Of a DNA stretch of 64,000 bases, positions 1 through 64,000 are shown one piece after another. The DNA is from Chlorobiota bacterium. Its GTDB lineage: Bacteria > Bacteroidota > Ignavibacteria > OLB7. Location of the stretch: NCBI GenBank assembly GCA_016788565.1, contig JAEUSP010000055.1:1-64000 (forward strand), given 5' to 3'. Position 1 is the first letter of the stretch. Each line of letters starts with the position of its first letter. A program made the translations under genes and the position numbers. Under the pieces are notes generated by a model. It had not been told where the DNA came from, searched no databases, and saw only the letters and a list, made by a program, of their open reading frames with translations.

Positions 1-1
1 C

Positions 2-211
2 AACCCAACCATATCAACCCTACAATTAATCTACCAGCTATCCAACCAAGAGGAGCGATTGATAGTGAGTGATTTGTTGGGGAAGGTTGTGCTATCAACA
101 ACACTTCCCGCCGAAACCACCGAAGCCACACTAAACCTAAGTGAACTCCCCGCCGGAACATATTTCTGCCGATTGGGGGGGGAGGTGCGGGTGATGGTGG
201 TGGCACGGTAA
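2..211 (+). CDS. C-terminal fragment of a T9SS-secreted protein (sorting domain)
   Basis: Only the last 69 codons lie in the window, open from base 2 to the TAA at 209-211. The translation starts NPTISTLQLIYQLS and contains LIVSDLLGKVVLS and LPAGTYFCRL. This is the beta-sandwich pattern of a type A T9SS C-terminal sorting domain (N-P, then a D-x-x-G-K-V strand, then L-x-x-G-x-Y). Such domains direct passage through the outer membrane via the T9SS. The function of the missing N-terminal part cannot be told. A hairpin at 242-271 probably ends the transcript. The family call is inferred from motif pattern only. Confidence 0.75.
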   Translation, partial: NPTISTLQLIYQLSNQEERLIVSDLLGKVVLSTTLPAETTEATLNLSELPAGTYFCRLGGEVRVMVVAR

Positions 212-241
212 GTAGGCTTGACCAAACAATATCTCTTCAAA

Positions 242-271
242 AAGGGAATACGTCTATTGGCGTATTCCCTT
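242..271 (+). terminator. Hairpin terminator after the T9SS cargo fragment
   Basis: An 11-bp perfect stem (242-252 with 261-271, AAGGGAATACG) closes an 8-nt loop 30 bases after the stop codon. The run of T that follows is weak, so termination strength is uncertain. Confidence 0.6.
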
Positions 272-301
272 GCTGTTGCTACTCCGTCGCACGGCTCGCC
301 C

Positions 302-309
302 TATATTGC
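302..309 (+). promoter_or_regulatory. Candidate -7 promoter element TATATTGC
   Basis: It fits the TAnnTTnG pattern that recurs before genes in this window. It sits 33 bases before the ATG at 343. No TTG is found at the usual 17-nt spacing. Confidence 0.4.
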
Positions 310-342
310 CGCCAGAAAAAATCCTCACCAAGCAACCTGACC

Positions 343-1071
343 ATGCCCTCCAACATCATTAAAGGCCTCACCGTTCACTTCCGTGCTGCGCGGTTGATTC
401 TGCGGGATGCGGAGGTCCGCCGCTGTGCGCAACGCCCGTTGCTTGTCAATATCCTGCTGATGATCGTCGGGCTTCCGCTTGGTGTCTGGGGGGCGATTGA
501 GCTTTCCGGATTGCTGGTTAGCGGCGATGGATTGCTGGCCGCTGTTGCCCGAACATTCCTGCAAATCCTGGGGGCTGCCATTGGTGTCTTCGTCTCCTTC
601 TTTCTGCTTCTGCTGATCGGCAGCGCGATTGCCGGGCCGCTGAACTCCAAACTTTCACTTGCGGTGGAGCAACATCTGCGCGGGCCGGGATTCCGTGCCG
701 GAGATACTTCGCTGATGCAGGACGCTGCCCGCAGCGTGGCGTTTTCGCTGGGGCGGCTGGTGATGTTTGTGCTGTGCTATCCCCCAATTTTCTTTACTCA
801 GTTTATCCCCGGCATCGGGTTCATCCTGTTTCCGGCGTTGTCGCTGCTCTATGCAGCTGTGGTTCTTTCGCTTGACTTCAGCGATTACGTGTTCGAGCGG
901 CACTTCACCACCTTCCGCCAGAAAGTCCGCCATGTTTGGGGGCGGAAGTCACTCTATTTCGGGTTTGGCGGCGGGCTGGCGTTGCTGCTGCTGATCCCCC
1001 TTGCGGGTTTTGTGATATTACCGGTTGGCGTTGTTGGCGCAACAATGCTCTACGTCGAAGAAACGTCATAA
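343..1071 (+). CDS. EI24/CysZ-like integral membrane protein
   Basis: 242 residues with about four to five strongly hydrophobic segments, near residues 36-56, 75-105, 140-180 and 208-238. The overall pattern, with the GLTVHFRAARLIL start and a central FSLGRLVMFVLCYPPIFF segment, resembles the EI24/CysZ family (DUF540) of inner-membrane proteins. CysZ members move sulfate. No sulfate-assimilation gene is adjacent, so transport of sulfate is not supported here. The ATG at 343 is the first in frame after a -7-like TATATTGC at 302-309. It is followed by secA but separated from it by about 190 bases with a separate promoter. Confidence 0.65.
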   Translation: MPSNIIKGLTVHFRAARLILRDAEVRRCAQRPLLVNILLMIVGLPLGVWGAIELSGLLVSGDGLLAAVARTFLQILGAAIGVFVSFFLLLLIGSAIAGPLNSKLSLAVEQHLRGPGFRAGDTSLMQDAARSVAFSLGRLVMFVLCYPPIFFTQFIPGIGFILFPALSLLYAAVVLSLDFSDYVFERHFTTFRQKVRHVWGRKSLYFGFGGGLALLLLIPLAGFVILPVGVVGATMLYVEETS

Positions 1072-1161
1072 GCCGAACCCAAGCCCGAAGCAAGCAGCCC
1101 CCACGGCAGGGTTGCTGGTTGCCTACTCCATCGCTTCCGCCTTCTTACAGTCTGTTCGTTG

Positions 1162-1189
1162 TTGAAGCAACCGCCCTTCGGTATATTCG
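1162..1189 (+). promoter_or_regulatory. secA promoter: TTG-N17-TATATTCG
   Basis: TTG at 1162-1164 and TATATTCG at 1182-1189 are separated by exactly 17 nt, as in Bacteroidota-type housekeeping promoters. The secA ATG lies 72 bases downstream. Confidence 0.6.
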
Positions 1190-1261
1190 CCGTCTATCAC
1201 GTTCATGGCAGCACTCCGCTGCCCCTTTCAACATGGCAGGAACTCTGCCGGATATTGAACT

Positions 1262-4200
1262 ATGCTAAAGCTCTTAGAAAAAATCTTCGGTGCCAAGCGC
1301 GACAAAGATGTCCAAGCGTTGTACCCGATTGTTGACGAAATCAATGAAATCTTCGAGGAACTGCAATCGCTCAGTGATGAAGAGCTTCGCGGCAAAACCG
1401 ACGAGTTCCGCGCCTTGATCCGTGAGCGGATTCAGGAAGATGAGGACGCGCTTGCCGAAAAACAGGCGCGATTGAAGGAAGACATCACCGCCAACGAACG
1501 GGATCGCTTGTACGAAGAGATTGCCGACCTTCAGGCCAATATCTACGCCACCACCCAGGACACCCTGAACGAAATCCTTCCCGAAGCCTTTGCTGTGGTG
1601 AAGGAAGCCTGCCGCCGCCACGTTGGCAAACAGTGGGAAGCTGGCGGGGCGATGATTACTTGGGAGATGGTGCATTACGACGTGCAGTTGATTGGTGGCA
1701 TCGTGCTGCACCAGGGGAAAATTTCCGAAATGGCCACCGGCGAAGGAAAGACCCTTGTTGGAACCCTTCCAACATATCTGAACGCCCTTCCCGGGCGTGG
1801 CCTTCACATCATCACCGTCAACGATTACCTTGCCCGCCGCGACAGCGAGTGGATGGGGCCAATCTACAAATCCCTGGGGCTGACCGTTGGCTGCATTCAA
1901 TCCAGCCAGCCGCCACACACCCGCAAGCCACAGTACGAATGCGACATCACTTTTGGAACCAACAACGAGTTCGGCTTCGATTACCTGCGCGACAACATGT
2001 CGCAGCGATCCGAGGACGTTGTGCAGCGACCACACAACTTTGCCATTGTGGATGAGGTTGACTCGGTGCTGATTGACGAAGCCCGCACCCCGCTTATCAT
2101 CAGTGGCCCAGTTCCCGACAGCGACGACCAGTCGTTCGATTTGATGAAGCCACGGGTGGAACGCTTGGTGCAGCTTCAACTTCGTGAAGTCAATAAAATG
2201 CTGGCCGAAGCCGAAGCAATTTTGGGAACCGGAAATCCTAAAACTCGCTCACAAGCTGGCGTTCACCTGCTGCGGGCAAATCGCGGAATGCCGAAAAACA
2301 ACAAGCTGATGAAGCTGTTGCAGGAAGGGGGAAACAAGCGACTGATGGAGGAAACCGAGCTTGAGTATCTGCGCGACAAAGGGGCACGGATGCACGAAAT
2401 TGATGACGAGCTGTTCTACTCCATTGACGAAAAAAATCACACGATTGACCTTTCCGACCGTGGACGGCAAGGGATTGCCAGCGCGGGGGAAGACCCCGAC
2501 ATCTTCCTGATTCCCGACCTTGCTTCCGAACTCAGCAGCATTGATGGCGGCGACGACCCAGCCGACACAAAACTGACCCGCCGCGAAGAAGCAATGCGCC
2601 GCTTTGCCGAACGGAGCGATCGCATCCACACCGTCACCCAGCTCTTGCGGGCTTACTCACTGTACGAGCGCGACGTGGAGTATGTGGTGGATGAGGGGAA
2701 AATCAAAATTGTGGACACCTTCACGGGGCGTATCCTTGAAGGCCGACGCTACAGCGAAGGGCTGCACCAGGCAATCGAGGCCAAAGAGTCGGTGCATGTG
2801 GAAGAGGACACCCAGACCTTTGCCACCGTCACCATCCAGAACTACTTCCGCTTGTACAAAAAATTAGCCGGCATGACCGGTACGGCCGAAACCGAGGAAG
2901 GGGAGTTCGCCCAGATTTACAAGCTGGATGTGGTGGTGATCCCCACCAACCGTCCGATTGCCCGCAACGACATGAACGACTTGATCTACCGCACCAAACG
3001 CGCCAAATACAACGCGGTGATGCAGGAGATTGAGCGGATGCGCCAGCTTGGCCGCCCGGTTCTGGTGGGTACAACCAGCGTGGATGTCAGCGAAACAATC
3101 AGCCGGATGCTGCAACGCGCCAAAATTCCCCACAACGTCCTGAACGCCAAGCAGCACGAACGTGAGGCCGAAGTTGTTGCCAACGCAGGGCTGAAAGGGG
3201 CCGTCACGATTGCCACCAACATGGCCGGTCGCGGAACCGACATCAAGCTGGGGCCCGGCGTGCGCGAGCTTGGCGGCTTGCATATTCTGGGAACCGAACG
3301 CCACGAATCGCGCCGCATTGACCGCCAGCTTCGTGGACGCGCTGGCCGCCAGGGGGATCCGGGGTCGTCGCAGTTTTACATTTCGCTGGAAGACAACCTG
3401 ATGCGCCTGTTCGGTGGCGACCGCATCACCCGGTGGATGGAGAAAGTGAGTTCCGCCGATGACGTGCTGGAATCCCCGATGCTTACCAAAGCGGTGGAGC
3501 GTGCGCAGAAAAAAGTGGAGGAGAACAACTTCGCAATCCGCAAACGCTTGTTGGAATACGACGACGTGATGAACCAACAGCGCGAAGTAATCTACGACCG
3601 CCGCCGCCACGCACTGCACGGCGAACGCCTGAAAAATGAGGTGTTCGATTACGTGGAAGAGTGGGTTGACACGCTGGCCGAAGCGCACTTCCCCGATGGC
3701 ATGTATCTGCTCCGCAACGAAATCCGCGTGCGGATGCTGATTGATATCGAGGTCTCACCCGAACGCGCCCAAGAGCTTGGGAAAGAAGCGTTGAAGGGGA
3801 AGATTCTGGAAGCAGCAATGGACACCTACAACCGGAAGGAGCAACGCCTGACAAGCGACTTCATGGCCCAACTGGAACGCTTTGCCATGCTGCACGTGAT
3901 TGACGACAAGTGGCGCGAACACCTGCGGGCGATGGATGAACTGAAGGAGGGTATCCACCTCCGCTCGTTCAGCCAACGCGACCCGCTGGTGGAGTACAAG
4001 AAGGAGGCCTACGGCCTGTTCACCCAGTTGATTTCCGACATCAACTTGGAGGTGATTAACCTTGTGTTCCGCTACGAGCCGGAGCTTCGGATGCGCCAGC
4101 CGGAACCGCAACGCCGCCGCCCGATTGGGACCGCAACCGACGGAATGCCACGCCAACGCAACAACGTCTCGGCAAGCCGCCCGCTTAACTACACCCACCG

Positions 4201-4417
4201 CAGCGCAACCGGAATGGGGATGGCAGCAACCACAGCTGAAGAGATGGAGTCGGCGGCGGCGGCAGTGGAGTCGGGCGAAGAGCCAGCACCACAGCGTGGC
4301 GCGGACACGCAACCAACAATCCAGCAAGTGCTGCGCGACCAGCCAAAAATTGGCCGCAACGACCCCTGCTACTGCGGCAGCGGAAAAAAATTCAAGCAAT
4401 GCCACGGGCGTTCTTGA
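1262..4417 (+). CDS. secA: Preprotein translocase ATPase SecA
   Basis: 1051 residues. SecA is the cytosolic motor that pushes unfolded preproteins through SecYEG using ATP. Walker A MATGEGKT is at residues 157-164, the DEVD Walker B near 264 (followed by SVLIDEARTPLIISG), and the second nucleotide-binding half carries NMAGRGTDI and a QLRGRAGRQGDPG motif. The C-terminal zinc site is intact (C1036, C1038, C1047, H1048). The protein is longer than the roughly 900 residues of E. coli SecA. Extra sequence lies in the preprotein-binding region (about residues 285-390), as often in Bacteroidota/Chlorobi SecA, and in a Q/R-rich linker before the zinc domain. ATG 1262 is preceded by a good promoter. 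It will export the many signal-peptide proteins in this window. Confidence 0.98.
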   Translation: MLKLLEKIFGAKRDKDVQALYPIVDEINEIFEELQSLSDEELRGKTDEFRALIRERIQEDEDALAEKQARLKEDITANERDRLYEEIADLQANIYATTQDTLNEILPEAFAVVKEACRRHVGKQWEAGGAMITWEMVHYDVQLIGGIVLHQGKISEMATGEGKTLVGTLPTYLNALPGRGLHIITVNDYLARRDSEWMGPIYKSLGLTVGCIQSSQPPHTRKPQYECDITFGTNNEFGFDYLRDNMSQRSEDVVQRPHNFAIVDEVDSVLIDEARTPLIISGPVPDSDDQSFDLMKPRVERLVQLQLREVNKMLAEAEAILGTGNPKTRSQAGVHLLRANRGMPKNNKLMKLLQEGGNKRLMEETELEYLRDKGARMHEIDDELFYSIDEKNHTIDLSDRGRQGIASAGEDPDIFLIPDLASELSSIDGGDDPADTKLTRREEAMRRFAERSDRIHTVTQLLRAYSLYERDVEYVVDEGKIKIVDTFTGRILEGRRYSEGLHQAIEAKESVHVEEDTQTFATVTIQNYFRLYKKLAGMTGTAETEEGEFAQIYKLDVVVIPTNRPIARNDMNDLIYRTKRAKYNAVMQEIERMRQLGRPVLVGTTSVDVSETISRMLQRAKIPHNVLNAKQHEREAEVVANAGLKGAVTIATNMAGRGTDIKLGPGVRELGGLHILGTERHESRRIDRQLRGRAGRQGDPGSSQFYISLEDNLMRLFGGDRITRWMEKVSSADDVLESPMLTKAVERAQKKVEENNFAIRKRLLEYDDVMNQQREVIYDRRRHALHGERLKNEVFDYVEEWVDTLAEAHFPDGMYLLRNEIRVRMLIDIEVSPERAQELGKEALKGKILEAAMDTYNRKEQRLTSDFMAQLERFAMLHVIDDKWREHLRAMDELKEGIHLRSFSQRDPLVEYKKEAYGLFTQLISDINLEVINLVFRYEPELRMRQPEPQRRRPIGTATDGMPRQRNNVSASRPLNYTHRSATGMGMAATTAEEMESAAAAVESGEEPAPQRGADTQPTIQQVLRDQPKIGRNDPCYCGSGKKFKQCHGRS

Positions 4418-4524
4418 TCGCTATACTTGAACCGGCCTCGCCTCCATTGTTGGTGCGGGGCCGGCTCACCTTTTCTGCTTGTTTCCCGCTTGTTTCCGCG
4501 ACCTGCTCTCCTTCCAACAAACCA

Positions 4525-5046
4525 ATGCCGCAATCGTTCCGCTTCCGCCTGCTTCTGCTTCCGCTGCTGATTCTTTTCATCCAGCACCAGGCATCATCGC
4601 AAGGTGGCGCAACACCATCATCGGGTGGGAGCATTGGTGGGGTGTATGATTTCACCGCTGGCGTTGGCTTCTCGATGGAGGTGAATATCTGGGGTGCGGT
4701 TGCGCGCCCCGGTCGGTACAAAGTCGCTTCTTCCACCACGCTGCTGCAACTGATCTCCTACGCTGGCGGACCTTCCGCCGGGCAAACTGGATCCAAGCCA
4801 AAACTTGATGAAGTCCGCGTTGTGCATGACCTAACGGTGGATAGCACCATCCGCAACTCCATCCAAGTCTATGATCTTGTCCGGTACCAACAAACTGCCG
4901 ACACCACGCTCAATCCCAAGCTCTATCCAAACGATACCGTTATCATCCCCGAAGAGGAGAACACCTTCAATGAAGTGCTGGCGGTGATTCGGGATGTTGG
5001 GCTGGTGCTTGTCTCCATTTTAACCATCTACAACGGGGTCAAATAA
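4525..5046 (+). CDS. Exported SLBB-domain protein
   Basis: 173 residues from ATG 4525. An upstream in-frame ATG at 4399 overlaps the end of secA and lacks a signal peptide, whereas 4525 gives a clear one (MPQSFRFRLLLLPLLILF..., likely cut after about residue 26). The region VNIWGAVARPGRYKVASSTT followed by LLQLISYAGGPSAG is a soluble-ligand-binding beta-grasp (SLBB) domain, as found in polysaccharide-export (Wza-like) proteins. A hydrophobic segment near the C-terminus (VIRDVGLVLVSILTIYNGV) could insert in a membrane. There is no Wza-type poly_export domain and no neighbouring polysaccharide genes, so the substrate is unknown. A possible weak promoter (TATACTTG) lies near 4421. Confidence 0.7.
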   Translation: MPQSFRFRLLLLPLLILFIQHQASSQGGATPSSGGSIGGVYDFTAGVGFSMEVNIWGAVARPGRYKVASSTTLLQLISYAGGPSAGQTGSKPKLDEVRVVHDLTVDSTIRNSIQVYDLVRYQQTADTTLNPKLYPNDTVIIPEEENTFNEVLAVIRDVGLVLVSILTIYNGVK

Positions 5047-5050
5047 CTCC

Positions 5051-6367
5051 ATGAACACATTGTGCCGACGCTCCTTTGGCTTGGCAGCAAGCCGCTTGGT
5101 AGCCATGCTTCTTCTGTTCGCTCTGTTCGTTGTTGGCTGCGGCGGCGATTCCGCCGGCGATGGCCGCTCGAAAGAAGGGAAAACCGTGCTGAAATTCTGG
5201 CACTTCTGGTCCGAACCAACCCAGAAAGCTGCGTTGATGGAACGGATCAAAGCCTTTGAAGCAGAAAACCCCGACACCTACGTGGAGCTTTCCGAACTGA
5301 GCTGGAACGATGGGAAAGCAAAGCTGCAACTTGCCTTCAACTCCGCCACCGCCCCCGATGTGCTGGAGCTTGGAAGCGATTGGGTGGCGCAGTTCAGCAG
5401 TGCCGGTGTGTTGGCCAACCAAAAGGGGATGGCCGGCGATAACGAGTCCCGATTCTCACCGGAAGTTCTTGCCCCCGGGCAATGGAACGGGGGTATCTAT
5501 GCCTGGCCCTGGGTGGTGGATTCGCGGGTACTCTATTTCAACAAAACCCTTCTTGCTTCCGTCGGGGCCGACACCACCAAAACCGACACCCTTTGGAGTG
5601 ATGTGCTGGCAAAAGCGGAGCAGATAAAAGCCAAGTATCCCCAGCAATACGGCTTCGGCGCAAACGGGCCGGATCAGCATCGGCTCTACAAAAAAATCAT
5701 CCCCTTCTTCTGGTCCAACGGCGGCCAGGTGTTGGATGCCGCTGGCGTTCCGGTTGTCAACTCACCCCAAAATATCCAAGCGTTGGAAGCCTATCTGGAG
5801 CTTGCCCGCACCGGGTTGGTGGAAACCCAAAAAGCGTTGGATCAGCAGTTTGTGCAGGGGAACGTCGGTTTCTGGATTTCGGGACCCTGGCTTGCCGACC
5901 GCATCCGCAAGGACAACCCAGGGCTGCGGTTCGGATTGCAGGTGATGCCAGGGTTTGTTGGCCACCCAGCGGTGTCGTTTGGCGGGGGTGAGTATCTGGC
6001 AATCAACAACGCTTCCAAGCAGAAAGAAGCTGCAAAAAAATTAGTGGTGTTCCTGACTTCCGCGAAGCAATCGCTGGAGTTCTGCAAAACGCTTCCTGGC
6101 GGAATGACCCCTGCCGATCTTTCGGTTGGCGGGGATCCATTTCTGCAGAGTGAGGTTCGCAAGCATTTCACACTTCAGATGAAGGCGGCACGGTTCACAC
6201 CAGTGCATCCAAAGTGGTTGGATATCGAGACGATTATCGAGGAGGAAGTCTCCCAAGCAATTTTGGGGGAGAAAGAAGCCGCGCAAGCCTTGAACGATGC
6301 CCAATATCGCCTGGTCCAACTCATCAACGGCGAAGCCAGCAACGCAGCAGAAACAGCAGGGCATTGA
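5051..6367 (+). CDS. Extracellular solute-binding lipoprotein (sugar ABC type, family 1)
   Basis: 438 residues. The N-terminus has a lipoprotein signal with lipobox VVGC at C30. The mature part reads VLKFWHFWSEPTQKAALMER..., the usual opening of family 1 (maltose/sn-glycerol-3-phosphate type) binding proteins. A later segment, QQFVQGNVGFWISGPWLADRIR, is a typical hinge/ligand region. It starts four bases after the SLBB gene stop, so the two are probably co-transcribed. No permease or ATPase genes are beside it, so it is an orphan binding protein here and the ligand is unknown. Family assignment is confident; sugar specificity is not. Confidence 0.85.
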   Translation: MNTLCRRSFGLAASRLVAMLLLFALFVVGCGGDSAGDGRSKEGKTVLKFWHFWSEPTQKAALMERIKAFEAENPDTYVELSELSWNDGKAKLQLAFNSATAPDVLELGSDWVAQFSSAGVLANQKGMAGDNESRFSPEVLAPGQWNGGIYAWPWVVDSRVLYFNKTLLASVGADTTKTDTLWSDVLAKAEQIKAKYPQQYGFGANGPDQHRLYKKIIPFFWSNGGQVLDAAGVPVVNSPQNIQALEAYLELARTGLVETQKALDQQFVQGNVGFWISGPWLADRIRKDNPGLRFGLQVMPGFVGHPAVSFGGGEYLAINNASKQKEAAKKLVVFLTSAKQSLEFCKTLPGGMTPADLSVGGDPFLQSEVRKHFTLQMKAARFTPVHPKWLDIETIIEEEVSQAILGEKEAAQALNDAQYRLVQLINGEASNAAETAGH

Positions 6368-6394
6368 TAAAAACCTTTAGCCGTACTCACACCA

Positions 6395-7540
6395 ATGAAA
6401 CAACACGGATTCTCAACACGCGCAATCCATGCCGGACAGGAGCCAGAGGCCGTTACCGGCGCGGTGAACGTTCCCATTTTTCAAACCTCCACCTACGCCC
6501 AACAAGGGATTGGCGACCACAAGGGGTTCGAGTACGCCCGAACCCACCACCCAACGCGGTTCGCGCTGGAGCAATGCCTTGCCGAGCTTGAAGGGGGGAC
6601 TCACGGCTTTGCGTTTGGCAGCGGTTTAGCGGCGATTGATGCGGTGATGCGGCTGCTTCCCCCGGGCGCGCACGTTGTTGCTGGGGACGACATGTACGGC
6701 GGCACATTCCGGCTGTTCGATAAGGTGCTGAAGCCGCTGGGATACCGTTTCACTTACGTTGATTTCCGCGACGTTGAAGCGGTGCGCGCTGCCGTGGCTC
6801 CCGAAACCGGGATGATCTACGCCGAAACCCCCACCAACCCGATGATGCGCCTGTGCGACCTTCAAGCGATTGCCGATGTTGCCCGCGATTCGGGGGCGAT
6901 GATGGTGGTGGATAACACCTTTATGACCCCCTACCTGCAAACCCCGCTATCGCTTGGCGCAAGCATCGTTCTTCACTCCACCACCAAATATCTTGGCGGC
7001 CACAGCGACCTGATTGGTGGGGCAGTCGTCACCGCCGATGCTGGAATTGCCGAGCGGCTGAAGTTTCTGCAGAACGCCTGCGGCGCGGTCCCCGGCCCAA
7101 TGGATTGCTACCTGACGCTCCGCTCGCTAAAAACGCTGGCGGTTCGGATGGATCGCCACTGCGCCAACGCCCAGAAAGTGGCGGAGTATCTTGCCAGCCA
7201 CCCAGAGTTCGGCGCGGTTCACTACCCGGGGCTTCCCGATTTTCCGCAGCATGAGCTTGCCCTGCGGCAGATGCGTGGGTTCGGCGGGATGATCTCCACC
7301 GACCTCGGCTCGCTGGAAAAAGCGCGTTCCTTCTGCGCAGCCGTAAAAGTTTTCGCCTTTGCCGAATCGCTTGGTGGGGTGGAGTCGTTGCTCTGCCACC
7401 CAGTCTCGATGACCCACGGCTCCGTTCCCCCGGAAACCCGCCAACGCTTGGGCATCACCGATGGTCTTGTCCGCTTCTCGGTCGGCATTGAAGACGCAGA
7501 GGACTTGATTGCAGACATTAAGCAAGCAATGGAGGCGTAG
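6395..7540 (+). CDS. Cys/Met metabolism PLP-dependent enzyme (cystathionine gamma-synthase/lyase type)
   Basis: 381 residues. The protein shows the family's STRAIHAGQEPE N-terminus, FGSGLAAIDAVMRLL, YAETPTNPMMRL and VVDNTFMTPYLQTP. The PLP-binding lysine is K198 in HSTTKYLGGHSD. C-terminal SLGGVESLLCHPVSMTH fits gamma-synthase, gamma-lyase and methionine gamma-lyase alike. These enzymes act in transsulfuration, joining or splitting cystathionine or releasing thiols. Which reaction is run here cannot be decided from sequence. ATG 6395 gives the standard family length. The gene follows the binding-lipoprotein gene by 27 bases but no functional link is evident. Confidence 0.9.
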   Translation: MKQHGFSTRAIHAGQEPEAVTGAVNVPIFQTSTYAQQGIGDHKGFEYARTHHPTRFALEQCLAELEGGTHGFAFGSGLAAIDAVMRLLPPGAHVVAGDDMYGGTFRLFDKVLKPLGYRFTYVDFRDVEAVRAAVAPETGMIYAETPTNPMMRLCDLQAIADVARDSGAMMVVDNTFMTPYLQTPLSLGASIVLHSTTKYLGGHSDLIGGAVVTADAGIAERLKFLQNACGAVPGPMDCYLTLRSLKTLAVRMDRHCANAQKVAEYLASHPEFGAVHYPGLPDFPQHELALRQMRGFGGMISTDLGSLEKARSFCAAVKVFAFAESLGGVESLLCHPVSMTHGSVPPETRQRLGITDGLVRFSVGIEDAEDLIADIKQAMEA

Positions 7541-7601
7541 GGGGGAACGGTGCACAGTGTGCGCCGACAAAAGCAGAGTGCTGGAGCAACAAGCCAATTC
7601 T

Positions 7602-7690
7602 TAGCCCCAACGGGGCGACCCACGCCAGCCCAGGGCAGCGCCCTAGGTGTCAGGCCAGAAAACGAACCCAAGCCCTGAAGGGGCGGCTCA
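7602..7690. repeat. Palindrome-rich intergenic repeat (CCCCAACGGGG / CCAGGGCAGCGCCCT type)
   Basis: The stretch contains GCCCCAACGGGGC, CAGGGCAGCGCCCT and AGCCCTGAAGGGGCGG, three short imperfect palindromes in a row. Sequences of this style recur as dispersed intergenic repeats in many environmental genomes. It is followed by a simple run based on CTGACCACTGACC before the SDR gene. No coding potential is seen between 7541 and 7769. Confidence 0.55.
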
Positions 7691-7769
7691 AATCGGCCAC
7701 CTCCGTTTTGGCTGACGACCCCTTTTTCTGGATTGACCAACTGACCACTGACCAAGAACAACTGACGAA

Positions 7770-8513
7770 ATGTTCAAACACGCAATAATTGTGGGTGCCT
7801 CGGCGGGGATTGGGGCGGCATTAGCCAAGCAGCTTGGAATGGCCGGTTGCGCCGTGGCGTTGGTTGCCCGGCGGGGTGATGAAATTGAGCAGCTTGCCGC
7901 AGAAATCAACACTACCGCAAAGCAACCCCTGGCCCGCGCCTACCAGCACGATGTGCTGAATGTTGATGAGGTGGAGGGGCTGTTCCAGGAGATCACCCGC
8001 GACATCGGCGGGCTGGATTTGATTGTCTTTGCCGCAGGGGTGATGCCAACGGTCGCGCCGGATGAGTACAACATCCAGAAAGATGCCTTGATCCTTGATG
8101 TGAACGTGCGGGGTGCGTTTGCCTGGCTGAACGAAGCTGCGCGACGGTTCGAGCGGGTGAAGCGTGGGACCATCGTCGGCATCTCCTCCATCGCCGGCGA
8201 CCGCGGGCGGCGCGGCAACCCGGCCTACTGCACCAGCAAGGCCGCGCTGAACACCTACCTTGAATCGCTGCGCAATCGCATTGCCCGTTTTGGTGTGAAA
8301 GTTGTTGTGGCCAAGCCAGGTTTTGTGGATACCGACATGACCAAAGGGCTGCCCGGGTTGTTCTGGCTGATCACAGCCCAACGCGCGGCGGAATTAATTT
8401 TGAAGGCGGCAAAACGGGGGAAGAAAACCGCCTACATTCCCGCACGGTGGCGGTTTGTTGGGTTGGTGATTCGATTCTTCCCATCCTTCATTTTCCGGCG
8501 GCTGAATATCTGA
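7770..8513 (+). CDS. Short-chain dehydrogenase/reductase (DprE2-like position)
   Basis: 247 residues. The NAD(P)-binding motif GASAGIGA is at 9-16, and the catalytic serine region SSIAG is followed by Y153-x3-K157 (YCTSK), so the classical SDR triad is present. A hydrophobic C-terminal tail (FVGLVIRFFPSFIFRRL) suggests membrane association. The next gene, almost abutting, is a DprE1-like FAD oxidase. In mycobacteria DprE1 and DprE2 (an SDR) together epimerise decaprenyl-phosphoribose to the arabinose form. The adjacency suggests a similar two-step oxidation/reduction of a polyprenyl-linked sugar, but this is inference from family and context. Confidence 0.85.
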   Translation: MFKHAIIVGASAGIGAALAKQLGMAGCAVALVARRGDEIEQLAAEINTTAKQPLARAYQHDVLNVDEVEGLFQEITRDIGGLDLIVFAAGVMPTVAPDEYNIQKDALILDVNVRGAFAWLNEAARRFERVKRGTIVGISSIAGDRGRRGNPAYCTSKAALNTYLESLRNRIARFGVKVVVAKPGFVDTDMTKGLPGLFWLITAQRAAELILKAAKRGKKTAYIPARWRFVGLVIRFFPSFIFRRLNI

Positions 8514-8526
8514 CGTGCAACACCCC

Positions 8527-10026
8527 ATGACCACCACGCTACGTGATGAACCAACGCTACCGTTCCAAAACCTTGAGCTTGTTCACGGTTGGGGATTAAG
8601 CACCGATGCTGTTGGCTACGTGTTCCGCCCATCTACTGTGGAAGGGATTCGGGAAGTGTTTGGCTTGGCCGAACGGACCGGACGGACGGTTGCCTTCCGT
8701 GGTGCGGGCCGAAGCTACGGCGATGCCGCGTTGAACGCCGAAAACGTTGTGCTGGACCTTACCCGCTTCTGCCGAATCCTTGAGTGGAACCCGCACACAG
8801 GGGTGATAACAATGGAGTCGGGGGTGACAATCCAGCAACTGTGGCAGTACGCACTTCCCGATGGCTGGTGGCCGCCAATCGTTCCCGGAACCATGTTCCC
8901 AACCATTGGCGGATGCGCCAGCATGAACATCCACGGCAAAAACAACTTTGCGGTGGGGCCAATCGGCGACCACATTCTGGAGTTTGAGATACTGCTTCCA
9001 ACTGGCCAGCACCGCACATGTTCGCGCCAGGCCAACAGTGATCTTTTTTTTGCTGCAATCGGCGGCTTTGGGATGTTGGGCTGTTTCACCAGCATCACCC
9101 TGCAACTGAAAAAAGTCTATTCCGGCCACCTGAACGTCGAAGCGATCAACGTCCCAACGCTGGATGCCATGGTTCAGGAGTTTGAGCAACGGAGGGAGGG
9201 AGCCGATTATCTGGTGGGATGGATTGATGGAGTGGCAGGGGGGAAGGGGATTGGACGCGGGGTGATCCACGAGGCCAACTACCTGAAACCGGGCGACGAC
9301 CCCAACCCAGCCCAGACCTTGCGGATCGAGCACCAGCAGCTTCCCGACACGATTTTTGGATTGCTCCCGAAGTCAACATTGTGGCGGTTCATGCGGCCGT
9401 TTGTGAACAACTTTGGGGTGCGGCTGGTGAATGCTGCAAAGTTCTACGCAAGCCGGTTGCTGGATCGCGGGAAAATTTTTCAGCAATCGCACGCGGCGTT
9501 TGCGTTCTTGCTCGATTACGTCCCAAACTGGAAACGCTCCTACGGGCGGGGCGGGCTGATTCAGTACCAAAGTTTCATCCCCGAATCCACCGCCGCCGAA
9601 GCGTTCAAGGCACAGTTGCGGTTGGCGCAGAAGGCGGGCTATCCGCCATACTTGGCCGTGTTCAAACGCCACCGCCGCGATGATTTTCTGATGACCCACA
9701 GCGTGGATGGATACTCACTGGCGTTGGATTTCAAGATCACCAAGAAGAACCGCGCTGCAATCTGGAAACTGGCGGCCAAGCTGGATGAAATTGTGCTGAA
9801 GGCCGGCGGGCGTTTCTACTTTGCGAAGGATAGCACGCTTCATGCGGCCAGTGCCGAGCAGTATTTGGGACCGGAAGCAGTGGAAAAATTTATGCGGCTG
9901 AAACGGAGTTGCGACCCGAACGGACTGCTGGAAACCAACCTCTACCGCCGGTTGTTTCCGGAATCGGAAGCCAGCGCGAACAAAGAATCGCTTGCGGAAA
10001 TCGGAGCGCAGCAACGCCATGAGTAA
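8527..10026 (+). CDS. FAD-linked oxidase, DprE1-like
   Basis: 499 residues from ATG 8527; a GTG at 8515, one base after the SDR stop, would add four residues and is equally possible. The FAD (PCMH-type) domain includes RGAGRSYGDAALN, TMFPTIGGCASMNIHGKNN and AIGGFGMLGCFTSITLQL. The C-terminal half includes RHRRDDFLMTHSVDGYSLALDF, and the order resembles decaprenylphosphoryl-beta-D-ribose 2-oxidase and related sugar-alcohol oxidases. The mycobacterial enzyme oxidises the ribose C2 hydroxyl before the partner SDR reduces it. Coupling to the upstream SDR supports that kind of reaction; the lipid and sugar are unknown. The downstream lipoprotein gene overlaps the stop by 8 bases. Confidence 0.85.
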   Translation: MTTTLRDEPTLPFQNLELVHGWGLSTDAVGYVFRPSTVEGIREVFGLAERTGRTVAFRGAGRSYGDAALNAENVVLDLTRFCRILEWNPHTGVITMESGVTIQQLWQYALPDGWWPPIVPGTMFPTIGGCASMNIHGKNNFAVGPIGDHILEFEILLPTGQHRTCSRQANSDLFFAAIGGFGMLGCFTSITLQLKKVYSGHLNVEAINVPTLDAMVQEFEQRREGADYLVGWIDGVAGGKGIGRGVIHEANYLKPGDDPNPAQTLRIEHQQLPDTIFGLLPKSTLWRFMRPFVNNFGVRLVNAAKFYASRLLDRGKIFQQSHAAFAFLLDYVPNWKRSYGRGGLIQYQSFIPESTAAEAFKAQLRLAQKAGYPPYLAVFKRHRRDDFLMTHSVDGYSLALDFKITKKNRAAIWKLAAKLDEIVLKAGGRFYFAKDSTLHAASAEQYLGPEAVEKFMRLKRSCDPNGLLETNLYRRLFPESEASANKESLAEIGAQQRHE

Positions 10027-10429
10027 CGTGCTCAAGTTGCTTGCCGCTTCGATGCTTGCAATGGCCGCCGCCGCCGGTTGCGACCGCGACAACTGCGTTG
10101 ATGTGCAATGTGCCCCAGCCCCGCCACCGCTCACGGTTTTGGTGAAAGATTCCGCCACGGCACCCCAGTTTGCTACCGATGCCCAGGTCACACTGTGGCA
10201 AGTGAATGGGGCCGACACGGTGGTGTTCGGCACGCTATCGCTGAGCAGCGATTCCAGCTACGTGCTGAACGATGCTGCGGGATTGCCAAGCAATCCGTTG
10301 ATCGTCCGGGCCATGCGTGGCCAGCGTTGCGGGAAACAAACTGGGCTTCGGCTCAGGGTGGTGGAAGGGTGCTGCGGCTATCCAATCGTGGGAAGGTGTA
10401 CGGTGGTGTTGGCCGACACGTGCAGGTGA
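10019..10429 (+). CDS. Small cysteine-rich lipoprotein, unknown function
   Basis: 136 residues from ATG 10019, which lies inside the last codons of the preceding oxidase gene (ATGAGTAA overlap), so translation is probably coupled. An in-frame ATG at 9992 would lack a proper signal. The N-terminus is a short hydrophobic signal ending in lipobox AAGC, then the cysteine-containing stretch DRDNCVDVQC. Further cysteines occur near the C-terminus (CGKQTG, GCCGYP, GRCTV, DTCR), so disulfides are likely in the periplasm. The middle looks like a beta-sandwich (LTVLVKDSAT, AQVTLWQV). I do not recognise the family. Confidence 0.7.
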   Translation: MSNVLKLLAASMLAMAAAAGCDRDNCVDVQCAPAPPPLTVLVKDSATAPQFATDAQVTLWQVNGADTVVFGTLSLSSDSSYVLNDAAGLPSNPLIVRAMRGQRCGKQTGLRLRVVEGCCGYPIVGRCTVVLADTCR

Positions 10430-10463
10430 AAGGGGGGTAGCCTGCGATGCGAAAAAAAACAGC

Positions 10464-10494
10464 AACGCCGATGCAGCAAACCTGCATCGGCGTT
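10464..10494. terminator. Bidirectional terminator between convergent genes
   Basis: A 13-bp perfect stem (10464-10476 with 10482-10494, AACGCCGATGCAG) closes a 5-nt loop. GTGTTTT follows on the plus strand and the plus-strand AAAAAAAA at 10452-10459 supplies the U-run on the minus strand. It serves both the lipoprotein gene and the DUF547 gene. Confidence 0.9.
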
Positions 10495-10521
10495 GTGTTT
10501 TCTGGATGGTGAACCAGCGCG

Positions 10522-11280
10522 TTACTTCGAGTTCAACGTCCAATCGTATTCTAACGAGGCAATTTTTACGTTCGGGTTTGCGGTCAATCCGGCCTTCATT
10601 TCGGCAGTTCCATATTTTTTGACGAACTCTTTCAATCCAGATTCGCCGCCAAAATCCACGCGGTACCACTCAAAAATTTTCGATAAGCTCAGTGTGTTGG
10701 TTGCTGCATCGTAGCGGTTTTGCTTGCTGGCTAAATATGCTTTTGCGTTGCTGGCCAGCAGCGATTGTACGTTTTTCCCACTGTAGGCTTTGTTGATAAT
10801 TGGCGGGCAGCTTCGCGCCGCGCAAACCAACCCAAAGTGGATCAGCGGCTCCTTGAATTTCTTCCGCACAACGTCGTTCTCGATTTGGTTCAGCGTCAGC
10901 GAACGCCCTGCGACGTTGAATTTTTTGGCATCGAAGAACCCTTTCACATCGGTCGGCTTCCGCATTCCCGGGTTGTCCAGAACGTTCTTGATGGTGCAGG
11001 CGTTGTAGGCGTTAATCCAAAACGCAAGCTCCTCGTTTCCGGAAAGTGAGGAGAGGTTGGCCGATTGCAATGCCGCCAGATATGCGGTGAACTCGGGGTT
11101 CCCCTTGAATTTCCCGTAATCAACTTTCCCCCCCGATACTGCCTGGCCGAGCAGGGTGTTAAACTTGGAGTGGTCGAATGTTGCGCCGTTTGCAACCGCT
11201 ACGCTGCCGGTAGTAATGGCAAGCAGGTGAAGCAGAACAATCCGTTGTAGAAGTGAGCGTTTGGTTGGTGAACTGGTCAT
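10522..11280 (-). CDS. DUF547-domain exported protein
   Basis: 252 residues. A signal peptide (about residues 1-32, ending ...VAVANGA) precedes a domain with FHSKF-type start, ELAFWINAYNACTIKNVLDNPG, LTLNQIENDVVRKKFKEPLIHFGLVCAARSCPPI and a C-terminal FEWYRVDFGGESGLKEFVKKY. These are hallmarks of DUF547, a widespread family of unknown function with a conserved asparagine/histidine/cysteine set that recalls papain-like folds. In the cell it should be periplasmic or outer-membrane exposed. It stands alone, convergent with the lipoprotein gene and divergent from ribH. Confidence 0.85.
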   Translation of the reverse strand: MTSSPTKRSLLQRIVLLHLLAITTGSVAVANGATFDHSKFNTLLGQAVSGGKVDYGKFKGNPEFTAYLAALQSANLSSLSGNEELAFWINAYNACTIKNVLDNPGMRKPTDVKGFFDAKKFNVAGRSLTLNQIENDVVRKKFKEPLIHFGLVCAARSCPPIINKAYSGKNVQSLLASNAKAYLASKQNRYDAATNTLSLSKIFEWYRVDFGGESGLKEFVKKYGTAEMKAGLTANPNVKIASLEYDWTLNSK

Positions 11281-11367
11281 GGCCTTATGGTTATATTGGC
11301 TGTTGATGATGCGTTTGCTGCGTCGTCGAAAACGTGGTTCAAGTTTAGTCAGAAAAATTAGCGCGCT

Positions 11368-11832
11368 ATGCCAAAAACTTTGAGAGGCTTGTTGAACGCC
11401 GATGGTTCCCGCTTCGCCATTGCCGTCAGCCGTTGGAATGAGTTCATCACCCAGCGGTTATTGGAGGGGGCGATGGAGTGCATCCAAATGCACGGCGGCG
11501 ATTTGAATAATGTCACCATCGTTTATGTGCCTGGGGCGTTCGAGCTTCCGTTGGCCACCAAGCGGTTGGCAGAATCCGGGAACTACGATGCCGTTATCGT
11601 GCTTGGCGCGGTGATCCGCGGTGGAACCCCACATTTCAACTACGTTGCTGGCGAAGCCGTGAAAGGAATCAGCAACGCAATGATGGCCACCAACGTCCCC
11701 TGCACCTTTGGCGTGCTGACGGTGGACACCATCGAACAAGCCATCGAGCGGGCAGGGACCAAAGCCGGAAACAAAGGGTGGGAGGCAGCGCAAACGGCAA
11801 TTGAGATGGTCAGTCTGCTGAAGCAGTTGTAA
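11368..11832 (+). CDS. ribH: 6,7-dimethyl-8-ribityllumazine synthase
   Basis: 154 residues, the usual length. It condenses 5-amino-6-ribitylaminouracil with 3,4-dihydroxy-2-butanone-4-phosphate in the penultimate step of riboflavin synthesis. Characteristic stretches are FAIAVSRWNEFITQRLLEGA, VPGAFELPLATKRLAESG, VIVLGAVIRGGTPHFNYVAGEA and PCTFGVLTVDTIEQAIERAG. The substrate-contacting W in SRWNEF and the conserved His (in this copy within TPHFNYV) are present. No other rib genes are adjacent and no FMN riboswitch was seen upstream. Confidence 0.96.
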   Translation: MPKTLRGLLNADGSRFAIAVSRWNEFITQRLLEGAMECIQMHGGDLNNVTIVYVPGAFELPLATKRLAESGNYDAVIVLGAVIRGGTPHFNYVAGEAVKGISNAMMATNVPCTFGVLTVDTIEQAIERAGTKAGNKGWEAAQTAIEMVSLLKQL

Positions 11833-11953
11833 CACCAACTGGTCGGGTTTGTTCCCATCACCCCCAATTTTTGCCTTGCGTTCCCCCTTGCAATTTCCGT
11901 TGCTTTGCCCTATCCACTGAACGCCAATTACGGTTGATCTCACATTCTGGATT

Positions 11954-14251
11954 ATGATGCTTCATCGCTTCCTTGACGCGCCCCGCCGCTGGGGGGTGCT
12001 CTTGGCTGGAATATGCTTGTTCCTGCTTGGCTCCGCTGCTGCTGCTGTTGCCCAAACTGCTCCGGTCTGGAACGCGTACAGTTCCATGCGGAAGGTGTTG
12101 GGGGCAACGTTCGATGCCGAAGGGAGGATTTGGGCCGCCACCACCGGCGGTGTTTTTCGGTACGATCCCGCTACCGATTCCTTCTCCGTTTTCCGCACCA
12201 CCGAAGGGCTGCTGCGGCTCTCCGCAATTTCCGTCGGCTACGATGACGACTCCAAGCTGCTGTATGTTGGTTCTGAAAATGGAGTAATCAGTATCTACCA
12301 CACCCAGCAGAACCGTTGGAGTTATTCCAGCGAGATTAGCACCGTTAGCCGCCCCGATAAAAAAGTGAATGGCTTCCGATTTCACAACGGGAAAACCTAC
12401 GTTCTGACGGCCTTCGGTGTGGCGGTGTATAATCCCACCGATAGCACCTTTGGCGACAGCTACACCCGGTTCGGAAATCTCCCACCGTTCATTCCTGCCA
12501 ACGACATCCTTTTTTTCCGCGACACCGTGTGGGTTGCTACCGAGTTCGGCTTGGCATGGGCACCGGAGCGGGGGAAGGTCCTGACTGACCCAAAATCGTG
12601 GACGGTTGCCGGGCTGCAACAGGGCTTATCGGACACCGCCTACTCACTTGCCGTTGGTGGAGGGAACCTTCAGATAGGAACCGGTGGCGGTGTGTTCCAA
12701 CGGATTGATGGCACATTCCAACGCCGCGGTGATCTTGCCCGTGCTCCGTTTAAGCTAACCTATGCTGGCGATGTGGTGCTGGCGTGGTCCAGCCCAAACC
12801 TGTTTCGGTACAACCACACCACCTACGGCTTCGAGCAAATCAAAAGTGCGGGGGCAGATATTCAAGTGACAGCCGCGGCGGCCAATGGGATGTTTGCCCT
12901 TACCACAAACCGCGATGGGCTTGCCCTTCCCGCCGCCGATACTTTGCGGTATCTGTTCCCAAACTCGCCAGCATCGAACGCTTTTACCGGGTTGGTAAAA
13001 GGGAAAGGAGGGGGCATCTGGGTTGGCTCGGCAACTGGCGAAGATGGGCGCGGCATCAGCAAGCTGCAAAACAATTCTTGGGAATCATTTTCATTTCCAA
13101 CTACTCCAAACCTTCCTTCAAACGGCACGTGGTGTATTGGCAACGGGGCCGACAGCAGCGTGTGGGTGGGGTTGTATCCGGGCGGTTTCACCCGCATTGC
13201 CGATGATGAATGGAAACTCTACAACGCCCAGAATTCTCCGCTAATTGGAATCAACGGCAAGGAGAAGGAGTATGTGGTTGGCGCGGGCGTTGCCGAGCAG
13301 AACGGACGGACGTGGCTGGTGAATTGGGACAACACCTCGGCAATCGGACCGGTGTTGGTGGTGCAGCTTCGCCCAGGGGAGCAATCGGCAGACGGAAGCG
13401 GTTTTGTTAGCTACCGCAGCCCATTCCCACGCACCTACCGCTACATTGCCATTGACCGCAACGGAACCAAGTGGCTGGGTGCCGATGGCGCGCTAAGCCT
13501 TCAGGGGTTGCAATGGTTCCGCGACACCGGTTCGGCACCGGCAACAAACCGTGGGGCTTGGGGGATGATTACCACCAACGACGGCCTTCCATCCAACCAG
13601 CAATCAGCCCTGCTGGTGGACCCCGACGGCGAAGTCTGGATTGGAACCCCGGCTGGGTTGGTGGTGCTGGTGAACCCTTCGTTCATGCTGAATCGTGGGC
13701 GGCCAACATTCCGCACCGTGCGTGCGCTGCGCGATGTTGGGATTCGGGCAATCGCCGTGGATGCCCTGAACCGCAAATGGGTGGGGACCGATCAAGGGGT
13801 CTATGTGCTGAACCTGGATGGCACCGAGCTTCTGGAACGCTACACGGTTGATAACTCCCCGCTTGTGGATAACGCTGTTAGATCAATTCTTACGGATTAC
13901 GCAACAGGTGATGTTTATATTGGCACCGCAAATGGCATGAACAGGGTGTCAACGCCAGCCGTTGAGTCTCCGGAGACCGTTACCACGATTGTCGCTTCGC
14001 CTCAGCCGTTTATCCTACCAGCAACCGAGCCACTTCGCCTTACCGGATTGCCCACCGATGCTTCGGTGAAAATCTTGACGGCCAGTGGCGTGCTTGTTCG
14101 GCAGTTTGAATCCCCCGGTGGGGCAGTTGCCTTCTGGGATGGTTTTGATGATAACGGCAGAATGGTTCCAAGCGGCATCTATCTGGTGGCAGCCGGAACA
14201 GATCAGGGGGAACAAACCGTGGTGGGAAAAATTGCGGTGGTTCAGCAATAA
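11954..14251 (+). CDS. PorZ-like beta-propeller protein with T9SS-type C-terminal domain
   Basis: 765 residues. A signal peptide (about 1-34) is followed by two-component-regulator-type propeller repeats such as ATFDAEGRIWAATTGGVFRY, DGEVWIGTPAGLVVL, ALNRKWVGTDQGVYVLN and GDVYIGTANGMNRV. The C-terminus (about 690-765) is a FlgD/sorting-like sandwich: ASVKILTASGVLVRQF and WDGFDDNGRMVPSGIYLVAA. Two propellers plus a sorting domain at this length is the architecture of PorZ, the surface component of the T9SS attachment complex. The N-terminal WNAYSSMRK...GGVFRYDPATDSF order also agrees. PorX and PorV/PorQ-like genes are elsewhere in the window. A generic propeller cargo is the alternative. Confidence 0.65.
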   Translation: MMLHRFLDAPRRWGVLLAGICLFLLGSAAAAVAQTAPVWNAYSSMRKVLGATFDAEGRIWAATTGGVFRYDPATDSFSVFRTTEGLLRLSAISVGYDDDSKLLYVGSENGVISIYHTQQNRWSYSSEISTVSRPDKKVNGFRFHNGKTYVLTAFGVAVYNPTDSTFGDSYTRFGNLPPFIPANDILFFRDTVWVATEFGLAWAPERGKVLTDPKSWTVAGLQQGLSDTAYSLAVGGGNLQIGTGGGVFQRIDGTFQRRGDLARAPFKLTYAGDVVLAWSSPNLFRYNHTTYGFEQIKSAGADIQVTAAAANGMFALTTNRDGLALPAADTLRYLFPNSPASNAFTGLVKGKGGGIWVGSATGEDGRGISKLQNNSWESFSFPTTPNLPSNGTWCIGNGADSSVWVGLYPGGFTRIADDEWKLYNAQNSPLIGINGKEKEYVVGAGVAEQNGRTWLVNWDNTSAIGPVLVVQLRPGEQSADGSGFVSYRSPFPRTYRYIAIDRNGTKWLGADGALSLQGLQWFRDTGSAPATNRGAWGMITTNDGLPSNQQSALLVDPDGEVWIGTPAGLVVLVNPSFMLNRGRPTFRTVRALRDVGIRAIAVDALNRKWVGTDQGVYVLNLDGTELLERYTVDNSPLVDNAVRSILTDYATGDVYIGTANGMNRVSTPAVESPETVTTIVASPQPFILPATEPLRLTGLPTDASVKILTASGVLVRQFESPGGAVAFWDGFDDNGRMVPSGIYLVAAGTDQGEQTVVGKIAVVQQ

Positions 14252-14318
14252 TGCGTTGCACCCAGCAACAGTGCCTGAACAGAAACGATTCGATCAAAAA
14301 AAACAAGGGGATCTGCAA

Positions 14319-14609
14319 GTGGAAAACAATCGTGATGAAGTTTTTTCCCGGCGCGTGCGTGCTGGCAAACGAACCTACTTCGTGGACGTTCGTTCGACTC
14401 GCTCCGGCCATGATTACTACCTGACCATTACGGAAAGCAAACGGAGTGCAGAAGGGGAAGAAAAAGAGAAGTTCAAAATCTTCCTGTATAAGGAGGACTT
14501 CGAAAAGTTCCGTGCAGCACTGAATGAAGCCTTGGACTTCGTCTATCAGGAGCTTGCAAAAATCAACGCGCTGCCACGCCAGCGCGAGAACTACATCGAA
14601 GAAAACTAA
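14319..14609 (+). CDS. PUR-alpha-like nucleic-acid-binding protein (DUF3276)
   Basis: 96 residues from GTG 14319, which has AAGGGG eight bases upstream. A GTG at 14271 would add 16 residues, and the longer in-frame ORF runs back into the propeller gene and is not credible. The sequence DEVFSRRVRAGKRTYFVDVR, then YLTITESKR and FKIFLYKEDFEKFRAALNEA is the single PUR repeat found in Bacteroidota and spirochaetes (BpuR type). These proteins bind single-stranded DNA or RNA. The C-terminal EN tail and small size match the family. No operon partner is evident. Confidence 0.85.
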   Translation: MENNRDEVFSRRVRAGKRTYFVDVRSTRSGHDYYLTITESKRSAEGEEKEKFKIFLYKEDFEKFRAALNEALDFVYQELAKINALPRQRENYIEEN

Positions 14610-14756
14610 GCGTTGCGCAGGGTCGTACCCGCTTATGATGAATATCCACGAACTCCACGCATCACCTACTTGGTGTGTGGGGTTCTCTGTTTCCGGCGGT
14701 GCCGCCGGTAAGGCCAGCCATTCGATGATCCGTTCTATCAATCCATAACTCTCCCA

Positions 14757-15512
14757 ATGTCCGGTATCCTTCTTCTCGGTTCCCCACATCACGCTGCCGA
14801 GCTTGCTGCGGCGATTGCCCCCGCTCAACCTCTCTTCCTTTGGAACGATGGTTTCAGTCCAGAAGACAGCACCTCAATTCACGAGCGTCTGGTTCTGGTG
14901 GAATCCACCTCGCAGCTTCCCAAACAACTCTCAGCAATCATCGAACTTTCCTGCGTTGATGATGGCCAGAAGCACAGCAACCTCGGCTTCATCAGCCAAA
15001 TCGCTGGGCCAGACACCCTTGTTTTGAGCAACACCCTGACGATGACCGCAACCGCCGCCGCTTCCCTGATTGGCGGAAACTCACCCGTGGTTGGCCTCAG
15101 CTTTTTGCCGGGGACGTTTGCTTCGGCATCGCTGGTGGAGGTGGCCTTTTCGCTGCAAGTGGATGCTTCGCTGCGGGAAGGTGTTCTGGCAAACGTTCGG
15201 CAGTTGCTTGTTCGGGAGGTGGAGGTGGTGGCCGATGGCATCGGGCTGGTTTCGGCGCGGGTGCTGGCAATGGTGATCAACGAAGCCGCGTTTGCCATGA
15301 TGGAGGGCGTTGCTTCCCCCGCCGATATTGACACCGCAATGAAGTTAGGAACCAACTACCCCGATGGCCCCCTTGCCTGGTGCGACCGCATCGGCCCCGA
15401 TGTTGTGCTGGCAATTCTGGAAGCACTCTGGCAGGAGTACCGCGAAGAACGCTACCGCCCCTGCGTGCTGCTGCGCCAGCTTGCCCGCGCCAACAAACCG
15501 TTCCACAACTAA
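14757..15512 (+). CDS. 3-hydroxyacyl-CoA dehydrogenase-like protein with degenerate N-terminal domain
   Basis: 251 residues. The C-terminal 100 residues (VEVVADGIGLVSARVLAMVINEAAFAMMEG, IDTAMKLGTNYPDGPLAWCDRIG) are a clear 3HCDH C-terminal domain as in 3-hydroxybutyryl-CoA dehydrogenase. The N-terminal part is shorter than a normal Rossmann domain and lacks GxGxxG: it starts MSGILLLGSPHHAAELAAAI. Either it binds NAD in an unusual way or it has lost activity. A thiolase follows 127 bases downstream, which fits a beta-oxidation or ring-cleavage pathway pair. The full-length enzyme is about 280 residues. The missing nucleotide motif is the main oddity. Confidence 0.75.
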   Translation: MSGILLLGSPHHAAELAAAIAPAQPLFLWNDGFSPEDSTSIHERLVLVESTSQLPKQLSAIIELSCVDDGQKHSNLGFISQIAGPDTLVLSNTLTMTATAAASLIGGNSPVVGLSFLPGTFASASLVEVAFSLQVDASLREGVLANVRQLLVREVEVVADGIGLVSARVLAMVINEAAFAMMEGVASPADIDTAMKLGTNYPDGPLAWCDRIGPDVVLAILEALWQEYREERYRPCVLLRQLARANKPFHN

Positions 15513-15550
15513 GGCTATCGAGCAAAGTGTTAGTCACCGAATCGCGTCCC

Positions 15551-15600
15551 CGCTCATGCTGAGATTGTCGAAGCAGTCGAAGTATAAGTGGAGCCACCGA
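15551..15600. repeat. Palindromic repeat, CTCATGCTGAG...GTCGAAGTA family (degenerate copy)
   Basis: CGCTCATGCTGAG, then GTCGAAG twice, then AAGTATAAGTGGAGCCACCGA. It is the same element as at 22321-22366, which ends in the same GGAGCCACCGA. The second arm has decayed from ATGAGCGG to ATAAGTGG. Confidence 0.65.
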
Positions 15601-15639
15601 ACCTTGAAGCATCAACTCTAACCAAACTAACCAACCAAC

Positions 15640-16851
15640 ATGCCCGACGCATACATCGTTTCTCCGCTCCGAACTCCAATCGGAAAATATGGTGGCGCGC
15701 TCTCCGCCGTCCGTGCCGACGACCTTGCCGCGCTGGTCATCCGCACCCTTGTTGAGCGCACCGGCGTTCCCCCCGAAGCCATCAACGACGCGATTATTGG
15801 CTGCGCAAACCAAGCTGGTGAGGATAACCGCAACGTGGCCCGGATGGCGGTGCTGCTGGCAGGATTGCCGCAAAGCGTTCCGGCAACAACCATCAATCGC
15901 TTGTGTGGTTCGGCGTTGGATGCAGTGATTGCTGCCGCCCGCGCCGTCCGTTCCGGCGAGGCCGATCTGGTGATTGCTGGCGGTGTGGAGGTGATGTCGC
16001 GCGCGCCATACGTGATGCCGAAAAATGTTTCCGGTGCGGCAATGTTCGGCAACCTTACCGCCTACGATACCGCGCTGGGGTGGCGTTTCCCAAATTCAAA
16101 AATGGAGGCGATGTTCCCGCTGGAGCAGATGGGGGAGACCGCCGAAAACGTTGCCGAAAAATGGGAACTGAGCCGCCAGCAGCAGGATGAATTCGCCTTC
16201 CGCTCGCACCAATTAGCGGTGGATGCTTGGGACGCTGGCCGCTACGACGACACAGTTATTCCGGTGGAAATTCCGCAGAAGAAAGGGGAGCCAATCGTTG
16301 TTCGCCGCGACGAAACGCCACGGAAAGACACCTCGGTGGAAAAGCTGGGCTCGCTGAAACCAGCATTCCGAAAAGGGGGGAGCGTTACGCCGGGGAACTC
16401 TAGCAGCCTGAACGACGGCGCTGGCGCGCTGCTTGTGGCAAGCGAGCAAGCGGTGAAGCAGTACAACCTGAAGCCAATCCTGAAATATGTTTCCGGCGCG
16501 GTTGCCGGCGTTGACCCACGCTACATGGGCATCGGCCCGGTTCCCGCAACCCAAAAAGCCCTTGCAGCGGCCGGAATAACGCTGGATCAGATTCACCTGA
16601 TCGAGCTGAACGAAGCCTTCGCCTCGCAATCCATTGCGGTAATTCGGGAATTGGGGTTGGATGTGAGCAAGGTGAACGTGAACGGCGGGGCGATTGCGCT
16701 GGGGCATCCGTTGGGGATGTCGGGCGTGCGGCTGGTTGCCACGCTTGGCAGCGAAATGGCGCGCCGCCAAACCGGCCGCTACGGCCTTGCCACAATGTGC
16801 ATTGGAGTTGGGCAGGGGATTAGCGCGATTTTTGAGAGGGTGACGGAATAA
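15640..16851 (+). CDS. Acetyl-CoA acyltransferase (thiolase, PcaF/PaaJ-like)
   Basis: 403 residues. Thiolases cleave 3-ketoacyl-CoA with CoA or condense two acyl-CoAs. The nucleophile is C89 in [11 protein letters not shown], the general-base His is H356 in GHPLGMSG, and the second cysteine is C387 in [21 protein letters not shown] (rather than HPIGASG) resembles 3-oxoadipyl-CoA thiolases (PcaF/PaaJ), so a ring-degradation role is possible but not shown by neighbours. Together with the upstream 3HCDH-like gene it suggests acyl-CoA metabolism. ATG 15640 gives the normal length. The plus-strand transcript probably ends at the hairpin at 16917-16959. Confidence 0.92.
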
Positions 16852-16916
16852 TTTGTTCGTGGAAATGACAGTAGAGTAAGGGGGATTGCAAAACTCAATT
16901 TGGTGCAATGAAGTAC

Positions 16917-16959
16917 AAACAGCGGCGATTTTTTTCTTGATGAAAAATCACCGCTGTTT
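16917..16959. repeat. Hairpin resembling the ssrA terminator (left flank of AT-rich insert)
   Basis: The arms AAACAGCGGCGATTTTT (16917-16933) and AAAAATCACCGCTGTTT (16943-16959) form a near-perfect 17-bp stem. They are followed by GTGTGGAGA. The same arrangement, stem then GTGTGGAGA, occurs at 18383-18440 at the end of ssrA. It may terminate thiolase transcription and may also be an attachment-site relic. Confidence 0.75.
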
Positions 16960-17033
16960 GTGTGGAGAACTCAAAGCAGTTAAAGCAACCGTTGGTGGCA
17001 AATATAACAGGCAATCTGAAAAATATTAAAACG

Positions 17034-17627
17034 ATGCAAGATTTATTATTTGATTTTTTATCAAAATATGCTTCTCTGACAGAAGATGAAAAGAACGCAA
17101 TCCTTTCGTTGAACATCTTTCACTCGATAAAGAAAGGAACGATTTTACTCAAAGAAGGACAACAATCGAACAACAGCTACTTTGTTTTAAAAGGCTGTAT
17201 TCGGGTTTATTACATCATAGATGGGGAAGAGAAAACAACAGCTTTCTACACAGAAATGGAAGCATTAACACCCCATTGCGTAATAAACAAAACACCGTCC
17301 AATTATTATATAAGTTGTATAGAAGACACTATCCTTACTATTTCAAATTCTGATATGGAAAAGGAGGTAAATAGTAAATTTCCAAAATTTGAAACCGTTT
17401 GCAGAAAGCTATCCGGAGAGCTTTTAGCTAAACAGCAAATTAATTTTGACGAGTTTAAGACTTCTTCACCCGAACAACGATATCTTAACTTGTTGCAAAA
17501 AAGGCCAGACCTTATTCAACGAGTTCCACAACACCAATTAGCGAGTTTCTTAGGCATTAAGCCTCAATCCTTAAGTCGGCTAAGAGCAAGAATCCTTGAA
17601 AAAAAAGAGCAAAAGCGTATTTCTTAA
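17034..17627 (+). CDS. Crp/Fnr-family transcriptional regulator (AT-rich insert)
   Basis: 197 residues from ATG 17034. A GTG at 16962 lies within the flanking repeat and would add a poorly structured 24-residue leader. The N-terminal cyclic-nucleotide-binding-like domain includes IFHSIKKGTILLKEGQQSNNSYFVLKGCIRVYYI. The C-terminal winged helix is RVPQHQLASFLGIKPQSLSRLRARI. No conserved cAMP arginine pattern is obvious, as usual for Bacteroidota Crp/Fnr proteins. Base composition and codons are much more AT-rich than all flanking genes. The exported-protein gene follows 70 bases downstream behind its own promoter. Transfer from a lower-GC Bacteroidota is the likely origin; its target may be the next gene. 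Confidence 0.85.
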   Translation: MQDLLFDFLSKYASLTEDEKNAILSLNIFHSIKKGTILLKEGQQSNNSYFVLKGCIRVYYIIDGEEKTTAFYTEMEALTPHCVINKTPSNYYISCIEDTILTISNSDMEKEVNSKFPKFETVCRKLSGELLAKQQINFDEFKTSSPEQRYLNLLQKRPDLIQRVPQHQLASFLGIKPQSLSRLRARILEKKEQKRIS

Positions 17628-17641
17628 CTTAAGTGAACGAG

Positions 17642-17668
17642 TTGCGGTAACTCGCCTATCTACTTTTG
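17642..17668 (+). promoter_or_regulatory. Bacteroidota-type promoter TTG-N16-TACTTTTG
   Basis: TTG at 17642-17644 and TACTTTTG at 17661-17668 match the TTG / TAnnTTTG consensus of Bacteroidota sigma factors. The ATG of the exported-protein gene is at 17698. Confidence 0.55.
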
Positions 17669-17697
17669 CAGCATCCACTAACATAACAAGGGAAGAA

Positions 17698-18324
17698 ATG
17701 CAAAAGAAGGTTTTATGGATTGGCTTTGTCTTCATGATGACAAGCTCGCTCCAACTTAAAGCACAATATGCCGAAACAGACAGCACGTACAAACGATGGT
17801 TCGTTGGTAGCACAATGTTCTTATTCGGTAATTTAGATCCAGTGAACCCACCCGACTTTGCTCAACTCAATGTTGGCTATCGGATTACAGGAAAAGATGT
17901 GGTTACTCTAGAACCAAAAACTTGGAAATATGCTTGGCCAAATGGGATTCATCCATTCTTAAACAAATCATACGGAGAGCCTGAAGAAAAATTTCCGGGA
18001 TATGTTCGTGAGTTTGGTTTGTCAGTGGCTTATCAACGATTTTTGTGGGAAGGCTTATATGCTGAACTGAATGTAATGCCTTCTTGGCAAAACTTTGTGG
18101 ACGATAAAGGCGAAAAAAATGATAATGGTTTCCAGATTTTCAATACTTACCGTGTTGGCTATCATATTAAATTTTTTAATGATGTATTTTTTATTCAACC
18201 ATCAATCGCAATTACCCACCGTGCTTATCACACAGAATTGCCGGATGGATTTAAGAAGTTGGATGATAAGTGGTCAAAGTTCGTCTTCGGAGAACCGGGC
18301 TTTCATTTCGGATTCAATTTTTAG
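17698..18324 (+). CDS. Exported hypothetical protein, probable outer-membrane beta-structure (AT-rich insert)
   Basis: 208 residues from ATG 17698, which has AGGGAAGAA immediately upstream and begins a signal peptide (MQKKVLWIGFVFMMTSSLQLKA, cut before QYAET). The 17596 start is rejected because it runs through the promoter. The mature part alternates aromatic and polar residues (YAELNVMPSWQNF, TYRVGYHIKFFNDVFFIQPS) and ends in phenylalanine (FHFGFNF), a sign of an outer-membrane beta-barrel. I do not recognise the family. The gene is AT-rich like its Crp/Fnr neighbour, which may regulate it. Confidence 0.7.
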   Translation: MQKKVLWIGFVFMMTSSLQLKAQYAETDSTYKRWFVGSTMFLFGNLDPVNPPDFAQLNVGYRITGKDVVTLEPKTWKYAWPNGIHPFLNKSYGEPEEKFPGYVREFGLSVAYQRFLWEGLYAELNVMPSWQNFVDDKGEKNDNGFQIFNTYRVGYHIKFFNDVFFIQPSIAITHRAYHTELPDGFKKLDDKWSKFVFGEPGFHFGFNF

Positions 18325-18382
18325 TTGATGATTTGTGAAGCCATCGGACAATTCTTTCTCGAACAACCTTACGGTATAAAGA

Positions 18383-18424
18383 AAACAGCGACGATTTCCC
18401 TCAAGTAGGAAATCGCCGCTGTTT
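18383..18424 (-). terminator. ssrA terminator hairpin
   Basis: The stem arms AAACAGCGACGATTTCC (18383-18399) and GGAAATCGCCGCTGTTT (18408-18424) pair over 17 bp with one wobble or mismatch. On the minus strand the stem is followed by TCTTTATA. It lies 11 bases past the tmRNA 3' end and closely resembles the hairpin at 16917-16959. Confidence 0.8.
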
Positions 18425-18434
18425 GATGTTGGTG

Positions 18435-18805
18435 TGGAGATGGCGGGAATCGAACCCGCGTCCGAAAGGAAACCCCTGAAGCTACTACGCTGCATAGTCA
18501 ATCTTTTAATCTTACCGCCGGCATCCCGATTGACAGGGTTATCCGACGGCCAGCAGGCTAAAATTTCGCAACTGATACCACTTGCCGAGCATCAATCACT
18601 ATCCTGTATTGCGACACCCGAAATCCAACGCCACAGGCAGGCTTTGGCCGGATGCTTGCTGCGCTAAGTTCCTACTTAGGCTGCAAGACGGTACTCGTAG
18701 GAGTCCGCAGTTATGGTTGCTCATGTTGGGATAACGCGCCACATCAGCAGAGCGCGACAGCGCAACCGCAAGCAATCTTCCCCCCGTCGAAACCAGTGCA
18801 TCCCC
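18435..18805 (-). ncRNA. ssrA: Transfer-messenger RNA (tmRNA), tag ADSYEYRLAA
   Basis: On the minus strand the 5' end reads GGGGATGCACTGGTTTCGAC, the typical tmRNA start. The 3' end is CGGGTTCGATTCCCGCCATCTCCA, the T arm and acceptor; GGGGATG pairs with CATCTCC. The tag frame is read on the minus strand from 18708 to 18676: GCG GAC TCC TAC GAG TAC CGT CTT GCA GCC TAA, giving ADSYEYRLAA. This is close to the known Chlorobium tag ADDYSYAMAA and ends in the usual LAA proteolysis signal. CCA is not encoded directly after the discriminator (ACACCA follows), so it is probably added later. tmRNA rescues stalled ribosomes together with SmpB. End points are accurate to a few bases. Confidence 0.93.
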
Positions 18806-18902
18806 AGTGATATGCTGTTGCCAGCGCAATATACACGCCGATCCTTGATGCCACACCACCCGAAGTTATTTCAACCCACTTCGCTGCTTTTGCCGCCCGC
18901 TT

Positions 18903-19721
18903 CTATTGCTTCAACTTCATGGTAATCACATTGCTTTGGGCTACCTGCTGGGAACTGTTCAGCATCATTCCCGGCTCGTCCATCACTGCAAGGCCGATGC
19001 TGACGGAATCCCCCGCGCTGGTTGTGTGCGTTGAACGCTGCGGCGCGGCCCCCAACCAAGCAAGCGTTGTGTGAACAACGTCATACCGAATCCCAACCAC
19101 CGAATGCAGCGACTCCTGCGGCCAGAATTTTGGCGTTCGCAATGCGCGTGAGTAGTCGGCGTAGTATTTCGGGTGCAGCATTTCGATTAGCAGCGATGGA
19201 TCCGTCCATTTTGGGGTCCGGCACAGCCATTCTTTGGGGACGATTCCGGTAAGCTGCACCTGCTTCCCAGCCGGTAGCCGGTGGAACAACAGCCGCGAAT
19301 CGGTTCGCTCCAACAGGTCACCATATTGGATTTGCCGCGCGATTCGCACCGGGTCCGCCTCGTTCATCACTATCCAGGGGAACAGCCGGATTGTCCCGTC
19401 GTGAAGTTCGTGCGAGATTGGAATGTACTGGTCGCTGTCGCTGTTGTTGGCAATCACTAACGGCAGCCGAAGCTCGGTTCCACACACGGCCTGAACCGTG
19501 TCGGCCATGAAACGCACCACTACTCCATCCCCTTGAAGGGTGGAGGTTTGGAATTCAGGAAAATCGGTGGTTTGGTAGCGAAGCGTTTTGCAGCAGACGT
19601 TCCCGTTGTCGGTGGTAATGGCGTACGAAATAGTTTCCGGAGCAACCCCGCAGGAAGCGCAGAGGAAGGAGAAAACAAGCAGCAGTGCAAGCAGCTCAAG
19701 CGGTGGAAGTCGTCGGTTCAT
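18903..19721 (-). CDS. Lipoprotein of unknown function
   Basis: 272 residues. The N-terminus has a hydrophobic signal with lipobox CASC (cysteine at residue 24), so the protein is probably lipid-anchored. The body shows beta-rich segments (GDGVVVRFMADTVQAVCGTELRLPLVIANNSDSDQYIPIS, IVPKEWLCRTPKW) reminiscent of an Ig-like fold, with three or four cysteines after the lipid site. No known domain is recognised. It lies upstream of ssrA on the same strand but is separated from it by about 100 bases, and is divergent from the RNase R gene. Confidence 0.7.
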   Translation of the reverse strand: MNRRLPPLELLALLLVFSFLCASCGVAPETISYAITTDNGNVCCKTLRYQTTDFPEFQTSTLQGDGVVVRFMADTVQAVCGTELRLPLVIANNSDSDQYIPISHELHDGTIRLFPWIVMNEADPVRIARQIQYGDLLERTDSRLLFHRLPAGKQVQLTGIVPKEWLCRTPKWTDPSLLIEMLHPKYYADYSRALRTPKFWPQESLHSVVGIRYDVVHTTLAWLGAAPQRSTHTTSAGDSVSIGLAVMDEPGMMLNSSQQVAQSNVITMKLKQ

Positions 19722-19947
19722 GGGTTATTTGCGGGTTAGAAATTGCGATGAAGTTGTTGGCGCAATATGCAAAATCTGCTGGGGGGATGCGTGCAGCCAA
19801 TCGCGCCGTTTCATTCTGTCTGAAAATGCGGCTTCCATTGCACAGGTGCGGCCACTTCGCGACTTTTGCTCGTTCGTTTAATTGAGCTTTGTTCGAACTT
19901 TGATTGAACGATGAATCACACACCACATTTTTTTTGATCTACTCACA

Positions 19948-22233
19948 ATGCCAAAACATTCACACCACACCCTGGAAGCTGTCCGCGAGGAGGTCCTCCG
20001 GCTGCTGACCGAAGCCGCCCCCGACCACCTGAAAACCAACGAGCTTTCCAAAAAATTAGGAATCCCCGCAACCGCTCCCGATTACGAGCTGGTTCGCCAA
20101 GCGCTTGACCAACTGACCGATGAAGGGCGCGTCATCCGCGGGCCGCGCCGCCGCTACCACCTTGCAATCCCCGATGTAGCCATTGAAGGACGGCTGGAAA
20201 TGGCAGGGCGAAACCGCTGGCTGGTTGTCCCGCAACAGGGGATGGATGCCGCCATTCAGATTGACGCACGCTCCACTTGGACGGCATTGCATGGCGATAC
20301 CGTCCGCGTAAAACTCACCGCCCCAGCACGGTTTGGCCAACGCCCCGAAGGTGAGGTGATCCGCGTTGTTCGCCGCGCCACCGACACCGTTGTGGGAACG
20401 CTGAAGCATGGGAACCGAACGTTCTACGTTGATCCCGACGACCGAAAAATTCATCACGACATCGGCATTTATAAAAACCAGATTGGAGTTGCCAAAGTTG
20501 GCGAGAAGGTGCTGGTGAAACTGCGCGAATGGAATGACCCCTACCTCCAACCGGAAGGGACAATTATCCGAACGCTTGGGCGCGCCGGTGAGATGGGAGC
20601 CGAGATCGCCTCGATTGCGCTGAAGCACCGGCTACCACACAACTTCCCCGATGACGTTCTCAGCGAAGCCGAAGCCTTCCCCGATTTCATCCCCCCCGAC
20701 GAGATTGCACAACGGCGCGACCTTCGCGGCATGGATTTGTTCACCATTGACCCCCACGATGCCCGCGATTTCGACGATGCCGTCTCGGTACAACTTCACG
20801 ACGACGGAGAGGTGACCATCGGCGTTCATATTGCCGACGTTAGCTACTACGTCCGCGAAGGGAGCGCGCTTGATCGGGAGGCGTTGAAGCGGGGGACTTC
20901 CGTTTATCTGGTGACCGGGGTGATCCCGATGTTGCCGGAGCGGCTTTCCAACAACCTCTGCTCGCTCCGCCCCGATGAAGACCGATTGGCGTACAGCGTC
21001 TTTGTGCGGCTTTCGGCGCGTGGGGCAATTCGGGAGTATGAGGTTGCCAAAAGTGTGATCCGCTCCAAACGCCGATTCACCTACGAAGAAGCCTTGCAGG
21101 TGCTGGAAACTGGCGAAGGGGATTTTGCCGAGCAGCTGCTTGCCCTGAACCGGATGGCACACATCCTTCGCGAGGGCCGCCGACGGAAGGGGAGTGTGGA
21201 GTTCGACCGCGCCGAGCTTCGGTTCAAGTTGGATGAGCAGAACCAGCCGGTGGAGGTGACCCAGAAACGCGCCACCGAATCAACACGGCTGATTGAGGAT
21301 TGCATGTTGCTGGCCAACCGCGTTGTGGCCCAGCACATTGCAACGCGGAAATTTCCAAAAGGGAATGAGCCTGGGGCAAACCTGAACCCCTTCATCTACC
21401 GCATTCACGACACACCGCCGAAGGATAAGCTGATTGAGCTTGCCGCGTTTGTGAAACGGCTTGGATTTAACCTGCCAACCGACAACGTCCAGCCAAAGGA
21501 CATCCAAAAGTTGTTGGATACGGTGCGCGGAAGCGAGCATGAGGAAGCGATCAACGAGCTGACCTTGCGAAGCATGGCGAAGGCGGTGTATTCCGAGCAC
21601 AACGTTGGCCACTTTGGGCTGGCGTTCCAGCACTACACCCACTTCACCTCACCAATCCGCCGCTACCCCGATTTGATTGTTCACCGGATGCTGGCTGAGT
21701 ACGAAGCGGGGATGACGGTTCGCCGCAGAAACGAATACGCGGCTGAGCTTGGCGCGATTTCCGACCAATGTTCCGAGCGGGAGCGCGCGGCGGTGGAGGC
21801 CGAGCGCGACTCCATCAAAATCGCCCAAGTGCAGTTTGTGAAACGCCATGTTGGCGACACGTTTGCGGCGCGAATATCGGGGGTGATGCCGTTTGGGATG
21901 TTTGCCCAGATCACATCGCTGGGGATCGAGGGGCTGATTCCGGTCAGGATGATGGATGACGATTTCTACACCTTCGACGAAGCGTCGCTCACCTTCCGTG
22001 GTCGCCGCACGCGCCGCACCTTCCGAATCGGCGACCCGATCTTTGTTCGCGTGGTTCGCGTTGATGAACTTCGGGCAGAAATTGATATGGAGCTTGTAGA
22101 GGAGTCCGAACACAGCAACGAAGAGTTTCCAGCCAAAGGGTTGCCAACCAATCGCCCCGCTTCCCGAACCAGCGCACCAAGTCCCCAGAAACAGCAGCGG
22201 AGCAAGAAAAAGAAAGGAGGGAAGAGAGGGTGA
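19948..22233 (+). CDS. rnr: Ribonuclease R (RNB/VacB family)
   Basis: 761 residues. RNase R is a 3'-5' exoribonuclease that degrades structured RNA and works with tmRNA in clearing defective messages. An N-terminal winged helix (about 5-70) is followed by cold-shock/OB domains. The RNB catalytic domain carries the metal-binding stretch DPHDARDFDDA at 268-278 and later HFTSPIRRYPDLIVHR. An S1 domain (VGDTFAARISGVMPFGMFAQI) is near residues 635-720. A basic lysine-rich tail (SKKKKGGKRG) ends the protein. ssrA lies about 1.1 kb away on the opposite strand. Confidence 0.95.
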   Translation: MPKHSHHTLEAVREEVLRLLTEAAPDHLKTNELSKKLGIPATAPDYELVRQALDQLTDEGRVIRGPRRRYHLAIPDVAIEGRLEMAGRNRWLVVPQQGMDAAIQIDARSTWTALHGDTVRVKLTAPARFGQRPEGEVIRVVRRATDTVVGTLKHGNRTFYVDPDDRKIHHDIGIYKNQIGVAKVGEKVLVKLREWNDPYLQPEGTIIRTLGRAGEMGAEIASIALKHRLPHNFPDDVLSEAEAFPDFIPPDEIAQRRDLRGMDLFTIDPHDARDFDDAVSVQLHDDGEVTIGVHIADVSYYVREGSALDREALKRGTSVYLVTGVIPMLPERLSNNLCSLRPDEDRLAYSVFVRLSARGAIREYEVAKSVIRSKRRFTYEEALQVLETGEGDFAEQLLALNRMAHILREGRRRKGSVEFDRAELRFKLDEQNQPVEVTQKRATESTRLIEDCMLLANRVVAQHIATRKFPKGNEPGANLNPFIYRIHDTPPKDKLIELAAFVKRLGFNLPTDNVQPKDIQKLLDTVRGSEHEEAINELTLRSMAKAVYSEHNVGHFGLAFQHYTHFTSPIRRYPDLIVHRMLAEYEAGMTVRRRNEYAAELGAISDQCSERERAAVEAERDSIKIAQVQFVKRHVGDTFAARISGVMPFGMFAQITSLGIEGLIPVRMMDDDFYTFDEASLTFRGRRTRRTFRIGDPIFVRVVRVDELRAEIDMELVEESEHSNEEFPAKGLPTNRPASRTSAPSPQKQQRSKKKKGGKRG

Positions 22234-22321
22234 AGGAATGCCAAATGCCAAATGTCGAATGCCGAATGCCGAACAGCGGAGTGGGAAGTTGGGCATGCCG
22301 GAACCTCCCCCCAATAGCGTC

Positions 22322-22366
22322 CTCCGCTCATGCTGAGCCCCGTCGAAGTATGAGCGGAGCCACCGA
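22322..22366. repeat. Palindromic repeat, CTCCGCTCAT...ATGAGCGGAG
   Basis: The perfect 10-bp arms 22322-22331 and 22350-22359 flank GCTGAGCCCCGTCGAAGT; GCCACCGA follows. A degenerate copy is at 15551-15600. Upstream, from about 22236, is a run of the degenerate heptamer AATGCCA/AATGCCG. The rest of 22234-22464 shows no gene. Confidence 0.75.
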
Positions 22367-22464
22367 GATGAACCTCTCCGTTCTCCTCTCTTTTCTCCCC
22401 TCTGTGCTCTCTGTGTCTCTGTGGTTCTTCCTCTTCTTCACTTGAAAACGGTGTCCCAGCAGAT

Positions 22465-24036
22465 TTATCCAGCCACCACTGCCGCCACCGCAGTTGCCAC
22501 GCGCACGCCATCAATTGCTGCCGAGACAATCCCGCCAGCGTAGCCCGCACCTTCGCCGCAGGGGAACAGCCCGCCCACCTCTGGATGCTCCATTGATTCA
22601 GCATGGCGAGGGATGCGCACTGGCGAGCTTGTTCGCGATTCCACACCAACCAGAATGGCTTCCTGGGTCAGATATCCTTTCATCGTCTTCCCAAAATTCT
22701 TCAATCCTTGCTGAAGCCGCGCCGAAATAGATTCGGGGAGCAGGGAATGGAGTGGGGCGGGGGTGAGGCCCGGCTTGTAGCTGCACTTGGGGAGTGTTGC
22801 CGAGAGCTTCGTGGCAAGAAAGTCGGTAAGGCGTTGTGCTGGGGCGCGCTGCATTCCGCCGCCCGCCGCCGATGCCATCACCTCCAGCGATTTCTGAAAC
22901 GCAACGCCGGCTAAATCCCCGTGGCTGCTGAATGGGGCAAGGTCGTCGGCTTCCACCGAGACCACCATGCCGGAGTTTGCGAACGGGGAATCGCGGCGCG
23001 AAAGGCTCATTCCATTCACCACAACTTCATCCCCCGCGGTTGCTGCCGGAACGATGAACCCGCCGGGACACATGCAGAAGGAGAAAACCCCACGCTGGCG
23101 CACCGTTGTTGCCAGCCGATAACTGGCCGCCGGCAAATGTTCGTTTCGGGTTGAGCGGTGGTATTGAATTTCATCAATCAGCGGCTGGGGATGCTCGATC
23201 CGAACGCCCATTGCAAACGGCTTTGCCTCCATCCGAACCCCTTCCGATTGCAGCAAGCTGAACAGGTCGCGGGCCGAGTGCCCGGTGGCCAGGATTACCG
23301 CATCCCCCGTGAACTCATCGCCGTCGGCAGCCACCACACCGCGCAGTTGTTTGCGGTTGTTTGTCAGCTTGGTTATCAGCCCCGTCACCCGCTTCCCGAA
23401 GTGAACTTGGCCGCCAGCCTCCACGATGCTTTGGCGCATTGCAGCAACCACTTTTGGCAGTTTGTTCGAGCCGATATGGGGGTGGGCATCAATCAGAATT
23501 TCTGGCGGCGCGCCGTGCGCTACCAGCGTTGTCAGAATGGCATCAATGCTTCCCCGTTTGCCGGAGCGGGTGTAGAGTTTGCCATCGGAGTAAGTGCCGG
23601 CACCACCTTCGCCGAAGCAGTAGTTGCTATCGGGGTGCACCGTGCCGAACCGCTGAATCGCCGCAAGGTCGCGGCGGCGCAATTGAACATCGAAGCCACG
23701 TTCCAACACGATTGGGGTGATATTCAACTCAATCAACCGCAATGCCGCAAACAGCCCCGCCGGGCCAGCCCCCACAACAATCACCCGGTGGTTTCCACGG
23801 ACAACCGAATACTCAGGCTTCAGCGGTGGATCGTCCATTGCTGGTTCATCAATAATTGCTTCCACCACCAGCCGCACCCGAATAACCCGTTGCCGTGCAT
23901 CCAGCGACCGTTTGCGGATGCGAACAGCCGACAGGCGTTCGGGGGCAATCGCCAACTGCTGCGCCGTTGCTTGGTGCAACGCGGCGGAATCCTCGGCAAT
24001 CTCTATCGGAAGAATAATCTCAGCGGTTTGCTTCAC
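22465..24036 (-). CDS. FAD-dependent dehydrogenase (COG2509-like)
   Basis: 523 residues, read from a GTG at 24036; no ATG lies near the start. After an N-terminal domain of about 80 residues (LDARQRVIRVRLVVEA) comes the dinucleotide fold VIVVGAGPAGLFAALRL with GAGPAG at 89-94. Then follow NYCFGEGGAGTYSDGKLYTRSG, AVILATGHSARDLF and the C-terminal VGGLFPCGEGAGYAGGIVSAAIDG, which completes the FAD site. This layout is the widespread uncharacterised FAD-dependent dehydrogenase family, often annotated as NAD(P)/FAD-dependent oxidoreductase. The substrate is unknown. It is convergent with rnr. Confidence 0.85.
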   Translation of the reverse strand: MKQTAEIILPIEIAEDSAALHQATAQQLAIAPERLSAVRIRKRSLDARQRVIRVRLVVEAIIDEPAMDDPPLKPEYSVVRGNHRVIVVGAGPAGLFAALRLIELNITPIVLERGFDVQLRRRDLAAIQRFGTVHPDSNYCFGEGGAGTYSDGKLYTRSGKRGSIDAILTTLVAHGAPPEILIDAHPHIGSNKLPKVVAAMRQSIVEAGGQVHFGKRVTGLITKLTNNRKQLRGVVAADGDEFTGDAVILATGHSARDLFSLLQSEGVRMEAKPFAMGVRIEHPQPLIDEIQYHRSTRNEHLPAASYRLATTVRQRGVFSFCMCPGGFIVPAATAGDEVVVNGMSLSRRDSPFANSGMVVSVEADDLAPFSSHGDLAGVAFQKSLEVMASAAGGGMQRAPAQRLTDFLATKLSATLPKCSYKPGLTPAPLHSLLPESISARLQQGLKNFGKTMKGYLTQEAILVGVESRTSSPVRIPRHAESMEHPEVGGLFPCGEGAGYAGGIVSAAIDGVRVATAVAAVVAG

Positions 24037-24288
24037 GAATCGTCAGAAATGATGGTTTTGCAACCAAGTGTTTATTTCCCTTCCCAGCCAAATTTTATCG
24101 GGAACCGGTGAATTGAAGATAGCTCTAAGCCGCCAGTTGCTGCTACCACAGTCGGCAACAAACGCAACGCCCAAACAATGGCTCCATTGAAACCAACTAC
24201 ACAGCGAACGCTGTCCGTTCGGCCCAACTAACTACCAGTGGCAGAACGAACGTAACCAACAACGCATCCCTTCTTAGGAGCAAACAAC

Positions 24289-24792
24289 ATGAACACGCGA
24301 ATGATCTTCCGCACCGCAGCCGCTTCCGTTGCCGCATTGGCTCTTGCACTCACCACAACTCTCTACGCCCAGCCGGGGCATCGTTCCGGGAAAATGGAGC
24401 GGGGGGAGAAGATGGAGAAAATGGCAGAGAAGCTGAATTTGACCGAGCAGCAAAAAACGCAGATCAAGGCACTGCGTGATAACTTCAAGAAAGAACATGA
24501 AGCACAGTTGAGCGAAATGAAATCGCTTCATGAACAGATGAGAGGGTTAAAGGGGTCGGGGGATACCGAGCAAGCAAAGCAACTGCGCGAAAAGATGAAG
24601 ACCGCCAAGCAAGCCTTGCAAACCGACCGCGAAAAGCTGCAACAGCAGATTTCGGCACTGCTGACACCGGAGCAACGCCAACAATTCGAACAACACAAAG
24701 CCGAACGCAAAGAACACCATGAGCAGAAGAAAGGGGAGCGGAAGGGGAAGCGGCAGCAAGGGGTGACGGGGGAAGGGAAGAAGATTGAGTAA
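24289..24792 (+). CDS. Spy/CpxP-like periplasmic protein (LTxxQ motifs)
   Basis: 167 residues. The SD AGGAG lies eight bases before ATG 24289. A signal peptide (to about residue 27, ...TTLYAQ) precedes an almost wholly helical, highly charged body with two LTxxQ-type motifs: NLTEQQKTQIKALRDNF and LLTPEQRQQFEQ. This is the pattern of the Spy/CpxP family of periplasmic chaperones and stress sensors. The tail (HHEQKKGERKGKRQQG) is very basic and histidine-containing. No two-component system is adjacent. A hairpin at 24861-24893 probably ends the transcript. Confidence 0.75.
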   Translation: MNTRMIFRTAAASVAALALALTTTLYAQPGHRSGKMERGEKMEKMAEKLNLTEQQKTQIKALRDNFKKEHEAQLSEMKSLHEQMRGLKGSGDTEQAKQLREKMKTAKQALQTDREKLQQQISALLTPEQRQQFEQHKAERKEHHEQKKGERKGKRQQGVTGEGKKIE

Positions 24793-24860
24793 TGCGCATT
24801 GAGTGAAGAAAATAAGATGACACGCCGGCCATGAAGCTCCGGCTGAGAATCACATGCCCG

Positions 24861-24893
24861 GAAGCCCTGTTGCAGAACAAGCAGCAGGGCTTC
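24861..24893 (+). terminator. Terminator after the Spy-like gene
   Basis: GAAGCCCTGTTG (24861-24872) pairs with CAGCAGGGCTTC (24882-24893) over 12 bp with one G-U. TTGCTGTTG follows. The next promoter overlaps its downstream edge. Confidence 0.7.
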
Positions 24894-24926
24894 TTGCTGT
24901 TGAAAAATCCCTGTCTATATTTTGCG
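24894..24926 (+). promoter_or_regulatory. Candidate promoter TTG / TATATTTTGC for the phosphatase gene
   Basis: TTG is at 24894-24896 and TATATTTTGC starts at 24917. Because the -7 element ends within two bases of the ATG at 24928, translation more likely begins at ATG 24970. Confidence 0.5.
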
Positions 24927-24969
24927 CATGACACAGCCCACAAGCCAACCCAAGCCAACCCAACCCAAC

Positions 24970-25758
24970 ATGGTTGCGCTCGATTTCCGCGAGCGTCGTG
25001 TGCATCGCCATTTATCGGTTCGCAGTGCCGACATTATTGGCGACGTGCACGGCTGTTATGATGAGCTTCAGGAGCTTATCACCACGCTTGGTCATGCGGA
25101 GTTGCTCGATTCCGACTTGCCAGCGGCCCCGGTTGGAATGAAGCCACGGTTGATTTTTGTTGGCGACATCGTGGATCGTGGCGACCGGATTGTGGAAACC
25201 GTCACGCTGGTGCACCGCCTTTGCCGCAACGGCCACGCGCTGATGGTGATGGGAAATCACGATTACCGATTTCTGCGCTGGCTGCATGGCCGCGATGTTG
25301 AGTTGAAGCATGGGCTGGAGCAGACCATCCAACAGTTCCAGCAACTGCCAACCGCTGAGTTTGAGGGGAAGAAAAAGGAGCTGATTCCATTTTTCGAGGA
25401 AGCTCCGTGGGCCATTCGGTTTGATGGAGGGAAGGGGCTGGTGGTGCACGCAGCTTGGCACGCCGAGCTTCTGAGTGATGACATCACCGAAGAACATTTC
25501 CGCCGCTACGCGCTGCATGGCCCGGTGACAGGGCGGAAGCGGCAGGATGGGTTGCCGGATAGAGTTGACTGGGCACCAAAATATCGCGGCCCCGAGTTTG
25601 TGGTTTTTGGCCACCAAGTTTATCCCAGCCCGTATCGCCAGCAACATGCAATCGGCATTGACACTGGCTGCGTGTTCGGCGGGGCATTGACCGCCTTGCG
25701 CTATCCCACAATGGAAACCGTGAGCATCCCAAGCAAAGGGGCAAGGTACAGGCATTAA
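24970..25758 (+). CDS. Metallophosphoesterase (PrpE/Ser-Thr phosphatase type)
   Basis: 262 residues from ATG 24970; starting at 24928 would add 14 residues (a P/Q/T-rich stretch) but lies against the promoter. The PPP-type motifs are all present: GDVHG, then GDIVDRGD, then GNHDYRF, then a histidine in VVHAAWH and FGHQVY with GIDTGCVFGG. These bind two metal ions and hydrolyse phosphoesters. Related proteins include PrpE/ApaH-like Np4N hydrolases and protein phosphatases. The real substrate is not evident. It is convergent with thrS, sharing the terminator at 25811-25842. Confidence 0.85.
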   Translation: MVALDFRERRVHRHLSVRSADIIGDVHGCYDELQELITTLGHAELLDSDLPAAPVGMKPRLIFVGDIVDRGDRIVETVTLVHRLCRNGHALMVMGNHDYRFLRWLHGRDVELKHGLEQTIQQFQQLPTAEFEGKKKELIPFFEEAPWAIRFDGGKGLVVHAAWHAELLSDDITEEHFRRYALHGPVTGRKRQDGLPDRVDWAPKYRGPEFVVFGHQVYPSPYRQQHAIGIDTGCVFGGALTALRYPTMETVSIPSKGARYRH

Positions 25759-25780
25759 TGCACACCCAGCTTCGTAGAGA

Positions 25781-25805
25781 TTCGCAAACCAATTTGCTTT
25801 GAGTA
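25781..25805. repeat. Solo terminal-inverted-repeat of the MITE-like family
   Basis: TTCGCAAACCAATTTGCTTT followed by GAGTA is nearly the exact reverse complement of the left TIR at 62242-62268. No second TIR was found nearby, so it is probably a decayed copy. Confidence 0.6.
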
Positions 25806-25810
25806 AAAAA

Positions 25811-25842
25811 AACAGCCCGCTGATGTTTATCAGCGGGCTGTT
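25811..25842. terminator. Bidirectional terminator between phosphatase gene and thrS
   Basis: AACAGCCCGCTGA (25811-25823) pairs perfectly with TCAGCGGGCTGTT (25830-25842). GCTTTTT follows on the plus strand, and AAAAAAAA upstream gives a U-run for minus-strand transcripts. Confidence 0.92.
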
Positions 25843-25876
25843 GCTTTTTCATCATCGTGTGGGAATTGCCGGGGAT

Positions 25877-27892
25877 TTACTCCCGCGCGTCCGGCACGGC
25901 GTGTTCAATGGCTTCGTGGTGCTTAATCTCGATGGCCGCCTCCTGGTGCGCTTTTGCCGCCAGCTTCTCCACGTTGTTCAGATCGTAGAAATCGGCGATG
26001 ATTTCATCCAGCGATTGCATCCCCTTATCCCCCTCGCCATGCACCCGCACCGATGCCGACTCAGCCTCCTGCTCTTTTGCTCCAACAATCAGCATGTACG
26101 GGATTTTCTGCATCTCGGCTTCCCGAATTTTGTAGCCTAATTTCTCCGAACGGCTATCCAACTCCACACGGAACCCTAAGCCATCAAGCCGCTGCTGCAC
26201 CTGCTGGGCGTACTCCATGTAGTGCTCCGATAATGGCAGCACAATCGCCTGGACCGGAGCCAGCCAGAAGGGGAATTTCCCTGCGTAATGTTCAATCAAC
26301 ACCCCGATAAACCGCTCAAGCGAGCCGAACGGTGCGCGGTGGATCATCACCGGGCGGTGCTTTTGGCCATCCGAGCCGGTATATTCAAGGTTGAAGCGTT
26401 CCGGCAAATTGTAGTCCAGCTGAAGCGTGCCAAGCTGCCACTGGCGGCCAATGGCATCGCGCACCATGAAGTCAATTTTGGGGCCGTAGAAGGCTGCTTC
26501 ACCAATCCCAATTTTAAACTCCAAACCAACGGCTTCGGCAACTTTCAGCAGTGCGGCTTCGGCGGTTTCCCACAGTTCATCGCGGCCAACGTACTTCGTC
26601 TTGTTGTCGGGGTCGCGCAGGCTTAGGCGGATGGTGAAATCCTTGAAGCCAAGCACCGACATCACGAACTTGATTAATCCAAGCACGCTCTGCAATTCCT
26701 GCTCAACTTGGTCGGGCCGGACGAACAGGTGCGAGTCATCCACCGTGAACCCGCGCACGCGCGTCAGTCCGTTCAACTGTCCCGATTTCTCGTACCGATA
26801 CACCGTCCCAAACTCGGCCAACCGGACCGGCAAATCGCGGTAGCTGCGCGGCTTGCTGGCAAAGATGTGGCAGTGGTGCGGGCAGTTCATCGGCTTCAGT
26901 AGATACTCCTCATTTTCCTCCAGCTTAATCGGCGTGAACTGGCTTTCGGCGTAGTAGGGGTAATGCCCGCTGGTGCGGTACAGATCCAAATTGCCGATGT
27001 GTGGCGTAACCACTGGCGTGTATCCCCGCTTCTTTTGCTCGGCCCGCAGGAACCCTTCCAGCGTCTCGCGCAGGGCGGTTCCTTTTGGCAACCACAGCGG
27101 CAATCCAAGCCCAATTTCTGGCGTGATCAGGAAAAGCTCAAGCTCGCGTCCAAGTTTGCGGTGATCCCGTTTTTTTGCTTCCTCCAGCATCACCATGTGT
27201 TCATCCAGCATGGATTTTTTGGGGAAGCTGACCCCATACACCCGCTGCAACTGCTTCCGCTTGATGTCGCCACGCCAGTACGCGCTGCTGACAGATGTTA
27301 GCTTCACCGCCTTAATCATCCCCGTGGAAGGGACGTGCGTGCCACGGCACAGGTCGGTGAAATTCCCCTGCTGATAGAGTGTTATCTCACGGTCTTTGAA
27401 ATCCTCCAGCAACTCCAACTTGTACTCATCCCCTTTTTGCTGGAAGTAAGCAACCGCTTCCTCCCACGTGACCGGAACCCGTTTGAACTTGCTATCGGCC
27501 TTTGCTAATTCGGCCATTTTTGCTTCCACCGTCGCCAAATCCTCGTGCGTCAAAACGTGGCCGTCCGCGATATCCATGTCATAGTAGAAGCCGTTTTCCA
27601 CGGGTGGGCCAATGCCGAACTTGGTTCCGGGGAACAGTGCCTCGATAGCCTCGGCCATCAAGTGCGCGCTGCTGTGCCAGAAGATTGCTTTCCCTTCTTC
27701 ATCGTCGAACTTGACAAAGCGGATGAAGGCATCTTCGGTGATGGTGCGGCTAAGGTCGTAGGGTTGATCGTTGACGAAGATGCCAAGGACGTTCCGGGCC
27801 AGGCCGGAGCTAATCGCTTCGGCGATCTCCATCCCCGTCACCCCGTCGTGGAACTCACGGACCGAGCCGTCCAACAGTGTGATGTGGATCAT
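25877..27892 (-). CDS. thrS: Threonyl-tRNA synthetase
   Basis: 671 residues from ATG at 27892, which has AGGAGA nine bases upstream; the ORF extends further 5' but through the leader hairpin. It charges tRNA-Thr. An N-terminal TGS domain (MIHITLLDGSVREF) is followed by the editing domain (FWHSSAHLMAEAI, with a C in RGTHV-like LCRGTHVPSTG) and the class II catalytic core. Core motifs include LRPMNCPHH-like LLKPMNCPHHCHIF, GTVYRYEKSGQLNGLTRVRGF and HRAPFGSLERF. The C-terminal anticodon-binding domain is VQAIVLPLSEHYMEYAQQVQ. The leader upstream (27893-28012) looks like a transcription attenuator. thrS is convergent with the phosphatase gene and divergent from purine nucleoside phosphorylase. 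Confidence 0.97.
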   Translation of the reverse strand: MIHITLLDGSVREFHDGVTGMEIAEAISSGLARNVLGIFVNDQPYDLSRTITEDAFIRFVKFDDEEGKAIFWHSSAHLMAEAIEALFPGTKFGIGPPVENGFYYDMDIADGHVLTHEDLATVEAKMAELAKADSKFKRVPVTWEEAVAYFQQKGDEYKLELLEDFKDREITLYQQGNFTDLCRGTHVPSTGMIKAVKLTSVSSAYWRGDIKRKQLQRVYGVSFPKKSMLDEHMVMLEEAKKRDHRKLGRELELFLITPEIGLGLPLWLPKGTALRETLEGFLRAEQKKRGYTPVVTPHIGNLDLYRTSGHYPYYAESQFTPIKLEENEEYLLKPMNCPHHCHIFASKPRSYRDLPVRLAEFGTVYRYEKSGQLNGLTRVRGFTVDDSHLFVRPDQVEQELQSVLGLIKFVMSVLGFKDFTIRLSLRDPDNKTKYVGRDELWETAEAALLKVAEAVGLEFKIGIGEAAFYGPKIDFMVRDAIGRQWQLGTLQLDYNLPERFNLEYTGSDGQKHRPVMIHRAPFGSLERFIGVLIEHYAGKFPFWLAPVQAIVLPLSEHYMEYAQQVQQRLDGLGFRVELDSRSEKLGYKIREAEMQKIPYMLIVGAKEQEAESASVRVHGEGDKGMQSLDEIIADFYDLNNVEKLAAKAHQEAAIEIKHHEAIEHAVPDARE

Positions 27893-27917
27893 TGTGATCG
27901 CTCTCCTGAAAAATGAA

Positions 27918-28003
27918 AAAGGCAACGAGCGCACGCCTGTGTTGTTCGCTCATTGCCCTTCGTCAGTTCAATGGAATTGGTGTAGCCAGTACAACAGGCG
28001 TGC
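27918..28003 (-). promoter_or_regulatory. thrS leader: terminator hairpin with competing upstream segment (candidate attenuator)
   Basis: On the minus strand a 14-bp stem with two G-U pairs (arms 27947-27960 and 27918-27931) closes a 15-nt loop. It is followed by TTTTTCATTTTT just before the thrS SD. An upstream segment GCACGCCTGTTGT (27991-28003) is complementary to ACAACACAGGCGTGC (27931-27945), which occupies the loop and the first base of the 3' arm; 13 bp form with a 2-nt bulge. The two pairings overlap and compete. No threonine-codon run or T-box consensus is visible. Confidence 0.6.
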
Positions 28004-28018
28004 AGATTTTTGTTGCCG

Positions 28019-28045
28019 CGAAGATACGCCAACCGCTGCCGCCAA
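28019..28045 (-). promoter_or_regulatory. thrS promoter, TTG-N16-TATCTTCG
   Basis: Minus strand: TTG at 28045-28043 and TATCTTCG at 28026-28019. This places the transcript start near 28012 and gives a leader of about 120 nt. Confidence 0.55.
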
Positions 28046-28104
28046 TGCAACCGCCAACGCAGCTACGATTGTGAAAAAATTAGCTTCATCATAGATTGCT
28101 CTCC

Positions 28105-28872
28105 ATGATTTTGCAACCACTTGCCAGCCAACTTGCATCTTTGGGCATTCAACGCCTTTCCACCCTTGTGGTGCTTGGCAGCGGGATGGGGGGCGCGTTC
28201 GCCGATTCCGAATTGACCCCCGTTGCCACGCTCCCAACCGGCGTGGCCGGGCATCGGGGGGTGCTGGCAATGCTGGGAAATCCAACCGATGGAGTGCTGC
28301 TTTCGCTGGGGCGGCGGCATCTGTACGAAGGCGTTGGCCGCGCAGAAATTGAATCTACCGTTCGGGCGGCTGCGGCTTGCGGGGCGCGGCGGTTAGTGCT
28401 TGCCAACGCCGCCGGCGGCCTGAACCCACATCTGAACATCGGCGACCTGATGCTGATAACCACCGCCGTTGCCATGCCGATGACCAAGCTCCCGAATGGA
28501 GTTCCAAACCAGTGCAGTTTTTCCACCGAACGATACCCCGCGATTGAATCGGCGGCGTTGGATGCTGGGGCCCGTTTGCGGCGTGGCAGCTACGCAATGG
28601 CCACCGGCCCCAGCTACGAAACCCGCGCCGAAATTCGGATGCTCCGCCGGCTTGGTGCCGATGCCGTCGGGATGTCCACCTTGATTGAAGCCACAGCCGG
28701 AATAGAGTGCGGAATGGAGGTGGTCGGGATGTCGCTTATCACCAACATCGCCAGCGAAACCCCAGCCGAAACTCTGGATCACCACCATGTGGTGGTGCAA
28801 GGGGGGATGGCGGTCGCAAAGGTTAGAAGGGTGGTTGAGGTGATGTTGGGGGAGTTGAGAATGGATGATTGA
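28105..28872 (+). CDS. Purine nucleoside phosphorylase
   Basis: 255 residues from ATG 28105. It splits purine nucleosides with phosphate in purine salvage. Motifs of the trimeric PNP/MTAP family are LVVLGSGMGG, LSLGRRHLYEG (phosphate and His-Tyr loop), LANAAGGLNPHLNIGDLMLITTA, GSYAMATGPSYETRAEIRML and AVGMSTLIEATAG. The last serine/threonine pair and ITNIAS contact the base and suggest a guanosine/inosine-type PNP. A TTG at 28096 is less likely as start. It is divergent from thrS, with a shared upstream region of about 210 bases. Confidence 0.93.
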   Translation: MILQPLASQLASLGIQRLSTLVVLGSGMGGAFADSELTPVATLPTGVAGHRGVLAMLGNPTDGVLLSLGRRHLYEGVGRAEIESTVRAAAACGARRLVLANAAGGLNPHLNIGDLMLITTAVAMPMTKLPNGVPNQCSFSTERYPAIESAALDAGARLRRGSYAMATGPSYETRAEIRMLRRLGADAVGMSTLIEATAGIECGMEVVGMSLITNIASETPAETLDHHHVVVQGGMAVAKVRRVVEVMLGELRMDD

Positions 28873-28940
28873 GACGGCTCATTAGACTCGGAACAAATGG
28901 TTCGTAAGAATCCAGGTATCGTACACTCAAACTCACGCCT

Positions 28941-29072
28941 CGTCATCGCGAGGAGTCTTCGACGAAGCGATCTCGCGGATTTCTGGGAGAGCGTCGGACA
29001 CCGTGCTGGCCGCGAAATGGGCTTGGGCCGCTGCTTCTCGGTGGCACGTCGCTATCGCTCCTCGCGATGACG
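28941..29072. repeat. 132-bp element with 15-bp perfect terminal inverted repeats
   Basis: CGTCATCGCGAGGAG (28941-28955) and CTCCTCGCGATGACG (29058-29072) are exact inverse complements. Between them are GACGAAGCGATCTCGCGG and GGCACGTCGCTATCG, typical of a widespread GTCATCGCGAGGAG repeat. A decayed MITE-like TIR lies at 28885-28911. The rest of 28873-29173 shows no gene. Confidence 0.8.
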
Positions 29073-29173
29073 AAAGAAGGCGGGAGAGGGGGTGGGGTGT
29101 GAGATGTGAGGGGTGAGGGAAAACACCGCACCCTGCCTCTCAGCTCTTTACGAAATCCCACTTGTCCCTTTTG

Positions 29174-29181
29174 TACTTTTG
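29174..29181 (+). promoter_or_regulatory. Candidate -7 element TACTTTTG
   Basis: It lies 64 bases before ATG 29245. It argues against the longer reading frame start at 29113, which would be upstream of the transcript. Confidence 0.5.
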
Positions 29182-29244
29182 CCCACCGAACAATCGGCCT
29201 TATTTCTTCCGAGCTTCCCTGAATCTGCCAAATCGAACTTGCCA

Positions 29245-30258
29245 ATGCGCCACATTGACCCAGCCACAATCCACCACAGCGAATCGCACCGCTATTTGCT
29301 GAGTTGCGTTGCCCCGCGCCCAATCGCGTTTGCCGGAACAGTGGATTCCGAAGGCCGCCCAAATCTTGCGCCGTTCTCCTTCTTCAACGCTTTTGGGGCC
29401 AATCCCCCGGTGGTTGCTTTTTCTCCGGCGTTTCGCGGGACCGATGGCAGCGCAAAGCACACGCTGATGAATGTGCTGGCCACGGGTGAGTTCACCATTT
29501 CGGTGGTCAGTTATTCGATGGTGGAGCAGATCAGCCTTGCCTCGTGCGACTTCCCCGAAGGGGTGGATGAGTTCCTGAAAGCTGGGTTCACGAAACTTCC
29601 AAGCCACAAAATCAAGCCGCCGGGCGTGGCTCAGTCGCCGATGGTGATGGAGTGCAAATTGCTCCACCACATCCCGGTGGGGAATGCGGCTGGTTCGGCC
29701 AATATCCTGATTGGGGAGGTGGTGATGTTCCACCTGCGGGAATCAATTTTCGATGGCCAATATCCCAGCGCCGATCGCCTGGACCTTGTTGCACGGATGG
29801 GGGGGCCGCAGTACTGCCGTGCCAGCGGGCCAGCCGTGTTCACCCTTGCCAAGCCAACCCACAACGGCATCGGGTTCGACGCGCTTCCGGGGGGCTTGCT
29901 GGAAAGCACAATTCTTACCGGCAACGATCTGGCAAAACTGGCCGGAGTGAAGCAGATCCCTGATCTTTCAGCAGCCCAAGCGTTCATCGCAACCGAGCTT
30001 GCAAGCCTTGCTGCAAACGTCCCCGATGATCTGGACAGTGAGCTTCGGGTTGGCACGCCGGAGCGTGCGTTCAAGGCGTTTCTGGCCGGGAAAATTGGGG
30101 GAGACCACTGGGCCGGGAACGACACCGCCACGCTGCATCGCATCATCCAAGGTTTTCTGAAAAAGAACGACGTGACGAACGCTTGGAACTGCGCACTTGC
30201 CGAAGCATTGCTTCCCCAACCGGAGGCAGCCCCAGCCGCAACGAACGATCAACACTAA
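29245..30258 (+). CDS. Flavin reductase family protein with C-terminal helical extension
   Basis: 337 residues from ATG 29245, downstream of the TACTTTTG promoter element. The FMN-binding split-barrel is in the first 200 residues: LLSCVAPRPIAFAGTVDSEG, NLAPFSFFNAFGANPPVVAF, HTLMNVLATGEFTISVVSY and SPMVMECKLL. These are typical of the flavin reductase-like family (DIM6/NTAB). The usual members are about 200 residues. Here about 130 extra residues follow, predicted mostly helical (LAKLAGVKQIPDLSAAQAFIA, AFKAFLAGKIGGDHWAGND). The function of this tail is unknown. The M61 peptidase gene follows 30 bases downstream and may be co-transcribed. Confidence 0.8.
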   Translation: MRHIDPATIHHSESHRYLLSCVAPRPIAFAGTVDSEGRPNLAPFSFFNAFGANPPVVAFSPAFRGTDGSAKHTLMNVLATGEFTISVVSYSMVEQISLASCDFPEGVDEFLKAGFTKLPSHKIKPPGVAQSPMVMECKLLHHIPVGNAAGSANILIGEVVMFHLRESIFDGQYPSADRLDLVARMGGPQYCRASGPAVFTLAKPTHNGIGFDALPGGLLESTILTGNDLAKLAGVKQIPDLSAAQAFIATELASLAANVPDDLDSELRVGTPERAFKAFLAGKIGGDHWAGNDTATLHRIIQGFLKKNDVTNAWNCALAEALLPQPEAAPAATNDQH

Positions 30259-30288
30259 CTCAATCAATAGAGAATCAACCGCACATTC

Positions 30289-32097
30289 ATGGCCTACAAC
30301 ATCGAGCAAACCGACGCACAACTACTTGGAACCACTGCCGCAATCCGCTACCGGCTAACCTTCCCACAGGCAGCACAGCACTTGGTAAATGTGGAGATGG
30401 AGGTTGACACCGAAGCGGGGGAACTAACGCTGGCGCTCCCCAATTGGATACCAGGTTCGTACAAGGTTCGCGACTTCATCAGCAATCAGGGAGACCTGCA
30501 AGTGGCCGCCCCCGACGGCACCTTACTCACCCCAGAATGGAGTTCCAAAAACCGTTTCACCGTGCAAGTTCCCACCGCAGGAACGGTGCGGGCTTCCTGG
30601 AATTGGTACGGGAACGAGCGTTCGGTTCGGCTTAGCCACATCAACCGCTTCCATGCGTTCATCAATCCGGCAAACGTGATGATGTACGTCCAGGGGCGCA
30701 CCCAGGAAGTTCATCACGTAGAAATTCACAACCCGTGGTCGCAGATCAGCACGCCACTTTCGCCGGTGCGCACGGGCGTGTGGGGGGCATTGAACTACGA
30801 CATCCTGGTGGATTCGCCAATGGAGCTTGGCGACCATTTTGTTGCGTCGTTTCAACTGCACGGAGCAACCCACGAAGTGGCGGTGATTGGCGCAGGCGAT
30901 TTCGACCACGAGTGGATTGTGGATCAATGCAAAATCATTGTGGACACCGCCGTGAAGTTGTGGGGGCGGCTTCCGTACGATCGCTACGTGTTTATCAACC
31001 AGCTTCTTAGCGGGTTGTACGGCGGGCTTGAACATTCCCGTTGTTCGGTGAATATCTTCGATTCAGAAATTTTTAACGATAGCGACCGCGCCGTGAAATT
31101 TTTGGGATTGCTCTGCCACGAGTACTTCCACCTTTGGAACGTGAAGCGGATTCGCCCGATTGAATTCGGCCCGTTCGACTACGACCGCGAAATCTACTCC
31201 AGCATGTTGTGGCTTGCCGAGGGCTGCACCAGCTACTACGACGACCTGATGACCTACCGCTGCGGATTCTACACCCGTGGCGAATATCTGCGAACCCTAA
31301 GCAGCGACCACCTTGCCACGCTGATGGCGATTCCCGGGCGCAAGGCAATGTCCATCAAGGATAGCTCGTTTCTGGCATGGGTGAAGCTCTACGTCCCAAC
31401 CCCCGACCAGAACAACCGGCAAGTAAGCTACTACCTGAAAGGGGGGGTGATCTTCCTGCTGCTCGATCTTCTGATTATCTCCGAATCGAACGGCGCAGCA
31501 ACAATGGACGACGGGCTGCGGGCATTGATGGCACGGTACGAGGCCAACCCAGCCGTTGGCCTGACCGAAGATGAGTTCATCCAGATTGTGAGCCAGGCAA
31601 CGGGGGTGGAGATTGGAACCCACCTGCGCGGCTGGCTTGCCAGCACCGACGAGCTTCCGCTTGCCGAATATCTGGGGCGGTTTGGGTTGGAGTGGAAAAG
31701 GAGCATTGCAACATCCGAGCCGCAAAATTTTGGCGAGAGCCTTCCATACCAACGCCCGTTCCCAGCAACGTGGGGGGGATTGCAGGTGGAGGAGATCAAA
31801 ACTGGATTGAAGGTCAGCCGCGTGATCCGCGATTCCCCCGCCGAGCGCGCCGGCTTGGGTGCCGATGATGAGGTGCTGGCCCTGAACGGAGTTCGTGTGG
31901 GAAGCAGTAAACAGTGGGATGCCGTCTATCGTGGAGTCTTGTTGTCCGGAAAGCCGATGGAGATTATTGCGGCAACGGAAGGCCGGGTCTATCAGGCAAC
32001 CATGCAGCCGGAAGAGCGGGTGGTGTGGGAGCTAACCCGCAAACCGGAACCAACCGAACAAGAACAGCGGCTGATGGATATTTGGCTGGCCCGTTGA
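30289..32097 (+). CDS. M61-family metallopeptidase with PDZ domain
   Basis: 602 residues. The zinc motif HEYFH is at 277-281 within LLCHEYFHLWNVKRIRP. Upstream is LYGGLEHSRCS, the family's substrate motif, and downstream WLAEGCTSYYDDL carries the third zinc ligand glutamate. An N-terminal domain of about 150 residues (LPNWIPGSYKVRDF) is standard for glycyl-aminopeptidases of this family. A PDZ domain near 500-580 (VSRVIRDSPAERAGLGADDEVLALNGVRV) follows. No signal peptide is visible, so it is probably cytosolic. M61 enzymes remove N-terminal Gly or Ala from peptides. A peptide ABC transporter is encoded just downstream. Confidence 0.93.
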   Translation: MAYNIEQTDAQLLGTTAAIRYRLTFPQAAQHLVNVEMEVDTEAGELTLALPNWIPGSYKVRDFISNQGDLQVAAPDGTLLTPEWSSKNRFTVQVPTAGTVRASWNWYGNERSVRLSHINRFHAFINPANVMMYVQGRTQEVHHVEIHNPWSQISTPLSPVRTGVWGALNYDILVDSPMELGDHFVASFQLHGATHEVAVIGAGDFDHEWIVDQCKIIVDTAVKLWGRLPYDRYVFINQLLSGLYGGLEHSRCSVNIFDSEIFNDSDRAVKFLGLLCHEYFHLWNVKRIRPIEFGPFDYDREIYSSMLWLAEGCTSYYDDLMTYRCGFYTRGEYLRTLSSDHLATLMAIPGRKAMSIKDSSFLAWVKLYVPTPDQNNRQVSYYLKGGVIFLLLDLLIISESNGAATMDDGLRALMARYEANPAVGLTEDEFIQIVSQATGVEIGTHLRGWLASTDELPLAEYLGRFGLEWKRSIATSEPQNFGESLPYQRPFPATWGGLQVEEIKTGLKVSRVIRDSPAERAGLGADDEVLALNGVRVGSSKQWDAVYRGVLLSGKPMEIIAATEGRVYQATMQPEERVVWELTRKPEPTEQEQRLMDIWLAR

Positions 32098-32107
32098 TCG
32101 TACTTAT

Positions 32108-32226
32108 AGGCTATTGAAGATAGTTTGCGAGAACCCTATACTTGTCATTCCCGCGAAAGCGGGAATCCATAGGAGTAGTGCTACTTCTCGGTTAGTTGAG
32201 TTTCGCAAATCACTGTGCTTCAAACA
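32108..32226. repeat. MITE-like element, copy B, around a GTCATTCCCGCGAAAGCGGGAAT palindrome
   Basis: The outer arms AGATAGTTTGCGAGA (left) and TTTCGCAAATCACTGTGCTT (right, 32201-32220) are inverted and similar to the TIRs at 62242-62355. The centre holds the palindrome CCCGCGAAAGCGGG near 32150. It occupies most of the 265-base gap after the peptidase gene. Confidence 0.65.
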
Positions 32227-32295
32227 GGTTTTCAGCCTACACCGATTCAGCCTAATGCCACTCGGCGAAGGTAGGAAGGTAGAAAAGGTTTTCGC

Positions 32296-32303
32296 TATCT
32301 TCG
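32296..32303 (+). promoter_or_regulatory. Candidate -7 element TATCTTCG
   Basis: It is 60 bases before the ATG of the peptide-binding lipoprotein gene. No TTG is found at 17 nt upstream. Confidence 0.45.
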
Positions 32304-32362
32304 CCACGTCATAACAGCATCTGCACCAAACTCAATCAATAGACCTTCTTCAACAAACAACC

Positions 32363-34162
32363 ATGAACAACCAGAATCGTTTCCGCCAACTGTTCGCGCT
32401 GCTTTGCGTGGCGGCTCCGTTGGCATTTACCGCGTGTGGTGGGGGGGAGAACAACGGTGGCACAACCACAGGGGACGCTGGCGCGCCAGTGCAAGGGGAT
32501 TGGGTAATCATCCACAGCACCGCCGACCCCGAAGATATGCGCGAGCTTGTGGCCACCGATGCCAGCCAGCAGGAGATCATCAGCTACATCTACGACCGGC
32601 TGATGATCCCTAATTGGGAAACGCTTGAGCCAATGCCCTGGCTTGCCGATTCGTTGCCGGTGGTCAGTGCCGACCACTTAACCTACGATTTCCGCCTGAA
32701 GAAAAACGCCAAGTTCAGCGACGGGCAACCGGTAACGGGAAACGATTTTATTTTCACACTGAAAGCAATTAAAAACCCAGAAATTAAAAATGCGGGGCCG
32801 CTGGCGGGATATTACGAGCGGGTAAAATCGGCAGAGTTAATCAATGGCGATCCGTACCATATTCGTTTCACCATGCGCGAGCCATATTTCCTTGCAGCCG
32901 ATTATCTGGGCGGACTTTTTGCGATGCCAAAGCATATTTTGGATCCGAAAAATTTAACCGACAAGATGACCTTTGATGAATTAAATGCTGGAAAATCAAG
33001 CAACCCAGTAGTCCAGGAATTTGCTGATTGGTATCAATCCAGCGATAAGGCATTTAATAAGGCAATTTTGGTTGGCTCAGGGCCATACATGTTTGACAGC
33101 TACAAGCAGTACAACAACATCACCCTTGTGCGGAATCCAAACTATTGGAACAAGGAGAGTAAGTACGGAAAGGGCTATCCAGATAAAATTATCTGGAAGA
33201 CAATCCAAGAGCACGTTGCGGCAATCAATGACTTGCGTTCTGGCGAAATTGATGTTATCCCAACAATGCCAAAAGTGTTGTACAAGCAGCAGAAACCACA
33301 ATTCGCTGGCCGGAATATCTCACCAGCGGAATATGATTATCCAAGCTATAATTACATCGGCTACAATCAAAAGAAGGCATTATTTCAGGATAAGGCGGTT
33401 CGCCAAGCATTAGCGCGGGCAATTAACCGCGACGAAATCGTTAATAACGTCTATTTCGGTTTTGCACGGGCAATTCAATCGCCGATATTTTACAAACGGC
33501 CAGAATGCGACAGCACAATACCGCTTATCAAATACAATCTTGAAGAAGCAAAAAAAATGCTGGCCGATGCAGGATGGAACGATAGCGATGGAGATGGAGT
33601 TCTGGATAAGGTGATAAATGGGCAAAAAACAGATTTTAAATTTACCATCATGCTGACCACTGCAAGCAAGCCAACGGTGGATCAGATAGCCCAGATTTTT
33701 ATCAGTGAGCTGAAGAAAATTGGAATTGAAGCATCCACACAAAGCCTTGATTGGGCAATTTTCCTGAAGAACACGCGCGCTGGTGATTACGATGCCTACA
33801 TTGGCGCTTGGGCAATGGACATCACCGAAGGGGATAACTACCAACTGTTCCACTCCAAATCCATCGGTGCCGGCTCGAATTATGTGTTCTGGCGGAACCC
33901 AACGGCCGATTCGCTGATTGAAGCAATCCGGACAGAATTCGATCAGGCAAAGCGGTTTGAGATTACCAAGCAGTTCCAGCGTGTATTTAACGAGGATCAG
34001 CCTTACAATCTGCTGGTATCGTCGAAGGCTACCGGGGGATATAGCAACCGCTACCAAAACGTGACGTGGTACGCGCAACGCCCGTGCTTCCTTGCCAACA
34101 CCTGGTGGGTTCCGCTGACGGCACAGAAGTATAAAGCCCAGCAGCCGGTGGCGATGAACTAA
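32363..34162 (+). CDS. Peptide-type ABC transporter substrate-binding lipoprotein (SBP family 5)
   Basis: 599 residues. Lipoprotein signal with lipobox TAC at C25 (FTACGGG). Family 5 (OppA/DppA) signatures are DRLMIPNWETLEPMPWLADS, YDFRLKKNAKFSDGQPVTGNDFIFTLKAIKNP and VRQALARAINRDEIVNNVYFG. Near residue 400 is the Ca-loop-like AGWNDSDGDGVLDK common in this family. It captures oligopeptides or similar ligands outside the inner membrane. Two permease genes follow, but a hairpin (34196-34228) and a separate promoter lie between. Codon use in the middle third (about 32760-33700) is noticeably more AT-rich than at the ends. Confidence 0.92.
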   Translation: MNNQNRFRQLFALLCVAAPLAFTACGGGENNGGTTTGDAGAPVQGDWVIIHSTADPEDMRELVATDASQQEIISYIYDRLMIPNWETLEPMPWLADSLPVVSADHLTYDFRLKKNAKFSDGQPVTGNDFIFTLKAIKNPEIKNAGPLAGYYERVKSAELINGDPYHIRFTMREPYFLAADYLGGLFAMPKHILDPKNLTDKMTFDELNAGKSSNPVVQEFADWYQSSDKAFNKAILVGSGPYMFDSYKQYNNITLVRNPNYWNKESKYGKGYPDKIIWKTIQEHVAAINDLRSGEIDVIPTMPKVLYKQQKPQFAGRNISPAEYDYPSYNYIGYNQKKALFQDKAVRQALARAINRDEIVNNVYFGFARAIQSPIFYKRPECDSTIPLIKYNLEEAKKMLADAGWNDSDGDGVLDKVINGQKTDFKFTIMLTTASKPTVDQIAQIFISELKKIGIEASTQSLDWAIFLKNTRAGDYDAYIGAWAMDITEGDNYQLFHSKSIGAGSNYVFWRNPTADSLIEAIRTEFDQAKRFEITKQFQRVFNEDQPYNLLVSSKATGGYSNRYQNVTWYAQRPCFLANTWWVPLTAQKYKAQQPVAMN

Positions 34163-34195
34163 CGCGGCTTGCCCGCCGATGCCCGGAGAAAAAAA

Positions 34196-34228
34196 CGCGC
34201 CCCGCCGGCCATTTTGCGGTGGGGCGCG
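34196..34228 (+). terminator. Terminator between binding protein and permease genes
   Basis: CGCGCCCCGCCG (34196-34207) pairs with CGGTGGGGCGCG (34217-34228) over 12 bp with one G-U and a 9-nt loop. GTGGTTTGC follows. Some read-through is likely because the U-run is weak. Confidence 0.7.
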
Positions 34229-34233
34229 GTGGT

Positions 34234-34261
34234 TTGCAGGGGGGAAGTTTGCTTATCTTCG
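34234..34261 (+). promoter_or_regulatory. Permease operon promoter, TTG-N17-TATCTTCG
   Basis: TTG at 34234-34236 and TATCTTCG at 34254-34261 have the same 17-nt spacing as before secA and the L,D-transpeptidase gene. The permease ATG is 75 bases further on. Confidence 0.6.
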
Positions 34262-34336
34262 CCCACCGCTTGGTTCTATCCAACCAACCTTACTCTCACG
34301 TTCACACGAACACTTATCTGGAAGGACACTTGCCCG

Positions 34337-35353
34337 ATGGGTACGTACATCCTAAAACGCATTCTCTTGTTCATCCCAACATTTATCGCCATCACGGCCC
34401 TGACGTTTGGCATTAGCCGGCTTGTGCCGGGGGACCCTGCCGAGCGAAAAGCCGGAATGGGAAGGGAAGGACAGCAACAAACCAACCGAGAATTGTCGCA
34501 GGAGCGGATACAGCGGCTGCGCGAAGAATGGAATCTGGATAAGCCTATTCATGTTCAGTACGTGATGTGGGCAGCCGATATGGTGCAGTTGGATTTTGGC
34601 AAATCGTTCAAGGACGACAAGCCGGTGATTGATAAAATCATGGATCGCCTTCCGCTTACGGTGCTGATGAGCGTTATCTCGGCCATTCTTGCCTACCTTA
34701 TCGCCATTCCTGTCGGTATCTACTCGGCCACCAATTCTGGCACGTTGGGGGAGCGCTCCCTTTCCACCTCCTTGTTCATGCTCTACTCACTCCCCGATTT
34801 CTGGATTGGCACGCTGTTCATCGTCTTCCTGACCGTGGGGGGGAACTTCCTTGAGATTTTCCCAAGCAACGGCCTAACCACGACTGGCTCCGAAACTTGG
34901 CCATTCTTTAAAAAGCTGATGGATTATATCTGGCATCTGATCCTGCCGATCACGGTCTATACCTACGGTAGCTTTGCCTATATCTCGCGGCAGATGCGTG
35001 GCTCCATGATGGAAACGCTTCGCCAAGATTACATCCGAACCGCACGGGCAAAGGGGCTTGCCAACAAAACCGTCATTTACCACCATGCCCTTCGGAATTC
35101 GCTGATCCCGATTATCACCCTGTTTGCTGGGTTATTCCCGGCGTTCATTGGCGGGTCGGTGGTGGTGGAGCGGATTCTTAACCTTCCCGGCGTTGGCCAA
35201 CTTGCGTTCCAAGCCGCTACCGAGCTGGATTACCCGGTGGTGATGGGTATCCTAACAATGAGCGCGCTGCTAACAATGACGGGCGTGCTTGTTGGCGACA
35301 TCCTATACTCCGTTGTTGATCCGCGCATCGCTTACTCCAAGAAGTCCAGCTAA
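34337..35353 (+). CDS. Peptide ABC transporter permease, DppB type
   Basis: 338 residues from ATG 34337. An upstream start at 34169 would translate through the terminator and promoter and is rejected. MGTYILKRILLFIPTFIAITALTFGISRLVPGDPAE is the standard N-terminal helix of DppB-like permeases. About six membrane helices follow. The conserved EAA-loop region is RQDYIRTARAKGLANKTVIYHHALRNSLIPIITL, which contacts the ATPases. The partner permease is 40 bases downstream and the binding protein upstream. No ATPase genes are in the window, so they must be encoded elsewhere. Confidence 0.93.
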   Translation: MGTYILKRILLFIPTFIAITALTFGISRLVPGDPAERKAGMGREGQQQTNRELSQERIQRLREEWNLDKPIHVQYVMWAADMVQLDFGKSFKDDKPVIDKIMDRLPLTVLMSVISAILAYLIAIPVGIYSATNSGTLGERSLSTSLFMLYSLPDFWIGTLFIVFLTVGGNFLEIFPSNGLTTTGSETWPFFKKLMDYIWHLILPITVYTYGSFAYISRQMRGSMMETLRQDYIRTARAKGLANKTVIYHHALRNSLIPIITLFAGLFPAFIGGSVVVERILNLPGVGQLAFQAATELDYPVVMGILTMSALLTMTGVLVGDILYSVVDPRIAYSKKSS

Positions 35354-35393
35354 CAACGCCAGCGAACTGACAATTTTTTGAACTGACTTTGCC

Positions 35394-36470
35394 ATGAAGA
35401 ACAATACATCCACACCAGCAGCCGGCCAGCCAACGCCAAACGGTGGGGAAGGGCAGCATCTTCCCAGCGAAACATACTTGCAGTATGTGAAGCGGCAGTT
35501 CCGCAAAAACCGCCTTGCACGGGTCGCGCTTTACTTCACCTACTTCATGTTTATTGTGGCAATTTTTGCCGACTTCTTGGCCAACGATCGCCCCATTGCC
35601 TGCGGCTACAAAGGGGAGTTCTACATGCCGGTGGTGCAGGAGTACTTGAAGGATTTGGGGATGTACAAATACCCAAAAGAGCTGAACAATGTAGATTGGA
35701 AATCGCTGGAGTACGACTGGTCGCTGTTTCCGCCGGTGAGGTATCACGGCAACGGAATTGACGGCGCGAATCCGTTTGTCGCGCCGCTGACTTCCGGCAG
35801 CAACCACTACTTGGGAACCGACCAATTAGGGCGCGACCTGCTGGCAGGGTTAATCCATGGGGCGCGTATCTCACTTTCGGTTGGGTTTATTTCCATGAGC
35901 ATTGCGGCCTTCATCGGCATCTCGCTTGGTGCAATCGCTGGGTTCTTTGGGGGATGGGTGGATATTCTGATCTCACGGCTGATTGAACTGTTTCTCAACT
36001 TCCCAACGCTCTTCCTGATTATCACCATTGTGGCGTTTTTTGGGCCGAACATCTTTTTTATGATGGCAGTGATTGGCCTAACCGGCTGGACCGGGATTGC
36101 GCGATTAATTCGTGGTGAGGTTTTGCGGATTCGGAATATGGAGTATATCACAGCGGCAAACTCAATTGGGTTTCCGGCATTCCGCATTATTTGGCGGCAG
36201 GTGCTTCCCAACGCGCTTGCGCCGGTGTTGGTCTCGATTGCGTTTGGCATTGCTGGGGCAATTCTTACCGAGTCCACGCTCTCGTTTTTGGGGCTTGGTG
36301 TTCCCACCGAAGTGGTGACGTGGGGATCAATTCTTGATGGCTCGCGCACGGCAACGTTTGCGTGGTGGATGGCAATTTTCCCAGGCTTTATGATTTTCCT
36401 TTCGGTGGTAAGCTACAACCTTATCGGCGACGGCCTACGCGACGCGCTGGACCCGCGGTTGAAGACGTAA
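35394..36470 (+). CDS. Peptide ABC transporter permease, DppC type
   Basis: 358 residues. A 40-residue cytosolic N-terminus rich in P, T and N is followed by the first helix (ALYFTYFMFIVAIFADFL). The LGTDQLGRDLLAGLIHGARISLSVGF motif is typical of DppC/OppC. The EAA loop is NMEYITAANSIGFPAFRIIWRQVLPNALAPVL, and the end reads WWMAIFPGFMIFLSVVSYNLIGDGLRDALDPRLK. A periplasmic loop of about 90 residues between helices 1 and 2 (CGYKGEFYMPVVQEYLKDLGMYKY...) is longer than in E. coli DppC. It forms the channel with the preceding DppB-like protein. A strong terminator follows at 36509-36553. Confidence 0.93.
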   Translation: MKNNTSTPAAGQPTPNGGEGQHLPSETYLQYVKRQFRKNRLARVALYFTYFMFIVAIFADFLANDRPIACGYKGEFYMPVVQEYLKDLGMYKYPKELNNVDWKSLEYDWSLFPPVRYHGNGIDGANPFVAPLTSGSNHYLGTDQLGRDLLAGLIHGARISLSVGFISMSIAAFIGISLGAIAGFFGGWVDILISRLIELFLNFPTLFLIITIVAFFGPNIFFMMAVIGLTGWTGIARLIRGEVLRIRNMEYITAANSIGFPAFRIIWRQVLPNALAPVLVSIAFGIAGAILTESTLSFLGLGVPTEVVTWGSILDGSRTATFAWWMAIFPGFMIFLSVVSYNLIGDGLRDALDPRLKT

Positions 36471-36508
36471 ACTGCAACCCCCGCGAAACTGCTGGCCGAA
36501 TGCTGCAA

Positions 36509-36553
36509 ATAAGAGTGCGGCCAACATCACCATGATGTTGGCCGCACTCTTAT
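36509..36553. terminator. Strong 21-bp hairpin terminator after the permease operon
   Basis: A perfect 21-bp stem (36509-36529 with 36533-36553) has only a 3-nt loop. It lies between the convergent permease and Nudix genes. Confidence 0.85.
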
Positions 36554-36565
36554 GATGGTTGCACT

Positions 36566-36973
36566 CTATGAAATCCCACCCTCTAATCGCCCCACCACCC
36601 CCCAATTCCCCTCCAAAATATCCAACTCCGCAATGGCTTTTGGCGGAACCCAGCGGTGGTCGGCAAAAACGTTGTTCTGGATTTCTCCTTCCCAATTCTC
36701 CACAAAAAAATACCGCACTTGGTAGGTTTTTCCGTCAGCAGGATAGTGGGCAATTTCTTCGTGGAATAATGCGCCAATTTCGGCTGTGATTGAAAGCTCC
36801 TCGGAAAGTTCGCGGGCTAATGCTTGTTCGGCGGTTTCTCCAAACTCTATTTTCCCACCGGGAAATTCCCACTTCAATGGGTAGCTTTTGTGTGCCGGGC
36901 GTTGGCACAACAACACCGATGAATCGGCCCGCCGAAGAATCGCCACCGCAACTTCAATAATACCACTGCTCAT
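36566..36973 (-). CDS. Nudix hydrolase, MutT/8-oxo-dGTP diphosphatase-like
   Basis: 135 residues. The Nudix box is complete: G-G-K-I-E-F-G-E-T, then REL-SEEL, with spacing GX5EX7REUXEE. WEFPGGKIEFGE is the form found in MutT and CTP-type pyrophosphohydrolases that clean oxidised nucleotides. The start ATG overlaps the stop of the upstream beta-CASP gene by four bases (36970-36973), so translation is coupled. The 8-oxo-dGTP substrate is a family-level guess. Confidence 0.88.
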   Translation of the reverse strand: MSSGIIEVAVAILRRADSSVLLCQRPAHKSYPLKWEFPGGKIEFGETAEQALARELSEELSITAEIGALFHEEIAHYPADGKTYQVRYFFVENWEGEIQNNVFADHRWVPPKAIAELDILEGNWGVVGRLEGGIS

Positions 36974-38379
36974 CGCGTTGCCTGGAAATTGAACTTGGCC
37001 CCTTTTGCTGGGATTGAAACGTTCTTGATTCCAACCGCCTGCAATCCGTCGCGCAAGGCTTCGGCGGCGGTTGGTTCGCCATGCACCAAAAATACTTGTT
37101 GCAGCCGCTCGCGGTTTTGGTGGCCGATGAAATCAATCAACTCATCGTGGTCGGCATGGGCCGATAAACCGTTCACCACTTTCACTTGGGCACGTAGCTG
37201 GTGCGGCTGCCCCATGATATTCACCACCGGCTCGCGCTCCACAATTTTCCGCCCAAGCGTGTGCTCGGCTTGGAATCCGATTACCATCACCGTGTTCCGT
37301 TCATCTTCAATGTGGTTCATCAAATGGTGGACTACTCGCCCCGCCTCCATCATCCCGCTGGCGGAAATAATGACGCAAGGATGAGGATCGTTGTTCAGCC
37401 GCTTGGACTCCTCGGCACTCCGCAAATAGTGAAGCCCCTGGAACCCGAACGGGTCGGGATCGGTGAGCAGAAGGTCGGCAACCTTGCGGTTGAAGCAATC
37501 AAGGTGCGAGCGGTAGATATGGGTGGCGTTCATTGCCAGCGGTGAATCCACGTAGATCGGCACGCGGGGAAGCTCGCCACGCTCGAACAACACATTCAGC
37601 AGATAGACAACATCCTGAGTGCGGCCCACGGCAAAGGCAGGAATAATCACTTTGCCGCCGCGTTGTGTGGTGCGGATGATCGTCTCCTTCAGCGTTTGCA
37701 TCAGGTTCGGGAACGGCTCGTGGGTTCGCCCACCGTAGGTGCTTTCGCTAATCAGCAGATCAACATCGGGAAGGTATTCGGGATCGCGCAGGATTGGGCG
37801 ATTTTTCCTTCCGACATCACCGGTAAATCCAACTTGAATAGTTTTCCCATGTTCCCGAACGGTGAGCACCACCCCGGCCGAGCCAAGGATGTGGCCAGCA
37901 TCGTAGAAGGTTGCCGAAACGTCATCGGTAACGTTGAACTGGCGGCGGTAGGGGACACTGGCAAACTGCTCAATCAGTTGCAGCGCGTCGTCCATGGTGT
38001 AGAGTGGGCCAACGGCGGTGCGCTTTTTCTTCCGCAAGAATGCGGCATCCGATTCCTGAATATGCGCCGAATCGGGAAGCATGATTGAGCAGAGGTCGCG
38101 CGTGGCGTGAGTGCAATGGATGTAGCCACCGAACGGGCGCGGATAGCGTGATGAAATCAGCGAAGGGAGGTTGCCGGAGTGGTCAATGTGTGCGTGCGAC
38201 AACACCACGGCATCAATGCTGCTGGGATCGAACGGAAGGTGGCTGTTAATCTGGAACGCCTCGCTTCGGCGGCCCTGATACATTCCACAATCCAGCAGGA
38301 TACGGCTACCGTTCGCGGTGGTCAGCAGGTGCATGGACCCGGTGACGGTTTTGGCTGCGCCAAGAAATGTTAGTTCCAT
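36970..38379 (-). CDS. MBL-fold/beta-CASP RNA-processing nuclease
   Basis: 469 residues. Metallo-beta-lactamase metal site HAHIDHSG at 62-69 and the conserved start FLGAAKTVTGSMHLL. Later motifs include GFTGDVGRKNRPIL, STYGGRTHEP, the beta-CASP region (IYVDSPLAMNATHIY, CVIISASGMMEAGRVVHHL, VMVIGFQAEHTLGRKI) and the C-terminal HADHDELIDFI plus FLVHGEPTAAEAL. This set is the CPSF73/Ysh1-like RNA endo-/exonuclease family (RMMBL domain at the end). It probably processes RNA. The Nudix gene overlaps its 3' end. Confidence 0.93.
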   Translation of the reverse strand: MELTFLGAAKTVTGSMHLLTTANGSRILLDCGMYQGRRSEAFQINSHLPFDPSSIDAVVLSHAHIDHSGNLPSLISSRYPRPFGGYIHCTHATRDLCSIMLPDSAHIQESDAAFLRKKKRTAVGPLYTMDDALQLIEQFASVPYRRQFNVTDDVSATFYDAGHILGSAGVVLTVREHGKTIQVGFTGDVGRKNRPILRDPEYLPDVDLLISESTYGGRTHEPFPNLMQTLKETIIRTTQRGGKVIIPAFAVGRTQDVVYLLNVLFERGELPRVPIYVDSPLAMNATHIYRSHLDCFNRKVADLLLTDPDPFGFQGLHYLRSAEESKRLNNDPHPCVIISASGMMEAGRVVHHLMNHIEDERNTVMVIGFQAEHTLGRKIVEREPVVNIMGQPHQLRAQVKVVNGLSAHADHDELIDFIGHQNRERLQQVFLVHGEPTAAEALRDGLQAVGIKNVSIPAKGAKFNFQATR

Positions 38380-38547
38380 GCGGGGAAAATACTGCGTTAT
38401 GGCCTGAAAGGGGAAGGTAGGAGGGGGAAGGCAAAGAATTAATTTTTTGTCATTTATGCTTCCCCCGTTGCTATCGGGGGGGCAGTTGTTGTAGATTCCG
38501 GCTGTTCAGAAAGTAGCGGCTGCGGCACGGCGCACAGCAGCCAGATT

Positions 38548-38622
<75 letters not shown>

Positions 38623-39000
38623 CACCAGTCCTTCGTTCTCGTACAGAAACTGCGCTGCCAACTCTCCATCTGGAACTTCGGATGGAACTCTCTCTCTGGA
38701 ACTTCATCTGGCGGCAGCGCAACGATGGAAACCAACACTACCAAAAAGCCGCCCCCCGGCATTTCTTCGTCAATCGTTGACAAGGCAGATGTTCCATTCC
38801 GTGGGAGGAGTGTATCCCCTGCCAACAGCACACACGGCCACAGCAGTTCGCTACCGCCAAACTGGCGGCACGCACGACGGAGTTTTTAGGGGTGAACGGC
38901 AACGCTTCCCACTCGGGAAAAACTTCCCCGAAATCGGAAGACCGGAGCTTGCCAGCCGACGCTCGTCCTACACCAATTAACGTTACAGGGGGACCGCACC
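38623..39000. other. Non-coding gap after tRNA-Gly
   Basis: No convincing gene. The first part holds three spaced GGAACT(T) words (CTGGAACTTC, ATGGAACTCT, CTGGAACTTC) between about 38660 and 38710. A 54-codon frame (38725-38889) has no domain, signal or RBS. The region precedes a small GIY-YIG gene and could be a degraded insertion next to the tRNA, but no att repeat was found. Confidence 0.4.
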
Positions 39001-39270
39001 ATGCCAGCCTACGTCTATGTGCTTCGCAGCACTGTAACCGGACAGCACTTCATTGGCTCCACCAGCAATTTGCAGGATCGCATCTCGCACTATAACCGCA
39101 CGTCGGGCCGGACCTACCGCCCGGGGGGACCTTGGGAATGTGTGTATGTTGAGGTCTGCGACAAACTGGAAGAAGCCCGCAAGCGGGAACGCCACTTGCG
39201 GAGTTTAGATGGAGTTGATGAAAAGATCAGAATACTCTACACCACATCCGAACGAACGCGAAATCAGTAG
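39001..39270 (+). CDS. Small GIY-YIG-type nuclease family protein
   Basis: 89 residues. The N-terminus YVYVLRSTVTGQHFIGSTSNLQDRISHYNR is the GIY-YIG fold core, with YVY and FIG in place of GIY and YIG, and the conserved Arg and His in the following helix. The later RERHLRSLDGVDEKIRILY resembles the C-terminal part of the COG2827-type single-domain proteins. Their biological role is unclear; some members cut DNA. Another such gene is at 58791. This copy has no palindromic repeats close by and lies between a tRNA and a strong terminator. Confidence 0.8.
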   Translation: MPAYVYVLRSTVTGQHFIGSTSNLQDRISHYNRTSGRTYRPGGPWECVYVEVCDKLEEARKRERHLRSLDGVDEKIRILYTTSERTRNQ

Positions 39271-39312
39271 CCGCTGAAGATCGCGCACGTCCGTCCAAGT
39301 TTGCTGATAAAC

Positions 39313-39353
39313 GATGCTCCCTGAACAACAATCACTGTTGTTCAGGGAGCATC
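39313..39353. terminator. Bidirectional terminator
   Basis: An 18-bp perfect stem (39313-39330 with 39336-39353, GATGCTCCCTGAACAACA) closes a 5-nt loop between the convergent GIY-YIG and hypothetical genes. Confidence 0.85.
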
Positions 39354-39379
39354 TGCTTTCTGGAATTTGGGCTGGCGTA

Positions 39380-40291
39380 CTATTCTTCGGAATAGCGATG
39401 ATCTTCCGTGGCGTGGCGGTCTTCCCGAATCTTCACCACAATGAACTCCTTTCCGTGCGCATTCAGCACCAAGCGGGTGGGGCTATGTTTCTGAAGTGTG
39501 CAGCCAAGCTCATCCACCAGCAACCGCCGTGCGTCATCGAAATTAGCGGTGAACAACAGCATTGCCCCCTGTGTTTGGTTGATGGTGGTGGCTATCGGTT
39601 GTTCACCAGCTCCGTTCGATTCGGATGAGGCGGCAGCAGACGCGGCTTCCGCAGCAGTGGCATCCTTCTTCCGCAGCTGTATTGATTCGGTGGCAGCTTT
39701 CAGCAGTGCGCGTTGGCGATCCACCCCCACCATCTGCAAGGCCATTTCGGCCTCGATGCTTGTGGTGTCGCGGACTTCATAGGAAAGGATGCGAAGGTCA
39801 ACCTGGCGGTCGCCGGTGATCGGGATTGTGATGAAGGGGAAGGTGATCTTCCGCAGTTCCTTCAAGAAATTGCTGAACTCCTTGTCTTCAATCTCTTCAA
39901 TCGCAACATGAACGCGGTGGCCAAGCTGCGCAAGCTCCTCCAAGTCCCGTTTTGAGTTTGGGGATGAGGTGATAAGCTCGGTGACGTTCACATACACGGT
40001 TGTATCAGGAGTGTTGTTGGCCAGCCAATTCCGGAAAACACCGATTGGTGCAAGGGTATCACGGAAGTAGCTATTGTAGTTCCAACCAGCAAGGCAACGA
40101 TCCAGCAACGCTAAGGCATCGCCAACGCGCACTTGGAAGTAGTACTTCCCGCCGTCGGCATGAAAATTGGCTTGTGGTGTGGCGGCAACCAACGCCCAGG
40201 CAAAGGGAAGCGTTTGCCGTTGCGTGGCGGCGGCTTTGTCAATCTCGTTTGGCTGATTTGGCGATACGATGAAGTAGGAATGTGCAAGCAT
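39380..40291 (-). CDS. Hypothetical protein, possibly cytosolic
   Basis: 303 residues from ATG 40291. A TTG- or ATG-like start at 40408 is excluded because the promoter element (TATATTGC, minus strand 40338-40331) lies inside that stretch. No signal peptide is visible (MLAHSYFIVSPNQPNEIDKA). The sequence has mixed helix/strand pattern, a DLEELAQLGHRVHVAIEEIEDKEF segment and an alanine/serine-rich linker (AAEAASAAASSESNG) before a final domain ending HGKEFIVVKIRED. I recognise no family. It is divergent from the L,D-transpeptidase gene. Confidence 0.6.
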   Translation of the reverse strand: MLAHSYFIVSPNQPNEIDKAAATQRQTLPFAWALVAATPQANFHADGGKYYFQVRVGDALALLDRCLAGWNYNSYFRDTLAPIGVFRNWLANNTPDTTVYVNVTELITSSPNSKRDLEELAQLGHRVHVAIEEIEDKEFSNFLKELRKITFPFITIPITGDRQVDLRILSYEVRDTTSIEAEMALQMVGVDRQRALLKAATESIQLRKKDATAAEAASAAASSESNGAGEQPIATTINQTQGAMLLFTANFDDARRLLVDELGCTLQKHSPTRLVLNAHGKEFIVVKIREDRHATEDHRYSEE

Positions 40292-40330
40292 ATCCAGTGT
40301 GGTTGTTGTAAGTGGAACGCGGAATGGGGC

Positions 40331-40338
40331 GCAATATA
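40331..40338 (-). promoter_or_regulatory. Candidate -7 element TATATTGC (minus strand)
   Basis: It lies 40 bases before the ATG at 40291 and decides that start over the upstream one at 40408. Confidence 0.45.
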
Positions 40339-40375
40339 CTTCAGCCGCCAACACTGAGTAATCGTTAATTTCACC

Positions 40376-40403
40376 TTGCCGAAGAAATGACAACGTAATT
40401 TTG
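40376..40403 (+). promoter_or_regulatory. Promoter TTG-N17-TAATTTTG for the L,D-transpeptidase gene
   Basis: TTG at 40376-40378 and TAATTTTG at 40396-40403; the ATG is at 40432. Confidence 0.55.
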
Positions 40404-40431
40404 CCCAACCTTTACCGATAGACCGATACCG

Positions 40432-41499
40432 ATGAACGAACTTCTGGGCGACCCCCAACATGATGCGGCTGATGATGCAACCGAAAACGCTACCGAATCC
40501 AACGGCTTGGATGAACGCTCGATGCGTGGCGCGGTCTGGATGTTCGGCGCGCTGATCCTCTCCGGTTTTCTGTTCGCCGGGCTTAGTTCCTCCTCCGATT
40601 CCCCCGATACCAGCACGGCGGCTGCGCCTGGCAACGGCTTGGCTCCAAAACATTCTGGCATTCGGCTCTCCGGCTTGGTGATGGCTCATGCCCGCTACCT
40701 TGATACCCTCTACACCACCGATTCGGCATATTTAGAAATCAACTTGCGGAAGCAGCAAGTGCAACTGCACCGCCGTAACGGCAGCGTGGCCAGCTTCCCG
40801 GTATCTACCGGAAACCCGAATATCAGCGAAGGAATGGCCACCCCCGCAGGGGTGTTTACCGTGCAGAATAAAACGCCAATGGCCATTAGCAAGCAGTTCA
40901 ACGATGCAAAGCTCCATTGGTGGATTGGAATCCAAGGGGGCGTTGGATTCCACGGGCTGGATGGAAATGGCTACTACTGGAATTTAGGGGTGCGCCCTTC
41001 CTCGCACGGTTGCGTTCGGATGGCCCGCGAGGACATCGCGCAACTCTACAAAATGGTTCGCCCGGGAATGCTCATCATCGTTCACAACGGTTCCCCGGGA
41101 AGGATTGTGGAGTTCTGCGCACCGGGCGATACTGCCGGCGCAACAGTGATTGATTCGGCCAACGTCTATTCCCGCAATCTTGGCGTAAAAAGGCTTCGCT
41201 CCATCTTGGAGTCGCGCGCTTGGGTAGATCCGCAGCCACGGATTGTTCACCTTGCCGGGCAACGCCTGCGTTGGGGGCTGCCGATGGTGGAATCCACAGC
41301 GATTCCAAAACAGAATATCCCCGGATATCAATTCCGCAGCGCAGATCTATTGCAACCACCAAAAGGGGCGGGGAAAGACCGCACGCTTCAGTGGGCGGCT
41401 ACCGGCTGGAGCCTTCAACTGCAACGCTACCTTGATTCGGTGAACCAGATTGAGAAACAACGGTGGGATGAAGAACAGAAAGCCGACCCGGTGCTGTAA
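40432..41499 (+). CDS. L,D-transpeptidase (YkuD domain)
   Basis: 355 residues. A single membrane helix at about 37-56 (VWMFGALILSGFLFAGL) anchors it, with the catalytic domain outside. The YkuD motif is HGLDGNGYYWNLGVRPSSHGCVRM, with H192, G193 and the nucleophile C194. Other family features are LEINLRKQQVQLHRRNG and PVSTGNPNISEGMATPAGVF. These enzymes cross-link peptidoglycan (3-3) or attach proteins to it. The N-terminal 35 residues are acidic and low in complexity. The C-terminal 110 residues after the catalytic domain match nothing I know. Confidence 0.9.
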   Translation: MNELLGDPQHDAADDATENATESNGLDERSMRGAVWMFGALILSGFLFAGLSSSSDSPDTSTAAAPGNGLAPKHSGIRLSGLVMAHARYLDTLYTTDSAYLEINLRKQQVQLHRRNGSVASFPVSTGNPNISEGMATPAGVFTVQNKTPMAISKQFNDAKLHWWIGIQGGVGFHGLDGNGYYWNLGVRPSSHGCVRMAREDIAQLYKMVRPGMLIIVHNGSPGRIVEFCAPGDTAGATVIDSANVYSRNLGVKRLRSILESRAWVDPQPRIVHLAGQRLRWGLPMVESTAIPKQNIPGYQFRSADLLQPPKGAGKDRTLQWAATGWSLQLQRYLDSVNQIEKQRWDEEQKADPVL

Positions 41500-41843
41500 G
41501 CTCACCCAAACGGGTGATGGGAAAGGAAGTAGGAAGTAGGCAATAGGAGGAAGAGCGGACACTCTGTTTGGCGCGCGAGCTGGTTCGATCTGGTAAAAAG
41601 CACAGAGTACAAGCAAGTCACTTTCTGAAAAAAGCCCTCCCTCGCCTTGCGGGGGAGGGTTGGGTGGGGGTACAAGGCAGGGGCTCACAAAACAGCAAGG
41701 TTTATTTTGTGAGATGTTACTTAACGGGGAACCTCAGTGGCACAGGCGACACAATGGGGCAGCAAAAAAAATATCATACTCTTTCCCTGTCAGGCTTATA
41801 CTGCTGGAGCTGTCTCCGCAATAACCAAACCTTCTTCCACAAA
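41500..41843. other. Intergenic region with GC palindrome
   Basis: The start of the long ORF at 41568 is not credible, because a lipoprotein signal begins at 41844. The region holds an AAGTAGGAAGTAGGCAATAGG run (41526-41547) and a GCCCTCCC / GGGGGAGGGTTGGG near-palindrome at about 41633-41668, of a repeat type seen in many genomes. No clear promoter was identified. Confidence 0.45.
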
Positions 41844-43160
41844 ATGGCGATGAAATCATTCCTGATTGCTGCAATTACCGTAGCCGCAGTTTCCACCATT
41901 GGCGGCTGCGGCGGCGATGAGCCTTCGGCCCCAACAACAATTCCTGCTGACACCACGACTTCCCCGACCGCTTCGTTCACGCTGCTGCAAACCGAGTTGT
42001 TCGCCAAAAGCTGCGCGATCAGCGGATGCCATGCTGGCGACGCGCCAACGGGGGGGCTATCGTTGGAACCAGCCGTGGCCTGGAAGAACCTTGTGGGAGT
42101 GGCCCCAGAAAATGTGGCAGCGGCAACCGAAGGGCTGCAACGAGTAATGCCCGGGCAACCGGAACGGAGCTTCCTGCTGATGAAGCTCCGTGGCCAGCTT
42201 GGCCCCAACCACGGCGCGCAGATGCCGCTTGGTTCGGCAACGTTGGATAGTGGGAAATTGGAGTTCATCCGCCAGTGGATTGCCGCCGGCGCGCCCGATA
42301 CCGGGGCCGTGGCGAACCCACAACTACTGCTGGGAAGCACCGATATTTTTACTCAGCTTCAGCCCCCAGCGTCCGGTTTCCAGTTGCACCTTACTCCGTT
42401 CGACATCCCCGCCAACCGCGACCGCGAAATTTTCGTGACCCAACACTCCCCCGCAGCTTCCGACCTGTTCGTCACCGGCTACGACGTGAAAATGCGGAAC
42501 AACAGCCACCACTTTATCCTTTATACCTACCCCAAAGGGGCAACCAGCTATCCGGCCATCGGGAAGGTTCGGGAGCTGGGGAAGGATATGGATGAGTTTT
42601 TCAGCAAACGGGTGTTCTTTCTGGGTTCGCAAACTGCAAACGATAGCTACCGGTTCCCACAAGGGGTGGCGTTGCAGCTTCCCGGGAACACCGTGTTCGA
42701 CCTGAACTCACACTACGTGAACCCAAACGGAACGGTGGCACAAGGTGAGGTTTATGTGAACTTGCACACCACCACAACTCCGCAGCGGATTGCCCAAGTG
42801 CTGTTTGCCAGCCAAACGAATATCTACCTTCCGCCATACCAGACAACGGTGGTGAAGGATAGCATTCAATCCCCCGTGAACGCCGATATTTTTATGCTCA
42901 CTTCCCACACACACAAGCAGGGCCAGCAGTTCAGAATTTTTATCCGCCGATTGAATGGGAAGGAGGAACTGGTGTATCAAAGCAGTGATTGGCATTTGCC
43001 GGTGGTGAAAACGTTTGCCACCCCGCTACGGATTTGGAAAGGGGAGTGGCTGCGCTGGGAGGCCACCTACCGGAACGATACCGATGCCATCATCCGCTAC
43101 GGCAACACCAGCCAAGATGAGATGTGCATCATCACCGGGTACTTTGCAATGGCGCAGTAA
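41844..43160 (+). CDS. Lipoprotein with CX4CH haem-like motif fused to a PHM-type copper domain
   Basis: 438 residues from ATG 41844; lipobox IGGC at C22. After a P/T-rich linker comes KSCAISGCHAG, with C57, C62 and H63, a CX4CH cytochrome-c-like site in a short domain ending LVGVAPENVAAATEGLQRVMPGQPERSFLLMKLRG. The second half has DVKMRNNSHHFILYTY, FDLNSHYVNPNG and MLTSHTHKQG with H355 and H357. These are the spacing and style of the type II copper ascorbate-dependent monooxygenase (PHM/DBM) fold. It may be an exported oxidoreductase. The substrate is unknown, and haem attachment through CX4CH is not proven. Confidence 0.7.
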   Translation: MAMKSFLIAAITVAAVSTIGGCGGDEPSAPTTIPADTTTSPTASFTLLQTELFAKSCAISGCHAGDAPTGGLSLEPAVAWKNLVGVAPENVAAATEGLQRVMPGQPERSFLLMKLRGQLGPNHGAQMPLGSATLDSGKLEFIRQWIAAGAPDTGAVANPQLLLGSTDIFTQLQPPASGFQLHLTPFDIPANRDREIFVTQHSPAASDLFVTGYDVKMRNNSHHFILYTYPKGATSYPAIGKVRELGKDMDEFFSKRVFFLGSQTANDSYRFPQGVALQLPGNTVFDLNSHYVNPNGTVAQGEVYVNLHTTTTPQRIAQVLFASQTNIYLPPYQTTVVKDSIQSPVNADIFMLTSHTHKQGQQFRIFIRRLNGKEELVYQSSDWHLPVVKTFATPLRIWKGEWLRWEATYRNDTDAIIRYGNTSQDEMCIITGYFAMAQ

Positions 43161-43185
43161 GGAAGAAAGTAGAAGCCGCAAAAAC

Positions 43186-43227
43186 GGAGAGATCACAGAG
43201 GGGGAATGCCCGCTCTGTGATCTCTCC
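43186..43227. terminator. Bidirectional terminator
   Basis: GGAGAGATCACAGAG (43186-43200) pairs perfectly with CTCTGTGATCTCTCC (43213-43227). ATTTTTAC follows on the plus strand. It lies between the haem/copper lipoprotein and anti-sigma genes. Confidence 0.88.
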
Positions 43228-43257
43228 ATTTTTACTCCATTTCCTTGCTTTGCTTTT

Positions 43258-43920
43258 TTACTTCCCGTTGATAGGGGCCGGCATGGTTGAGCGCGGTGGC
43301 TTGCTATCCGGCCCCTGCAGCACGGGTTGCTGGCTTGGCTTGGCAGGGGCTGGTTTCTGTGCTGGAGTTTTGGCTTGTGATGTTGGCTGAGCCCCGGCGC
43401 GCCGGTTTGCTGCTCCGTTTATCGGTTGCTCTCGGTTTGCATCCGGTGCGGTTTGTTCGGTGGCTGCGGGAAGCTGTGATTCCGATTGCTGAAGCTGCGG
43501 CGGCACGGCGGTGGGTTCAGTAACTGATCTCACGGCCGGAGTTGGCTGAACCGTGGGCTGATCGTTCCCGGAAGCGAGCCAAATAATCCCGCCAACAACC
43601 CCAATAGTTGCCACCGCTCCTGCAATCATTTTCCCAAGCCACCCGCTTGTTGTTGCCCCAGGGGTTCCTCCATCTGGAGGGGTTTTGGCCGCGGGTGTTG
43701 CTGCGGCAAGTGCCAGCATTGTTTGGCGCGTGCTTGCATGGTTGCTGGGGGCTGCGCTGCGGTCGGCTTGGAGTGTTTCCGTAATCCGTTGCTCGGTTGC
43801 AATCGCTCGGCTAAGTTCAGGGTTGGAGGCTGCTTCGTCCAAAAAAAGTTGTTGTTCGGCAGCGGTCATCTCACCAAACAGGTAGCGGTCAAGTTGTTCG
43901 TTCGTAGCCTCGTTCATCAT
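43258..43920 (-). CDS. Probable anti-sigma factor (single-pass membrane protein)
   Basis: 220 residues, starting with ATGATG (43920 or 43917) that overlaps the sigma-factor stop. The cytosolic N-terminus (NEATNEQLDRYLFGEMTAAEQQLFLDEAASNPELSRAI) resembles the anti-sigma domain found in Bacteroidota, without a zinc motif. A membrane helix is near 98-116 (MIAGAVATIGVVGGIIWLA). The periplasmic part is long, proline/glutamine-rich and likely disordered (TPAQKPAPAKPSQQP). Coupling to the ECF sigma gene strongly suggests it binds that factor at the membrane. The signal that releases it is unknown. Confidence 0.75.
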   Translation of the reverse strand: MMNEATNEQLDRYLFGEMTAAEQQLFLDEAASNPELSRAIATEQRITETLQADRSAAPSNHASTRQTMLALAAATPAAKTPPDGGTPGATTSGWLGKMIAGAVATIGVVGGIIWLASGNDQPTVQPTPAVRSVTEPTAVPPQLQQSESQLPAATEQTAPDANREQPINGAANRRAGAQPTSQAKTPAQKPAPAKPSQQPVLQGPDSKPPRSTMPAPINGK

Positions 43921-44549
43921 TTTCTCTCCTGCTGGATTCCGCTTGGTTGGTTGCTGGCGGTTGGGCTTTGTGCGGTTGGGCTTTGTGCGGTTGGGCTTTG
44001 TGCGGTTGGGCTTTGTTCTGTCATTGCCAGGATCATGGTTCGTAGCTGGGCGCGCGCCCGCGAGGCTCGCATTCTGACGGCATCCACCGATTTCCCCATC
44101 ATCTCGGCGATCTCATCAAAACGGTATCCGCTGTAGGTATAAAGGATCAACACTTCCCGCATTTCTAACGGCAATTTCTGCAGACAGATCACCACTAATT
44201 CCTCAAGCTCCGATTTCTCACGCATCTGCACCGTGGGGAGCTTGTGTTCCTGAACATCATCAATCGGGGTCAGTTTTTTTGTGTCGCGCAGGTGGTTCAG
44301 GCTAAGGTTGCGGGTGATTCGGATCAGGAAGCCGGTGGGATTCAGGACGTGTTGTGGGTTGCTCCGCATCCGTATCACCCGCTCCCATACTTCCTGAACA
44401 ATATCCTCGGCTTGATCGGAGCTTCCCACTAATTTCAGGCAATAGAGGTACATGCGGTGATGGTGGCGGTCGAACAGTTCGGCAAACGCGCGGTCATCCC
44501 CGGCAAGGAATTGGTCAAACAGTTGTGAGTCTGTGCTGGAAGGGGTCAT
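43917..44549 (-). CDS. ECF-family RNA polymerase sigma factor
   Basis: 210 residues from ATG 44549; the frame extends upstream but that part lacks homology. Region 2 is FAELFDRHHHRMYLYCLKLVGSSDQAEDIVQEVWERVIR and region 4 is LPLEMREVLILYTYSGYRFDEIAEMMGKSVDAVRMRASRARAQLR. The C-terminal tail contains a tandem AQSPT peptide, encoded by about four copies of a 15-bp unit (43955-44020). It is followed by the overlapping anti-sigma gene. ECF factors redirect RNA polymerase after an external signal. The regulon cannot be inferred. It should be autoregulated, but no -35/-10 was recognised. Confidence 0.93.
   Translation of the reverse strand: MTPSSTDSQLFDQFLAGDDRAFAELFDRHHHRMYLYCLKLVGSSDQAEDIVQEVWERVIRMRSNPQHVLNPTGFLIRITRNLSLNHLRDTKKLTPIDDVQEHKLPTVQMREKSELEELVVICLQKLPLEMREVLILYTYSGYRFDEIAEMMGKSVDAVRMRASRARAQLRTMILAMTEQSPTAQSPTAQSPTAQSPTASNQPSGIQQERK
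43955..44020. repeat. 15-bp tandem repeat in the sigma-factor 3' end
   Basis: Plus-strand unit GGTTGGGCTTTGTGC is repeated about four times, nearly identical. It encodes AQSPT units in frame on the minus strand, so copy changes alter tail length without a frameshift. Confidence 0.85.
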
Positions 44550-44725
44550 GGTTCGTCGGTCGGATAGGGAATCCGGTACGGAAGAAATCGCCCTGTTCGG
44601 CAAAGCAAGCGTCATCGCTCCCATTGGCTTGGTTGATTACTCTGTGTGTGAAGCGCGTGTTGATTGCCAACCCGACACTGCTTCCAACGCAATCATAACA
44701 CACTCCCAAAGCAAACGGTTCCAAG

Positions 44726-45700
44726 CTACGCCGAACGGGCCAGTGCGAACTCGACAAATGCCAGCAACGAGCGTTTTGCTTGGCTATCGGGGAAGTGAGC
44801 AATGCTTGCGCGGGCGCGCTCGCAGTACTCAATCGCTGTCCGTTCGGCATACACCAACCCACCATACTGGGTCACGAACTGGCGAACGGTCTCGGTTCGC
44901 TCGCGCGATTCTTCCCCGTTTTTTATCAAGCTCAGAATTTTTTTGGCTTCTTTCCGTGGGGCTTGGTTCATGGAGTAGATCAGCGGCAGCGTCAGTTTCT
45001 TTTCCTTCAGATCGTTGCCGGTTGGCTTGCCGATTGCGGCATCGGTGCTGGCGTAGTCGAAAATGTCGTCCCGAATCTGGAAGGCGATTCCCACCATCTC
45101 GCCGTAGGTGCTGAAGGCTTGGTGGGTGACGGGGTCACTGCTTGCGCTGTGTGCGCCAAGTTCGCAGCAGGTGCTGATTAGCGATGCGGTTTTGTCGCTG
45201 ATAATCCTGAAATACTCCTCCTCCTTGATGTCTAACTTCCGCGATTTCTGGATTTGCAGAAGCTCACCCTCGCTCATTCGGCGGACGGCTTTGCTGGTGA
45301 TCCCCAGGAAGTCGTACTCGTTGTTCTCCACCGCCACCAGCAACCCGCGCGACAGCAGGTAATCGCCAACCAACACCGACACCTTGTTTTTCCAGACGGC
45401 GTTGATGCTGGGGAAACCGCGGCGTTCGTCGGCTTCATCCACAACGTCGTCGTGAACCAACGTGGCGGTGTGAAGCAGCTCCACCATGGTTGCTCCAACA
45501 TACGTCCGGCGGGTGATGCCGCCAGCAACTTGGGCCGAAAGCAGCACAAGAATTGGGCGAACCTGTTTCCCTTTTTGCCGCAGGATGTAGCGAACCACCG
45601 TATCAAGCAACAGCATCTTGCTGTTCATTGACTCGCGGAAAAATTTGCGGAACTCCTTTAAGTGAGGTTCGATTGGGCGTGAAATTATAGAAAGGTCCAT
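44726..45700 (-). CDS. Polyprenyl (octaprenyl-type) diphosphate synthase
   Basis: 324 residues. It extends allylic diphosphates with isopentenyl diphosphate, for quinone side chains or the lipid carrier. The first aspartate-rich motif is LVHDDVVDEADERRG and the second IRDDIFDYAS, followed by GKPTGNDLKEKKLTLPLIY, all as in IspA/IspB/HepT-like synthases. KGKQVRPILVLLSAQVAGG is the upstream Lys-Arg motif. Product length cannot be told from the residues before the first motif without comparison. It precedes the sigma factor on the same strand but with a 176-base gap. Confidence 0.92.
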   Translation of the reverse strand: MDLSIISRPIEPHLKEFRKFFRESMNSKMLLLDTVVRYILRQKGKQVRPILVLLSAQVAGGITRRTYVGATMVELLHTATLVHDDVVDEADERRGFPSINAVWKNKVSVLVGDYLLSRGLLVAVENNEYDFLGITSKAVRRMSEGELLQIQKSRKLDIKEEEYFRIISDKTASLISTCCELGAHSASSDPVTHQAFSTYGEMVGIAFQIRDDIFDYASTDAAIGKPTGNDLKEKKLTLPLIYSMNQAPRKEAKKILSLIKNGEESRERTETVRQFVTQYGGLVYAERTAIEYCERARASIAHFPDSQAKRSLLAFVEFALARSA

Positions 45701-45756
45701 GCAGGAAAATTGCTGGGTCGGTTGAATTTTTGGGTTGAAGTCTTGGGTTGGAAATT

Positions 45757-46722
45757 TTAGACTTGTGGAGCTTCGTTCTGCTCAAGTTGTGCGGCCTCAT
45801 CGCGTTGCCGCTTCGCCGTTTTGGAAACAAGGATGCTGATCTCGTACAAGGCATACAGCGGGACAGCCAACAGCATCTGGTTGATGGGGTCGGGGGTGGG
45901 GGTGATGATTGCTGCAAGAATCAGGATCACCACAATGCCGTGGCGGCGGTACTTCCGCAGCATCCCTGGGTTGATGATTCCGAAACGAGAAAGGGCATAA
46001 CTCAGCATCGGCATCTCGAACACGGCCCCGCACGCAAGGCAGAATCCAAGCACAAAACTGAAGTATGAGCTAACCGCAAACTGGTTCTCGATATTCCCCC
46101 ATTTGATGGTGCTGGTGAACCCAAGCGACGTTGGAACCATGATAAAGTAGGCAAAGGAAACGCCCAGCAAAAAGCAGAAAACGGTTGCCACGGTAATCCA
46201 CCCCACGTAGCGTTGCTCCTTTGGATACAAGCCCGGACGGATGAACCCCCACAACTGCCAGAGGATGAACGGAATGGAAAGAATCAGCCCGCTGAACACG
46301 CTTACTTGGATGGCAAGGGTGAACTGCCCCATCACCTCCAGATTTTGCAGCTTGATCCCAAGCCGCGTGGCGGGGGCAAGCAGAACATCACTCATCAGAA
46401 AATCCAAGAAAATGCCGCACAGCCCCGACATCACCACAAGGGCAATCACCGCTTTGAAGATGCGGCCACGAAGTTCCTCCAAGTGGTCGAAAAACCCCAT
46501 TTCGTGGTGGACCTCTTGGCCGTTGTGCTGCGGCTGTTGCGCTGCCGCTGCGGCGGGATAGCCGACGGCAGATGCTCTGTCCGATGCTCTCTCCGATTCT
46601 GTGGCCGATTGCTCCCAATCCGCTGGCGGCATCGTCTCCCGAAACGCTGCCGGTGGCGTTGCATCGGGGCTGGCATCGGATGCTTGCTGGTTATCGGGGG
46701 GAATGTTTTGTGGCTCCATCAT
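45757..46722 (-). CDS. tatC: Sec-independent (Tat) translocase subunit TatC
   Basis: 321 residues from ATG 46722 (or 46719). TatC is the inner-membrane receptor for twin-arginine signal peptides. The core begins MGFFDHLEELRGRIFKAVIALVVMSGLCGIF at residue 75 and contains six membrane helices, with GLYPKEQRYVGWI, FSYFIMVPT-like AYFIMVPTSLGF and FGIINPGMLRKYRRHGIVVILILAAIITPTPDPINQMLLAVPLYALYEISI, all diagnostic. The N-terminal 70 residues are acidic, P/A/Q-rich and absent from E. coli TatC. An internal start at 46500 would give the standard form. No tatA/B gene is adjacent. glyA ends 55 bases upstream. Confidence 0.95.
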   Translation of the reverse strand: MMEPQNIPPDNQQASDASPDATPPAAFRETMPPADWEQSATESERASDRASAVGYPAAAAAQQPQHNGQEVHHEMGFFDHLEELRGRIFKAVIALVVMSGLCGIFLDFLMSDVLLAPATRLGIKLQNLEVMGQFTLAIQVSVFSGLILSIPFILWQLWGFIRPGLYPKEQRYVGWITVATVFCFLLGVSFAYFIMVPTSLGFTSTIKWGNIENQFAVSSYFSFVLGFCLACGAVFEMPMLSYALSRFGIINPGMLRKYRRHGIVVILILAAIITPTPDPINQMLLAVPLYALYEISILVSKTAKRQRDEAAQLEQNEAPQV

Positions 46723-46777
46723 CCATCGGTCAGTTAGTGCTTTTCGTGGCTTCGTCGCCGGGCAATTCTTGCTGGCT

Positions 46778-48121
46778 TTACACCGCAAGCTCGGTTGGCA
46801 GAACAGGACGCGCACCGGCGTTGGCAAGTGCATCGGGATAGAGTGGGAAGGCGGAGCAGAACTCCTGCACTTCGTTGCTCACCGTCGCCTGAAGCTCGGC
46901 GCTGGTGATGTTGCTCAACACCCGGTCAATGAACTCGGCAATCTGCCCCATCTGCTCCTGCTTCATTCCACGTGTGGTCATGGCCGCGCTTCCCAGGCGG
47001 ATTCCGGAGGTAATCAGCGGCGATTTATCGTCGAACGGAACGGCGTTTTTGTTGCAGGTGATCCCGGCGTGATCCAGTGCGTTTTCGGCGGCTTTTCCGG
47101 TAAGCCCTTTGTTCCGCAAGTCAATCAGCATCAGGTGGTTATCGGTTCCGTTCGAGACGACGTTGTAGCCCCGCTCCATCATCCCCGTTGCCAGTGCCGA
47201 AGCGTTGGCAATCACTTGTTCGGCATACAGGCGGAAGTCGTCGGTTAAATCTTCGGCAAAGGCAACGGCTTTTGCGGCAATCACGTGCATCAGCGGGCCG
47301 CCTTGGATTCCGGGCATCACCCAGCTGTCAATAATTTCCGACATCATCTTCGTCCGCCCCGATTTTGGCGCGACGATACCGAACGGGTTTTCAAAATCTT
47401 TCCCCATCAGAATCACCCCGCCACGCGGGCCGCGCAGCGTTTTGTGGGTGGTGCTGGTGACAACGTGGCAATGGGCAATCGGGGAATCAAGTAACCCTTT
47501 TGCAATCAGCCCGGCGGGGTGAGCAATGTCGGCCATCAGGAACGCGCCAACTTCGCGGGCAATCTCGCCAAAGGCTGCGTAGTTGATGTTCCGGCTGTAG
47601 GCCGACGCGCCAACGGTAATCATTTTTGGCTTGTGTTGCCGGGCTGCGTCGCGCACGGCATCGTAATCAATGAACCCCGTTGCCGGATCAACGCCGTAGG
47701 CCACGAAGTTGTAGAACTTGCCGGAGAAATTCACCGGCGAGCCATGCGTCAGGTGGCCGCCATGCGAAAGGTTCATCCCAAGAACGGTGTCGCCATGATT
47801 CAGGAAGGAGAAGTAGGTGGCCATGTTTGCCGACGACCCAGAGTGAGGTTGCACGTTGGCGTACTCCGCCCCGAACAACTTGCGGGCGCGCGCTTGCGCC
47901 AACGATTCGGCAACGTCAACCCACTCGCATCCGCCGTAGTAGCGTTTGCCGGGATAGCCTTCGGCGTACTTGTTGGTCAGCACGGAACCTTGCGCTTCCA
48001 GCACTGCGGGGCTAACAAAATTCTCGCTGGCAATCAGCTCAATTTTATCATTCTGGCGGTAGAGTTCCCCAGTGAGCGCGGTGAACAGTTCGGGGTCCTG
48101 GTTGCGAAGCGTGTTGTTCAT
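46778..48121 (-). CDS. glyA: Serine hydroxymethyltransferase
   Basis: 447 residues. It interconverts serine and glycine while loading tetrahydrofolate. The N-terminus [40 protein letters not shown] is diagnostic. The PLP lysine is K227 in [31 protein letters not shown] and [11 protein letters not shown] are further family blocks. Length is slightly above the usual 415-420. tatC follows 55 bases downstream on the same strand; rpiB lies upstream. The combination rpiB-glyA occurs in many bacteria. Confidence 0.97.
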
Positions 48122-48197
48122 GGAAGGTCGTTTGGGAAGCGTGTTGTGAAGTTGAAAAGAGCTACGGTTGCGGGGTTCCCGGGTTGGGGCTGGAAGA

Positions 48198-48647
48198 TCA
48201 ACATCCCGTCAGTGTGTGAATTTTCTCCACACGGCTGCGGTGGCGTGGATTATCGGAAGCTGCGGTTGAAAGGAATGCCTCCACAATCTGCTTGGCGGTT
48301 CCCCAATCAACAAGGCGTTCGCCAATGGTCAGGATGTTGGCATCGTTATGCTGGCGTGCAAGCTGGGCCATTTCGGCGGTTAGGCAGTTTGCCGCTCGGA
48401 TTCCTGCCACCTTGTTTGCCACAATGCTTACTCCAATCCCGGAACCACACACCAGAATTGCGCAATCGGCCTGGCCGCTGGCAACGGCGTTGGCGGCGGC
48501 GGCGGCGTGGTCGGGATAGTCGGTGGATTCGGTGCTGTTGGTTCCAAAATCAAGCACGGTATCCCCTTGCTGTTCCAGCAGCTCGGCAATCTGCTGTTTG
48601 TAGTTTACCCCGGCGTGGTCGGCCCCAAGTGCGATAGTGCGGCTCAT
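48198..48647 (-). CDS. rpiB: Ribose-5-phosphate isomerase B
   Basis: 149 residues from ATG 48647; the ORF extends to 48842 but a -7 element TATATTTG (minus, 48681-48674) sits upstream of this ATG. RpiB interconverts ribose 5-phosphate and ribulose 5-phosphate. Typical stretches are [56 protein letters not shown] (with the active-site Cys in VCGSGIG) and [13 protein letters not shown]. glyA follows 76 bases downstream and is probably co-transcribed. Confidence 0.95.
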
Positions 48648-48673
48648 ATTTTTTCGTTCCAATGTTGTTGGGC

Positions 48674-48681
48674 CAAATATA
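48674..48681 (-). promoter_or_regulatory. Candidate -7 element TATATTTG before rpiB
   Basis: Minus strand, 26 bases upstream of the rpiB ATG; a perfect TAnnTTTG match. No TTG is seen at the normal distance. Confidence 0.5.
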
Positions 48682-48842
48682 GAAAGATCACCCTTTGTGG
48701 CTGGGAGGTGAGTGAGAAAGGGGGGAAGGGGCTTGCGAATTGTTGCAGGGGGGCAAGCAATAAGGTTTGTGATTGTCAGAAGCTGATAGTTGAGACGATA
48801 CTCCTTGCGATGACGTTGGGTGAGTTTGGAAAAAACACCCAC

Positions 48843-49847
48843 TCACTCACCAAACCGCTTTGAAACCATCACGTGCCAGGTGATTCCGCCGAACTCATAA
48901 TCGCGGCGGGCGGCGAAATCGAAACGGAGGTTTTGGCCGTCGAGCGGTGGGGTCAGGAACAGGCCGAACGCCGCATCCCCCACGGTGCTGAACCCCAGCC
49001 GAAACCCCAGATCAACCCCACGATACGGAACACACTCGGCAGCAACGCTCACCGCTGGCTGGCTGCTGAACTGCCCAATCGTTGTCTCCACCATGCCAAT
49101 CAGATACTCCTTTGGCGGGCCGCTTCGTTGGGTTATTTGCCCGCTTGGGTCGGGGTGTAGAAGCTCAACTTCTGGTTCGGAAAAGGGGAGAAGGTAGGAC
49201 GCGCCAAACCGCCCTTGCCAGGGGATGACCTCCTTTGGGCCGTTGCCGTAGGCGGCAATCATCCCCCCTGCAACATTGCTGATGCTGCTGCTGAGAAAAA
49301 AACGTTCTTGAAAAGCGATGCTGCCAGAAAGGTCCACGGAGTATCCATTTTCTGGCGCGTCAATTCCGCTTACGTCGCGCCGCAGGTAGCGAACGGTTGC
49401 CCCCACGTTTCCCGGGCCGATGTTCAACCCTGCGCCGGCAATCAGCGCAAGGTCTTGGCTGGAAAGCTCGCCAAGTTTCTGCCCGTTTTGCGCTCGGCCA
49501 GCAATCCCACTCACACCATACCGTGTGATACCGATGCCAAGCCCTGCAACTCCATCAAAGGCGTAGGCCCCACACAGCGTTTGCTGCTGCTGGCGGAATG
49601 GAAGCAAGGAAACCCCCGCCGCCACCTGCGGTTCGGTGATGCGTGCTAACAAGGCGCTGTTGGTGAACAGTGTGGTGGCATCGGGAAACACAACGTGCGA
49701 GGCCCCCGCCAGCGATGCCTGCGAAGGAAGAATTGTGCGGCGGAACGGCGCGCCAGCAAGCCCCCCTGGTTCAGTCTGCGCTGTGGCAATGCAGAACGTG
49801 GCGCAAAGCATCAGGGCGGTGGATGGGAACAATCGGTGGAGCAACAT
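48843..49847 (-). CDS. PorV/PorQ-like outer-membrane beta-barrel protein
   Basis: 334 residues. A signal peptide (to about residue 24, CIATAQ) is followed by SQASLAGASHVVFPDATTLFTNSALLARI, the family's N-terminal hallmark (gene/plug region with A-N-x-A-like pattern). Then come alternating strands ending in VMVSKRFGE. This fits the UPF0164/PorV/PorQ group, which shuttle T9SS cargo or form the attachment complex. It is the last gene of the minus-strand operon with two sorting-domain proteins, just across from porX. PorV versus PorQ cannot be decided. Confidence 0.7.
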   Translation of the reverse strand: MLLHRLFPSTALMLCATFCIATAQTEPGGLAGAPFRRTILPSQASLAGASHVVFPDATTLFTNSALLARITEPQVAAGVSLLPFRQQQQTLCGAYAFDGVAGLGIGITRYGVSGIAGRAQNGQKLGELSSQDLALIAGAGLNIGPGNVGATVRYLRRDVSGIDAPENGYSVDLSGSIAFQERFFLSSSISNVAGGMIAAYGNGPKEVIPWQGRFGASYLLPFSEPEVELLHPDPSGQITQRSGPPKEYLIGMVETTIGQFSSQPAVSVAAECVPYRGVDLGFRLGFSTVGDAAFGLFLTPPLDGQNLRFDFAARRDYEFGGITWHVMVSKRFGE

Positions 49848-49877
49848 GGCAGGCGGGAAAGCGATGCTGGCAAAAGA

Positions 49878-50276
49878 TTACCGTGAGATCAGCACCTTCT
49901 TGGTGATGCGCTGGTCGCCAGCTTCCAGCACCACTAAGTACGGGCCATTGGGCAAACCTGCGGTTCTGAACGTGAAGGTGTATTCCCCTTTGGTGACGGT
50001 GCTGACCCCGCTGGTCTCGATCAACTTCCCGATGATGCTGTAGAATGCAACCCTGATGCGTGGTTTGTCTTCGGGAAACGCGACGAACAGCGTGACGGTC
50101 TCATTCTCGGCCGATCGCCCAATGCTGGCGGTGATCTCCTTCTTCGGTTCAATCTGCTGGGCGATATCGCCCACGGTTGCCTGCACGCCCGATGATGATC
50201 TGCTGATGGCCTGTAGCGGTTGGCCACCAACCAACAGCAGGCACAGGATTGTGGCAAGAAGAAGTGCGCGTTTCAA
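49878..50276 (-). CDS. Small secreted protein with T9SS-type C-terminal sorting domain
   Basis: 132 residues read from a TTG (50276-50274) that overlaps the TGA of the preceding gene by three bases. Translation is therefore probably coupled to that large gene. Upstream in-frame ATGs lie inside that gene and precede no signal peptide. The N-terminus MKRALLLATILCLLLVGGQPLQA is a good signal peptide. The second half, VTLFVAFPEDKPRIRVAFYSIIGKLIETSG...GEYTFTFRTAGLPNGPYLVVLEAGDQRITKKVLISR, is a sorting domain almost alone. What precedes it is only about 30 residues, so this may be an isolated sorting-domain protein. Its role is unknown. Confidence 0.7.
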   Translation of the reverse strand: MKRALLLATILCLLLVGGQPLQAISRSSSGVQATVGDIAQQIEPKKEITASIGRSAENETVTLFVAFPEDKPRIRVAFYSIIGKLIETSGVSTVTKGEYTFTFRTAGLPNGPYLVVLEAGDQRITKKVLISR

Positions 50277-53128
50277 CGTTTCAGTATCAGGATAGGAATG
50301 GAAGATTGTTCGCCGGAACTTGATTCGATGACGCAAATATAGGTTCCATTTGCCACAATCGAGCCTTTGCTGTTGCGGCCATCCCACAGTTCAAGGTTCA
50401 GCCCCGATTCTTTCTCACCGTTTTGAAGCAGTTGCCGCACCAACGCCCGCGACGCATCATAAATGGCAACGCTGACGCTGCCGGGGGATTCCAATTCATA
50501 AAAAATCTCAACGCTCGATTCCCCACCACGCAGCATGGGATTAAATGGATTCGGCTGGGCGTAGCTTCCAACCTCAATCGGCTCAAGTTCAAAACTTGTG
50601 CGGGCAAATGCGCAGGAAAGTGAGCCAACCTCATTTCCGCAGCAAAGCCGCACCGTGACGGCCCCCGCGAAATTTCGGGGGAGGTCTAAATCAAACTCCC
50701 CTGCGCGATTGCTGACCTTCTGAACCCCGGAAGCATCCGCTGTGGTGAGTGTCAGTTCCAGGCTGTCGCAATCGAACAACGTTGGGTCCCAGCGGATTGC
50801 CCGTGTGCGTGATGATGTGGAATCGAGCAGAATCGAAACTGGCTCCATCACCAGGGTGATCGTGTCGGCCACCGATTGCACCCCAGCCAGCGATGTATCC
50901 ACCAGCCGGAACCTCAGCCTTGCTGTTTCCTGAGTTGGGCAGGAGGCAAGGCAGGGGGCGGCCGCTTGGATAAATGCAGTATCGGCGGAGTAGGTGATGG
51001 TTGCCGGGACCGCCTCCCACTCATTTCCTGAACCGATTGCTTGCTCCAGCCGCAAGTTGTTTGCGCAGTGGATCACGGTTTTCGTGCTGATGTTTTCGCC
51101 GGGGCGATACTGGTTCCGCGGCAACACCAGCGGCTTGATGGATGCCCCAGTAATTGCGAAAGGAAGGCTGGTTGCGGTAAGGCCCGGGGTTGCGTTATCC
51201 TGCACCAGAAGGGTGTAGCTTCCCGGAAGAAGGGTGTTGGTGGGAAAGGTGAAGCTGCCGCTGTCGGTGGCCGGTTTCAGTTCGGCAATCACCACGGTAT
51301 CGGTTCCCGTTGCCGGGCGGACAATCACCCGCAACCCTTGCTCGCCACCGCCAACTTTCCGCATCCCCCAATGTGCTTTTGCCATCTGCCCGTTGCAGTA
51401 TTCATCGCCGGTGGTCAGCTCACCCAACGGGTCGGCGATTGGTTTGCCGATTGCGTAGGTGGAGTTCTGGGTGGTGACAACGATGGAGTTCACCCCGGCT
51501 CCTTCAAGGTCGGCAACGGCCACGGTGACGATGCGGGAATCGAGCTTGAAGGCTTTCACTTGCCGGAACCACTGGCGGCGTGTGGCATCCACCGTGCTGA
51601 GAAGGACATCGGCATAGCGGTTCATTTGCAGCACAATCAGGCTGTCGCCGTGGGCAACGATAATTTCTTGTTTTGCGGTATCGGCATCGCGAAGAATGTC
51701 GGCAACCGCCATCAGCCGCCCTTTGAACGGCCAGGCGGTGTAGTTCCAGAAAACGCGCCCGCCGTTGTTGGGTTCAAGCGCGCCGTTGCGTTGGAAGAAA
51801 AAGAGGTAGTTGCTATCCACATCGCTTCCATCAAGCTGGCGATATGCCGCAAGGACTTCATTGCCCGGGTTGTTCGGATACTCCCCATCCACGCTTGGGT
51901 CTTGCTTGGAAGTGTCGTTGCCATCAACATTTCCGGTCAGGATTGTCCACCCCAAATTTTTTACGGTGTTGATGCTGAAGATACCGCGTGATTGGTCAAT
52001 CGGTAATCCATCCTGGGTGAGCAGAAGGGTGATGGAGGGGACGCCCGGATAGGCTTCGCTGAAATTGGTTGCCACCAAACGGTACTCCCCCGGAAACGCC
52101 GACGGCGCGCCATCGTACAGCCGAACGAAGTAGGAGTGAGTTTCCCCCAGGGTGTCGTTCTGGGAAGTCTGGCTGGTGAACCGGCGGGTTTCAATGTGGT
52201 TAAAAGCGTTGTCGTCAACCTTCAATCCAACCGCGTACATCCGTGTGGTGAGCGTGGAAGGAATCCCCTGGCCAGCAGGAACAACCAGCCCAGCCGGGTT
52301 GTTTAACGAACGGGTGGAAGGGGTGAGATAGGGGATTTTGGAGCTGTCCGTGATGGTAATCGCCGGGGCTTGCGGATAGACCCCCGGAGCAATCGGAAAC
52401 CGTTCGGCTTGCACAAAACCGTTGCCGCCGTTGGTGTAACGATACACCCCGTTCACTATGCTGTCGGGGGCCGAAGGGGTAAGGTTGCGAAATTGATTCT
52501 GGCTTGCAACGGCAAACACCGTTTGCTTCCCCTTCACGCTAAAAGCGGCCACCGGATAAACCCCCGCAATCCGGTTGCTGGCTTCCTTGTTGGCAAGGAT
52601 TGTTGGGATACGGATCGAGAATCCGCCGCGGCCGTTGGGCTGGCTTAAGATTCCGTTCAGCTGCGTTTCCCCTTGCTGTGCGCGCTCAATTCCCAGGCCC
52701 AAAAGCGTTGGAGTTCCAACACCATTCGGCGTTGTTGCCCCTGCGTTGAACAATCCGGTAAGCGTCAGTGTGTAGGGGTTGCTGGGGTCAATCGTTTCAT
52801 CATAATTCACCGAGTCGTACTGCCGCCCAAAGGCATTCACGAACCGCAGAAGGTGCGACCCCGATTCCAGCCCAACAATCTGCTGTTGGTTTCCCGCCCC
52901 CGGCTGGACTTTACCGATCAGCAACACGGGTGAGTTCTTCAATGACTCTGTGCGCCAGACAATTTGCAGCGTGGCGGTGTCGGCAAGCTGTGTTGTGGCC
53001 GGGTTATTGCGTGTCCCTTCGGGGTTTCCGTTGGGATACCACCATGTTGAGGTAATCGGCTGCGCCCCGGCTTCGGCAAGGATCACCAAAGCCCAGAACA
53101 GCACAGTTGATAAACGAAATGTTAGCAC
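50273..53128 (-). CDS. Large secreted T9SS cargo with FlgD-like C-terminal domain
   Basis: 951 residues from GTG 53128, chosen because a TATATTAC promoter element lies upstream (53210-53203 minus) and because VLTFRLSTVLFWALVILAEAGAQP is a signal peptide. ATG starts at 53260 and 53254 would put promoter sequence inside the gene. The N-terminal half has beta-rich PNGNPEGTRNNP and repeated asparagine/proline turns. The middle has DTAKQEIIVAHGDSLIVLQMNRYADVLL, reminiscent of an FG-GAP/VCBS-like propeller. Ig-like strands follow, and the end is NPFNPMLRGGESSVEIFYELESPGSVSVAIYDASRALVRQL...WDGRNSKGSIVANGTYICVI, a FlgD_ig sorting domain. No enzyme motif is seen. Confidence 0.75.
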   Translation of the reverse strand: MLTFRLSTVLFWALVILAEAGAQPITSTWWYPNGNPEGTRNNPATTQLADTATLQIVWRTESLKNSPVLLIGKVQPGAGNQQQIVGLESGSHLLRFVNAFGRQYDSVNYDETIDPSNPYTLTLTGLFNAGATTPNGVGTPTLLGLGIERAQQGETQLNGILSQPNGRGGFSIRIPTILANKEASNRIAGVYPVAAFSVKGKQTVFAVASQNQFRNLTPSAPDSIVNGVYRYTNGGNGFVQAERFPIAPGVYPQAPAITITDSSKIPYLTPSTRSLNNPAGLVVPAGQGIPSTLTTRMYAVGLKVDDNAFNHIETRRFTSQTSQNDTLGETHSYFVRLYDGAPSAFPGEYRLVATNFSEAYPGVPSITLLLTQDGLPIDQSRGIFSINTVKNLGWTILTGNVDGNDTSKQDPSVDGEYPNNPGNEVLAAYRQLDGSDVDSNYLFFFQRNGALEPNNGGRVFWNYTAWPFKGRLMAVADILRDADTAKQEIIVAHGDSLIVLQMNRYADVLLSTVDATRRQWFRQVKAFKLDSRIVTVAVADLEGAGVNSIVVTTQNSTYAIGKPIADPLGELTTGDEYCNGQMAKAHWGMRKVGGGEQGLRVIVRPATGTDTVVIAELKPATDSGSFTFPTNTLLPGSYTLLVQDNATPGLTATSLPFAITGASIKPLVLPRNQYRPGENISTKTVIHCANNLRLEQAIGSGNEWEAVPATITYSADTAFIQAAAPCLASCPTQETARLRFRLVDTSLAGVQSVADTITLVMEPVSILLDSTSSRTRAIRWDPTLFDCDSLELTLTTADASGVQKVSNRAGEFDLDLPRNFAGAVTVRLCCGNEVGSLSCAFARTSFELEPIEVGSYAQPNPFNPMLRGGESSVEIFYELESPGSVSVAIYDASRALVRQLLQNGEKESGLNLELWDGRNSKGSIVANGTYICVIESSSGEQSSIPILILKR

Positions 53129-53529
53129 CTGATCGTCGGAATGGGGAGTTGAACGCAACAGTTCGATAAGTAGGGGGGCCGCTTGCCCGGTCGGAATCTT
53201 TCGTAATATAGCGGCCCTTTCGCTGCAAAGGTACGGCAGTTCGTTGCAGTTCATCGCCAATGTTCGTTGGAAAACAAGGGGCGATGATGGGGAGAAGAAT
53301 CATGCACCGCTGCCGTTGGATTGCTAACACCCAAACAGTGTGTGGCGTTTCAGCAAGGTTGTTCGTTAGTAGCAGTGGGGGGGGAATCACATCAACACAC
53401 AGGACACTCAAGAAGCACTTGATACGGATATGCAGGAACCTCAATTCAATTTCAATGGTTTGACACAACGCCGTTGATTTCAAGAAGAGGACTCCCAACA
53501 ATTCCAATCACGTAACCGATAACGCATTT
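53129..53529. promoter_or_regulatory. Divergent control region between T9SS cargo operon and porX
   Basis: Upstream DNA for the minus operon holds TATATTAC (53210-53203) with TTTG about 15 nt before it. The plus-strand porX promoter could not be located. No other gene is evident in the 401 bases. Confidence 0.5.
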
Positions 53530-55098
53530 ATGGCAACATCACGGCGCATTCTTTGGGTGGATGATGAAATAGACCTCCTTCGCCCCCACATCAAACTTCT
53601 TCAGGCAAAAGGGTATGAGGTTGACACCGTTACCAACGGCGAGGACGCAATCGCCCTGGTTCGCCAGCAACCGTTCGATCTTGTCTTCCTTGATGAATCT
53701 ATGGTTGGCATGGGCGGCCTGGAAACCCTTGCCGAACTGAAGGACCTTCGCGCCGCCATGCCGGTGGTGATGGTCACAAAAAACGAAGCTGAATCGGTGA
53801 TGGAGGAGGCCATTGGCCGCCGCATCAGCGACTACCTTACCAAGCCGGTGAACCCAACCCAGATACTCCTTGCCTGCAAAAAACATCTGGACGGGCAAAA
53901 AATAGAAGCCGATTACGCCTCGCGCGATTACATCCGTGAGTTCAACCAGACGGCAATGCAGTTGATGAGCCCGCTGGATTGGGAGGAGTGGGTTCAGCTG
54001 TACGTGAAGATGACCAATTGGGAGATAGAGTTCGACCGCCACCGCGACATCGGACTTGAGCAAACCCTGGCCGACCAAAAGAAAGATGCCAACGCCGAGT
54101 TTGGAAAGTTTGTGGAGAAGAACTACAAAAGCTGGCTGAACCCGGACAATCCCGACCGCCCGCATCTTAGCCCCGATGTTATCAATCACCACGTTCTGCC
54201 GTTAGTCAAGAATGACACCGGCCCCGTCTTCCTGTTCGTGATTGATTGCATGAGACTGGATCAGTGGTTGGTGATGGAGGAACTGCTGACACGCTACTAC
54301 TCCATCCAAAAAAATTACTACTTCAGCATTTTGCCAACGGCCACCACCTACTGCCGCAACGCAATTTTTGCTGGGCTGTACCCAAGCGAGATCGAGCAGC
54401 ACTACCCCGACCTGTGGCAAGGGGGGAACGACGACGACCACTCCCAGAATAAATACGAGAAAGAACTGCTGGATAAACTGCTGCAACGGAAGCGAATCAA
54501 CCTCCGCAGCGGTGTCCGCTACGTGAAGATTATTGACACCGACTTCGGGAAAAAAATCGAATCGGAGATTACAAGCTACGCCCAGTCGCAGCTTTCGGCA
54601 GTAGTGGTGAACGCCGTTGACATGATGGCCCACAGCCGCAGCGATTACCCAATCTTGAAAGAGATTGCCCCCCACGAATCGGCCTACCGCTCGCTTACCC
54701 GCAGTTGGTTCGAGCACTCCTCCTTCTTTGGAATGCTCCGCACCCTTTCGGGAATTCCCAACGTGCAGATTGTGGTGACAACCGACCACGGCTCCATCCG
54801 CTGTATGCGTGGGGCAAAAGCCCTGGGGGATCGTGAGACCTCGACAAACCTCCGCTACAAATATGGCCGCAACGTGAAGGTGGATGATAAATTTGCCATT
54901 CACGTCCGCAAGCCGGAAGAGTTCAAACTGCCGAAACGGGGGATGATGACCGAGTACGTTATCGCCAAAGAAGATTACTACTTCGTCTATCCAACCGAAT
55001 ATCACTATTACTTGAACCATTACCGCGACAGCTTCCAGCACGGGGGAATTTCATTGGAAGAAATGATCCTTCCCATTGCCACGCTAACGCCACGGTAA
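53530..55098 (+). CDS. porX: T9SS response regulator PorX (receiver + PglZ/alkaline-phosphatase-like domain)
   Basis: 522 residues. The receiver domain has the acidic pair D11/D12, the phospho-acceptor D55 in LVFLDESMVGMGGLETL and K105 in DYLTKPVNP. The C-terminal domain (about 200-520) is a PglZ-type phosphatase fold: VFLFVIDCMRLDQW, ILPTATTYCRNAIFAGLYPSEIE, VVNAVDMMAHSR and VVTTDHGSI. This combination is specific to PorX, which with PorY controls T9SS genes in Porphyromonas and relatives and cleaves oligonucleotides. The start is ATG 53530. It diverges from the T9SS cargo operon and is followed by tsaE, a neighbourhood I recall from Flavobacteria. Confidence 0.93.
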   Translation: MATSRRILWVDDEIDLLRPHIKLLQAKGYEVDTVTNGEDAIALVRQQPFDLVFLDESMVGMGGLETLAELKDLRAAMPVVMVTKNEAESVMEEAIGRRISDYLTKPVNPTQILLACKKHLDGQKIEADYASRDYIREFNQTAMQLMSPLDWEEWVQLYVKMTNWEIEFDRHRDIGLEQTLADQKKDANAEFGKFVEKNYKSWLNPDNPDRPHLSPDVINHHVLPLVKNDTGPVFLFVIDCMRLDQWLVMEELLTRYYSIQKNYYFSILPTATTYCRNAIFAGLYPSEIEQHYPDLWQGGNDDDHSQNKYEKELLDKLLQRKRINLRSGVRYVKIIDTDFGKKIESEITSYAQSQLSAVVVNAVDMMAHSRSDYPILKEIAPHESAYRSLTRSWFEHSSFFGMLRTLSGIPNVQIVVTTDHGSIRCMRGAKALGDRETSTNLRYKYGRNVKVDDKFAIHVRKPEEFKLPKRGMMTEYVIAKEDYYFVYPTEYHYYLNHYRDSFQHGGISLEEMILPIATLTPR

Positions 55099-55158
55099 TC
55101 AGCGGTTCAACTCCATCGCTATCATTAGCCAGAAGCAACAGAAGCTGAAAACAACGAA

Positions 55159-55644
55159 ATGGATGTAGAGATTTTTTCGAGCACCAGCCCGGAGCAAACA
55201 CAGGAGTTCGGCCAGAACTTCGCGCTTCGGCTAAAGCCTGGTGATGTGGTCGCGTTCTACGGCGAGCTTGGTGCCGGAAAAACGGAGTTCATCAAGGGGA
55301 TTTGCGCCGGTTTTCGGGTGGAGGAGATCGTCTCTAGCCCAACGTTCACCGTCGTCAATCAGTACGAAGGTGAGGACCAGCGGCAAAAGCCAATCACCAT
55401 CTTCCATGTGGACTTGTACCGGATTACCTCCGTGGCTGAACTTCAGGAAGTTGGATTCGGGGAATTAATCCAAGATGACCACGGTGTGAAACTGGTGGAG
55501 TGGGCCGAGTACGCCAAAACGCTGCTTCCGCCAAGCCGCTACGACATCCATTTCTACAACGATGATGCCGACAGCAACACCCGCCGGATTGAGGTGATGC
55601 AGCTACTTCAGCTGCAATCCACCAAAAACCACGCGATGCCGTAG
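55159..55644 (+). CDS. tsaE: tRNA threonylcarbamoyladenosine biosynthesis ATPase TsaE
   Basis: 161 residues. The Walker A motif is GELGAGKT (35-42). SSPTFTVVNQYEG and HVDLYRI, LVEWAEYAKTLLP are the other TsaE blocks. With TsaB and TsaD it makes t6A at position 37 of ANN-decoding tRNAs. tsaB follows. The gene is probably co-transcribed with porX (61-base gap) or from a local promoter. Family assignment is secure. Confidence 0.96.
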   Translation: MDVEIFSSTSPEQTQEFGQNFALRLKPGDVVAFYGELGAGKTEFIKGICAGFRVEEIVSSPTFTVVNQYEGEDQRQKPITIFHVDLYRITSVAELQEVGFGELIQDDHGVKLVEWAEYAKTLLPPSRYDIHFYNDDADSNTRRIEVMQLLQLQSTKNHAMP

Positions 55645-55710
55645 CGATTCAGTGGGGAGGGGGGGGAGTGACTGCACCATCACATCACAACTGTGGTGCA
55701 GAAATTTTTA

Positions 55711-55745
55711 CGCAACGGCCCGGCCCATGTGCGGTCGGGTCTGTT
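55711..55745 (+). terminator. Possible hairpin between tsaE and tsaB
   Basis: CCCGGCC pairs with GGTCGGG (7 bp, one G-U) around CATGTGC. TCTGTTGTTTT follows. The stem is short, so it may be an attenuator or coincidence. Confidence 0.4.
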
Positions 55746-55795
55746 GTTTTCGGCTCATCCAAATCACGTTTTCTTCAACGCACCAACCGTGTAGA

Positions 55796-56437
55796 ATGCT
55801 TGCTGCAATCGAGACAACCGGGGACACCTGCGGAATTGCATTGTTCGAAGGGGATCAACTGCTGGCCGAACTTCACGTTGCCCTTCCGCGCGCCCACGAC
55901 CGGCTGCTTGCAACGCTGTTCCAACAATCGTTAGATGTTGTTGGAAAACCAGCCAGCCACCTTAGCGCGATTGCTGTTTCCACCGGCCCAGGCTCCTACA
56001 CCGGAATCCGCATCGGCGTAAGTTTTGCCATTGGGCTGGCGTTGGGAATGGGCGTTCCCATGATTCCGGTCCCAACGTTGGATGCCCTCGCTTACTCACT
56101 TCGCGCACTTGCCAAAGCCTCGCGCCGCAGCCGCGTCCTTTCGGTGATTCCCGCCGGACGGCTGGGATTGTACGCCTCACTCTTTCAAGTCCTACCTGAG
56201 TTTTTGCGCCTAACCGATGCCGGCGCAATCCAACCGGAACACCTTCCCGCCCTTCTCGATGAAAACGTGCTGGCTGCCGGCCCAGGAATTTTACAGATAA
56301 AATCGCAGTACTCCGATTGCATTGCTTACGGCACAACGCAACTGACCGCGCGTGCCATCGGCGAACATGCTATCTTCCTGCAAAACTTAGGGCTGACCTG
56401 TAGCCCAGAGCAGATAGAGCCGTTGTATATTGGGTGA
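55796..56437 (+). CDS. tsaB: tRNA threonylcarbamoyladenosine biosynthesis protein TsaB
   Basis: 213 residues from ATG 55796; the ORF extends back to 55652 through the hairpin but the conserved protein begins MLAAIETTGDTCGIALFEGDQLLAE. Typical features are HDRLLATLFQQSL, AIAVSTGPGSYTGIRIGVSFAIGLAL (the conserved GPGSYTGIRIG motif) and PTLDALAYSL. TsaB forms the scaffold with TsaD and TsaE. It follows tsaE, as expected functionally. The C-terminal ERIEPLY-like block EQIEPLYIG is present. Confidence 0.93.
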   Translation: MLAAIETTGDTCGIALFEGDQLLAELHVALPRAHDRLLATLFQQSLDVVGKPASHLSAIAVSTGPGSYTGIRIGVSFAIGLALGMGVPMIPVPTLDALAYSLRALAKASRRSRVLSVIPAGRLGLYASLFQVLPEFLRLTDAGAIQPEHLPALLDENVLAAGPGILQIKSQYSDCIAYGTTQLTARAIGEHAIFLQNLGLTCSPEQIEPLYIG

Positions 56438-56640
56438 GGGGGATGTCGAATTTCAAATTTCAAATGTCGAATGTCGAATGCGGAATGAAGAGTGGGATGT
56501 AAGAGATGTTGAAGTCCAATGCCGAATGGAGAGAACCGCTCTCTTTTCTTCCCAATGTGCCTCTCTGTGGTTCATCTTCGGAAACCGCTGATAACTACTG
56601 ACGCAGCAACAAACAAACCTCTCATTAACCAATCAACACC

Positions 56641-57501
56641 ATGCCTTGGTGGAGCCGTAACCGCAAAAACCTTGATGAATCGCAGAATCATCAGCGCGAA
56701 ATGCCTGATGGACTTTGGACCAAATGCCCAAGCTGCGAGACGGTCATCTATAAAAGTGAGCTGGAGGAAAACCTCTACACCTGTCCCAAATGCGACCACC
56801 ATTTCAGGGTTGGTTCCAACCACTACATTGATCTGCTGCTGGACCCCGACACCTTTGTCGAAACGCACGCCCAACTAACCTCCACCGACCCGCTGGAGTT
56901 TGTGGATGAAGATTCCTACCAAGTGAAGCTGCGCAAAGCCACCAAACGCACAGGCTTGGCCGACGCAATGCGGACTGGGTTGGGGGATGTTGAGGGGAAG
57001 CGTATCTCGCTGGCAATCATGGATTTTAGTTTTATCGGTGGGTCCATGGGGTCGGTGGTGGGTGAGAAATTCTGCCGCGCCGTGGATGATGCCATTCGCG
57101 ACCGTGTCCCATTTATCTGCATCACCGCATCGGGGGGGGCGCGGATGATGGAGGCGGCAATTTCGCTGATGCAAATGGCAAAAACCAGCACCCGATTAAC
57201 GCTTCTTGCCGAAGAACGCATTCCCTACATCGTTATTCTCACCGATCCAACAACCGGCGGGGTCACGGCCAGTTATGCAATGCTGGGGGATGTCACCCTT
57301 GCCGAGCCGCGTGCATTAATCGGCTTTGCCGGGCCGCGGGTGATCGAGCAAACCATCAAGCGAAAATTACCCGAAGGATTCCAGCGCTCCGAATTTCAGC
57401 AGGAACATGGGTTTGTGGATCACATTGTTCACCGCAAAGAATTACGCAAAACATTAAGCCGAATTTTAACCCTCCTTCCAATCCCAGAAATTGCCGAGTG
57501 A
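56641..57501 (+). CDS. accD: Acetyl-CoA carboxylase carboxyltransferase subunit beta
   Basis: 286 residues. The zinc ribbon is C29, C32, C48, C51 (CPSC...CPKC). The catalytic crotonase-like part has SGGARMMEAAISLMQMAKT, TDPTTGGVTASYAMLGDV and FAGPRVIEQTIKRKLPEGFQRSEFQ, all diagnostic. It transfers the carboxyl group from carboxybiotin to acetyl-CoA, the first step of fatty-acid synthesis. accA is not adjacent. ATG 56641 is the normal start. A gap of 203 bases upstream holds AATGTCGAATG-type simple repeats. Confidence 0.97.
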   Translation: MPWWSRNRKNLDESQNHQREMPDGLWTKCPSCETVIYKSELEENLYTCPKCDHHFRVGSNHYIDLLLDPDTFVETHAQLTSTDPLEFVDEDSYQVKLRKATKRTGLADAMRTGLGDVEGKRISLAIMDFSFIGGSMGSVVGEKFCRAVDDAIRDRVPFICITASGGARMMEAAISLMQMAKTSTRLTLLAEERIPYIVILTDPTTGGVTASYAMLGDVTLAEPRALIGFAGPRVIEQTIKRKLPEGFQRSEFQQEHGFVDHIVHRKELRKTLSRILTLLPIPEIAE

Positions 57502-57613
57502 AATGGATAGTTCATTCAGCAGTCAATCCGCCCTGAATACTTCGGGGCGGAAGTCTATCAATCATTTGAGTTTCTCATAATCCTCAACGTTATCAGACCT
57601 CGGAACAACATTT

Positions 57614-58564
57614 ATGGCAACTCCAACTTCAGCAAAACAACCTCGCCGCAAACGCAAACCAGCTATCCACTTGCTTGGCTTCCCAATGGATTTGGGCGCA
57701 GGCCGCCGTGGCGTTGATATGGGACCATCCGCGCTTCGCATTGCCGATATTGAAGGGCGATTAAAAACCCTGGGATACAAGGTGGAGGATGAAGGGGATA
57801 TTAAAATTCAAGTGCCAGAAGTGTTGAAAATTAAAAATCCTCGGCTACGGTATTTACCGGAAATCACCGATGCGTGCGAAAAATTAGCGCGGAAAGTGAA
57901 AAAAATTCTGAAGTCAGGAGATTTCCCGCTTGTCCTTGGCGGCGACCACTCCATGGCAATCGGAACGCTTGCTGGGGTTGCCGGTTATTGCCGCGATGCT
58001 GGAAAACGGTTAGGAGTAATTTGGATTGATGCCCACTCCGACATCAACATTCCCGACACTTCGCCAACTGGAAATATCCACGGAATGCCTGTTGCCGCTT
58101 CCATCGGGCTTGGGGCAAAAGAATTAACGCGAGTGGGGGGGGATTTTCAAAAATTAGACCCCACCAACATTGTGATGATTGGATTGCGTTCGGTGGATGA
58201 GGGTGAGCGGAAAATTATTCGTGAGCGTGAAATCCGTGCTTACACCATGACCGATATTGACCGAAAGGGAATAAATACCGTGATGGAAGAAACGCTGGAT
58301 TATTTGCAATCCCGCACCGACCACATCCATATTTCGTTCGATTTGGACAGCGTTGATCCAACGGTTGCATCGGGTGTGGGAACCCCGGTTCCCGGTGGGC
58401 TTACCTGGCGCGAAGCCCACTTCGTCATGGAAATGCTTGCCGAGCGTGGCGCGCTTGACTCCATGGAAATTGCCGAAGTAAATCCCATTCTTGATAACCT
58501 CAACAAAGGTGCCGAATTTGCCGCCGACCTTGTTGCCTCGGCGTTGGGGAAGAGGATTTTGTAG
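57614..58564 (+). CDS. rocF: Arginase (ureohydrolase family)
   Basis: 316 residues. It hydrolyses L-arginine to ornithine and urea. The binuclear manganese ligands are visible: H112 in GGDHSMAIG, D139, H141 and D143 in IDAHSDIN, and D243, D245 in SFDLDSVDPTVASGVGTPVPGG. The N-terminus LGFPMDLGAGRRGVDMGPSALR and the end GKRIL are typical. About 15 basic residues at the N-terminus (SAKQPRRKRKP) are extra. Symbol by family; other ureohydrolases (agmatinase) are less likely given VDMGPSALR. It stands alone. Confidence 0.92.
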   Translation: MATPTSAKQPRRKRKPAIHLLGFPMDLGAGRRGVDMGPSALRIADIEGRLKTLGYKVEDEGDIKIQVPEVLKIKNPRLRYLPEITDACEKLARKVKKILKSGDFPLVLGGDHSMAIGTLAGVAGYCRDAGKRLGVIWIDAHSDINIPDTSPTGNIHGMPVAASIGLGAKELTRVGGDFQKLDPTNIVMIGLRSVDEGERKIIREREIRAYTMTDIDRKGINTVMEETLDYLQSRTDHIHISFDLDSVDPTVASGVGTPVPGGLTWREAHFVMEMLAERGALDSMEIAEVNPILDNLNKGAEFAADLVASALGKRIL

Positions 58565-58624
58565 AACATTGTTTAGGCATATTAATTACGGAAGAGAAGC
58601 GTTTGAGTGCCAAAACCAAACACT

Positions 58625-58720
58625 GTCATACCCGCGAAAGCGGGTATCCATACTACAATGGCTGGCAAGGGAAAACATCATAATATTCACTACTGTCATA
58701 CCCGCGAAGACGGGTATCCA
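58625..58720. repeat. Two copies of GTCATACCCGCGAA...CGGGTATCCA palindrome
   Basis: First copy at 58625-58650 (GTCATACCCGCGAAAGCGGG-TATCCA), second at 58695-58720 (CGAAGACGGG). Each is an imperfect palindrome of the same family as those at 32144, 59200, 59326 and 62291, here with TACCCG instead of TTCCCG. They lie just upstream of the GIY-YIG gene. Confidence 0.85.
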
Positions 58721-58790
58721 AAGTGCAAAAAAACAGAGTGAGTATGACAACAATTGGCCTCACTCAATCTATTTTCATTGAAGTACAACA

Positions 58791-59102
58791 ATGCGCTCCT
58801 ACTATGTTTATATTCTCGCCAGCAAAAAATATGGCACTCTATATGTTGGTATGACAAACGATCTCATCCGCCGTATTTATCAACACAAGCATGACATCAT
58901 TGAAGGATTTACTGCCAAATATAAAACTCACCTGTTGGTCTATTTCGAACAGGGAAACGATGTTCGCGCTATTATTGAGCGTGAAAAACAATTAAAAAAA
59001 TGGAATCGTTTATGGAAACTAGAATTGATTGAGAAAACGAATCCAGAATGGAGGGATTTGTATCCTGAGTTGGCTGGTTTGCAATCATCGGATATTAAGT
59101 AG
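58791..59102 (+). CDS. GIY-YIG nuclease-family protein embedded in palindromic repeats
   Basis: 103 residues. MRSYYVYILASKKYGTLYVGMTNDLIRRIYQHK contains the GIY-YIG core (YVYIL...LYVGMT) with the catalytic Arg region and the H in YQHK. IEREKQLKKWNRLWKLELIEKTNPEWRDLYPEL is the C-terminal signature of single-domain COG2827-type proteins, including the conserved E before KQLKKW. The gene is more AT-rich than its neighbours. Palindromes of one family stand on both sides (58625-58720 and 59130-59400), which suggests a functional or mobile link between the protein and the repeats. The role of this family is not established. Confidence 0.88.
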   Translation: MRSYYVYILASKKYGTLYVGMTNDLIRRIYQHKHDIIEGFTAKYKTHLLVYFEQGNDVRAIIEREKQLKKWNRLWKLELIEKTNPEWRDLYPELAGLQSSDIK

Positions 59103-59148
59103 TACGTGTGGATGTGCTTCGCAGGCCTTCGGCTCCGGCTTTTGCGGG

Positions 59149-59400
59149 AATGACATGGAGGTGAGGGCAGTTGCAGTGGGGTAAGCATTGAGCGCAGTAT
59201 GGATTCCCGCTTTCGCGGGAATGACATGGAGGTGGGGGCAGGTGAAGTGAGGTAAGCCTGGCTATGCTACTGCCAATGACATGGAGGTGAGGGCAGTTGC
59301 AGTGGGGTAAGCATTGAGCGCAGTATGGATTCCCGCTTTCGCGGGAATGACATGGAGGTGGGGGCAATTGCCGTCAGGTAAGCCTGGCTATGCTAATGCC
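59149..59400. repeat. Tandem duplication of a 126-bp unit containing palindromes
   Basis: Unit 1 is 59149-59274 and unit 2 is 59275-59400, nearly identical except in the last third. Each carries ATTCCCGCTTTCGCGGGAAT and ends in GTAAGCCTGGCTATGCTA. A partial palindrome arm is at 59137-59158. No gene is in 59103-59445. Confidence 0.9.
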
Positions 59401-59445
59401 AGCGATATTCCCTTTTGATTCGAAAAAAACATCAAATACTACTCC

Positions 59446-60291
59446 ATGCACATCCTCACATCCGTCGCCGAAATGCAAAAATATTCACGCAGCTTGCAGC
59501 GGCAAGGTTTGCGGGTTGGATTTGTTCCAACAATGGGGTATTTGCATGATGGGCATGTTTCGCTGGTGGAGCTTGCGCAGCGTCATTCCGACGTTGTTGG
59601 CGCATCCATTTTTGTGAACCCAACGCAATTTTCCCCAACGGAAGATTTAGCCCAATATCCCCGCGATTTTGATGGCGATAGCGCAAAATTGCAATCGGCT
59701 GGATGCCAGTTTATTTTTTTTCCTCCCGTTCAGGAAATGTACCCCGATGGAGCCAGCACCGTTGTGGAGGTGGAAGGAGTCACCAGCCGCTACGAAGGCG
59801 CGTTCCGCCCAACGCATTTCCGTGGGGTGACTACCATTGTGGCCAAGCTGTTCAACAGCGTGCTTCCCGATGTTGCTGCGTTTGGCCAAAAAGATGCACA
59901 GCAAGTGGCGGTGGTGCGAAAGATGATGCAAGACCTGAATTTCCCAATTCAACTGCTTGTTGGGGAAACCGTGCGCGAGCCTGATGGGTTGGCAATGAGT
60001 TCCCGCAACGTCTATCTTTCGCCCGAAGATCGGGCGCACGGCCTTTCAATTTCGGCGGCGTTGCGTGCTGCACAACAGTTGGCCGCAACTGGCGGGACGC
60101 TTCGTGAGGTTGAACATGCGTTGCGAAGCCAGCTTTCGCCGGCAATCGCCCTTGATTATGCTGATGTTGTGGATCCGCAAACCTTCCATCCCGCAACCGA
60201 TAGCAGTGCCGAATGGCTTGGCATCATTGCCGGAAAAATTGGGCGGACACGGCTGATTGATAACATGCTTCTGCGCAGCATTCCCCAGTAA
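59446..60291 (+). CDS. panC: Pantothenate synthetase (pantoate-beta-alanine ligase)
   Basis: 281 residues. It joins pantoate and beta-alanine with [20 protein letters not shown] carries the two HxGH-type histidines, [23 protein letters not shown] and MYPDG are the pantoate region, [15 protein letters not shown] the K-D-x-Q signature and [16 protein letters not shown] the SSRN block. panD, which makes the beta-alanine, is 155 bases downstream, so the two genes supply one pathway. ATG 59446 is the normal start. Confidence 0.97.
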
Positions 60292-60446
60292 CGCCGCACT
60301 TTACTGCGCCAGGCCGTTCGATACAGGTCGAAAACGGTTCCTTCGGTTCGTACCGATATGTTTGTGCTGCAATTGTCGCGGAGCCGTTCGCGTCCGTAGC
60401 CATGGTTCCGTGTTCCGTTCACTATCTGAAGGATGAGCAAGCGACA

Positions 60447-60839
60447 ATGACCCGCTTCATGTTCAAATCAAAAATCCACCGCGCCGTCATCACGCAGGCC
60501 GAACTCTACTACCAGGGAAGCCTGACCATTGATGAGGAATTGATGGAAGCAGCTGATCTGCTCCCATACGAAAAGGTCTCGGTGGTGAACGTCAACAATG
60601 GCGAGCGATTCGAGACGTATGTTATCACTGGCGAACGTGGCAGTGGGGTGATCTGCTTAAACGGTGCCGCAGCACGCAAGGGGTCGGTGGGGGATGAAGT
60701 CATCATCATCAGCTACGCCTCGATGACCAACGAGGAAGCCCGAGCCTACAAGCCAGCAATCGTCATGGTGGATAAGCGCAACCGCATCGTTTCCCTTACC
60801 GATGAGCAGCGTGCCGGGCAGAAATACGTGTCGGTCTAA
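60447..60839 (+). CDS. panD: Aspartate 1-decarboxylase proenzyme
   Basis: 130 residues from ATG 60447 with AAGGA upstream; the ORF opens 15 codons earlier. It decarboxylates aspartate to beta-alanine for pantothenate. The self-cleavage site YYQGSLTID gives G24-S25, where S25 becomes the pyruvoyl group. [16 protein letters not shown] and [22 protein letters not shown] are conserved blocks. Length is typical. It follows panC. Confidence 0.97.
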
Positions 60840-60954
60840 TCACAGCCATTGTCAGTCATTTTCAACCGAGCCACACGTGACTTCAGGAAACCCCTGTGCT
60901 GTGTGGCTCTGTTGTTTTGTTTCCCCTGCATCCTTCCATAATTCAAATTTTCAG

Positions 60955-61734
60955 ATGAGCCAACGCCCATTTGCCGTAGTAATTCTTGCCGCTGGAAAAG
61001 GGACCCGGATGAACGATCCTTCCCGCGCAAAAGTCATGTTCCCGATTGGTGGGGTGCCGATGATTCATCACGTTGTTGAACGTGCGTTCCAGTGCCAGCC
61101 CGACCGAGTGATTGCCATTATCGGCTTCAATCGCGAAGCTGTGCGTGATTATTTGAGTGAAGCCTTCAATGGACGTGTGGAGTTTGCCGAACAATTGGAG
61201 CAGTTGGGAACCGGGCATGCGGTGATGCAGGCAATGCCACTGCTGCACGATTTTTCTGGCGATATTCTGGTGCTCTCCGGCGATGTCCCGCTTCTGAGCT
61301 ACCAAACAATTGGCCAGTTGTGGGATTGCCACACCGTTCGCGGCGCAACCGGAACAGTGCTGACGGTGATTGCCGACGACCCCACAGGCTACGGCCGGGT
61401 GATCCGCAATGCCGACGGCACGGTTTCCCACATTGTTGAACATCGGGACGCTACCGAGCATGAGCGTGAGGTGGCGGAGATTAATTCCGGCATTTATCTG
61501 TTCGATGCCGGTGGCCTGCGCCAGGCGTTGGCAAGCCTGAAAAATAACAACGCACAAAATGAATACTACCTCACCGATGTGTTCGCATTTTTTCGCCAGC
61601 AAAGGCTACCAATCGCCGCCCATTGCTCTGCCGACTTCCAAGAAATTCAAGGAATAAATACGGTGGAACAGCTGAGCAATGCTGATGAAGAATTTAGGAG
61701 GCGGAATGGAGGCATGGTAGGCGCAGGTCTTTAG
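60955..61734 (+). CDS. GlmU-like nucleotidyltransferase (N-terminal domain only)
   Basis: 259 residues from ATG 60955. The nucleotidyltransferase domain is clear: VVILAAGKGTRMNDPSRAKVMFPIGGVPMIHHVVERA, EQLGTGHAVMQAMPLL, LVLSGDVPLLSYQTI, DDPTGYGRVIRNADGTVSHIVEHRDA and EINSGIYLFD with NEYYLTDVF. This is the uridyltransferase half of GlmU, which makes UDP-GlcNAc. The left-handed beta-helix acetyltransferase half is absent. The final residues VGAGL and the stop codon come from the inverted repeat at 61716-61784, so the original end may have been lost. Stand-alone versions of this domain exist in related bacteria. Confidence 0.85.
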   Translation: MSQRPFAVVILAAGKGTRMNDPSRAKVMFPIGGVPMIHHVVERAFQCQPDRVIAIIGFNREAVRDYLSEAFNGRVEFAEQLEQLGTGHAVMQAMPLLHDFSGDILVLSGDVPLLSYQTIGQLWDCHTVRGATGTVLTVIADDPTGYGRVIRNADGTVSHIVEHRDATEHEREVAEINSGIYLFDAGGLRQALASLKNNNAQNEYYLTDVFAFFRQQRLPIAAHCSADFQEIQGINTVEQLSNADEEFRRRNGGMVGAGL

Positions 61735-61784
61735 CCTGCGACAATTCCTCCGAAGGTATCGCAGGCTAAAGACCTACGCCTACC
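61716..61784. repeat. Inverted repeat, 26-bp arms (GGTAGGCGCAGGTCTTTAGCC type)
   Basis: Arms 61716-61741 and 61759-61784 pair over 26 bp with one mismatch around a 17-nt loop. The left arm contains the stop codon of the preceding gene. It could act as a terminator hairpin or be an inserted dispersed repeat. Confidence 0.9.
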
Positions 61785-61827
61785 TGAAGCTGAGGCAACA
61801 ACCGAAACCGAAAAACAATTTCCCAAC

Positions 61828-62226
61828 ATGAAAATCTCTCATCTTGGCATTGCTGTCAAATCTCTGGAAGAAGCTGGCATCCGTTACGGTGAATTATTTG
61901 ACCTGGATGAACCACATCGTGAGATTGTGGAAGAGCAGAAAGTCTCCATTCTATCTTTCCCGGTTGGCGATGCAGTGATTGAGCTAACCGCCGCCACTGC
62001 CCCGGAATCACCAATCGCAAAATTCATTGAAAAGCGCGGGGAGGGGATTCACCATATCGCGTTTGAGGTGGAAGACCTTCAGGCCGAGCTTGACCGCCTG
62101 AAAGCCGCAGGCGTTCGGCTTATCAACGAAACTCCACGCGAAGGCGCGCACGATATGCTGATCGCGTTTGTGCATCCCTCAAGTTTTAATGGCGTGTTGG
62201 TGGAGTTGTGCCAACGGAAGGGGTAA
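61828..62226 (+). CDS. mce: Methylmalonyl-CoA epimerase
   Basis: 132 residues, vicinal-oxygen-chelate fold. It interconverts the R and S forms of methylmalonyl-CoA in propionate metabolism. Metal ligands are in ISHLGIAV (H5), GEGIHHIAFEVED and NGVLVELCQ (Glu). PVGDAVIELTAAT and REGAHDMLIAFVHPSSFNGV are family blocks. No methylmalonyl-CoA mutase gene is adjacent. The MITE-like element at 62242-62355 lies just downstream. Confidence 0.92.
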   Translation: MKISHLGIAVKSLEEAGIRYGELFDLDEPHREIVEEQKVSILSFPVGDAVIELTAATAPESPIAKFIEKRGEGIHHIAFEVEDLQAELDRLKAAGVRLINETPREGAHDMLIAFVHPSSFNGVLVELCQRKG

Positions 62227-62241
62227 GGGGAAGCGGTCATT

Positions 62242-62355
62242 ATACTCAGAGCAAATTGGTTTGCGAAATTCTACTCAGCTAGGTGTGCTATGGATTCCCG
62301 CTTTCGCGGGAATGACAGTGATTGAGTTTTTCGCAAACCACTCTGTTTGGAGTAT
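62242..62355. repeat. MITE-like element, copy A (27-bp terminal inverted repeats)
   Basis: The left TIR 62242-62268 (ATACTCAGAGCAAATTGG-TTTGCGAAA) and right TIR 62329-62355 match at about 22 of 27 positions. The centre holds the palindrome ATTCCCGCTTTCGCGGGAAT (62294-62313). GTCATT flanks both sides (62236-62241 and 62357-62362), though this is within a run of GTCATTAGTCATT. The remainder of 62227-62485 shows only these repeats. Confidence 0.8.
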
Positions 62356-62485
62356 AGTCATTAGTCATTGGTCATTAGTCATTAGCCAGTCGCTGGCATT
62401 GTCTCCATCTCACTCTTCACATTTCACTCTTCACTCTTCGATCTCTTCCCCCTGAAATAGCATTTTCCTCACTCCATTCTTTCCC

Positions 62486-62493
62486 TATCTTCG
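62486..62493 (+). promoter_or_regulatory. Candidate -7 element TATCTTCG
   Basis: 36 bases before the ATG of the BNR-type gene; same sequence as before thrS, the permease operon and the peptide-binding protein gene. Confidence 0.5.
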
Positions 62494-62528
62494 CGCATCC
62501 TTTCATCATTCAACAGAGGGTGCTCGCT

Positions 62529-64000
62529 ATGTCCTTTCTCCGGTTCCTTTTTCCAACGGCTTTTCTTGCTGGCTGTGCGTTTGCGGCGTTCCAGTTCCAC
62601 TCCATCACGGCCGTGCCTGATGGCCCACGCGATTGGGTTGGCGTGATGCGGGCTGCAGGGATTCGCAAGGAAAACCCAGAAGCCCGCCGCCGCTGGGAAC
62701 TGATGCGCCTTCGTGACCCCGCCACCGGCCAACTGCCGCCAAACATTGCTGAGCGCGAACATCAGTTTGCACGGACGCTTCCAACGCGAGAAGGTGCTGT
62801 GGCCGCTGGCTTGGCACGGGCCCAAGATGGGAGCTTTGATTGGACGCCGCGTGGCCCCTACAACGTTGGCGGGCGCACCCGCGCTTTTGCCATTGACCGG
62901 GCCAACGAAAACCACCTGCTTGCTGGCGGCGTTTCCGGGGGGATGTGGGGGTCAACCGATGGCGGTGCTTCGTGGTGGCGGCAAACACTGCGCGAGCAAC
63001 ATCCCAGCGTAAGCTGCATTGCTCAATCGCGGGTTGCGGGGCGGGAAAATGTGTGGTACTACGGCACGGGTGAGTTCACCGGGAACAGTGCCGGCAACGA
63101 TGGCGACGGCATCTACAAAGGAACCGGCATCTACCGCTCAAGCAATGGCGGGCTTACTTGGCAGCAGCTTCCCGCCACCGCCACCACCCGCCCAAACCAG
63201 CTTGGGGAAACCTTCGAGACGGTGATGAACATTGCCACCGACCCCACCGCGCAAGGTGAGGATGAGATTTACGCAGCGGTGCGTGGCGGGGTGATGCGTT
63301 CGGAAGATGGCGGAGCATCGTGGGCGCGGGTGCTTGGCTCGGCTGGCGGTTCGCAGGTGACGGATGTTCTGGTGACATCCAGCGGGGTTTGCTACGCAAC
63401 GATTGGCGGAGCCGGGGCCGCCACACGCGGGATTTGGCGTTCGGTGAACGGCCAGGATTGGAACCGAATCTCCCCAACCAACTGGCCCTCACTCACAATC
63501 CGTGCGGTGATTGCCGTTGCTCCCTCCAACGAAAATATCCTGTACGTCCTTGCCGAAACCCCCGGCGAAGGATTCCCCACCACCGGCAGCGATGGCGAAA
63601 CGGAGCACCACAGCTTCTACAAATACACCTACGTTTCGGGGGATGGAGCGGGGAGCGGCGGAACCTGGGAAAACCGTTCAACAAGCCTGCCAGCATTTGG
63701 GGGGGATTTCGGCAATTTTCTTTCGCAAGGCTCCTACGATATGCTGGTGAAAGTGAAACCGGACAACCCCGATGCTGTGGTGATTGGCGGGACAAACCTC
63801 TACCGCTCTACCAACGGCTTCGCCAACTCGCAGGGGACCGCATGGATTGGCGGGTATCGCACGGGGGATATTTCACAGTTTGAGCTGAGCAACGAATATC
63901 CCAACCACCACCCCGACCAACACGCTGTTGAGTTTCTGCCGTCGAACCCCTCGGTGTTGTTTAGTGCTAACGATGGCGGAGTTTTCAGAACCGACAATTT
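62529..64000 (+). CDS. Large secreted BNR/Asp-box propeller protein (partial, runs off the window)
   Basis: The first 490 codons are present from ATG 62529. The N-terminus MSFLRFLFPTAFLAGCAFA is a signal (SPase I or, with LAGC, possibly a lipoprotein). A pro-region of about 90 residues follows. Then come repeated Asp-box motifs: GVSGGMWGSTDGGASWW, GIYRSSNGGLTWQQL, GVMRSEDGGASWARV and GIWRSVNGQDW. These form a sortilin/BNR-type propeller, as in T9SS-secreted glycoside hydrolase-like or exo-alpha-sialidase-like proteins. No catalytic residues were identified. A C-terminal sorting domain is expected beyond the window. Confidence 0.8.
   Translation, partial: MSFLRFLFPTAFLAGCAFAAFQFHSITAVPDGPRDWVGVMRAAGIRKENPEARRRWELMRLRDPATGQLPPNIAEREHQFARTLPTREGAVAAGLARAQDGSFDWTPRGPYNVGGRTRAFAIDRANENHLLAGGVSGGMWGSTDGGASWWRQTLREQHPSVSCIAQSRVAGRENVWYYGTGEFTGNSAGNDGDGIYKGTGIYRSSNGGLTWQQLPATATTRPNQLGETFETVMNIATDPTAQGEDEIYAAVRGGVMRSEDGGASWARVLGSAGGSQVTDVLVTSSGVCYATIGGAGAATRGIWRSVNGQDWNRISPTNWPSLTIRAVIAVAPSNENILYVLAETPGEGFPTTGSDGETEHHSFYKYTYVSGDGAGSGGTWENRSTSLPAFGGDFGNFLSQGSYDMLVKVKPDNPDAVVIGGTNLYRSTNGFANSQGTAWIGGYRTGDISQFELSNEYPNHHPDQHAVEFLPSNPSVLFSANDGGVFRTDN

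Follow-up and report, generated by a model that had tools for sequence, protein, structure and literature searches.

In Escherichia coli, expression of thrS is controlled at the level of translation: threonyl-tRNA synthetase (ThrRS) has been shown to bind an operator in the leader of its own mRNA and to block ribosomes (PMC6542539). The sequence of the tRNA-Thr anticodon is centred in a leader hairpin loop, closed by a 7-bp stem about 34 nt before the start codon (PMC9976931, PMC6542539). This domain 2 corresponds to the anticodon arm of tRNA-Thr, in which G35 and U36 serve as identity bases for threonine (PMC9976931), and the operator has a second anticodon-like domain. Firmicutes thrS T-boxes place a leader terminator and a competing antiterminator before the same synthetase gene, and a 2008 survey found no T-boxes in Bacteroidetes/Chlorobi (PMC2494555). 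In the TRAP/trp and L10/rplJL attenuators of Bacillus subtilis, a leader-bound protein tips the balance to the terminator (PMC3913778, PMC4538822). Bacteria that use neither T-boxes nor leader peptides must likewise match synthetase supply to tRNA demand.

Here we analysed a 64,000-nt stretch of DNA (the window) and compared its thrS leader with those of its order, an uncultivated order of Bacteroidota represented by five genomes from three genera of one family; with only three genera, the number of independent lineages is small. The gene itself occupies 27892-25877 of the minus strand, with the start codon at 27892, and has full-length relatives (96% to 49% identical) in nearly all of 99 genomes. 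Upstream of it, in minus-strand order, lie a promoter, a conserved block and a terminator, followed by the gene; the leader element measures about 100 nt. A preliminary description of this DNA had proposed two competing helices before thrS; the sequence bears out their coordinates, and both are kept behind a conserved promoter in all five genomes. The features are as follows.

28047-28050, minus strand: TTGC, a -33-like promoter element, which precedes TATCTT by 19-21 nt in each of the five genomes
28019-28026, minus strand: TATCTTCG, a -7-like promoter box (TATCTT in all five genomes), with the predicted transcript start near 28014
27994-28003, minus strand: upstream arm GCACGCCUGU of the competing helix, its core GCCUGU invariant in five genomes
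27985-27999, minus strand: anticodon-arm-like element GCC-UGUUGUACU-GGC, in all five leaders of the order
27983-27993, minus strand: conserved block YGUANNGGCUA adjoining the upstream arm, the probable ligand-binding region, with 8 of 11 positions invariant in five genomes
27947-27960, minus strand: 5' arm of the terminator stem, three pairs of which are changed on both sides
27931-27940, minus strand: ACAGGCGUGC, part of the terminator loop together with a single base from the 3' arm of the terminator, the 3' partner of the upstream arm, with ACAGGC invariant in five genomes
27916-27931, minus strand: 3' arm of the terminator stem and the U-run, the latter weaker in genomes G002 and G004
25877-27892, minus strand: thrS, threonyl-tRNA synthetase, the presumed regulated gene, its identity secure from relatives

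The promoter assigned earlier to this leader is present in all five genomes. Since the Bacteroidota TAnnTTTG promoter box is located at -12 to -5 in Flavobacterium (PMC9723704), the same spacing predicts a transcript start near 28014, so that about 12 nt of RNA would precede the 5' arm of the competing helix. The predicted start is thus upstream of 27960; a start downstream of that position had been named in advance as incompatible with attenuation. Within one genus, two species are only 28-48% identical in the sequence preceding the promoter region, as against 88-100% from the TATCTT box to the terminator. Boxes like TATATTCG (TATATT) also precede other synthetase genes in these genomes, whose leaders are plain, and the same architecture was not seen at serS, proS, glyS and hisS. 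It is worth pointing out that in one genus (g1) GGCAAC at 28017-28012, around the predicted start, has a potential partner in GUUGCC of the terminator 3' arm; this pairing would be relevant only if the true start were a few bases upstream of the predicted one.

Directly before the thrS ribosome-binding site there is, exactly as had been claimed, a 14-bp terminator stem followed by a U-run. Positions 27960-27947 pair with 27931-27918, including two G-U pairs, around a 15-nt loop (27946-27932), and the U-run begins inside the 3' arm. Across the five genomes 87% of the stem cells are paired and three pairs are changed on both sides, so that a terminator stem before the gene is conserved, as attenuation requires. 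The covariation score of the stem is 0.193, whereas shuffles give 0.109 and slid controls no more than 0.071; the GAGC/GCUC at its top is nearly invariant. The fold z-score is -2.7 for a 201-nt region and -2.3 from the predicted start. Taken as a whole, the leader probably contains a transcription attenuator of some kind. Clear U-runs follow the stem directly in G000, G001 and G003, but they are poor in G002 and G004 (UGUUUGC). Weak U-runs would be expected if ThrRS blocked ribosomes here as it does in E. coli, with the hairpin being a structural domain of a translational operator instead of a terminator. However, the clear U-runs of the other three genomes speak against this, and so does position: the anticodon-like element described below is located 93-107 nt before the start codon and not beside the ribosome-binding site, as the E. 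coli element is at -34. We consider a translational operator quite unlikely. In G003 (L005), an ATG within the terminator stem, 51 nt upstream of the thrS start, is in frame with the gene; it is not conserved in the other genomes.

The second helix, a pairing retained by each of the five genomes, joins the terminator loop to the upstream segment. The register proposed originally, 28003-27991 with 27945-27931 (9+4 bp around a 2-nt bulge, 13 bp in all), is present; a simpler one consists of 10 contiguous bp between GCACGCCUGU at 28003-27994 and ACAGGCGUGC at 27940-27931, and it is this portion that is conserved in relatives. When the upstream part was shuffled with dinucleotides preserved, an equally long complement to the loop appeared in 0.6-2.6% of the shuffles per leader. 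Such a chance test of one leader by itself is modest evidence, and the comparison of five genomes is stronger. The two helices had also been described as mutually exclusive. They directly share one base, and in four of the five leaders the spare loop bases are too few for both to form fully, in keeping with that claim. The exception is G003: its loop is larger, and its shorter competing helix, which carries a two-pair CG extension of its own, might coexist with the terminator stem as a pseudoknot.

The preliminary description had called for covariation in both helices. The terminator stem provides it at the three pairs mentioned above, but the competing helix provides none, since its 6-bp core never varies in the five genomes; the four outer pairs each fail in one sequence. 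An invariant core neither proves nor disproves the pairing, and this is the main gap in the argument. It is what one would also see in a fixed, unregulated leader, in which an ordinary terminator-like or mRNA-stabilising hairpin is accompanied by upstream complementarity that has been inherited but plays no part in switching. A plain terminator immediately upstream of thrS, with no block of this kind, is indeed found in many relatives from outside the order. Yet the block, like the two arms of the competing helix, is nearly invariant across three genera while the surrounding sequence has diverged, and the complementarity is rare in shuffles. An unregulated leader therefore strikes us as improbable.

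Predicted folding is in line with a switch, with the reservation that all figures were computed at equilibrium, for truncated RNA beginning at the predicted start site, and do not describe kinetics. In the nascent RNA, before the terminator 3' arm has emerged, the competing helix is computed to form with a probability of 0.88-0.999 in all five leaders. In the finished leader the terminator is favoured in four of the five, with a near tie in G000. Masking the conserved block raises the computed terminator probability to 0.86-1.0 in every leader.

This block, a second invariant stretch (GUANNGGCUA) beside the pairing arm, had not been mentioned in the preliminary description. Together with the core of the arm it reads GCCUGUYGUANNGGCUA, a sequence found exactly once per genome, about 100 nt upstream of thrS, in all five genomes. 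Part of it can be written as GCC-UGUYGUANN-GGC, in which Y-G-U occupies the exact centre of a 9-nt loop that three G-C pairs would close. UUGUA at 27994-27990 equals positions 33-37 of tRNA-Thr(UGU), and U33-Y34-G35-U36-A37 is the same as in the loops of the tRNA-Thr(UGU) and tRNA-Thr(CGU) of the genome. The sole variable base of the match is the wobble base, while G35 and U36 are kept; the threonine anticodon sequence is thus centred in a putative leader hairpin loop in all five genomes, as in the E. coli operator, with a much weaker stem. The arrangement occurs in five of five leaders of the order, in 3 of 162 other thrS leaders and in 0.24-0.76% of shuffles, and a looser version of the search recovers GUGAUCU-UUCGUGU-GGGUCAC at -34 in E. 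coli, the known mimic. These figures are to be read with the fact that the match was spotted post hoc and not predicted beforehand. Moreover, the 3-bp hairpin has a predicted probability of 0.68 in genus g1 and about 0 in the other genera, its formation not being predicted in G002, G003 and G004. A different anticodon mimic, the CGU at 27935-27933, had been suggested previously; it sits in the terminator loop and is absent in G003. Judged by the sequences, U-Y-G-U-A at 27994-27990, where the upstream arm meets the invariant block, appears to be the better candidate.

The anticodon-like element raises the question of whether tRNA-Thr, rather than ThrRS, might be sensed. The leader had been said to have neither a T-box nor a threonine-codon leader peptide, and we agree on both counts. 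RF00230 has no match in the window at the gathering score and none genome-wide at E <= 0.001; the short ORFs in the five leaders are neither conserved nor do they contain a run of threonine codons, so we rejected a leader-peptide attenuator. Uncharged tRNA-Thr could still bind the leader directly in some other way and stabilise the antiterminator. The logic fits a synthetase gene, the loop has ACA, a threonine codon, in all five leaders, and UGG occurs within the block in four of them. Against this, besides the missing T-box, ACA is already accounted for by the competing helix, and UGGN does not match the NCCA end of the tRNA: the tRNA-Thr genes have U73 (3' end UCCA), so that UGGA would be needed, whereas the leaders carry UGGC or GGGC. 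Direct tRNA sensing is therefore unlikely.

A compact invariant unpaired block adjoining a helix that controls a terminator might equally suggest a metabolite riboswitch, for example one for threonine, with the block and the competing helix forming the aptamer. However, no Rfam 15 family matches the leader at the gathering score (E values up to 10 give unrelated weak matches only), genome searches place the element at thrS only and not at biosynthesis or transport genes, and the term "threonine riboswitch" was not found in the open-access literature searched. We thus regard a riboswitch as very doubtful. The leader itself is undescribed in the same literature, most subscription papers being outside the scope of that search.

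The promoter, the block and both helices occur together once per genome and always at thrS in the five genomes. A covariance model built from the five leaders recovers its own members at E of about 1e-26 or better and finds nothing comparable among 391 genomes from the class, where the next best E is 2.6e-5, or among 395 from the phylum, where it is 3e-4, in large searches whose strict filters can lose weak matches. Consequently, no occurrence of the element is known from outside this order or away from thrS. The best matches outside the order, in seven genomes, were dismissed because they merely resemble the terminator or are other DNA that lacks the complete block, and 29 pattern matches in viral contigs were judged to be at about chance level for such a pattern. 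Other families of the class have thrS leaders of their own. In many of them a tRNA-Val (GAC) gene is located upstream of thrS, followed by a short terminator (CGGAG..CUCCG and a U-run) only 20-45 nt before the gene, with little room for a promoter; there, thrS may be transcribed by read-through. Some families have a terminator before thrS without the tRNA gene. In one other genus, four leaders have the motif ACUGGNAGUGAUUCAUNNCGGAAUUC in common. The GGAGC in front of it might form a helix with GCUCU of the terminator loop, and judging from these sequences the leaders are possibly a second, unrelated thrS attenuator. The ThrRS proteins of the order also have a C-terminal tail of about 25-30 residues (window positions 25880-25970), which ends in AIEHAVPDARE or similar in four of five genomes but not in G002, and which is missing from the other ThrRS of the class that were aligned.

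Based on these observations, we propose how the leader might work. As the polymerase leaves the promoter, the upstream arm GCACGCCUGU would be transcribed first and would pair with ACAGGCGUGC once the latter has emerged and before the terminator 3' arm exists, acting as an antiterminator and letting transcription proceed into thrS. If a ligand held the upstream block, the terminator hairpin would close and transcription would stop before the gene. The likeliest ligand is ThrRS, which would recognise U-(U/C)-G-U-A centred in the small GCC/GGC hairpin. Free ThrRS holding this mimic would prevent the competing helix from forming, so that transcription would stop and the enzyme would silence its own gene. 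By drawing ThrRS away, uncharged tRNA-Thr would allow the competing helix to form and thrS to be transcribed. Termination itself, the identity of the ligand and the sign of the response are what we infer here. Given attenuation, the chance that ThrRS is the signal seems to us a little over one half; the full statement, transcription attenuation controlled by ThrRS, is put forward tentatively.

If ThrRS-controlled attenuation is true, feedback through tRNA mimicry is not confined to translation but can also work at the level of transcription. That the element turned up in a single order and in none of the neighbours sampled points to fast turnover of such regulators. How does this leader relate to the systems known so far? 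With the E. coli thrS operator it shares the gene and the anticodon sequence centred in a hairpin loop, but here the putative mimic has a stem of 3 bp, lies about 100 nt upstream and overlaps the antiterminator arm; ThrRS binding is established in E. coli and proposed here. With the Firmicutes thrS T-box it shares a synthetase gene preceded by a terminator and a competing antiterminator, but it has no T-box sequence, Stem I or RF00230 match, and its antiterminator is made by pairing with the terminator loop. The latter also distinguishes it from TRAP/trp and L10/rplJL, which use a different RNA and a different protein, the protein here being a proposed one, while the logic would be alike. It is thus conceivable, if somewhat short of probable, that in one order of Bacteroidota an anticodon mimic read by ThrRS is at the same time one arm of an antiterminator, combining mimicry of the E. 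coli type with a TRAP-like switch.
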